From a virus, in IMG/VR virus record IMGVR_UViG_3300030109_002597, positions 1 to 28,295 of that record: a stretch of 28,295 bases of DNA. One strand, given 5' to 3'. The number at the start of each line of letters is the position of its first letter. Within the stretch, counting starts at the first letter, position 1. Shown piece after piece: positions 1 through 28,295 of this stretch. The notes below the pieces were generated by a model. The model was not told the DNA's origin and made no database searches. It saw only the letters and a list, made by a program, of their open reading frames with translations. Position numbers and translations under genes: made by a program.

Positions 1-236
1 GGTTTACCAGCACGGGTTTCACCACGTTTGTAAGTTCCAACTGGAGTTCTGTCTTTTCCACCTACAGGTCGCCAGTTACCACGACCATCCGCTACAACTG
101 GTCTACCGTTGAGTGTTGCTCGTTGGCCTGCGTGGACTACACCACCACCACGTTGTTTAATTTTTAAAGCTTGGGCTCTAGTTTTACTACGTTCTTCCCG
201 TTGCCTGCGACGTTGTGATGCATTTGCTCTTGCCAT
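1..236 (-). CDS. Small basic phage protein, 3' end cut by window edge
   Basis: An open frame begins at ATG 236, two bases after the HNH gene stop, and runs off the left edge, so the C-terminus is missing. The visible 78 residues begin MARANASQRRRQREERS. They are rich in Arg/Lys for the first 28 residues, then Gly-rich with the segment ATLNGRPVVADGRGNW. That Asn-Gly-x-Pro-Val-x-x-Asp-Gly-x-Gly-Asn-Trp pattern resembles short motifs I associate with cyanophage hypothetical proteins, but I cannot assign a function. The basic N-terminus suggests nucleic-acid contact, which is inference only. Spacing and strand place it at the end of the same transcript as the HNH gene. Confidence 0.6.
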   Translation of the reverse strand, partial: MARANASQRRRQREERSKTRAQALKIKQRGGGVVHAGQRATLNGRPVVADGRGNWRPVGGKDRTPVGTYKRGETRAGK

Positions 237-238
237 AA

Positions 239-568
239 TTAGTTAATATGTTGAAGAATTAGAGTTTCTCGAAGTGAGTTAAATCCAAAGCGTTCTCTCA
301 TCCAAGAACGCCAATAGGTACTTCCTTTGTCCTGATTACATTGAGTACAAGCGCATACCAGATTGCTGGTAATATCCTCACCGCCATAGGTGCGAGGATG
401 AACGTGATCCAAAGTAAGTTCGTGTAATTCATAAGTTGCTCCGCAATAAACACATGTACAGCCGAAATGCTCTTTAATGCTGCGCCTCCAAAGACGCTTT
501 GCTTCAGAGGATGTCATGGTTATTAGGTTGTCGAGGTAATGATCAGGAGTTGGAAGTAAGGGAGTCAT
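239..568 (-). CDS. HNH endonuclease
   Basis: This 109-residue protein has the full HNH/zinc-ribbon signature. A first CxxC lies at C39-C42, the catalytic LDHVHPRTYGG is at residues 53-63 (D54, H55), N69 is in the SNLV turn, a second CxxC is at C74-C77, and N78 with DKG follows. The family (HNH, McrA-like fold) makes nicks or double-strand breaks using one metal ion; the four cysteines bind structural zinc. The start ATG at 568 overlaps the stop of the upstream basic gene (ATGA), suggesting translational coupling. It lies three genes downstream of the probable small terminase. HNH proteins beside terminase genes often assist packaging cleavage, but a free-standing homing nuclease is the alternative. 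The family call is firm; the role is uncertain. Confidence 0.9.
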   Translation of the reverse strand: MTPLLPTPDHYLDNLITMTSSEAKRLWRRSIKEHFGCTCVYCGATYELHELTLDHVHPRTYGGEDITSNLVCACTQCNQDKGSTYWRSWMRERFGFNSLRETLILQHIN

Positions 569-828
569 TTAGATGCGTACTTTTTGCCTTTGCGCGGACG
601 GGTCCGGTTAATTTTCATAGACTCCAGTTTCCCTTTGCCCTTGCCGGTATGACTTGCGTCTTTACCGTCACCGTTGCCGTATGTGCCAAGCTTGCGATTA
701 AGCTTGTTAGCTGCTGTACGTATTTTTAATCCCTTTTTTGTTTTGTTGTATTTAGCCTGTTGCTTCAACCTACGTTGTTTAGCAGCAGGGTTTTGCTTGT
801 AATACTGAGATGTTTTACCGCTTGCCAT
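565..828 (-). CDS. Very basic conserved cyanophage protein
   Basis: This protein has 87 residues if it starts at ATG 828 (MASGKTSQYYKQNPAAKQ). A TTG at 846 would add six residues, but the ATG is preferred because it is a standard start and shortens the overlap with the upstream gene to 14 bases. The sequence is extremely rich in Lys/Arg with almost no hydrophobic core, has a Gly-rich patch near the middle (GNGDGKDASHTGKGKGK) and ends RPRKGKKYASK. The opening SGKTSxYYxxNPxAKxR pattern resembles a short protein I recall in many marine cyanophages, of unknown function. Binding to DNA or RNA is plausible from charge alone. It sits between the probable small terminase and the HNH gene. Confidence 0.7.
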   Translation of the reverse strand: MASGKTSQYYKQNPAAKQRRLKQQAKYNKTKKGLKIRTAANKLNRKLGTYGNGDGKDASHTGKGKGKLESMKINRTRPRKGKKYASK

Positions 829-1060
829 AAAGTCTCGTTTGTACAAGTTCAGGGTCGATCTCTGGCATAACGCTGGCTAGCTTGGACAACGGGTTACCGT
901 CATAGGCAACACCACTGATGTCATTGGTTTTAAGCCAATCACACGCTGCTTTTAGATCTTGTGTTGTAGCTTCACCAGCTTTAATTCGAGCAAGAAACTC
1001 TTTAGTAACTAAGTTATGGAGTTCGTTAAACTGATCTTCAGTTGCCTTCTTCTTTGACAT
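815..1060 (-). CDS. Probable terminase small subunit (DNA maturase A-like)
   Basis: This protein has 81 residues from ATG 1060 (MSKKKATEDQFNELH); a TTG at 1066 is an alternative start. It is mostly helical. The segment EFLARIKAGEATTQDLKAAC, followed by a WLKTNDISGVA turn and a C-terminal acidic VMPEIDPELVQ stretch, resembles small terminase proteins of marine T7-like phages. These recognise concatemeric DNA and load the large terminase at the portal. Position supports the call: after the tail-fibre and lysis-type genes, where T7 has gene 18. The large subunit is not in the window and should lie further left. The evidence is resemblance and position, with no catalytic motif to check. Confidence 0.6.
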   Translation of the reverse strand: MSKKKATEDQFNELHNLVTKEFLARIKAGEATTQDLKAACDWLKTNDISGVAYDGNPLSKLASVMPEIDPELVQTRLYGKR

Positions 1061-1217
1061 CAGCAACCTTCTTTTTCTTAGCAGTCTTTTTAGGTGGCTC
1101 TACAATAGAAACGTTAGCTTCAGAGGACTGACGTTCAAATGCTTTTTGTGCAAGTTCTTTGGTGTCAAATTCTTGCAGCACTTTGCCACGGATATTGTCG
1201 ACAAGTTGGTAGGACAT
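1038..1217 (-). CDS. Small hypothetical protein with Lys-rich tail
   Basis: This is a 59-residue frame (MSYQLVDNIRGKVLQEFDTK to VADVKEEGN). It starts at ATG 1217, which overlaps no upstream coding base and lies one base before the stop of the preceding gene on the left-reading transcript. It ends 23 bases inside the terminase small subunit gene. The first 40 residues look like a small folded domain; the rest is a Lys-rich tail (PPKKTAKKKK). I do not recognise a family. The tight packing between genes on both sides and the full use of the gap argue that it is translated. Confidence 0.6.
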   Translation of the reverse strand: MSYQLVDNIRGKVLQEFDTKELAQKAFERQSSEANVSIVEPPKKTAKKKKVADVKEEGN

Positions 1218-1218
1218 A

Positions 1219-1365
1219 TTAGGCGATTTTAAGTTTACTGTTTTTAGATTTTTTCTTTTTAGCCTTGCGTACTGGCGCGTAACCTAAACCAGGGTAGTAT
1301 TTAACAGGTGTAGATTTTGGTGGTTTACCATCACGGATAGAAGGCCATTTCTTTTTAGCTGCCAT
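1219..1365 (-). CDS. 48-residue basic protein
   Basis: The frame starts at ATG 1365 (MAAKKKWPSIRDGKPPKS), overlaps the upstream gene by 11 bases, and stops one base before the start of the next gene. About a third of the residues are Lys/Arg, with a central aromatic patch KYYPGLGYAPV and a Lys-rich end. No family is recognised. Charge and size resemble other tiny basic proteins in cyanophage late operons. Translation is supported by gene packing only. Confidence 0.55.
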   Translation of the reverse strand: MAAKKKWPSIRDGKPPKSTPVKYYPGLGYAPVRKAKKKKSKNSKLKIA

Positions 1366-1612
1366 TTCTCAATACAATTTGGTCTAATTTGCTTTCAATG
1401 CGGATCATGTGATCTTCCATCCGCTTAGTCATGACCGAAAGGTCTGCTTTTGACACATAGTCCGTAGCAACACCTAGTTCGATGGCGTCAATACGACGGT
1501 CAAGACCACTAATACGGTCGTGCACGTTATTAACTCTTTGATGTAGTCGATTATTTAAAGCTGCACCGCCAGCAATCGCAGCGATGACTAACGTCACTGT
1601 TGCTTCAAGCAT
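1355..1612 (-). CDS. Single-span membrane protein with coiled coil (possible spanin/holin-type)
   Basis: This 85-residue protein has an N-terminal hydrophobic helix at about residues 4-20 (TVTLVIAAIAGGAAL). An Arg/Asp/Leu-rich stretch follows (NNRLHQRVNNVHDRISGLDR) that reads as a coiled coil continuing through residues 35-80. This N-in membrane anchor plus helical rod is the layout of inner-membrane spanin subunits such as T7 gp18.5, and the gene lies at the corresponding place between tail-fibre and terminase genes. That assignment is inference; a membrane-anchored structural protein is equally possible. The start ATG 1612 shares its first base with the last base of the upstream gene's stop codon. 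Confidence 0.65.
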   Translation of the reverse strand: MLEATVTLVIAAIAGGAALNNRLHQRVNNVHDRISGLDRRIDAIELGVATDYVSKADLSVMTKRMEDHMIRIESKLDQIVLRNGS

Positions 1613-2283
1613 TACCAGTTGGGAGTCTTAATTTGTTGTTGTTTTTGTAGAGATACGATTGGTACGATGTCGTGACAGAGCACTTCAACACGACTGCCAG
1701 GTCTAAATGTGAACCCAGCCCTCATAATCTCAGTACATTTAATTGCACGCACTAGCTCGTAGTCAAGCCGCATCTTTTGTTCGTGTTTACGGGCGATAGC
1801 TTTGCAAGTTTCAATCATGCCGCCATCTAGCGGTACTGAAAAATTCAGCTGTACGCCAAAGTTATTGCTTCTGACATAACCATCAGAATCACTCGGTACA
1901 GTGTCATTGCCCATGTAAAAGGGTGAGAACTGCATCGTCGAACCGTTGCAACTGTTGTTGCCATGGAAATACTGACGTGACGGTGCTCCATTGTTTTGGA
2001 ACTGCACCGCCTGGTTAGTTACGTTGCCCGTAGCAGCAGCCACGGGGTTAGATGTGTTTTGTACCTTTGGGTCTTCAGCTAAAGCAGGGCTTACTGTGAG
2101 AAGATTGATAAGGAGGTAGTAGTAGAAACAGACTCGATTGTTTCGTCGATGTCGATTGTTTCGATGACTCCTGCCGCCCTGGTCACAATTTCTAGTTGAA
2201 ACTGATCCCCAGCAGTATGTACTGAATAAGTTGTGGATGTATTTTTGATATCTCCACTTGGTGTTACGTTTGTTCCAGACCAT
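1612..2283 (-). CDS. Secreted or membrane-anchored cyanophage protein, start uncertain
   Basis: The convincing part is the C-terminal 155-165 residues: a hydrophobic stretch (VCFYYYLLINLLTVSPALA) ending in an ALA signal-peptidase-like site, then AEDPKVQNTSNPVAAATGN, several Cys and a C-terminal basic domain. It resembles a secreted hypothetical protein found in many marine cyanophages. The only ATG/GTG/TTG start in frame is at 2283, deep inside the neighbouring gene (193 bases of overlap). The first 50 or so residues made that way are Arg/Asn-rich, low-complexity shadow sequence. A rare ATC start at 2109 (165 residues), a -1 frameshift from the upstream gene, or a sequencing indel are alternatives. 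The coordinates given are the longest frame. Confidence 0.6.
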   Translation of the reverse strand: MVWNKRNTKWRYQKYIHNLFSTYCWGSVSTRNCDQGGRSHRNNRHRRNNRVCFYYYLLINLLTVSPALAEDPKVQNTSNPVAAATGNVTNQAVQFQNNGAPSRQYFHGNNSCNGSTMQFSPFYMGNDTVPSDSDGYVRSNNFGVQLNFSVPLDGGMIETCKAIARKHEQKMRLDYELVRAIKCTEIMRAGFTFRPGSRVEVLCHDIVPIVSLQKQQQIKTPNW

Positions 2284-2441
2284 GATGAATAAGCACCACC
2301 ATAGATTTCGGTCGCAATTGTCCGATCAATATCAATCGTGGTGGTAGTAGTTGATTGCATTGAACCCTGAGTAAAGTTCGGGGTTACCTGTTGTGCTGCA
2401 GCTGGACTAGCAAGAAGCAAAAGCAATAAAAGCTTTTTCAT
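2091..2441 (-). CDS. Secreted Thr/Ser-rich cyanophage protein
   Basis: This 116-residue protein has a clear Sec signal peptide (MKKLLLLLLLASPAAA, cleavage predicted after residue 16). The mature chain is beta-rich and Thr/Ser-rich (QSTTTTTIDIDRTIATEIYG), ending STTTSLSIFSQ. It resembles a short exported protein I recall upstream of the next gene in marine cyanophages; the function is unknown. The start ATG 2441 overlaps the preceding stop (ATGA), so translation is probably coupled. Location in the lysis-gene position and export suggest a periplasmic or outer-membrane site, but nothing in it proves a lysis role. Confidence 0.7.
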   Translation of the reverse strand: MKKLLLLLLLASPAAAQQVTPNFTQGSMQSTTTTTIDIDRTIATEIYGGAYSSWSGTNVTPSGDIKNTSTTYSVHTAGDQFQLEIVTRAAGVIETIDIDETIESVSTTTSLSIFSQ

Positions 2442-2617
2442 TGTTTCTTTTCACGTGAGATTGAGAAGGTTGCAAGTGTGCCACTTAGGATTGAAGCGAC
2501 GTAAGTAGGATCCATCTTTGGCATCCATCCTGCGTAGCTTGCAGTTAAGAGGCCGGCTGACCAGACGAGGACGACGAATTTAATGAATCCTGCTTTTTTT
2601 TCGTTATCTTGTTCCAT
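2438..2617 (-). CDS. 59-residue membrane protein (holin-like)
   Basis: The frame starts at ATG 2617 (MEQDNEKKAGFIKFVVLVWS). It has a charged N-terminus, a hydrophobic span at about residues 11-30, a short loop WMPKMDP, a second weakly hydrophobic helix at 38-52 and a basic end REKKQ. This size and layout match small phage holins, and the gene lies where T7 carries its 67-residue holin (gene 17.5). Holin function is inference from size, topology and position. The first 73 bases lie inside the upstream Pro-rich gene, an unusually deep overlap, and its stop overlaps the next start (ATGA). Confidence 0.65.
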   Translation of the reverse strand: MEQDNEKKAGFIKFVVLVWSAGLLTASYAGWMPKMDPTYVASILSGTLATFSISREKKQ

Positions 2618-3030
2618 GCCTGTTTAATAATTGGCTTCGAGATCATTACAATGTATTTGAACAACGAAGTAGCAATTAGGGTGGCACCTACAGAGATAAA
2701 CGCTGTAGTAACTGCAGTCGTCATGATGATAGTAGAAGGCATAGGAACCTCTACTTCCGTAAACGGTATTTCTAATATCTGTGCCTCTGGTGGAAGAGGT
2801 GGAGTTATAGGAGGTGTAGTAGGAGGAGCTGGTTTAGCTGCCTCTTTCTCTGGAGAATCATCACTATTAATACCTTCAATCCCTGGCGGTGCCCTAAGCG
2901 TGTTAGGAGGCACCACCATGGGCTTGTAATAAGGCAAACTAGCCCTTGGGACCTCTAGTACTGCCCCAGGCATTTCAGGGGCACTGGGGAGCATTAGAGA
3001 GGGCAGTAAGGGTGGGTTAGCCCACTCCAT
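2545..3030 (-). CDS. Proline-rich membrane-anchored cyanophage protein
   Basis: This 161-residue protein is Pro-rich over residues 4-97, including a TonB-like spacer (PAPPTTPPITPPLPP at about 67-81). A transmembrane helix follows at about 101-129, then a basic amphipathic C-terminus (KPIIKQAWNKITKKK). The start MEWANPPLLPSLMLPSAPEM resembles a hypothetical protein recurring in marine cyanophages. The long extended Pro region beside a membrane anchor would suit a periplasm-crossing part, perhaps in lysis or attachment, but this is inference. The ATG at 3030 overlaps the previous gene's stop (TAATG). The 3' end overlaps the holin-like gene by 73 bases. Confidence 0.7.
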   Translation of the reverse strand: MEWANPPLLPSLMLPSAPEMPGAVLEVPRASLPYYKPMVVPPNTLRAPPGIEGINSDDSPEKEAAKPAPPTTPPITPPLPPEAQILEIPFTEVEVPMPSTIIMTTAVTTAFISVGATLIATSLFKYIVMISKPIIKQAWNKITKKKQDSLNSSSSSGQPAS

Positions 3031-3191
3031 TATTTGTTAGGAAAAAGACCGTTACGTACAAACTCAACAGCTTTGTCATCAATGTCATTGTCTGTTGTCT
3101 TTGCCAGACGTTCAAGCATTTCCACAATCAACGCTTTAACACGGTCAGATTGTAGAAATTGAAAAAGAATAGGGCGAATAATAGTAATCAT
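3030..3191 (-). CDS. Small hypothetical protein
   Basis: This 53-residue frame starts at ATG 3191 (MITIIRPILFQFLQSDRVKA) and is coupled to the upstream fibre-assembly-like gene through an ATGA overlap. The N-terminal 15 residues are hydrophobic, followed by an acidic, helical part (LAKTTDNDIDDKAVEFV) ending NGLFPNK. No family is recognised. It exactly fills the gap between two better-supported genes with start/stop overlaps at both ends, which is the main support. Confidence 0.65.
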   Translation of the reverse strand: MITIIRPILFQFLQSDRVKALIVEMLERLAKTTDNDIDDKAVEFVRNGLFPNK

Positions 3192-3709
3192 GGTGATGTA
3201 GGCCACGCAGTGGCAAGATTTGGGTTAGCGATCATGACGGGCTTGTCGTCGTCATCGACGACACCTTTACCTTCAGAATCAGTTTGTTGTACTTGTGCTA
3301 CACCAAAGAACAGTTCTTTTAGTGCTTCGACAGTGGTTACAGCAGCGATCTCTGTTTGACGTGCGTTGCAAGCAGTCCTAACATCAGCTCGGTATGTCTT
3401 CCAAGCAGTTGGAATGTTAGTTCCAGTTTCTTTGGCTTTAACAACACGCCAGTCACTGTCATGCAGCAAAGTGCCTGCAGTGTCGTTTTGCTGGCTAGAC
3501 CAGTTAGTTTTTAGCTGATCAAGATCTTTGGGGTTATCAACACCCCAATAAAACCGCTGGTCATAACTAGGTGCATCAGAAACTTCTGTAATACCTAGTG
3601 CGTTACGCTCTTCCAAACTAGACAGGCGCAACCAATTAGCGGGATACTGAATCCCATTATGTGTAAATGCCCGGTCATAAGACAGGGGCTTATTATCAAG
3701 TTTAATCAT
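3188..3709 (-). CDS. Tail-fibre assembly-like protein
   Basis: This 173-residue protein opens MIKLDNKPLSYDRAFTHNGI followed by QYPANWLRLSSLEERNALGI. That pattern is found in cyanophage proteins encoded right after large tail-fibre or adhesin genes and resembles fibre-assembly chaperone families of the DUF4376 type. A helical middle (TWKTYRADVRTACNARQTEI region) and an acidic low-complexity end follow. Such proteins help fold or attach the distal fibre. Here it starts nine bases after the stop of the 1133-residue adhesin, which fits the role. The family assignment comes from memory of sequence style, not a search. Confidence 0.65.
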   Translation of the reverse strand: MIKLDNKPLSYDRAFTHNGIQYPANWLRLSSLEERNALGITEVSDAPSYDQRFYWGVDNPKDLDQLKTNWSSQQNDTAGTLLHDSDWRVVKAKETGTNIPTAWKTYRADVRTACNARQTEIAAVTTVEALKELFFGVAQVQQTDSEGKGVVDDDDKPVMIANPNLATAWPTSP

Positions 3710-3718
3710 AGTAATTAA

Positions 3719-6700
3719 TTAGCGTGCGCGTGCAGTTTTGAAGGGATGAGAGGCAAATGCGAGATATACGAACGTGCCACCAGATGCGTTAAAATGAGTA
3801 TTTGAAGTTCTTAGTTTAAACCCATTAGACAATATATCGGTATTATAGTTTGAACTTTCTGTTTCAGCAGAGGATTCATTTGGGAACAGCAATGCGTCTT
3901 GAACATTGTGAGTTTCTCTCTCAGTATCAAATAAACGCCAACTAGAAGAACTATCAGTTCTTTTCAGTAGGAGAAATGCAACTTTAAACCCGGTATACAC
4001 AAACGGACCATCAGATGAACCGTTGCCGGTGTACTTTCCAAACGCGCTATAGCCCTCTACGGGTGCGAAGCAGTAGGCGACATGGTCTCCAGTAGTGCCA
4101 TCATAATTAAAAACGCTTGAAGTTGGCAGGCTTCGACTGGAACTAGAAAATGCATCAGAAGAGTTTAAATATGCGTAGTCCATACCGCCATCAATTGCTG
4201 TTGTATAAACAAACCAATCTTCAGAAGCATCTCTGTTTTTTATAAAATATAGCTCTGGAGCTGCATTTAAACCATGCCCAATCGTCTTGTTAAGTGAACT
4301 GCTAAAATTCCACGTTACAATCGAGAACCCAGTACTTGGGTTGGCGCGTACTGTTGATGCGATTGAGGGAACGTTGGCAACACTCACCCCACTATCAACT
4401 AATTTAACGCCATCAACCGCAATTGAACCCAGATAACAATACGCTGAGCTAGTGTACAACCATTCAATTGAAGTTAATCCACTAACACTAAATGTTGCAG
4501 TACCAGAACTTGAAGGAAGCGTAACAAAGGATCCATTTATTTTTAACCCATTTCCATTGCCTTCGTACTGTACCGTAACACTTGTTGCAGAGCTAAACTG
4601 CGTAAAAGTTAGCTTAAATGTTCCGTTTAATACTGGAAGTGGGTAATCGCCAGTACTGCCTGTACCAGTTTCTACGTTGTCAAAAATTTGTGCAGCTGAA
4701 CCACTACTGTTGTAAAAAGAGTATCCGTTGTCGTCAAAAAATGTTCCGCTACTCCACGTCTGACTCTGGTCATACAGCGAGCTGTTTAAACTACCAGCAG
4801 CTATTGATGTGTTGGAAGATCCAGCGTCCCAGGCCCAGCCCACATAGGTCTCGCTGCTTTGGTTGACATCATTAGCACTGCCTAACCCATAACCTGCACT
4901 GTCAAATGATGTCAGAGTATTGGTCAATGTATCTTCACCGCTACTGTCATTTGGATACAAGCGTTTTGTAGCACCTCGAACAGTATCAAACAAAGCATGA
5001 TCTGACGTACTAGATCTTTTTTTAATCCACACAAGGTCTGGGGAATTAGAATATCCCGTTATGTCTTGACTGCTTCCGTTGCCAGTCCATAACTTCGCAT
5101 CAAACGCCGTCGAACCATCCGCAATCGTTGGGTCGGGTAGGTTGGCGGTGCAAAGTGCTTTGTAGCCTGATGGCGCGGAATATGCCCAACTTCTTTGCCC
5201 AAAGTTTGCAGATACAGACCAAGTATTACTTCCACTATCGCCACCCCATACAAAGAAATATGTACCAGCAGGTAGCCCAGAAGCTAGTACACCTTGCGAC
5301 TGACCATTTTTGTAGCAACTAATTGATCCAGCATCCGCGTCAAATGCAACTCCAATGACATCACCAGTTTCAAACGCTGCACCATAGTCACTATCAATAG
5401 TCGTCCCAACGATATACTTTTTACCGTTAGCACGGTATGTCCAACTTGAGTCGGAGGGAGCGTAGTAACCATTGCCATCTTGATTGGCAATCCCTACAGC
5501 ATGATCATCATTATTGACAGAATTAACAGTTAATTCAAAAAACCATTTTCCAGAAGTCATCCCAATAGTTGAAACGGCAAATCCGCGTTGACCACTTGAA
5601 TAGGTAGTGCCTCCTGTGTAAGTAGCGTCAAGATTACCGTTTGTTAATGAGTACCCTTTCGTTGTTGACTGATGATTAGCGGAATTCCAAGTCGCATAGT
5701 TACCAATAACCTCACCGCCCGCACCAGTGTCTGACTGTGTGCCGTTGGTTGGTGAGTCGCGCAGGGAGTCTAAATCTGATGCATTGCCAGTACTTGTTTT
5801 AAATTTGGCGTATGTACCACTGTTATAAGCTATAAACCCAAAATACTGAGTACTAGCACTGACAATGTTGAAAGAACCTGTACTTGATGTATTGGATGGA
5901 TCGCCACCGCCAATCCAACTTCCTCCTACTGGTCTTACCCAAACCTTATCAACTGAAGTATTAATTACAAACTCAGTAGTAGTTGCAGCGCCACCGCTAG
6001 TGTTTGACTGAATGGTACTAAAGCCGGAAAGAGCACTTGAGCCATTAGATACGGAGTTTGCAGTTGCATAAGTTCCATGTGCTCCGATAGAGCTTTCACC
6101 AACACGCATACCTAGTGTGTTGTCATTTAATTCATTAGGAACTGTGCCGCCTTCAGAACTATCAGTAGAAAAGAACCAACCACCATAACTATCACCTGAG
6201 CCTGCATACTGCTCAAGAAAAAAATGATAAGTAGTGTTATTAGACAGCGTGGCTGCCAGTTGGGTCGAGTAAGAGCTACTACCGCTGTAATTGGCGTTTT
6301 GGTTTGAATTACTTACCGACCAGTTTGAACCTGCGCTGCTCCAACCAGGACTGTTAGGGCTAGAGATCGTATTTATATTAGCAGTTAAATTATTAACCGT
6401 CCAATCATTTCCATTACCACTACTATCAGTACCTAACGCACTGTTAGAGCTGTTGTCAGAGAAGTCAAGGTAGAAACCGTTAGTGCCATACGTTCCAGCA
6501 AATTTCTTCGGTTGCCATGCATTTGAATTGTCAAACTCTCCAAAGTCAGATGCAGCTAGTCCTTGACCGTCGACGAAGTGTACATCTGCTAAGTAGCCGT
6601 CTAAGTTATAGTCAGTAACATTATTAGTTTGCTGACCGATATAGTGGGTTTGTACGGCGTTCCATTTACCCTCAACATGTTGGTTTGGTTGAGAACCAGC

Positions 6701-7120
6701 TAATGTTTCCTGCACACCATTGATGTAGAGCTTTACTCTGTCAGACGCTGTAGCCTGAGTAGAGTCCATTACAATTACGATGTGATACCAACTTGAGAAA
6801 TCACGAAATAAACGAGTTGTATTTAATCCCGCTCCACCCGATGTATTGTAATCACTTATGTAAAAAATACCGCTAGCCCAATAGACGTAAAATCCATTGT
6901 TATTGTTGACCAAATTTGCAAAAAGGTTTCCATAGCCATCGTTGTTCAGCTTTACCCAAGAAGACCATGTCCACGTTTTGCGGTTTCCTGCAGATGACGG
7001 AGTGAAACTGAGCGATGCGTCGTCAGCATCATTAAACCTAAGGCTACGTTCAATCTCGTAGCCACCACCTGCCGCCTGGCCGGAAGCACCGGCCAAGGCG
7101 TTACTCCTAATTAAACTCAT
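3719..7120 (-). CDS. Large tail adhesin with LamG, SPRY and C-terminal repeat modules
   Basis: This 1133-residue protein, rich in Ser/Asn/Gly/Thr, is a candidate host-recognition tail spike or fibre tip. Residues 22-220 look like a LamG/concanavalin-type sandwich (RSLRFNDADDASLSF, then WSSWVKL, KLYINGVQE and DGYLADVHFVDGQGL). Residues 285-450 look like a degraded SPRY-like sandwich. Residues 520-655 are a clear SPRY domain (SGKWFFELTV, VGIANQDGNGYY, GDVIGVAFDADAG, YSAPSGYKAL). From about 665 to the end are three related modules, each with a P-x-hydrophobic-IKxR-type core. The ATG at 7120 overlaps the upstream gene's stop (ATGA). LamG and SPRY folds bind sugars or proteins, so surface binding is likely; the receptor is unknown. 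Confidence 0.8.
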   Translation of the reverse strand: MSLIRSNALAGASGQAAGGGYEIERSLRFNDADDASLSFTPSSAGNRKTWTWSSWVKLNNDGYGNLFANLVNNNNGFYVYWASGIFYISDYNTSGGAGLNTTRLFRDFSSWYHIVIVMDSTQATASDRVKLYINGVQETLAGSQPNQHVEGKWNAVQTHYIGQQTNNVTDYNLDGYLADVHFVDGQGLAASDFGEFDNSNAWQPKKFAGTYGTNGFYLDFSDNSSNSALGTDSSGNGNDWTVNNLTANINTISSPNSPGWSSAGSNWSVSNSNQNANYSGSSSYSTQLAATLSNNTTYHFFLEQYAGSGDSYGGWFFSTDSSEGGTVPNELNDNTLGMRVGESSIGAHGTYATANSVSNGSSALSGFSTIQSNTSGGAATTTEFVINTSVDKVWVRPVGGSWIGGGDPSNTSSTGSFNIVSASTQYFGFIAYNSGTYAKFKTSTGNASDLDSLRDSPTNGTQSDTGAGGEVIGNYATWNSANHQSTTKGYSLTNGNLDATYTGGTTYSSGQRGFAVSTIGMTSGKWFFELTVNSVNNDDHAVGIANQDGNGYYAPSDSSWTYRANGKKYIVGTTIDSDYGAAFETGDVIGVAFDADAGSISCYKNGQSQGVLASGLPAGTYFFVWGGDSGSNTWSVSANFGQRSWAYSAPSGYKALCTANLPDPTIADGSTAFDAKLWTGNGSSQDITGYSNSPDLVWIKKRSSTSDHALFDTVRGATKRLYPNDSSGEDTLTNTLTSFDSAGYGLGSANDVNQSSETYVGWAWDAGSSNTSIAAGSLNSSLYDQSQTWSSGTFFDDNGYSFYNSSGSAAQIFDNVETGTGSTGDYPLPVLNGTFKLTFTQFSSATSVTVQYEGNGNGLKINGSFVTLPSSSGTATFSVSGLTSIEWLYTSSAYCYLGSIAVDGVKLVDSGVSVANVPSIASTVRANPSTGFSIVTWNFSSSLNKTIGHGLNAAPELYFIKNRDASEDWFVYTTAIDGGMDYAYLNSSDAFSSSSRSLPTSSVFNYDGTTGDHVAYCFAPVEGYSAFGKYTGNGSSDGPFVYTGFKVAFLLLKRTDSSSSWRLFDTERETHNVQDALLFPNESSAETESSNYNTDILSNGFKLRTSNTHFNASGGTFVYLAFASHPFKTARAR

Positions 7121-7782
7121 GAGTAATTAGCAGTAAATACTGCGTGGATAGAAGTACCAGAGCGGACGACGTAATCCACCCTATCTACAGCATCTGCATC
7201 AATAGAGAGCGTCGGCGCGGTCCCGCCAACAAAATCCCAACTAGTACCCCAAGCTGACGTGCGGCTACCTGTACCGTCTTGTACAAGGAAGATAGAACCT
7301 CCTTGACCAGCGGTTACGTTGGTTGGATTAGCAATTGTCAAATTCTGATCGAGAACTAGCGAGTAGTTATTGGAATCTGCAAAGTCAGGTGTAACTGTTG
7401 CTCCAGATGTAAGTGCAGTAATCGTTCCGCGTTGTGCGGCAGTGAAGGTTTGAGCTACGTCTGTCTTCGCAGTGTCAGCGTCAAATGCTTGGACAGTAGT
7501 TCCAACTTCATCAGCAATTTCAGCTACTACAAAAGCAGTTGTAGCTACTTGTGTTGTGTTAGTGCTTACTGCTGCAGTAGGAGCAGTTGGAGTTCCAGTG
7601 AAAGCAGGAGAATTAAGATCTGTTGAAGCATCAACAAGGCTGCTACCTTCTTTTACATACAGCTTGTCTTCATCAGTTGCATAGCAAATTTCTCCTTCCT
7701 GGATGTCATCAACAGAAGCGTTGAGGTTTGAAAATGTTCCCCGTGCTACACGCACAGGTGTTCTGTTAGTAGGTGTAGCCAT
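7117..7782 (-). CDS. Tail fibre segment protein
   Basis: This 221-residue protein starts with MATPTNRTPVRVARGTFSNL and a turn EGEICYATDEDKLYVKEGSS that is common near the N-terminus of phage fibre proteins. It is followed by the fibre motif SPAFTGTPTAPTA and NTTQVATTAFVVAEI (residues 58-89), a hinge-and-trimerisation type repeat. The C-terminal half is beta-rich (AWGTSWDFVGG) and ends HAVFTANYS. It lies between the T7-type fibre gene and the large adhesin. A stepwise fibre is likely, with the T7-like protein as base, this as linker and the 1133-residue protein as tip. Its ATG overlaps the previous stop by one base (TGATG). Confidence 0.75.
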   Translation of the reverse strand: MATPTNRTPVRVARGTFSNLNASVDDIQEGEICYATDEDKLYVKEGSSLVDASTDLNSPAFTGTPTAPTAAVSTNTTQVATTAFVVAEIADEVGTTVQAFDADTAKTDVAQTFTAAQRGTITALTSGATVTPDFADSNNYSLVLDQNLTIANPTNVTAGQGGSIFLVQDGTGSRTSAWGTSWDFVGGTAPTLSIDADAVDRVDYVVRSGTSIHAVFTANYS

Positions 7783-8873
7783 CAGTCGAAAGATCCTCCG
7801 TCAAAAGTTTGTGATGTAGATACAAGCGAACCACCAGTATCAAAGTTACCGGCATCAATAGTCGGAGAACCTGAGTCGGCCCACGAAAGGACACCATTAC
7901 CGTCTGTTGTTAAAGCTTGATTTGCACTGCCTGTATCTTCAGGAAGAGTCAACGTATAACTAGCAGCTGCAGAATGTGCTGGAGATTGAATAGAAACTCC
8001 ATGATTGTTGTTTGAGCAGTTAAGCGTAATTCGTCCAACCTGCCCATTAGTTGTACCGTCACCTTCGACTACTGGTAAGTAATTTACTAGGTAACGGTTT
8101 TCTGGGTCAGCAGCAAAGTATTGCTGCCATTCCCACTTACTTGTGTCTTCGTTGTATTGAAGGCGAACTGTAAGGTCAGAAGAACCAGTGAAATCAGTAG
8201 GTACTCCACTGACATCAGTATCGTCCTCAACACCTGTTGAATCGATAACCTCTACACGATCCTCGTCATCTGGATCAGTAGGTAGGTTTGCTAGAGCAGC
8301 AATCGGTGAATAAAAAGCTGCAGTAGATACAGCAGATGATGCTGCATTAGCAGTTGCTAACGCACTATTTGCAGTCGTTTCTGCGTCAGTCGCAGTCGTT
8401 GAGGCAGCATTAGCAGTAGTTTCTGCATCATTAGCAGTTGTCTCTGCGTTGTTAGCTGTAGTCTCCGCAGCATTAGCTGTGGTAACTGCACCATCTGCAG
8501 TCGTCTTAGCAGTGTCTGCAGTGGTCTTAGCATCGTCTGCAGCAGTTTTAGCTGCATCTACGTCAAACTCACTTTCCTGTGTGACGTAGAGGTTTTGAGT
8601 GAAGTTGTTGTTTAGGTCTGACGCTTTGATGGCTGAACCTGGAAAAAAGTTCGCCTTAAGGTTGTCCGAATTAGTGGAGCGATAAATTCGAATCGCAACG
8701 TCACTTGCTGGAGCTGCGTCAAAGGTGATGTTTGTAGCGTCTGACAGTGTGTATTCTGTTGTATCTACAGCATCAAGACTGACTTTAATGTCTGTAGTTT
8801 CTAAATATGGAAATGTAAAAGAATAGGCAGTAGTACTACCATCTCCTGTGTATGTGTTTTGTGTAGTTGCCAT
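7782..8873 (-). CDS. T7 gp17-like tail fibre protein
   Basis: This 363-residue protein has residues 1-105 matching the N-terminal tail-attachment domain of T7 fibre gp17 (MATTQNTYTGDGSTTAYSFT, FPYLETTDIKVSLD, IRIYRSTNSDNL, FFPGSAIKASDLNNNF). That domain docks the fibre on the tail hub. Residues 104-185 are an Ala/Thr heptad region (repeats of the AETTANx type) that should form a trimeric coiled coil. A beta-rich C-terminus ends with LTLPEDTGSANQALTTDGNG and a short Gly/Ser tail. At 363 residues it is shorter than T7 gp17 (553), and the missing distal part is probably supplied by the next two genes. Confidence 0.88.
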   Translation of the reverse strand: MATTQNTYTGDGSTTAYSFTFPYLETTDIKVSLDAVDTTEYTLSDATNITFDAAPASDVAIRIYRSTNSDNLKANFFPGSAIKASDLNNNFTQNLYVTQESEFDVDAAKTAADDAKTTADTAKTTADGAVTTANAAETTANNAETTANDAETTANAASTTATDAETTANSALATANAASSAVSTAAFYSPIAALANLPTDPDDEDRVEVIDSTGVEDDTDVSGVPTDFTGSSDLTVRLQYNEDTSKWEWQQYFAADPENRYLVNYLPVVEGDGTTNGQVGRITLNCSNNNHGVSIQSPAHSAAASYTLTLPEDTGSANQALTTDGNGVLSWADSGSPTIDAGNFDTGGSLVSTSQTFDGGSFD

Positions 8874-8883
8874 TACGCATTAA

Positions 8884-11800
8884 TTAAAAGTTGCCGCTTT
8901 CTACAAAATCAAGAAACTCATTGGCTTTTTCTGTATCGCCCCTCTGGAGATAACTCTTAAGGCGATCATTTACCAACTGTTTCTTTTGTACTTTGTCGTA
9001 TTCTGGAGAGAAATACATTGCATCATCAATAGCATCTCTCAAGTATTTATCTAGCTTAATGTGTGTTTGCTCAAAGATGTCTGGTGTCGCAGAATCTCCT
9101 GCTGTGGCTTGAGCTTGCCTTAGTCTTTCCCTAAAGCCTTTAGCACCACCTTCTGTCTCAGCCATTACCTTTTGAATGGCTTTTTTCCACTCACCTGATT
9201 TACCTAAGATATTTAAAACCTGAGACTGTTGTTCATTAGTTAGTCGCGTACCTTTACCGTTAGTACCAAGGGTAGCAGTTGCGTCATATTCAATATCAAT
9301 CAAGAACTGTTTTTCAGGACTGATCTTGCCGCTTTCTTTCCAAGGTGTATAGGTGTTCCTAAGTCGAGCAAAGAATGAATCAGGTACGTTTACTTCAGTA
9401 CCATCAATCCAGTCGTACTTAACTGGTAGTGTGCCTTTCAGTCCAGGTACACGATTAAGAATCATCCCTTGGAAATCATTGTTGATAACTTTCAAGCCTG
9501 GATCTAACAGTCTTGCAATCTCTGCCATTTGACTAGAGCCAGGGATAGCAGCAGCACTAAGGAAACTACTTGACCACCTGTTAATTGCACCACCATTACC
9601 ACTCAATACATCAAAGAATGGTTCCATACCAGCCATGTAGGTTTTATCTGTGATAGAGGCTCCTAAGACATAGGTAGTTTGCTTCAATAATTTACCAATA
9701 CTGTTTGGTTCAAGTGAATCAAAGTTGTCCATTACATTTGCAATTAACTGAATGTAGTTAGTAATTGGACCCAAGCCTTCGTAGCTATACCACTTATCGT
9801 CAAAACCTCTAATTGAATTTCTTTTCCAATTACTTTCATTTCTTGTCTTCTGTACCTGTCTGTCAAAATGACCGCTGCCATGCAACCTGTCATCCATAAA
9901 CAAACCAACAGCAAGACCAGTAGCAAGTGTTCCAACAGCTTTCCGTCCCATCATGTCGGCACGGATTTCGTTGTACTTTGCTTTCATAGTGAATGGGTCA
10001 ATTTCTACACCCCTTGCAGTAAGTAGTTCTTCTACTTTTTCTGTTGGCATCTGATCAAATGGCAGTTGGAATTGCCTTAGATCTTTAACAAACAAACCTA
10101 CTGGATTGTAAGAAGCTGTCAGTGCTAGCTCATTAAGTGGTGTCTTAGTAAACAACAGGAATGGCTTGAGGATTGGCATCCTTGCAATCATTCCAGACAA
10201 AGCATCATTTGCTTGGTTGTCCAGGTTTAATGAAATTTCACCAGCTGCTCTTTGTACAGCTGTATCAGTGATTATTCCATTCTCATTGAACATCTTTGCA
10301 TGAGCTTCTTTGTAGACAGCTTCTGCAGCCTTATCGTCAAATGCTTTAGTACCACCTTCAGTTATCTGATCAAATGCTAAACCTTTAGCTTCAAAGTCAG
10401 CAATCATAGATTGGACAAAGCCATCCATAGCTTGCATTGACCTTGTACCGAAGCGCATTACAGGATGATCAGCAAGATCATTCATTGCATTAATGGTTTC
10501 CATCAAGTATTGAGGACCATATTCATCGTTAGCTGCCTTGGCATCAGCAAATGCTTGTAGTACTTCTAGCTGCTTTGTATTCTTCAGTACAATGTCTTCT
10601 CTTGGATTAATGACGCCCGGGTCAATAGATGATTTCTTCCAGATTTGCTTCATATATCCCAATCCTCTCTTTACACTATCGAGAGTATTGCTGTATTGAT
10701 ATAGTCCACGTCGTGCCGTTTGAATATCACCCTTCATCAATGCGCCAGCAAAATGCCTAAGCGGTTTTTCTACCATCAAGTGGCTACCTGAAATAACTGC
10801 TTTACCAGTTGTGGCAAAGGCACTCAATGCACTGTTGTAGACATTGGCATAAAACGCTCTGTTGATTACTGACGGGATATCTGGCTGCAAATCAATAAAG
10901 GCTTTCTTCCAAACAGACGTTGATTGCTTAACGTAATTATTCAATGCCGTGATAGTTTTGACATTACCATCGGTAAGTTCATATGCCATCATCAGCGGAG
11001 CTAGCATCTCAGGATTCTCTTTGTTGATGTTCCGTAGATTATCAACTGTTTCTACTGTTTCCTGTTTAATACGTTCAATTGTCCTGAGAGTACTGTTCTT
11101 CTCATTTTTAATTAGATTCTCCATACGTTTCGCATAAGCACCGTCATATGCTTGGCTTCCAGTACGTGTCATCCTGTTCCACAAGTTGAGCTGATTAAGT
11201 GCTCTACCACGGATATAAGAAGTCTGAGCTTTCTGAGCCATCAAGAACTCAACACGATCTAAGATCTGTTCCTGTGCTCGTACCATTGAACCTGACCCCT
11301 CAGTCAGACGTTTACCCATAGCCATATCACTGACTTGACCACCCAATGATGTAGCTACGTATGCTCTGGCTTTAGCCTCATCCATATTGATGAAGTCATC
11401 CATGTACTTCTTGATAGCTCCCATGACTCCGGCATAAGCCTCAGATGTCATTTCAGCTACACCTGAATCTGCATCTCGTCCAGGTTGATAGATACTGCCA
11501 GGTGTAATAGTCCTCTTTAGCTCAGCAAGATCCATTTCATAGAAATCATTGGCAAGCTTTTCGCCTGACTCCATGATCTCAGCATGTGAAATGTATCTAC
11601 TATCACTGATTTTGTATCCGTATTGACCAGCATCCTTCAATGTTTCAGCTAGTCCACGAATTACAAGCTCAGCATTCTCTCCGCTTTCATTAGCAAACTT
11701 CAGAGCACCTTCAGACATAACGCTTCCAACACGTCCATAGCTTGTGCCAAGGTTGTTGTTAATACGTACTACATCAACAGAAGCACCTACTACACCGAAG

Positions 11801-12822
11801 TCATCTACTGACCTGATGCCTGACTCTTGAGCAGCGAATACATCGTGATAACCAAAGATACTTTTTTCTGGATCAGTTGCTTTATCTACGTTGTAGGAAC
11901 CAACTTCATCTAAGTCATCTGATCGTTTAGCAGCAGCTCGTTCAACAATATCTTCAGGTAGGTCATCAATTACTTGGTTCTTTTTACGCCAAGCAGCACC
12001 TGTCTCATTTTCAGGGATCCACCTTGTTGTTTGATGTGTACCATCTACTTGAGCAGTCAATCTACTGAATCCTGTTAATAGATCAGTAGCCAAGCCTAGG
12101 TATGTACCTTCTAGTACATTCTTCCAACGCTTAGTTTCTGGATGATCACTGTCTAATGTAGCAATACTATCTGGAATCCAACCAAGTGACCGTGGCCACA
12201 TTTTCTTCAGACTACCAGTAAGGTTGTCATCAGTTTGGTTCATTGGAACCACATAATCTACAAATGCACCTGCACCTGCATTAAAAGCAGCGTTACCTAG
12301 CTTCTTTGCTAATGGGTCAGTTAGTACCTTTGCAACTCTTGCATTCTTTACATTAGCTGCTGCTGATCCTAATGCTGTTGTACCTGCTCCACCTAATACC
12401 ATTGTTGGGATGACAACTGATGAGATTTCTCTTACAGTTTGAGCCATCTCATTTTCAAATTTTGGCACTGGCTTAGCTGTTACACCTGGAATCAAATTAA
12501 TGATTGGTGCAGCAAAATCCCAAAGACCAGCAGGAAGGTCAAAGTCACCTTCCCTGCCGTACCTATCTAACTTATCCCAATTAAGAGATCCATCTTCATT
12601 TCTAAATGGACTTGTCGCCACTACTTCTCTAGTAGTGGGTTTTTCTTCTGTTTGTTGCGGCTGTACTTCAGGCTGAGCTGAAGTGTTTTCAGTTGCCGTT
12701 GGTGTGGTGGTTGTTTCTGTTTGTAATGGTGTGCCACCTAAAAGCTCATCATCGGCACTAAGCCTTTGGAGATCTCTTAGTTGTTCATCTGTGTATTCAC
12801 CAAGTAGTTCTTCTTCATTCAT
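8884..12822 (-). CDS. Internal virion protein, T7 gp16-like
   Basis: This 1312-residue protein is almost the length of T7 gp16 (1318) and occupies the same place before the tail-fibre gene. The N-terminus is acidic (MNEEELLGEYTDEQLRDLQR) followed by a Thr/Gln-rich linker to about residue 70. A hydrophobic segment lies near 132-157 (SSVVIPTMVLGGAGTTALG) and another near 958-975 (AVGTLATGLAVGLFM). The remainder is long helical sequence. T7 gp16 forms part of the core that is ejected into the cell and makes a channel across the envelope. I see no lytic transglycosylase motif at the N-terminus, unlike T7. Assignment rests on size, order and helical/hydrophobic pattern. Confidence 0.78.
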   Translation of the reverse strand: MNEEELLGEYTDEQLRDLQRLSADDELLGGTPLQTETTTTPTATENTSAQPEVQPQQTEEKPTTREVVATSPFRNEDGSLNWDKLDRYGREGDFDLPAGLWDFAAPIINLIPGVTAKPVPKFENEMAQTVREISSVVIPTMVLGGAGTTALGSAAANVKNARVAKVLTDPLAKKLGNAAFNAGAGAFVDYVVPMNQTDDNLTGSLKKMWPRSLGWIPDSIATLDSDHPETKRWKNVLEGTYLGLATDLLTGFSRLTAQVDGTHQTTRWIPENETGAAWRKKNQVIDDLPEDIVERAAAKRSDDLDEVGSYNVDKATDPEKSIFGYHDVFAAQESGIRSVDDFGVVGASVDVVRINNNLGTSYGRVGSVMSEGALKFANESGENAELVIRGLAETLKDAGQYGYKISDSRYISHAEIMESGEKLANDFYEMDLAELKRTITPGSIYQPGRDADSGVAEMTSEAYAGVMGAIKKYMDDFINMDEAKARAYVATSLGGQVSDMAMGKRLTEGSGSMVRAQEQILDRVEFLMAQKAQTSYIRGRALNQLNLWNRMTRTGSQAYDGAYAKRMENLIKNEKNSTLRTIERIKQETVETVDNLRNINKENPEMLAPLMMAYELTDGNVKTITALNNYVKQSTSVWKKAFIDLQPDIPSVINRAFYANVYNSALSAFATTGKAVISGSHLMVEKPLRHFAGALMKGDIQTARRGLYQYSNTLDSVKRGLGYMKQIWKKSSIDPGVINPREDIVLKNTKQLEVLQAFADAKAANDEYGPQYLMETINAMNDLADHPVMRFGTRSMQAMDGFVQSMIADFEAKGLAFDQITEGGTKAFDDKAAEAVYKEAHAKMFNENGIITDTAVQRAAGEISLNLDNQANDALSGMIARMPILKPFLLFTKTPLNELALTASYNPVGLFVKDLRQFQLPFDQMPTEKVEELLTARGVEIDPFTMKAKYNEIRADMMGRKAVGTLATGLAVGLFMDDRLHGSGHFDRQVQKTRNESNWKRNSIRGFDDKWYSYEGLGPITNYIQLIANVMDNFDSLEPNSIGKLLKQTTYVLGASITDKTYMAGMEPFFDVLSGNGGAINRWSSSFLSAAAIPGSSQMAEIARLLDPGLKVINNDFQGMILNRVPGLKGTLPVKYDWIDGTEVNVPDSFFARLRNTYTPWKESGKISPEKQFLIDIEYDATATLGTNGKGTRLTNEQQSQVLNILGKSGEWKKAIQKVMAETEGGAKGFRERLRQAQATAGDSATPDIFEQTHIKLDKYLRDAIDDAMYFSPEYDKVQKKQLVNDRLKSYLQRGDTEKANEFLDFVESGNF

Positions 12823-15522
12823 TTAATTAAACCCAAGGTCCCTTGCGATACGCCTCCTGAGTGAGTCGTAATTTGTATATGGTTTCATAGAACCACTGCC
12901 TGGAGCAGCAGGTGCAAGGAAATCTATCGAAGCAATTGTACCGTCAACACTTTGTACACTTCCTGTTCCGCCTTGCTCTCCAATTATCTGTCCTTCAGAA
13001 ATACTATCTCCCTGTTTAAATTGAGCAGTATCGGCTAAGTGACCATACAGAACATCAACCGGTTCATTAGTTTCAGGATCAATTGATTCGATGACAATGA
13101 AATTGCCATAGCCAGATCCATCAGCATTATATTGAGAACTTACTTCCTTTACTATTCCAGGAAGAACTGCTGGAAATTTCTTATCTTCAAAAAATACATC
13201 GATGCCTGGTTGACCAGTGTCAAACGTAACCTGGCCTCTTGCTTGATTAGCAAAAGTACTGATTGGCCTAGATTCCCCTACTTGATAAGCAGGTCTTACA
13301 GGGATTGTTCTGTCTCTAGCAACCTCACGCAATACTCTTACTTTTTCCTGTGTAGCCGACTCAGGTCCAAACAAAATACGTCTTTGTTCTCTAGTAACAT
13401 CCTCTTTAATTGCTTCCCAAGTAGTCGGCGGTTCAATTGGTTCCAATCCATCGACTGCTTCAGCGAACCATGCCTGCACTTCCCAAGGTGCTTTTGCTTC
13501 TTCAAACTGTATTTGTCTTCCTAGCTCTTCAAAAAATGTTGTTGATCCTGTACGTTGATATACTTCAGTCGCTTCGATAATTTGTTCTCCTCCGTTAAAA
13601 AATTTATCTACCCACTTCTTAGCGTCTGGTTTACCATTTGTTTTTGAGTCTGGACTTCCACTAAAAAGTATGATTGACCTAGCCATATTCCTTGCTTTTC
13701 TACTATCATTCTGAGTTGATTTCAAGTACTTCTGATAAGCTGCTAGTTGACCAGATTTAGTAATAGCACCTGGAGCATCAAGATCTTGTTGAATAGCTCT
13801 AATAGTATCGTTTTGAGCCAATTCGATTGCTTTATTTATATCAGGTGTTGTGGCACTATAGTTCTTTAATCTCTCAAGAAACTTTTGACGTGACTTACCT
13901 GCGTACCATTGAAGATCAGGGCTGTTATAACCACCTGGAACAAAATCTTCTCCAGAAGAAGCTTTGATTGCACCTTTTATGGTCTTATCAAAATTTTCTA
14001 GTGCTGCCTGGTACTCACTTGAATTTTGGATTTTTACTTGTTTATTAATCCTGTCAACAGCATAATTTCTAAGGGGTTCTGGTAATTGTCCAAAAGCTTC
14101 TAAGCCGCCTAATGTGGCATAACCAGATTCAATATATTCATCTAGTGCTTCCCTCATTTGGGGAGCAGCTTGTGCTGTTACAGTGAAACCTTCAAGGCTT
14201 TTGACTACTTGGCTGTCATGTCCAGGTCCAAACTCAGATCTAGCGTATTGCTGTACACGTTTGTAATCAGCCTCAGTAAATCTGTTTTCGTCATTACTTA
14301 AGCTATCAGCAAATTGTTCAATTTTTAGCTCATTTTGTGCATACTCAAGTTGAACATTCTCATCATAAGTTCGTTTTGCTTCTAGCCTCTTGTCTCTTAT
14401 AGCTCTATTAATTAAATCCCTAGTTTCTGGATAATCCATCAATGAAACCATTGTTCCATTCGGACCTTCAAACTTAGCTTCTTTAAGTCTGATATTATCT
14501 TCCAGGTCCCCCATGCCAAGAGCTAATTGTGTGAACTCTACTCTGTTCTCTTTTGACGGTTTTGTTTGAAATAAGGACCATCCAGCCTGATATTCCAGCT
14601 CACTACCATCACCCTGCATGGCAACTTTGTACTGTTGAATCCTTTGATTTTCACTTTCAAATTCAACAATATCTCTGCGTTCCTTGGCAAGTTCTCCTAG
14701 AGCACTAGCTTTTGCTCGTCTTAGTGCAGGGAAATAATGTTGCTCAAGAATTTCAGCACTAGGTGTTTTGCCGTTAACCGTAAGACTGGCGACATTTGCT
14801 GCTTCTATATGGTTAATCTTACGTTCTTTTTCTTCAGGTGTTAACGTCGCATCTGCTAGAACTTCTTGATAAGCAGTACTATGTTTTATGCCTTGGTTTT
14901 TTAAAACCGAAGCCACTTCAATGTAGTTTGTATAGCCACCACCTTTCAGTAGGTGGTTATAAGTAGCGTCAACCCACTCTTGATTTTTACCAGCTTTTAT
15001 CGATTCCTGAACAAAGTCTGTTCTTTGATATTCAGCCTGTGTCATCTCCCTATCTAACTGGGAAATGGAATTCAGTGTGTCGCTATCAAAGCTATTTACT
15101 AGTGCTAGTTGATTGACCTTCTTTTCAAAATTTTCTTTGTTTTGTTTTACAATGCCTGCTGCTATATTAAAAGCAGTTTGTGAAAACTGTGAAAGTTGTT
15201 TAAGGGTAGCTTCTTTTTCTTTACGCCTTATTTCATTCTGCCTTTCTTCAGCCCGCCAAGCTTTTTCAGCGTTGGATTCAATTGTATCTAACCTTTGGTT
15301 GCGTACCTTGGTGGCTGCCTGAATACCCTGTGACGTAAGCCTTTGGTTAATGGATTGTGCTCTTTCAAAGACTTGTCGGTTTTTCTCAAGCATAGCCTGA
15401 GCTTCAGTCATCCCTCTCAGTCTTCTTTCACCTGCCTTTTGAATTTTTTGTACTTCGTCAGGTACGGTTGTTTGATTAGCTTTAAAACTACCTTCTCTTG
15501 AGCTTGATCTAAATTGTGCCAT
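12823..15522 (-). CDS. Internal virion protein, T7 gp15-like, with degenerate M23 peptidase domain
   Basis: This 899-residue protein lies between the gp14-like and gp16-like genes (T7 gp15 is 747). Residues 1-770 are mostly helical and charged, with an Ala/Glu/Gln-rich coiled-coil start. Residues 770-870 fold like a LytM/M23 metallopeptidase: GQPGIDVFF where HxGID is expected, then GYGNFIVIES, VLYGHLADTA (H828) and EGQIIGEQGGTG. The final HLHFE-type motif is replaced by ASIDFLAP. Thus Gln replaces the first zinc-ligand His and the HxH pair is changed, so catalysis may be lost or altered. The domain could still bind peptidoglycan during genome ejection. The stop is followed directly by the next ATG. 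Confidence 0.82.
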   Translation of the reverse strand: MAQFRSSSREGSFKANQTTVPDEVQKIQKAGERRLRGMTEAQAMLEKNRQVFERAQSINQRLTSQGIQAATKVRNQRLDTIESNAEKAWRAEERQNEIRRKEKEATLKQLSQFSQTAFNIAAGIVKQNKENFEKKVNQLALVNSFDSDTLNSISQLDREMTQAEYQRTDFVQESIKAGKNQEWVDATYNHLLKGGGYTNYIEVASVLKNQGIKHSTAYQEVLADATLTPEEKERKINHIEAANVASLTVNGKTPSAEILEQHYFPALRRAKASALGELAKERRDIVEFESENQRIQQYKVAMQGDGSELEYQAGWSLFQTKPSKENRVEFTQLALGMGDLEDNIRLKEAKFEGPNGTMVSLMDYPETRDLINRAIRDKRLEAKRTYDENVQLEYAQNELKIEQFADSLSNDENRFTEADYKRVQQYARSEFGPGHDSQVVKSLEGFTVTAQAAPQMREALDEYIESGYATLGGLEAFGQLPEPLRNYAVDRINKQVKIQNSSEYQAALENFDKTIKGAIKASSGEDFVPGGYNSPDLQWYAGKSRQKFLERLKNYSATTPDINKAIELAQNDTIRAIQQDLDAPGAITKSGQLAAYQKYLKSTQNDSRKARNMARSIILFSGSPDSKTNGKPDAKKWVDKFFNGGEQIIEATEVYQRTGSTTFFEELGRQIQFEEAKAPWEVQAWFAEAVDGLEPIEPPTTWEAIKEDVTREQRRILFGPESATQEKVRVLREVARDRTIPVRPAYQVGESRPISTFANQARGQVTFDTGQPGIDVFFEDKKFPAVLPGIVKEVSSQYNADGSGYGNFIVIESIDPETNEPVDVLYGHLADTAQFKQGDSISEGQIIGEQGGTGSVQSVDGTIASIDFLAPAAPGSGSMKPYTNYDSLRRRIARDLGFN

Positions 15523-16860
15523 TTATCGTCCGCTCCCGAAGATTGATCGTCCGCCACCTAACCAGTTACTAAATCGAAGTAAATCTTGTGAACTAGCAGT
15601 TACACCGAAGGCTCCTAATGACCCTCCCATTGCACCAATACCACCTGTTACCAATGAAGCAAGACCTAATGCTCCACCAATATTTGCTGCTGCCTCATTC
15701 TCACGTCCAAGAGAATACTTGAAATCAGATTTCTGTGGCTTTCTTGTTGGTATGTATTCTGGGAATTCTGGTGGTGTAGTTCTAAAGAATAGTTCTACGT
15801 AATCCTCAGTTTCTGGATTGTCGTATTCTGCATACACTTCCCTTGGATCAGCTATTTCAGGTAGTCTTTCAGGTTTCAAAAGTAATGCTGCTTCTGCATT
15901 CATATTTGCTTGCAAACGTGCATTTTCAATTTCCTTCCTAACAACAGCATCTCTATCTCTAATACTGGCTCTAGTTGCTGCAATTTTTTGGGTATCTAAC
16001 TCATCTTTAAAATCAAGCTTTCCCTGATTAAAATCAAAATCATTCATTGCTTTATCTCTAGCAGCAAGTACCATCGTCTGATCAAGGATGAACATGTCTT
16101 GTAATTGAGCGACACTAAGATCCATACCTTGCTCTGCATACATCAATGCATTAGCAATGTTTGCTTGCATAGCTCCTGATTCAGCTAGTACACCTAGAAC
16201 ACTCTTTGCAGATGATCTACCAGCCGTACCTCTAGCTCTTAGCTGTCCGGCAGCCTTCATCCCTTCAAGAATCGCTTTCTGTGATTCAATTAGACTTTCA
16301 CTTCTTTTTTGGTTTCTTTGAATATTTAAAGAACCAAGATCAAAATCTAATTTTGCTACATTTTTTGCACCTGAAAAGTCAGCTTGAACTAAGGCATTAT
16401 CCCTATTCATTCTTAGACCAGTGCTATTTGCCTTGTAGTCTAAAAATGTTTGAGTCTCTTCAAATATAACCCCTAAAAGGTCATCCTTCAGTTTATTGCT
16501 TTGCTGCTGATTGGCTACCGAAGCAGCCATTTCATTGAAGGTCTTTTGACCTGTTACCTGTGCAAGGGACTTATTATAGGCCTGATTAGCTACCTGATAT
16601 TCATACTCTTGCTGCTCGAATGCGCTTTCATATTGTTGGCGTAATCCAGTCTCTTGAAAACGTATAGACTCCTCAGCTTCTGCTTTCTGATTTTCGTAGT
16701 TCTCTTTTTGAAAATCATACTGAGCAATCCTTTCTCTCTCAATATCACGCCACGCATCCTTAGCATCTTCGTATGCCTTATTTTCCGCTCTTCGCTTGTC
16801 GTTGTTTCTTTTGCCAGCGGTATCTCCTGTGACCCAGCCTAATACAGTGCCAAGTGGCAT
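15523..16860 (-). CDS. Internal virion protein, T7 gp14-like
   Basis: This 445-residue protein is encoded right after tail tube B, as gene 14 follows gene 12 in T7 (with 13 between). The first 20 residues are short and hydrophobic (MPLGTVLGWVTGDTAGK). Residues 20-120 are strongly charged helix with many Glu/Gln (coiled coil). A conserved-looking middle reads GQLRARGTAGRSSAKSVLGV (about 205-225) and a Gly-rich hydrophobic end lies near 393-430 (GGALGLASLVTGGIGAMGG) that could insert in a membrane. T7 gp14 is ejected and inserts in the outer membrane. The protein is more than twice the T7 length. The ATG at 16860 overlaps the previous stop (TAATG). Confidence 0.72.
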   Translation of the reverse strand: MPLGTVLGWVTGDTAGKRNNDKRRAENKAYEDAKDAWRDIERERIAQYDFQKENYENQKAEAEESIRFQETGLRQQYESAFEQQEYEYQVANQAYNKSLAQVTGQKTFNEMAASVANQQQSNKLKDDLLGVIFEETQTFLDYKANSTGLRMNRDNALVQADFSGAKNVAKLDFDLGSLNIQRNQKRSESLIESQKAILEGMKAAGQLRARGTAGRSSAKSVLGVLAESGAMQANIANALMYAEQGMDLSVAQLQDMFILDQTMVLAARDKAMNDFDFNQGKLDFKDELDTQKIAATRASIRDRDAVVRKEIENARLQANMNAEAALLLKPERLPEIADPREVYAEYDNPETEDYVELFFRTTPPEFPEYIPTRKPQKSDFKYSLGRENEAAANIGGALGLASLVTGGIGAMGGSLGAFGVTASSQDLLRFSNWLGGGRSIFGSGR

Positions 16861-19493
16861 TATTTCCTCCTATAAAATCTAGGTGTGTAGTTCCCTTCCC
16901 ACATCATTGCGTTAACAGCAACTGGGAATGGTGAGTTGTTAAACAACTTTAGTTTGAAATTTTCTGTCCGTTGATGAACAGGGATGGTGAATACATTTTC
17001 ATTATCAAGAGGCACATCATTGGCTAAATACGTATTAGCTTCGATTGTAGGTTCAATATTGAACCACTCTCTAATGAATAGCTTAATCTCCGCGTCGTCT
17101 TCAGGTGCTGTTGTGAATTCAATCGTTGTGTCGTTAGTGAAACTAAAGTCAGTTTCATTGACTCCATTGATAGTCACTAGTACATCATCCCTGTCTACGT
17201 AATCTAAATCTCGTTTGTTAAACGCATAAGTAGTTGTGGAACCATCACCAGTAAAATTCAGTTCGTAGGGGAATCTTCCCACTTGCTGTAGTTTGAAGCT
17301 CATTGCACCTGACAATCCAACAGAGAATCTCATCCGTGCAATTGTTAGGTTTGCGGTGAAGTCTGTAGTTTTCTCCTCCGGTCGATAGTAAGTTCTAGGT
17401 AGATGTACGTCGAAGTTGTATTTAAAACCGACAATTACATCTGACGCAACGTCAGTTAGATCCTTATTGTCTACAATAAAATAATCACCTGTTCCATCAC
17501 TGTCACGTTCTGGTGTAACCGTAAAGCCTGACTCGACAAACGTACCAGTACTTGTATCACCTTTGATGATAAGAACAGGAGTAAGTTCAGACACATCGTT
17601 ATATGGAAGGTAGCACTTTGACTGCTTCTCAGTTGAGTCATACACAACGCTAGAAGCTGTTGCATACAAGTCAATTGAAGGATTGACCTTTTCACCTGTG
17701 TTGTTGACAATGATGGCTTGCTCAGGGCTTTGACTTAGTGCAGCCTGTAGCAGAACAAATTGATCACCCTGTTTGGTGACTGCATACATATCATCAGAAT
17801 CAATCGTAGTGAACTGAGTTGTGCCAGGCATGACCCAACTAGCCCAAGCTTCCATCAGATTCTTTTCACCATCTGTGTAATATCTAAAGATGTACAGTTC
17901 TCTCTCTGACTGACTGGATAGAACGATCATCGAGTTTTGTGGACTAGATACCAAATGATCAATATCAGGTGAAATCCATTCCTTTACAACACGCGATAGG
18001 TCAAGTACTTGAGGGTTCTGCTGTTGTCCTTTAGTGACCATACTGAACACCCTTGTGTATCCGGGTGTCTTACTGATGAAGTTGATATTTGTACCAACAT
18101 CTACAGGTTCTACAGTGTTGTCCATCTCATAGTTTGAGATAGCTCTGATCGTTGCCAACGTCGGTGTTAGTACTCCGCTATCGGAAAACAGAATAAATTG
18201 CTGTCTAGCTGAAAATAGAATTACACCCTGTGCTGTAGGCAGCACTGCATATAGGGAGGTTGGAATAATAGATGAACAGCTGATATCAATTGGATCTGAA
18301 TCCAATGTTGTTTGTGCAGTCTCGAAGTAGAAGTTGTAATACTTCCCAGACCTGCTCATGATTACATTGTCTTTGGACAGAAATCCAAGTCGGTTGTTAT
18401 GAAAGAATCCCGCTGTAATTTTTTCTCCAACAAAACTAGGGTGACTGTTTGTTGTATCGTCTCCAATCAACCTGTCGTCATATTCTATCTGTTGGAATAC
18501 GAACGTATCTGTTGCAGTGTTAATTAACTCATGTGGCATTGTAGAGTCATCTAAGCCTGGTGAAACATTTGGTGAAAGAGTTTCTTCCCAGAATCCTCTA
18601 CCGTTTACACCATCATCTGCATTAAACCTAGCAAAGTAGTTATCTGTATTTGCTACGGTATTTACGATCTGTACAACACGACCATCAAAGGATTCAAGTG
18701 GCAGCATCCCTATACTTGCTACTTCATCCTGAAATGCAAGGACTGCACCATTCGTAGCGCCACCCCTAGCCTCAATGCTAAAGGCTGTAGCATCACCATT
18801 GACTGTCCTCTCGATATCTAGGCTGTCATTACCGTTTCTAGTTACAGTCCAAGTACCGTTAAAGGCAGCATTGTTCGCCGCTTGCTGAGCAGCAATACCA
18901 TCTACCAGAGCGTCTCTAATATTGGCTCCAGCTTCATCTGTAAGCACATCATCAAAGGTGAAATTTGTCGCATCTGCAGTGACAGTAAACTCTATATCCT
19001 GAATAGAAATAAAGTATCTCATTTCAGCAGCTGTCTGCTCAAGAACAATAGTTCCAATACCATTTACCACCGTTGTAGGTGTGGCTTGTGCAGCAATACT
19101 TACAGCATCGTTGATTACAATTGTTGTATCTTGTACTGTCAGTAGTTTGTAATTTGTTCTACTTCCTGTTAGGTATGCTTGAGCACCTGCCCCGTATGTA
19201 ACGGTACATTCATCACCACTTACAGCATTCCAAACAAAAATCTCATCGTCTTTGATGCAGCCTACATAGATTTCGTCATTGTCTCTATTGATAAAGAACC
19301 ACTTAGCATCGTCGTATGTAGTTCCTGTTCCTAGGTTTGCAATATGCTTAAACCCTGGTCTCTTTGTTAGTCCGTATGTCGCATCAGGAAATCCGTTGTA
19401 GCACTCACGGACCTGACCGGGTAGCATTTTATCATCTGATTGTTTAGATACTCCACCAAGATAGTTAGGTATCCGTTGAGTTACTGCAGGCAT
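16860..19493 (-). CDS. Tail tubular protein B (T7 gp12-like nozzle)
   Basis: This 877-residue protein (T7 gp12 has 794) opens MPAVTQRIPNYLGGVSKQSD, then LPGQVRECYNGFPDATYGLT and KRPGFKH. This is the characteristic N-terminus of the T7 gp12 family, which forms the hexameric nozzle below the tail adaptor. The rest is beta-rich. A C-terminal insert DGSTTTYAFNKRDLDYVD (about 770-800) resembles the small beta domain seen in fibre N-termini. The ATG follows the gp11 stop with no gap. It lies downstream of tail tube A and upstream of the internal core genes, exactly T7 order. Confidence 0.93.
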   Translation of the reverse strand: MPAVTQRIPNYLGGVSKQSDDKMLPGQVRECYNGFPDATYGLTKRPGFKHIANLGTGTTYDDAKWFFINRDNDEIYVGCIKDDEIFVWNAVSGDECTVTYGAGAQAYLTGSRTNYKLLTVQDTTIVINDAVSIAAQATPTTVVNGIGTIVLEQTAAEMRYFISIQDIEFTVTADATNFTFDDVLTDEAGANIRDALVDGIAAQQAANNAAFNGTWTVTRNGNDSLDIERTVNGDATAFSIEARGGATNGAVLAFQDEVASIGMLPLESFDGRVVQIVNTVANTDNYFARFNADDGVNGRGFWEETLSPNVSPGLDDSTMPHELINTATDTFVFQQIEYDDRLIGDDTTNSHPSFVGEKITAGFFHNNRLGFLSKDNVIMSRSGKYYNFYFETAQTTLDSDPIDISCSSIIPTSLYAVLPTAQGVILFSARQQFILFSDSGVLTPTLATIRAISNYEMDNTVEPVDVGTNINFISKTPGYTRVFSMVTKGQQQNPQVLDLSRVVKEWISPDIDHLVSSPQNSMIVLSSQSERELYIFRYYTDGEKNLMEAWASWVMPGTTQFTTIDSDDMYAVTKQGDQFVLLQAALSQSPEQAIIVNNTGEKVNPSIDLYATASSVVYDSTEKQSKCYLPYNDVSELTPVLIIKGDTSTGTFVESGFTVTPERDSDGTGDYFIVDNKDLTDVASDVIVGFKYNFDVHLPRTYYRPEEKTTDFTANLTIARMRFSVGLSGAMSFKLQQVGRFPYELNFTGDGSTTTYAFNKRDLDYVDRDDVLVTINGVNETDFSFTNDTTIEFTTAPEDDAEIKLFIREWFNIEPTIEANTYLANDVPLDNENVFTIPVHQRTENFKLKLFNNSPFPVAVNAMMWEGNYTPRFYRRK

Positions 19494-20108
19494 TTATCGA
19501 TTAAGTGCGTTGTACGGTTGGTAGCTTCTATATGTATTTGTGTCGCCAGGATGTCCGAAGATGGTGTAATCACCTTGATTGCATTCATATTCCATAGCCA
19601 TAGCTCTAGAATTTGCTGCCTTCCTTTCGAGAATTTCGTATTGTTCTGGGTCACCCACAATACGAGAAGACGTTACGCTTGCAGCCTTGCAAGTAATGTA
19701 GTCAGCAATAGGAACTGGCAGGTCTACCCAATCAAATAGCCAAACAATGTCACATGAAAGTTTTTGATTGAATTCATATGAATGTTTTACTTTGTCGTAT
19801 AGCTTGCCAGATCTACGTACTACATCTAATTCGATATTAGATGCGTTACGTGTAGCGTCAATTTGTAATACGTTATTGGGGATCAAGATTTCTTTGTTTG
19901 TATCTGGAACCATTTCATAATGAGGTTCCTTATTAAATGACCATCCTTCCGCCTGTACTTCCCGTGAGACTTCTAGCAAAGTCTGATAGGCAATCGCAAC
20001 GTCCGGGTTGGTTTGATCTAGGGTTGTCACAGGCGCTTGACCACATGACTGTAGGATTTGGTTTACAGCTGGCAGCTCTTGCTGCGAGTTAGTGGTAGGA
20101 AAAGCCAT
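19494..20108 (-). CDS. Tail tubular protein A (T7 gp11-like adaptor)
   Basis: This 204-residue protein (T7 gp11 has 196) has the family hallmarks ELPAVNQILQSCGQAPV near the start, TNPDVAIAYQTLLEVSREVQ, AEGWSFN, and IPNNVLQIDA. The family forms a 12-subunit ring joining portal and nozzle. The terminator after the capsid gene lies just upstream of its start, so it is read by transcripts that pass the terminator, as for T7 gene 11. Upstream of ATG 20108 the mRNA is the terminator U-run and A/U-rich sequence without a clear Shine-Dalgarno. Confidence 0.93.
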   Translation of the reverse strand: MAFPTTNSQQELPAVNQILQSCGQAPVTTLDQTNPDVAIAYQTLLEVSREVQAEGWSFNKEPHYEMVPDTNKEILIPNNVLQIDATRNASNIELDVVRRSGKLYDKVKHSYEFNQKLSCDIVWLFDWVDLPVPIADYITCKAASVTSSRIVGDPEQYEILERKAANSRAMAMEYECNQGDYTIFGHPGDTNTYRSYQPYNALNR

Positions 20109-20120
20109 AATAAAAAATTA

Positions 20121-20145
20121 AAAAAAAGGGCCTCCGAAGAGACCC
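20121..20145 (-). terminator. Intrinsic terminator after the capsid gene
   Basis: On the minus strand the RNA reads GGGUCUC-UUCG-GAGGCCC followed by a run of at least seven U. This is a 7-bp GC-rich stem (one G-U pair) capped by a UUCG tetraloop, a textbook factor-independent terminator. It lies 16 bases past the major capsid stop and before tail tube A. It corresponds in position to T7 T-phi after gene 10 and would give extra capsid transcript relative to tail genes. Confidence 0.9.
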
Positions 20146-20161
20146 CATAGGTTGATAAAAA

Positions 20162-21298
20162 TCAGAATGCAGCAGGCTTGGTGGCAGTGCCAGCAAACAG
20201 TTCAACTGCAGCAGCAGGGTTCAGATAGTCTGCGCCCATAGCCAAACGGCCAAGGATCACATCACCTTGGTAGATGACGGATACGTCACCACTGGTTACT
20301 TGAACCTGAGGACCGATAGCCTCAACACAACCAGCAGCTTCGCGCTGGAAGATAAGACCACAGCTGTTAGCGAATTCGGTTTCTTCACCGTACTCGTTGT
20401 TGATGCCAGCAACGTCTTTAGCAGCATCTTCAAGTGCTTCAGATACGAAAGTACCAGTGTTACCGGGATCGGTTACTCCGGGGTTCGTAGCAGAGCCAGT
20501 TCCATACTTAGTTCCGTACTGTGAGAAGAACGGAATGTTCATGGACTTGTAGATGTGGATACCAGCAATCTCAATGACGCCTTGGCCACCCTGCAGGGCA
20601 GTACCTTGAGCATCACGGTTCACCAGACCGTTGGAACCAACAGCTTGGATCAGTTCGTAGTACTGGCGTGGGTTGAGAACGCCGCAGCGTCCGTCGCTAC
20701 TGATTCCCTTTTCGTCCATCGCAGCTGCAGCGTCATAGAACGCTTCAACCAGTGCGGATGAAGAGTAGGCATCAGATGCATTGGTAGTAGTACCAACACG
20801 GATCTGTGTACCACCTGGCTCGACGAAGTTAGTTGCACTCACAGGTGAGGCAGCACGTGCACCGCGAGTAATTGCACGGAAGATCAGGCGGTCATATTTT
20901 TGCGCCAAGGCATAGCCGATTTTGCGGCTAATTTCTGAGCGAAGATCGTAATGAGAAAGAGTCTCATCAAGGTCATATACGAATGCGCTGGAGATCAGCA
21001 GATCGTCAACCGTGATGGTCTTCTCAGCCACGGGCGGCGCACCGTCGTCATTACCGAGAATCGCATTTCCAGGAGTATGGTACTCAGCTTTCGTGCGACC
21101 GGTGTAGATGAACTGCAATGACTTGCCGTTCTTAAGTGTACGCTTCATCACCAAATCGCGAGCGATCGCGTTATGCTGGAAGCCTTTGAACATTTCTCCG
21201 GAGAAGAGCTTCAAATACAAAGCTCGCTTATCACCGGATAGATTAGCCTGACCAATCTGAGTTAGATCAGTGGTCAGTGTAGAATTTTGTTGTGCCAT
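20162..21298 (-). CDS. Major capsid protein (T7 gp10-like)
   Basis: This 378-residue protein (T7 gp10A has 345) has the family pattern LYLKLFSGEMFKGFQHNAIA with RTLKNGKSLQFIYTGRTKA, then YHTPGNAILGN. It also has VDDLLISSAFVYDLDE, HYDLRSEISRKIGYALAQKY, and late GVLNPRQYYELIQ. It forms the icosahedral shell with the HK97 fold. The start ATG 21298 has no purine Shine-Dalgarno; the leader just upstream is pyrimidine-rich (CUCUUACUCCUAUAA). Its 3' end carries a strong terminator. The base composition looks slightly more GC-rich than the neighbouring internal-core genes, as does psbA. Confidence 0.96.
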   Translation of the reverse strand: MAQQNSTLTTDLTQIGQANLSGDKRALYLKLFSGEMFKGFQHNAIARDLVMKRTLKNGKSLQFIYTGRTKAEYHTPGNAILGNDDGAPPVAEKTITVDDLLISSAFVYDLDETLSHYDLRSEISRKIGYALAQKYDRLIFRAITRGARAASPVSATNFVEPGGTQIRVGTTTNASDAYSSSALVEAFYDAAAAMDEKGISSDGRCGVLNPRQYYELIQAVGSNGLVNRDAQGTALQGGQGVIEIAGIHIYKSMNIPFFSQYGTKYGTGSATNPGVTDPGNTGTFVSEALEDAAKDVAGINNEYGEETEFANSCGLIFQREAAGCVEAIGPQVQVTSGDVSVIYQGDVILGRLAMGADYLNPAAAVELFAGTATKPAAF

Positions 21299-21407
21299 TT
21301 ATAGGAGTAAGAGTATGTATAACCAACTCCAAGATCTTGGAAAATTTTTTGTGGTCTATCCCACCGTCTAGACGGCAAAGGGTATCCTCGTAAGGGCCAA
21401 TGCCAAT
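21299..21407 (-). other. Capsid gene leader with two perfect palindromes
   Basis: This is non-coding sequence before the capsid gene. It holds a 14-bp perfect palindrome TCCAAGATCTTGGA (21328-21341) and a 12-bp one CCGTCTAGACGG (21364-21375). A weak sigma70-like arrangement (TTTTCC, 17 bases, TATACA on the minus strand at about 21318-21346) is possible but poor at -35. No T7-type promoter consensus known to me is evident. It is a plausible regulatory leader for the most highly expressed structural gene: operator, RNA hairpins or processing site. Confidence 0.4.
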
Positions 21408-21454
21408 AAGTGAGGGAGGACTCGAACCTCCCTGTTAGCCTTAACTAATCACTT
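21408..21454 (-). other. tRNA T-arm-like mini structure downstream of psbA
   Basis: On the minus strand an outer 6-bp stem (AAGUGA with UCACUU) encloses a small GUUA-AGGC-UAAC hairpin and a strong arm GGGAGG-UUCGAGU-CCUCCC. The 7-base loop UUCGAGU matches the T-loop consensus of tRNA (UUCRANN). No anticodon arm, D-arm or CCA is present and the element is only 47 bases, so it is not a normal tRNA. The 5' strand contains the stop codon of the 17-residue ORF. It could be a tRNA relic, an integration-site remnant, or an RNA-stabilising or processing structure. Confidence 0.5.
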
Positions 21455-21502
21455 GGTGTATGCGACACCGCGATACACGTAACGACGAGCGATACGTACC
21501 AT
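21449..21502 (-). CDS. 17-residue micro-ORF with strong Shine-Dalgarno
   Basis: ATG 21502 begins MVRIARRYVYRGVAYTK and stops with TGA. The leader CGGAGGUAAACAUC puts a perfect GGAGG eight bases before the ATG, one of the strongest ribosome sites in this window. The peptide is basic with a YRGVAYTK end that resembles the core of the cyanobacterial and cyanophage DUF4278 family (YRGxxY). The role is unknown. The ribosome site lies in a UUCG hairpin and the stop codon lies in the T-arm-like structure. It may be a functional peptide or a leader controlling the capsid message. Confidence 0.5.
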   Translation of the reverse strand: MVRIARRYVYRGVAYTK

Positions 21503-21509
21503 GATGTTT

Positions 21510-21549
21510 ACCTCCGAAGAGATCTAACAGTCCCGTTCCATACTGTTAG
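21510..21549 (-). promoter_or_regulatory. Two hairpins covering the micro-ORF ribosome site
   Basis: Minus-strand RNA forms an 8-bp perfect stem CUAACAGU/ACUGUUAG with a 10-base loop (21524-21549). Immediately after it is a 5-bp stem AUCUC-UUCG-GAGGU (21510-21523). The second stem buries the GGAGG Shine-Dalgarno in a stable UUCG-capped hairpin. The layout suggests translation control or RNA processing or stability; this is inference from complementarity, without energy calculation. Confidence 0.5.
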
Positions 21550-21562
21550 TAGCATGCGTCTT

Positions 21563-21733
21563 CTACATTGTGTCGAACAAGACTTCCAGTTTCAATTTGT
21601 CTAGTTGACCTTTGAGTACCAGCATTGCTTGTTGCTCAGCTGGATCACCGCCAGGCCATTGATCTAAATAGAATTCAACAGCCTTGTGCATCAGATCAAC
21701 ATAGGCATCATTAACTCTAATCTCGTATTCCAT
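21563..21733 (-). CDS. 56-residue conserved cyanophage protein
   Basis: ATG 21733 opens MEYEIRVNDAYVDLMHKAVE and continues FYLDQWPGGDPAEQQAMLVL. It is an acidic, helical protein resembling a short hypothetical protein I recall in several marine cyanophages (the FYLDxWPGGDPxEQ pattern). The function is unknown. It starts two bases after the stop of the 35-residue membrane peptide and is the last sizeable gene of the psbA cassette before the micro-ORF. Confidence 0.7.
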   Translation of the reverse strand: MEYEIRVNDAYVDLMHKAVEFYLDQWPGGDPAEQQAMLVLKGQLDKLKLEVLFDTM

Positions 21734-21735
21734 AA

Positions 21736-21843
21736 TTAAGAAGATGAACGGACTTTTTTATGCCTAGGTGAACTAGGTCTATGGTCCCAAAAGATATAAG
21801 AGGCGACAGACAATGTCACCAATGTGCCTACAGCAATTATCAT
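21736..21843 (-). CDS. 35-residue single-span membrane peptide coupled to psbA
   Basis: ATG 21843 overlaps the psbA stop (ATGA), the usual sign of coupled translation. The peptide [19 protein letters not shown] has one hydrophobic helix at residues 1-19, followed by a basic Ser-rich tail ([16 protein letters not shown]). Size and topology resemble the low-molecular-weight photosystem II subunits (PsbI, PsbX, PsbK class, 35-45 residues), but I see no diagnostic motif of any of them. It could also be an unrelated membrane peptide. Translation is likely from coupling; the function is a guess. Confidence 0.55.
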
Positions 21844-22922
21844 CCAACTGAAGGAGCTACCAGTGCAACACTTGTAGTCTCAGCAGCAGCTAGATCAAGT
21901 GGGAAGTTATGAGCATTCCTTTCGTGCATGACTTCAAAGCCAAGGTTTGCACGGTTCAATACATCAGCCCAAGTATTAACTACTTGTCCTGTAGATGCCT
22001 GCACCGACTGGTTAAAATTAAAGCCATTAAGATTGAAAGCCATAGTGCTGACACCCAGAGCTGTAAACCAAATGCCGACGACAGGCCAAGCGGCAAGGAA
22101 GAAGTGGAGTGAGCGGCTATTGTTAAATGAAGCATATTGGAAAATCAAACGTCCAAAATAACCATGCGCAGCCACGATGTTATACGTCTCCTCTTCTTGT
22201 CCAAACTTATAACCATAGTTCTGGCTAATTTCTTCAGTGGTTTCACGAACCAAAGAAGACGTGACAAGACTGCCATGCATAGCTGAGAAGAGACTCCCAC
22301 CAAATACGCCGGCAACACCAAGCATATGAAAAGGATGCATAAGAATATTGTGTTCAGCTTGGAATACCAACATGAAGTTGAAGGTTCCCGAAATGCCAAG
22401 AGGCATACCGTCAGAGAAGCTACCTTGTCCAAGGGGATAAACAAGAAAGACAGCAGTCGCCGCAGCGACCGGAGCAGAGTACGCAACAAAGATCCAGGGC
22501 CTCATTCCCAGTCGGTAACTAAGTTCCCATTCTCGTCCCATGTAAGAGAAGATACCGAGCAGAAAGTGGAACACCACGAGCTGGTACGGTCCGCCGTTAT
22601 AAAGCCATTCGTCAAGAGAACCCGCTTCCCACACTGGGTACAGGTGCAAACCGATGGCGTTGCTGCTAGGCACGACAGCGCCGGAGATGATGTTGTTTCC
22701 ATAAAGAAGAGAGCCAGATACAGGCTCACGAATACCGTCAATATCAACGGGGGGTGCTGCGATGAACGCAATGATGAAGCAAGTAGTTGCTGCAAGCAGG
22801 CAGGGGATCATCAGTGTCCCGAACCAACCTACATAGAGTCGATTATTTGTAGAGGTAACCCACTGGCAAAAGTCTTCCCAGGTAGAATTACGTCGTTGTG
22901 TAAGTGTTGAAAAGGTTGTCAT
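21840..22922 (-). CDS. psbA: Photosystem II D1 protein
   Basis: This is a full-length 360-residue D1. Its numbering is one ahead of the standard numbering. Expected residues are all present: Tyr162 (YZ, standard 161), Asp171 (170), Glu190 and His191 (189, 190), His199 (P680 ligand 198), His216 and His273 (non-haem iron), Ser265 (264, QB site), His333, Glu334, Asp343 and Ala345 (C-terminal processing site, followed by a 15-residue extension). Standard position 130 is Glu (here 131), the form typical of high-light D1. D1 turns over fast in light; a phage copy keeps PSII and ATP supply running during infection. The leader lacks a Shine-Dalgarno (AACUUUUAUUUUAAUG). No intron or frameshift. Confidence 0.98.
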
Positions 22923-22986
22923 TAAAATAAAAGTTCATGTCTATGTCGCCGGTAAGTAAGACCATTTTTAGGAGTTGGCTCTCCAT

Positions 22987-23028
22987 AGCTAGGGAGGGAA
23001 TTGCACCCTCCGTTAAATCTATTTAGCT
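22987..23028 (-). other. tRNA T-arm-like mini structure upstream of psbA
   Basis: On the minus strand an outer stem AGCUA/UAGCU encloses a short A/U-rich linker and the arm GGAGGG-UGCAAUU-CCCUCC with a 7-base loop. The loop UGCAAUU keeps the C56-purine-A58 positions of a T-loop but has G where U55 is expected. Its 5' strand overlaps the end and stop of the small basic gene. Layout parallels the structure on the other side of psbA. There is no U-run after the stem, so a simple intrinsic terminator is unlikely. Confidence 0.4.
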
Positions 23029-23171
23029 TTTTTTGCAGTCTTAGCTGAGCGTTTAAAGTTTGCAGCAGTAGGAGCACCTTTCGATCCAGGCTTCCTCATT
23101 TTCTCTCCACTACCACTAGCAATACGCTTGCGCTTAGCGTGAATGTTTGCGTACAATCCTTTTCCAGGCAT
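23019..23171 (-). CDS. 50-residue basic cyanophage protein
   Basis: ATG 23171 opens MPGKGLYANIHAKRKRIASG and continues SGEKMRKPGSKGAPTAANFK, ending SAKTAKKAK. About a third of the residues are Lys/Arg. I recall near-identical small proteins in T4-like and T7-like cyanophages of both Synechococcus and Prochlorococcus, with no established role. The start overlaps the hli stop (TAATG), so it is probably translated with hli. DNA or RNA binding is possible from charge. Confidence 0.75.
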   Translation of the reverse strand: MPGKGLYANIHAKRKRIASGSGEKMRKPGSKGAPTAANFKRSAKTAKKAK

Positions 23172-23341
23172 TAGAAAACTCCAGGGATTAGTTGTCCAGT
23201 TGTTACATAAGATCCAATAGCTGCAATAACACCGAGCATGGCAAGGCGTCCATTGAGCATTTCAGCTTTTTCGTTGTGTGTCACAGTTACTTCTTGGGTG
23301 TACATACGTGGTTCAGTGGGCCAGATTTGTGTGTTGTTCAT
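23171..23341 (-). CDS. hli: High-light-inducible protein
   Basis: This 56-residue protein has the phage-type Hli signature: EKAEMLNGRLAMLGVIAAIG forming one chlorophyll-binding helix (E, N and R of the ExxNGRxAMxG motif at about residues 27-37), then the end TTGQLIPGVF, typical of cyanophage Hlis. Hlis bind chlorophyll and carotenoid beside photosystem II assembly intermediates and protect against excess light. The start ATG 23341 overlaps the upstream stop by one base (TGATG). It is encoded just before the psbA region, as in other cyanophages carrying both. Confidence 0.95.
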   Translation of the reverse strand: MNNTQIWPTEPRMYTQEVTVTHNEKAEMLNGRLAMLGVIAAIGSYVTTGQLIPGVF

Positions 23342-23682
23342 CAGAAGTTGTACTTCACACCGAGTTTTGTCCCATAGCCATTGTTGTCATCGCCAGTGAT
23401 GAAGGACACTTCACCGTAGGCAGACAGGTTCTCACTCAGAGGGACACCACCACCTGCTTTACCAGACAGTTCGACAGTGCTGTCGCCACCATCAGGAGAT
23501 ACGATTGAAGGACCACCCTGGATGTACCAGTTGTCTCCTTCATAACCTACGTGGTTGTCAATCACAGTACCGCCATAGTCAGTACCCGACCAGCCAGAGT
23601 TGGCTTCGACGTTGACGTAAGTACCAGCAATGGCGGGTGCTCCCAATGCAGTAGCTGAGAGAATTGCGATAATTTTTTTCAT
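23341..23682 (-). CDS. Secreted porin-like beta-barrel protein
   Basis: This 113-residue protein has a Sec signal peptide (MKKIIAILSATALGAPAIA, cleavage about residue 19). The mature part is short alternating hydrophobic strands with Gly turns (TYVNVEANSGWSG, NWYIQGGPSIVS, LSAYGEVSFITG), ending TKLGVKYNF. The terminal Phe after alternating strands is the outer-membrane insertion signal of beta-barrel proteins. The mature chain of about 94 residues can make only a few strands, so it may be a small or oligomeric barrel or a lipocalin-like sheet. Similar proteins occur in marine cyanophages. It would sit in the infected cell's outer membrane. Role unproven. Confidence 0.75.
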   Translation of the reverse strand: MKKIIAILSATALGAPAIAGTYVNVEANSGWSGTDYGGTVIDNHVGYEGDNWYIQGGPSIVSPDGGDSTVELSGKAGGGVPLSENLSAYGEVSFITGDDNNGYGTKLGVKYNF

Positions 23683-23703
23683 TATAAATTTAAGGAAGTT
23701 TAA

Positions 23704-24444
23704 TTAGAATTGAACATTTGATTTTTCAAGCTTTGCCATCACCTCTTGGCGATAGGCAGGGTCACGGTCGTAGCGTGGATCTTGCATTGCTGCCACCACT
23801 TCTGCCTGACTCTTGAATCCTTTGGTTGTTTCTCCTGAAGCTTTACCTTGCAGAAGGTTGCCATCAACACCGACATTATCGTTGTACTTGTACGACATCG
23901 CCTGCATTGCAAAGAAGGCAGCATTTGGATCACCAGATTCCATGACTGAGTCGTACATAGAAATCTCTGATTCATTTAGATTTTGTGCTGCCCACTTCAT
24001 CATATCTGTGTAGGTCTTTTCACCACCAACAGAATTGACTAGTTGTTTTGCAGTTTCTTCATTGATTACTTTCGTGTTCTGACTACGGTAATCCAAATAC
24101 ATTTTTGCCAGATCTTCTGGCTTGGTTGAGGAAAGTTCCTTCAGAGTATCTTCAGAGAATTCACCACTGGATTCTTCCCAGAGGCGATCGAACAAAGAAG
24201 AGTCTGGAGGACTTTCCTCTACCTCTTCTGTTGTTTCCTCTGTAGTCTCTTCCCTATCTGAACTACCCAACTTCTTTTGAAGTTCTAGATATGCAGTTTC
24301 TAGTTCTTCTGCATTTTTATATTTACCTGCAAGTCTTTTATCTTGCGCCTCCTGCATCTCTTCGCCAATAGCTAGAGACTCTTGTTCATCTGCAGTTAGT
24401 TCTCCCTGATTCTCATCAGAGATCATTGACATTACTTCTGCCAT
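23704..24444 (-). CDS. Capsid scaffolding protein (T7 gp9-like)
   Basis: This 246-residue protein is very acidic and helical, with a Glu/Thr-rich low-complexity middle (EETTEETTEEVEESP) and a C-terminal basic helix. It contains AGKYKNAEELETAYLELQKK and ends FKSQAEVVAAMQDPRYDRDP with YRQEVMAKLEKSNVQF, the pattern of T7-like cyanophage scaffolds. It acts in procapsid assembly and leaves before packaging. Its gene lies directly after the portal gene. In T7 the capsid gene is the next gene, whereas here about 2.4 kb separates the two. A second Met at residue 5 is an alternative start. Confidence 0.85.
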   Translation of the reverse strand: MAEVMSMISDENQGELTADEQESLAIGEEMQEAQDKRLAGKYKNAEELETAYLELQKKLGSSDREETTEETTEEVEESPPDSSLFDRLWEESSGEFSEDTLKELSSTKPEDLAKMYLDYRSQNTKVINEETAKQLVNSVGGEKTYTDMMKWAAQNLNESEISMYDSVMESGDPNAAFFAMQAMSYKYNDNVGVDGNLLQGKASGETTKGFKSQAEVVAAMQDPRYDRDPAYRQEVMAKLEKSNVQF

Positions 24445-24450
24445 ATAAGT

Positions 24451-26025
24451 TTATTGAACTGGTGGTTGTTGTGCTTGTTGTTCCATCATTGCTACCTCAC
24501 CATTCTTAGATGGATCCATAGCCGGTGTCTTCATTGCTTCAATCTCAAGCTGTTGCTGTTGCATAGCCATCTGCTGTTGCTGTGCAGCTGCAGCCTCTTG
24601 CTGTACTTCTTGCATCGAACGTACAAGATTCAGTACGTCAATACCTTGTGCAGCAGCAAGTCGTTTGATCACCTCATCAGTATTGATGAAGGTGTTGATA
24701 GCCTCAGGTCCAAGTGTTTGAGCCAGGATGGTTAGGAACTGCCCAAGGCTTTCCCTATCCTGTCCACGTCCCAATGCATTGATACCTGCAACGATAGTTG
24801 GTTTGACAATGTTCTTAGGAATCTTGGGGATCTCTCCCTTTCTTTGTGAATCAGCAAGTTTCCTGTTGAGATATGGAACGAGGAAATCAACAGTCAGTAG
24901 TGAGAATAACCCACCAAGCTGTGACTCTAGTTCCATCTGTGTCATCCGCACTTCCTCTGCTGTGGTGCGCTCCGACTGTCTAATGTTTAAGACAAGGAAC
25001 GCTTCACTTAGGCGGCGCTCTAGTGTGCCTGCCATTTCATAAGCAGTTCTAAAGTCAGCCGTCTTTCCTACTTGGATAACTCCGATGTCATCAGGTCTAC
25101 CCTGAATGATTGCTCCGTTACCTGCTTGCGCCAGTGTGGATGGTTTGGTTGTACTTGAAGGGGATACAGTAAACACAACCTTTGCGGCTGCTGCAGAGCC
25201 TTCTACCAGTGCCTGAGAGAGTCCTTCTAATGACTTCAGATCTCCAATGAACTGGCCTACTCTGCCTCTACCGTAACCTTCACCATCGACAGTATTGAAC
25301 CGCAGTGGAATCCACGGATTAATATCTATCGGCGCTTTACCTTTTGAATCTTTTAGTACTGTGTCATGCACCTCTTGGTGCCAGACGAATCTGTTGTTGT
25401 CACGTTTGATGTGCGTATAAACATCAACATCATCATCATATGAATTCTCATCACCTACTGGAGCGTTATCTAGAACCTCCTTTGGCAATTGATTTTCGAT
25501 GAGTTGTTTTGCAATACGTTCCTTTGTGACTATTTCAATCACTTGACCATTGCCATCCCTTTCGACCACGTATCGATTCAGAGGATATACTTTCAACCCA
25601 TGCTTACTCATATAGACAAGTGCATTACCAGCAACTACAAGATGAAGTAGTGCTTGGTGTACTGCTACTCGGTCATCAGATGCAGAGATAGATTCGAGAA
25701 TGATTCGCTCTACCTTTGCAAAAGATAGATCAAGCTCAGACTTCATCTCTGGAGGAAACTCCTCACCGATTTGACTTTCGTCTAATTGTAGTTTGAAGAA
25801 ACTAGTTTGTACAGGTAGCAATGCAAGCATTAATTTACTTGCTAATGTCACAGCACCTTTGGCTCCTACCGATTGGTACGGAGTCTTCAGCTGTTTCATA
25901 CCTGACATGTGTTCTTCATGTCCACGGACTAAGTATGGAAGAGTAAGCTCTGATGCTTGACGTGCTTCCTCTAGGAATTGGGAACGGTCGCTTGCTAAAT
26001 AGTCATACCTTGTTCTTGCTGACAT
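24451..26025 (-). CDS. Portal protein (T7 gp8-like head-tail connector)
   Basis: This 524-residue protein (T7 gp8 has 536) begins MSARTRYDYLASDRSQFLEE followed by ARQASELTLPYLV and TPYQSVGAKGAVTLASKLML with LLPVQTSFF. It has the typical INPWIPLRFNTVDGEGYGRG and the late RLSEAFLVLNIRQSERTTAEEVR segment. The C-terminus is Gln/Met-rich (AAAQQQQMAMQQQQLE). The family forms the 12-subunit DNA channel at one capsid vertex and docks terminase and tail adaptor. It is followed six bases later by the scaffold gene. Confidence 0.95.
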   Translation of the reverse strand: MSARTRYDYLASDRSQFLEEARQASELTLPYLVRGHEEHMSGMKQLKTPYQSVGAKGAVTLASKLMLALLPVQTSFFKLQLDESQIGEEFPPEMKSELDLSFAKVERIILESISASDDRVAVHQALLHLVVAGNALVYMSKHGLKVYPLNRYVVERDGNGQVIEIVTKERIAKQLIENQLPKEVLDNAPVGDENSYDDDVDVYTHIKRDNNRFVWHQEVHDTVLKDSKGKAPIDINPWIPLRFNTVDGEGYGRGRVGQFIGDLKSLEGLSQALVEGSAAAAKVVFTVSPSSTTKPSTLAQAGNGAIIQGRPDDIGVIQVGKTADFRTAYEMAGTLERRLSEAFLVLNIRQSERTTAEEVRMTQMELESQLGGLFSLLTVDFLVPYLNRKLADSQRKGEIPKIPKNIVKPTIVAGINALGRGQDRESLGQFLTILAQTLGPEAINTFINTDEVIKRLAAAQGIDVLNLVRSMQEVQQEAAAAQQQQMAMQQQQLEIEAMKTPAMDPSKNGEVAMMEQQAQQPPVQ

Positions 26026-26029
26026 TTAT

Positions 26030-26722
26030 TTAAATGTTAAGGGACTTAATTCTCAATCCTGTTCGTGCAAAGGAACCTTTCATTCCTTGACGATTAAGTT
26101 TAGCTGTATTTGAACTATCACTTCCTGCACCTTTCACTCCGAGTACACTTTCTCTTGTGTTTGGATTCATATTGGCATTCATTGTGTTAGTCATCTGTGC
26201 CATGTTTTCCAAATATGATTCTTGTTGTGTTCTCATTTGATTTTGCATGTTCAACATCTGCGTGTCGAACCTCTTTTGCATCGCCTCAGCTTGACGTTTC
26301 TGCTCTTCAACTGCTGCTTTCTGTGCTGCTGCTGCTGCTTTCTGCCTCTCAGCTTCTTGTACCTGTTTGGCACTCAGGTCAAGGAAGTCCCTTGCGCGAT
26401 AACCAAACTGAACACCTTCTGATTTAGCTCTTTGATCAATTTGTGCAGGAGTCAGACCACCAGCCATGGCTGCAGTCACAGCATTCATGCCTGAGTGAGC
26501 CATCGTTTCTTCATTTCCACCGTATTGGGAAATAAACAAATTAGGTGATCGTGCGTTTAGAAAATCCTGTGCTCTGTAGCCGAAGCTAATACCCTCTTTG
26601 CTTGATTGATCTCTAATTTGATTTACTGTAAGTCCCGCAGCCAATGCTTTGTTTACTGCATTTAGACCTGAGTGCTTCATGGTGTCTGTGTTGCCACCAT
26701 ACCTTTTGATAAAGTCAGACAT
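26030..26722 (-). CDS. Virion-associated protein with tandem 54-residue repeats (possible gp7.3 analogue)
   Basis: This 230-residue protein starts at ATG 26722 (MSDFIKRYGGNTDTMKHSG), eight bases inside the upstream gene and behind GGAAGAUAAC. A longer frame to 26776 exists but lacks support. Residues 4-57 and 63-116 are two copies of one module with about 31 identical positions (shared: YGGN, TM-HSG-NAV, GLT, EG--FGYRA-DFL). A long Ala/Gln/Lys coiled coil follows (about 117-180). The C-terminus AKLNRQGMKGSFARTGLRIK ends SLNI, resembling short C-terminal tails of T7 gp7.3-type tail-assembly proteins encoded just before the portal gene. The function is inferred from position and tail only. Confidence 0.6.
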   Translation of the reverse strand: MSDFIKRYGGNTDTMKHSGLNAVNKALAAGLTVNQIRDQSSKEGISFGYRAQDFLNARSPNLFISQYGGNEETMAHSGMNAVTAAMAGGLTPAQIDQRAKSEGVQFGYRARDFLDLSAKQVQEAERQKAAAAAQKAAVEEQKRQAEAMQKRFDTQMLNMQNQMRTQQESYLENMAQMTNTMNANMNPNTRESVLGVKGAGSDSSNTAKLNRQGMKGSFARTGLRIKSLNI

Positions 26723-26903
26723 TGTTATCTTCCATGTATTGTTTAATCCATTCCACAACACTACGTTGCCCCGCACGATACATGACGTATTCGTATGGGT
26801 CAGATGGACTTGGGTTTATTGGTGGATAGTTTTCTTCTAAGACTTGTAATAAACCACGGGCTTGCATGCCTACGGTTTCAAGCGTACTGAGGTAGGTTGA
26901 CAT
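26715..26903 (-). CDS. Small conserved protein between RNR and portal region
   Basis: This protein has 62 residues from ATG 26903 (MSTYLSTLETVGMQARGLLQ). A TTG at 26915 and an internal ATG at 26867 are alternatives; none has a good Shine-Dalgarno. The C-terminal half (SDPYEYVMYRAGQRSVVEWI then KQYMEDNNV) is a familiar-looking cyanophage small-protein ending. It overlaps the RNR small-subunit 3' end by 26 bases and the next gene by 8 bases, so it is embedded in coupled translation. Function unknown. Confidence 0.65.
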   Translation of the reverse strand: MSTYLSTLETVGMQARGLLQVLEENYPPINPSPSDPYEYVMYRAGQRSVVEWIKQYMEDNNV

Positions 26904-27594
26904 TACTGTGCTCAAAGAATGCAGGCATACGTGCTGCCTTGGTGAATGAAAGTTCAGGGGCTTTACCCTGATACATAAGGTTGTCGCTTTGATTCAGCCA
27001 AAATTTTTTTGACAATTTTCTATCGGGATTGTTGTATGCAAGTGGTTGCATAACCCAATTGATAGTAGCCTTACGTAGCTTATCCAGGCTTGGAGATATA
27101 TCCAATCCCATTTCTTTGCAGACTAAGGAATTACATGCGACATGGATCTGTTCGTCTCGGCTGATATCCGCAGAGACTGTTCGCATACCACTGTCACCAA
27201 CAGCTCTAAAGAACGGGAGTAATACAAAGAAAATCGCACGTTCGGCAACCATCGCTTTGGTGATCGTGTGATCAGGATGCGCAATCCAAGCCTGTTGTAA
27301 CGCCAAGGCTTCTTTTTCAGCTTGTACGTCAACGCCATAAGCATTGGCGATGTAACCGAGTGCCACGTCGTGGTTCTCTTCATCCCGTACATTTGAGATG
27401 AGTAGCTCTCTGGCGAGCGGCGGTACTTCAGTGGCCAAAGCATCAGTAATAAAATCTCCAACGGGTAGTTCCATGTGGCGCAGTGCCAAGGCTCTAAAAA
27501 TTGTTTCTTCAGCACCTTCGTACACTGGGCCAGCTTCTGTTTGGACTGGTGTCCACTTGCGCTTACGCGCTAGTAATTTTTCATAAGGGTTCAT
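26878..27594 (-). CDS. Ribonucleotide reductase small subunit, ferritin-like, lacking the radical tyrosine
   Basis: The upstream stop and ATG 27594 overlap (AATGA), so that start (238 residues) is preferred over TTG 27603. Counting from the TTG, metal ligands of the class I beta fold are visible: Glu45 (candidate first carboxylate), Glu75 and His78 in DEENH, Glu121 in ERAIFF, and Glu151 and His154 in RDEQIH. The residue four after His78, where E. coli NrdB has its radical Tyr122, is Leu82. The C-terminus ends NLPQY-A; the last Tyr may act in radical transfer or subunit binding. It is adjacent to and coupled with the large subunit. This would be an atypical class I beta protein making dNTPs for phage DNA. 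Confidence 0.75.
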   Translation of the reverse strand: MNPYEKLLARKRKWTPVQTEAGPVYEGAEETIFRALALRHMELPVGDFITDALATEVPPLARELLISNVRDEENHDVALGYIANAYGVDVQAEKEALALQQAWIAHPDHTITKAMVAERAIFFVLLPFFRAVGDSGMRTVSADISRDEQIHVACNSLVCKEMGLDISPSLDKLRKATINWVMQPLAYNNPDRKLSKKFWLNQSDNLMYQGKAPELSFTKAARMPAFFEHSNVNLPQYA

Positions 27595-28295
27595 TCTTGG
27601 CAATCACATGCGGGTTCATTTAAAAGTGACGCAAGATAATCCTCAACTTCTTCTGTATCTAACGCAGCATAAGCATCCGACTTATCTTGTGTGTCTCCCA
27701 TAACCTGAAGGCTGTAGTAGAGAGATGTTTGAGGAGACCTGAGCCACTCTTCGATAAAGGCGTTGTCGTAAGTAACAACATCACTCCAACTGTTGAAGCT
27801 ATACCCGTGAAGAAGTCCTGTGCGGTTGAGCAAAGTCATGATGCCATCTGCAACACGCTTGTAACTGTCCCAACCGACTTCACTAGCGATTTCTACATCG
27901 CCATATTCATATGTTTGTACACCGAACGTACCGCTGTCACGGTCAACTGTTCGGTTGATAGGTGGTGCGATCTCTGGTGTACAGGTGTACCCATCAAGAT
28001 CTTTACTCCTGTAACTGCAGCTAGCAGTAGGTGCGATAGCAAAGGCACGCACCATGTTGTTCTGTCGTGCAATGTAGGCAGCTTTGTTGATGCCTTCATC
28101 AATTGCATAGACGAGCTTGTAAGCAGGACTCTTGACAGTCTTACCTTCGATGTACTGCTCCAGGGCCGTGCCGAACTGCTCGTAGGTTACGCCGTACCTC
28201 CGTAGGAGATTGGCGAGTCCGAGCATTCCAAGTCCAACTTGTCTGTCAACGACTGAGGGGAGATACTCTCCTGAAGTGCCAACACCAGTTTTACC
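27591..28295 (-). CDS. Ribonucleotide reductase large subunit, C-terminal part (5' end beyond window)
   Basis: The frame is open to the right edge without a stop, so the true start lies outside; 234 residues are visible. Motifs include VGTSGEYLPSVV and DRQVGLGMLGLANLLRRYG near the edge, then RAFAIAPTASCSY, the substrate-phosphate loop of RNR alpha chains. Later come TCTPEIAPPINRTVDR, a helical WSDVVTYDNAFIEEW, and the end EPACDCQE with a Cys-x-Cys pair that may serve as the redox-active tail cysteines. It reduces ribonucleoside di- or triphosphates; the class is decided by the partner small subunit next door. Confidence 0.85.
   Translation of the reverse strand, partial: GKTGVGTSGEYLPSVVDRQVGLGMLGLANLLRRYGVTYEQFGTALEQYIEGKTVKSPAYKLVYAIDEGINKAAYIARQNNMVRAFAIAPTASCSYRSKDLDGYTCTPEIAPPINRTVDRDSGTFGVQTYEYGDVEIASEVGWDSYKRVADGIMTLLNRTGLLHGYSFNSWSDVVTYDNAFIEEWLRSPQTSLYYSLQVMGDTQDKSDAYAALDTEEVEDYLASLLNEPACDCQE

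Follow-up and report, generated by a model that had tools for sequence, protein, structure and literature searches.

What are a perfect hairpin and a strong ribosome-binding site doing in front of an ORF of only 17 codons? The question is raised by a 28.3-kb virus record (the window hereafter, 28,295 nt analysed over its full length), in which the main genes run leftward on the minus strand. The order psbA, spacer, capsid gene places the window among T7-like cyanophages, and the hairpin and the micro-ORF sit in the psbA-capsid spacer, on the minus strand. A preliminary description had noticed here an 8-bp perfect hairpin, a second pairing AUCUC-UUCG-GAGGU that holds a GGAGG eight nucleotides before an ATG, and a basic micro-ORF ahead of the capsid leader. 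All these elements are found: the first hairpin occupies 21549-21524, the second 21523-21510 (five pairs, one of them U.G), and GGAGG at 21515-21511 is followed, after an 8-nt spacer, by ATG 21502. The 17-codon ORF, MVRIARRYVYRGVAYTK, has five basic and no acidic residues and ends at 21449, which leaves 150 nt to the capsid gene. Its leader had been taken for a regulatory module, and this agrees with our results, as the hairpin belongs to a known riboswitch class, glutamine-II. The stretch described earlier is the 3' half of the structure, which as a whole begins at 21753. Its parts and neighbours are the following.

21840-22922, minus strand: psbA
21745..21753, minus strand: 5' half of the aptamer, GUC + CGUUCA (pseudoknot strand, C1-A6 in crystal numbering)
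21739..21744, minus strand: 5' strand of P1, UCUUCU, pairing with AGAAGA (21564-21559) over 6 bp
21563..21733, minus strand: nested ORF of 56 aa (MEYEIRVND...LFDTM), PHROG 628, in the P1 loop
21559..21564, minus strand: 3' strand of P1, AGAAGA, starting with the AG of the nested UAG stop
21555..21558, minus strand: CGCA (C17-A20), linking strand, directly after P1
21542..21549, minus strand: 5' strand of P2, CUAACAGU, with both-side changes at 8/8 pairs among relatives
21532..21541, minus strand: loop AUGGAACGGG (A33-G42), pseudoknot and ligand pocket
21524..21531, minus strand: 3' strand of P2, ACUGUUAG
21510..21523, minus strand: SD hairpin AUCUC-UUCG-GAGGU, candidate expression platform
21449..21502, minus strand: YRG micro-ORF, 17 aa
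20162-21298, minus strand: major capsid gene

At the gathering threshold Rfam has no match in the whole window. A low-threshold scan of 21200-22950 returned a single one, RF01704 (Glutamine-II), with a score of 14.4 bits (E = 1.6; the cutoff is 33). In this match the hairpin described earlier is the second stem, P2, a perfect 8-bp stem CTAACAGT/ACTGTTAG with a 10-nt loop ATGGAACGGG, and the signature loop is AUGGAACGG. For this alignment Rfam used a local GUUC from the final stretch of the nested ORF, which we rejected because it lacks C1 and becomes GUUU in several relatives. The usual place of CGUUCA near CGCA is empty in the window; CGUUCA is found at 21750-21745, starting 192 nt before CGCA and carrying the same GUC prefix as in unsplit relatives. 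Once this 5' half is counted, both pseudoknot strands, CGUUC and GGAACG, are present, as are all the pocket bases (C1, G2, U3, G18, C19, A33 and A38-G42, derived from the pairs named in PMC6698751). P1 lies directly between CGUUCA and CGCA with 6 bp and a loop of unusual length, and P2 closes the signature loop. The window copy escapes Rfam because the aptamer is split, and since it stays below the cutoff as a contiguous element we call it a glutamine-II variant and not a plain member of the class. The element looks homologous to the glutamine-II riboswitch and is predicted probably to work like one. That its aptamer is split, with a gene nested in the P1 loop, we regard as very likely.

The relatives give the same picture. 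Of 20 relatives scanned at the locus, 14 reach the RF01704 cutoff (34.9–57.5 bits); 13 of these are unsplit (42.8–57.5 bits), the isolates P-SSP7 and S-RIP2 among them, and one is split (L079, 34.9 bits). Among the six failing loci four are split (L004, L005, L006 and L035), one carries a variant loop (L048) and one is cut by the contig end (L073); only one of the five split loci scanned thus passes. Six of ten whole records pass, all of them cultured T7-like cyanophages (S-RIP2, P-SSP7, S-TIP37, P-SSP3, P-SSP10 and S-RIP1). In the cultured S-SBP1 Rfam aligns model positions 25-60 only, i.e. the 3' half, at 19.6 bits, below the cutoff; the 5' half of its aptamer lies 167 nt upstream, with the annotated gp32 in between. 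The collapse of the Rfam score in the window and in S-SBP1 would also be expected if an insertion had destroyed sensing and the hairpins persisted as elements of mRNA processing or stability, a reading to which the comparison of split copies below assigns a low probability.

Viral contigs were scanned for split halves at two distance ranges, with at least 120 matches each, some of them by chance. At least 133 distinct split contexts were obtained, including the window and S-SBP1. The viral 3' halves that have a P2 of 5 bp or more and 260 nt or more of upstream sequence number at least 252; CGTTCA is near in 117, far in 135 and missing in none, although these totals are biased, as 120 of the 133 split contexts come from the split-pattern scans. 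In the far class, P1 of at least three contiguous pairs abuts both halves in 133/135 of the matches listed, and of at least four pairs in 115/135. Chance controls gave P1 of at least three pairs in 0/14 (P2 of at least 5 bp) and 7/119 (P2 below 5 bp) of the matches listed from bacterial genomes, and in 5/56 viral matches with P2 below 5 bp. The bacterial null set comes from one scan of bacterial genomes with at least 120 matches, of which the 80 listed look like chance and include no cyanobacterial genome. Later counts required P1 of at least three pairs, which dropped two of the 135 (L422 and L429); both are also without a YRG ORF. CGCA is invariant in the 133 contexts because the search pattern required it. 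The extended motif GT[AC]CGTTCA is found in 132/133 split contexts listed and G is the tenth base of the loop in 133/133; both the GT and this G lie outside the search pattern.

Both stems vary in a compensated way. Across 76 distinct P1/P2 combinations, 94.7% of the P2 cells are paired, against 63% on average and 68% at most in shuffles, and all eight pairs show both-side changes; the compensatory changes in related phages on which the preliminary description had staked its proposal are therefore present for P2. For the six pairs of P1, standard pairs make up 87% of cells in the same combinations (shuffles 68%, maximum 73%), with both-side changes at four of the six; the number of pair types, 15, is equalled by shuffles (maximum 15). 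It should be noted that the sequences are related and not independent, which inflates shuffle tests. In the clade of the window P1 reads UCUUCU/AGAAGA, UCUUUUUA/GUAAAAGA or UCCUUUUA/GUAAAGGA. Among 25 representatives with less than 80% ORF identity, P1 has at least 4 bp in 21, partner swapping (5000 trials) averages 9.1 and never exceeds 16, and sliding one strand by 1–3 nt leaves P1 of at least 3 bp in 0–3 of the 25. As the three-pair threshold had selected the rows, it is the four-pair and slide figures that carry the weight. By this comparative evidence P1 is shown to pair across the nested gene. Together with the fixation of bases outside the search pattern, the compensated variation of P1 and P2 among split copies argues against a broken riboswitch, which we consider improbable. 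In its favour, no expression platform is resolved and P2 is absent from the minimum-energy fold: when window RNA is folded without constraints, P1 and a GUUC/GAAC helix form, and P2 is replaced by another hairpin, CAUGCU/AGUAUG. Enforcing P1 and P2 costs 7.1 kcal/mol, with the pseudoknot and the ligand uncounted.

The upstream CGUUCA could also be part of something else, with the 3' half standing alone. CGTTCA is a mere 6-mer, the sub-threshold Rfam match used the local GUUC, and most split contexts were fetched by a pattern demanding a distant CGTTCA. A sample of 80 loci selected only for capsid similarity speaks against such a coincidence: 43 are unsplit and 13 split, and no readable 3' half in this sample is without a near or distant 5' half. 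Along with the exact abutment of P1 on both halves, the failure of the slide controls and the change of the local GUUC to GUUU in several relatives, this makes coincidence very improbable. The remaining loci of the sample are too truncated (14) or without the exact motif (10). Among the latter, three (L043, L048 and L054) have a variant loop that reads AGGGAACGGGG instead of ATGGAACGGGG, with T replaced by G at position 34; one (L057) is cut by the contig end, and in the other six the signature was not found within the stretch examined. A nested-type ORF stands ahead of the variant loop in L048.

Mapped on a capsid tree of 67 rows, the split state requires 8 changes, of which well-supported branches force at least 5 (shuffles 13.8), so gain, loss or exchange of this state occurred repeatedly. 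The unsplit state occurs in S-RIP2 and in L196, the latter sharing with the window the start of the SD hairpin, AUCUCUUCGG, yet having an ordinary P1 hairpin UCCC-UUU-GGGA. Unsplit relatives as a rule have CGTTCA 15–28 nt before CGCA. In two loci (L137 and L044) this distance is 49 nt, with a long P1 hairpin and no nested ORF; these long-P1 aptamers are a possible intermediate or remnant.

Between the two strands of P1 the window carries a complete ORF of 56 codons that matches phrog_628 (E = 5.9e–12; E = 5.3e–4 for one relative of the 54-aa type). An intact nested ORF of 53–62 codons is present in 132/133 split contexts listed, the exception being L397, with an in-frame stop in the nested ORF and an intact RNA motif. 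For the 126 distinct nested ORF sequences, dN and dS were compared within six size classes, using equal-length pairs that have 6 differences or more and an unsaturated dS. All 920 such pairs have the lower value for dN, and the medians give ratios of 0.06–0.18 (about 0.10 in the window's size class, 25 sequences). This pattern of substitutions shows the nested gene to be coding. Its protein is modelled as two helices (mean pLDDT 88.7). A PDB fold search gave nothing at E ≤ 0.001 (best 1.1), a viral structure library gave one match at this threshold, the S-SBP1 homologue, and NCBIfam had no match for three proteins tested.

The simplest view of this gene is that of a passenger, tolerated in a permissive loop of a working aptamer with no cross-talk. 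The length of the P1 loop does vary without a nested gene, from the usual spacing to the 49 nt of L137 and L044, and an aptamer cut into two strands still binds glutamine (PMC6698751), the cut there being in the A20/U21 linker and not in P1. The placement of the nested start and stop codons makes this view unlikely, as the passage of ribosomes should disturb the aptamer. The start codon lies 9–12 nt from the start of CGTTCA in 96/132 copies, within P1 or at its edge (e.g. UCUAUG), and the stop overlaps CGCAUGA or CGCAUAA in 99/132, so that the final codons run through GACGCA. The window has its start codon 5 nt beyond P1, and its UAG stop overlaps the base of P1, both thus being at the P1 edge. 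A 35-codon ORF (21736-21843, minus strand) was also noticed, whose ATG overlaps the psbA stop (ATGA) and which runs through the 5' half of the aptamer to end 2 nt ahead of the nested ORF start; the layout suggests coupled translation.

Downstream of the aptamer, the suspicion that the 17-residue peptide is a conserved micro-protein is supported, since a YRG ORF follows in 129/135 split contexts among the matches listed (4 are too short and 2 have none). Three of four longer YRG relatives match DUF4278 (PF14105) at E = 0.01–0.06 and 14.2–16.6 bits, below the Pfam gathering score of 25.3, and the fourth has no match; judged from its sequence, the YRG micro-protein resembles DUF4278. A short basic ORF ahead of a capsid gene might equally be the leader peptide of an attenuator, as the preliminary description had it. 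Within 20800-22400 no terminator-like site follows the micro-ORF, the only one lying upstream at 21820-21802, a number that shuffles reach as well (mean 1.5); the ORF is a member of a conserved family, YRG, and sensing is more likely done by the riboswitch. Attenuation is therefore scarcely credible, and we read the YRG peptide as the regulated product and not the sensor.

The SD hairpin is a natural candidate for the expression platform. It is kept in the window's clade with altered loops (UUCG, UACG, CUCG and UUA) and no both-side change, and is absent from L412, a row of these size classes that carries another ORF type. Its folding energy (22 nt) has a z of –2.23, with 7/200 shuffles as stable; for the 54-nt piece z is –1.35, with 16/200. 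By energy alone these pieces are modest; the element is lifted beyond chance by the comparison of P2 across relatives. The ribosome site had been described as locked: the hairpin itself is there, but locking that depends on the state of the aptamer is not seen in folding, as the SD is unpaired with a probability of 0.21 whether or not the aptamer is enforced.

Taken together, the data lead us to favour, with reasonable confidence, a working glutamine switch for the YRG micro-protein whose folding would compete with ribosomes on the nested gene. That the split aptamer senses glutamine is likely. With ample glutamine, the CGUUC/GAACG pseudoknot would form along with P2, and P1 would close over the nested gene. 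The folded aptamer may raise translation of the YRG micro-protein, as type 2 glutamine riboswitches, whose downstream proteins contain DUF4278, are reported to activate expression (PMC6316151). At low glutamine, or with ribosomes on the nested gene, the aptamer would stay unfolded and the micro-protein low. A ribosome on the nested gene would have to open P1 and often the linker too, and a folded aptamer should in turn hinder the ribosome. That glutamine binding competes with translation of the nested gene is suggested by the position of its start and stop in or beside P1, a reading we put forward with some reserve.

A further role of the nested gene's coding RNA may be that of a scaffold joining the two halves of the aptamer. 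A still more tentative reading makes the locus a two-gene RNA toggle, in which the aptamer and the gene in its loop are mutually exclusive and the coding sequence is selected so that the halves meet. Glutamine would close P1 over the nested start and switch YRG on, and translation of the nested gene would open the aptamer and switch YRG off. The predicted probability of P1 is higher with the native than with a synonymously shuffled nested ORF in 121/126 cases (median 0.95 versus 0.76). It is 0.82 versus 0.80 in the window's size class and 0.98 in both for the window alone, and the order is reversed in size class 193 (0.64 native versus 0.76 shuffled).

Group I and group II introns with ORFs in peripheral loops and discontinuous hammerhead ribozymes are known examples of structured RNAs whose hairpin loops tolerate long inserts, genes included. 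The present element is like them in this respect and unlike them in that they splice or self-cleave, while the present one, a metabolite aptamer, precedes a downstream gene. With glutamine-II (RF01704; PMC2864571; PMC6698751; PMC6316151) it shares the pseudoknot strands, CGCA, the AUGGAACGGG loop, P1 and P2, as well as a short DUF4278-like ORF downstream and a place in the picocyanobacterial world; the downstream-peptide arrangement described in PMC2864571 is the same as the aptamer plus short YRG ORF here. It differs in that the loop of P1 holds a complete gene of 53–62 codons instead of a few nucleotides, that the window copy is undetected by Rfam, and that it belongs to a T7-like phage and lies between psbA and the capsid gene. 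Marine phage Melnitz also carries a predicted glutamine riboswitch (PMC9004378). That one resembles the glnA RNA and is located in the 3' domain of a tmRNA gene, and the passages of PMC9004378 that describe it mention no nested gene. T4-like cyanophages are stated to carry a glutamine riboswitch as well (PMC9964418, PMC9602691); what PMC9860041 and PMC7760959 say in the relevant passages has no bearing on the nested gene.

T4-like cyanophages also have PHROG 628 genes, of the same protein family as the nested ORF. The aptamer motif was not found in six such regions (600 nt on each side), and the three readable homologues end in EL or KP, not DA. One T4-like phage, S-MbCM6, has an RF01704 match below the cutoff (25.9 bits) elsewhere in its genome. 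Our searches of open-licence papers found no case of a riboswitch aptamer that encloses a gene, and no account of this phage locus.

Two further RNA structures were noticed between the micro-ORF and the capsid gene. The capsid leader holds a conserved structured RNA (21406-21350, minus strand; TTGGCATTGGCCC...GTCTAGACGGTGGGATAGACCACA), with both-side changes at 6/14 predicted pairs in 17 aligned sequences; 62/91 loci have the motif GGGATAGACC in the 150 nt preceding the capsid gene, and Rfam has no match to this RNA either in the gathering scan of the window or in the low-threshold scan of 21200-22950. At the stop of the micro-ORF there is a tRNA-like minihelix (21454-21408, minus strand), formed by an AAGTGA...TCACTT stem and GGGAGG-TTCGAGT-CCTCCC. 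The latter resembles a tRNA T arm and has GGGGGG-TTCGATT-CCCCCC as its counterpart in L008; ARAGORN finds no tRNA. Speculatively, the minihelix may mark a processing site of the RNase P type.

The usual picture of a riboswitch aptamer is a compact, uninterrupted non-coding domain, and covariance models look for it in that form. The gene-bearing aptamer suggests that such a domain can be split by about 170–190 nt, mostly coding, with selection maintained, and that usual searches can miss split aptamers. It also suggests that ligand sensing and translation can compete on shared nucleotides. For marine phages it points to a likely sensor of nitrogen status in the structural-gene region, and the role of the YRG/DUF4278-like micro-protein in infection can be tested directly in the cultured S-SBP1 (Synechococcus WH7803).
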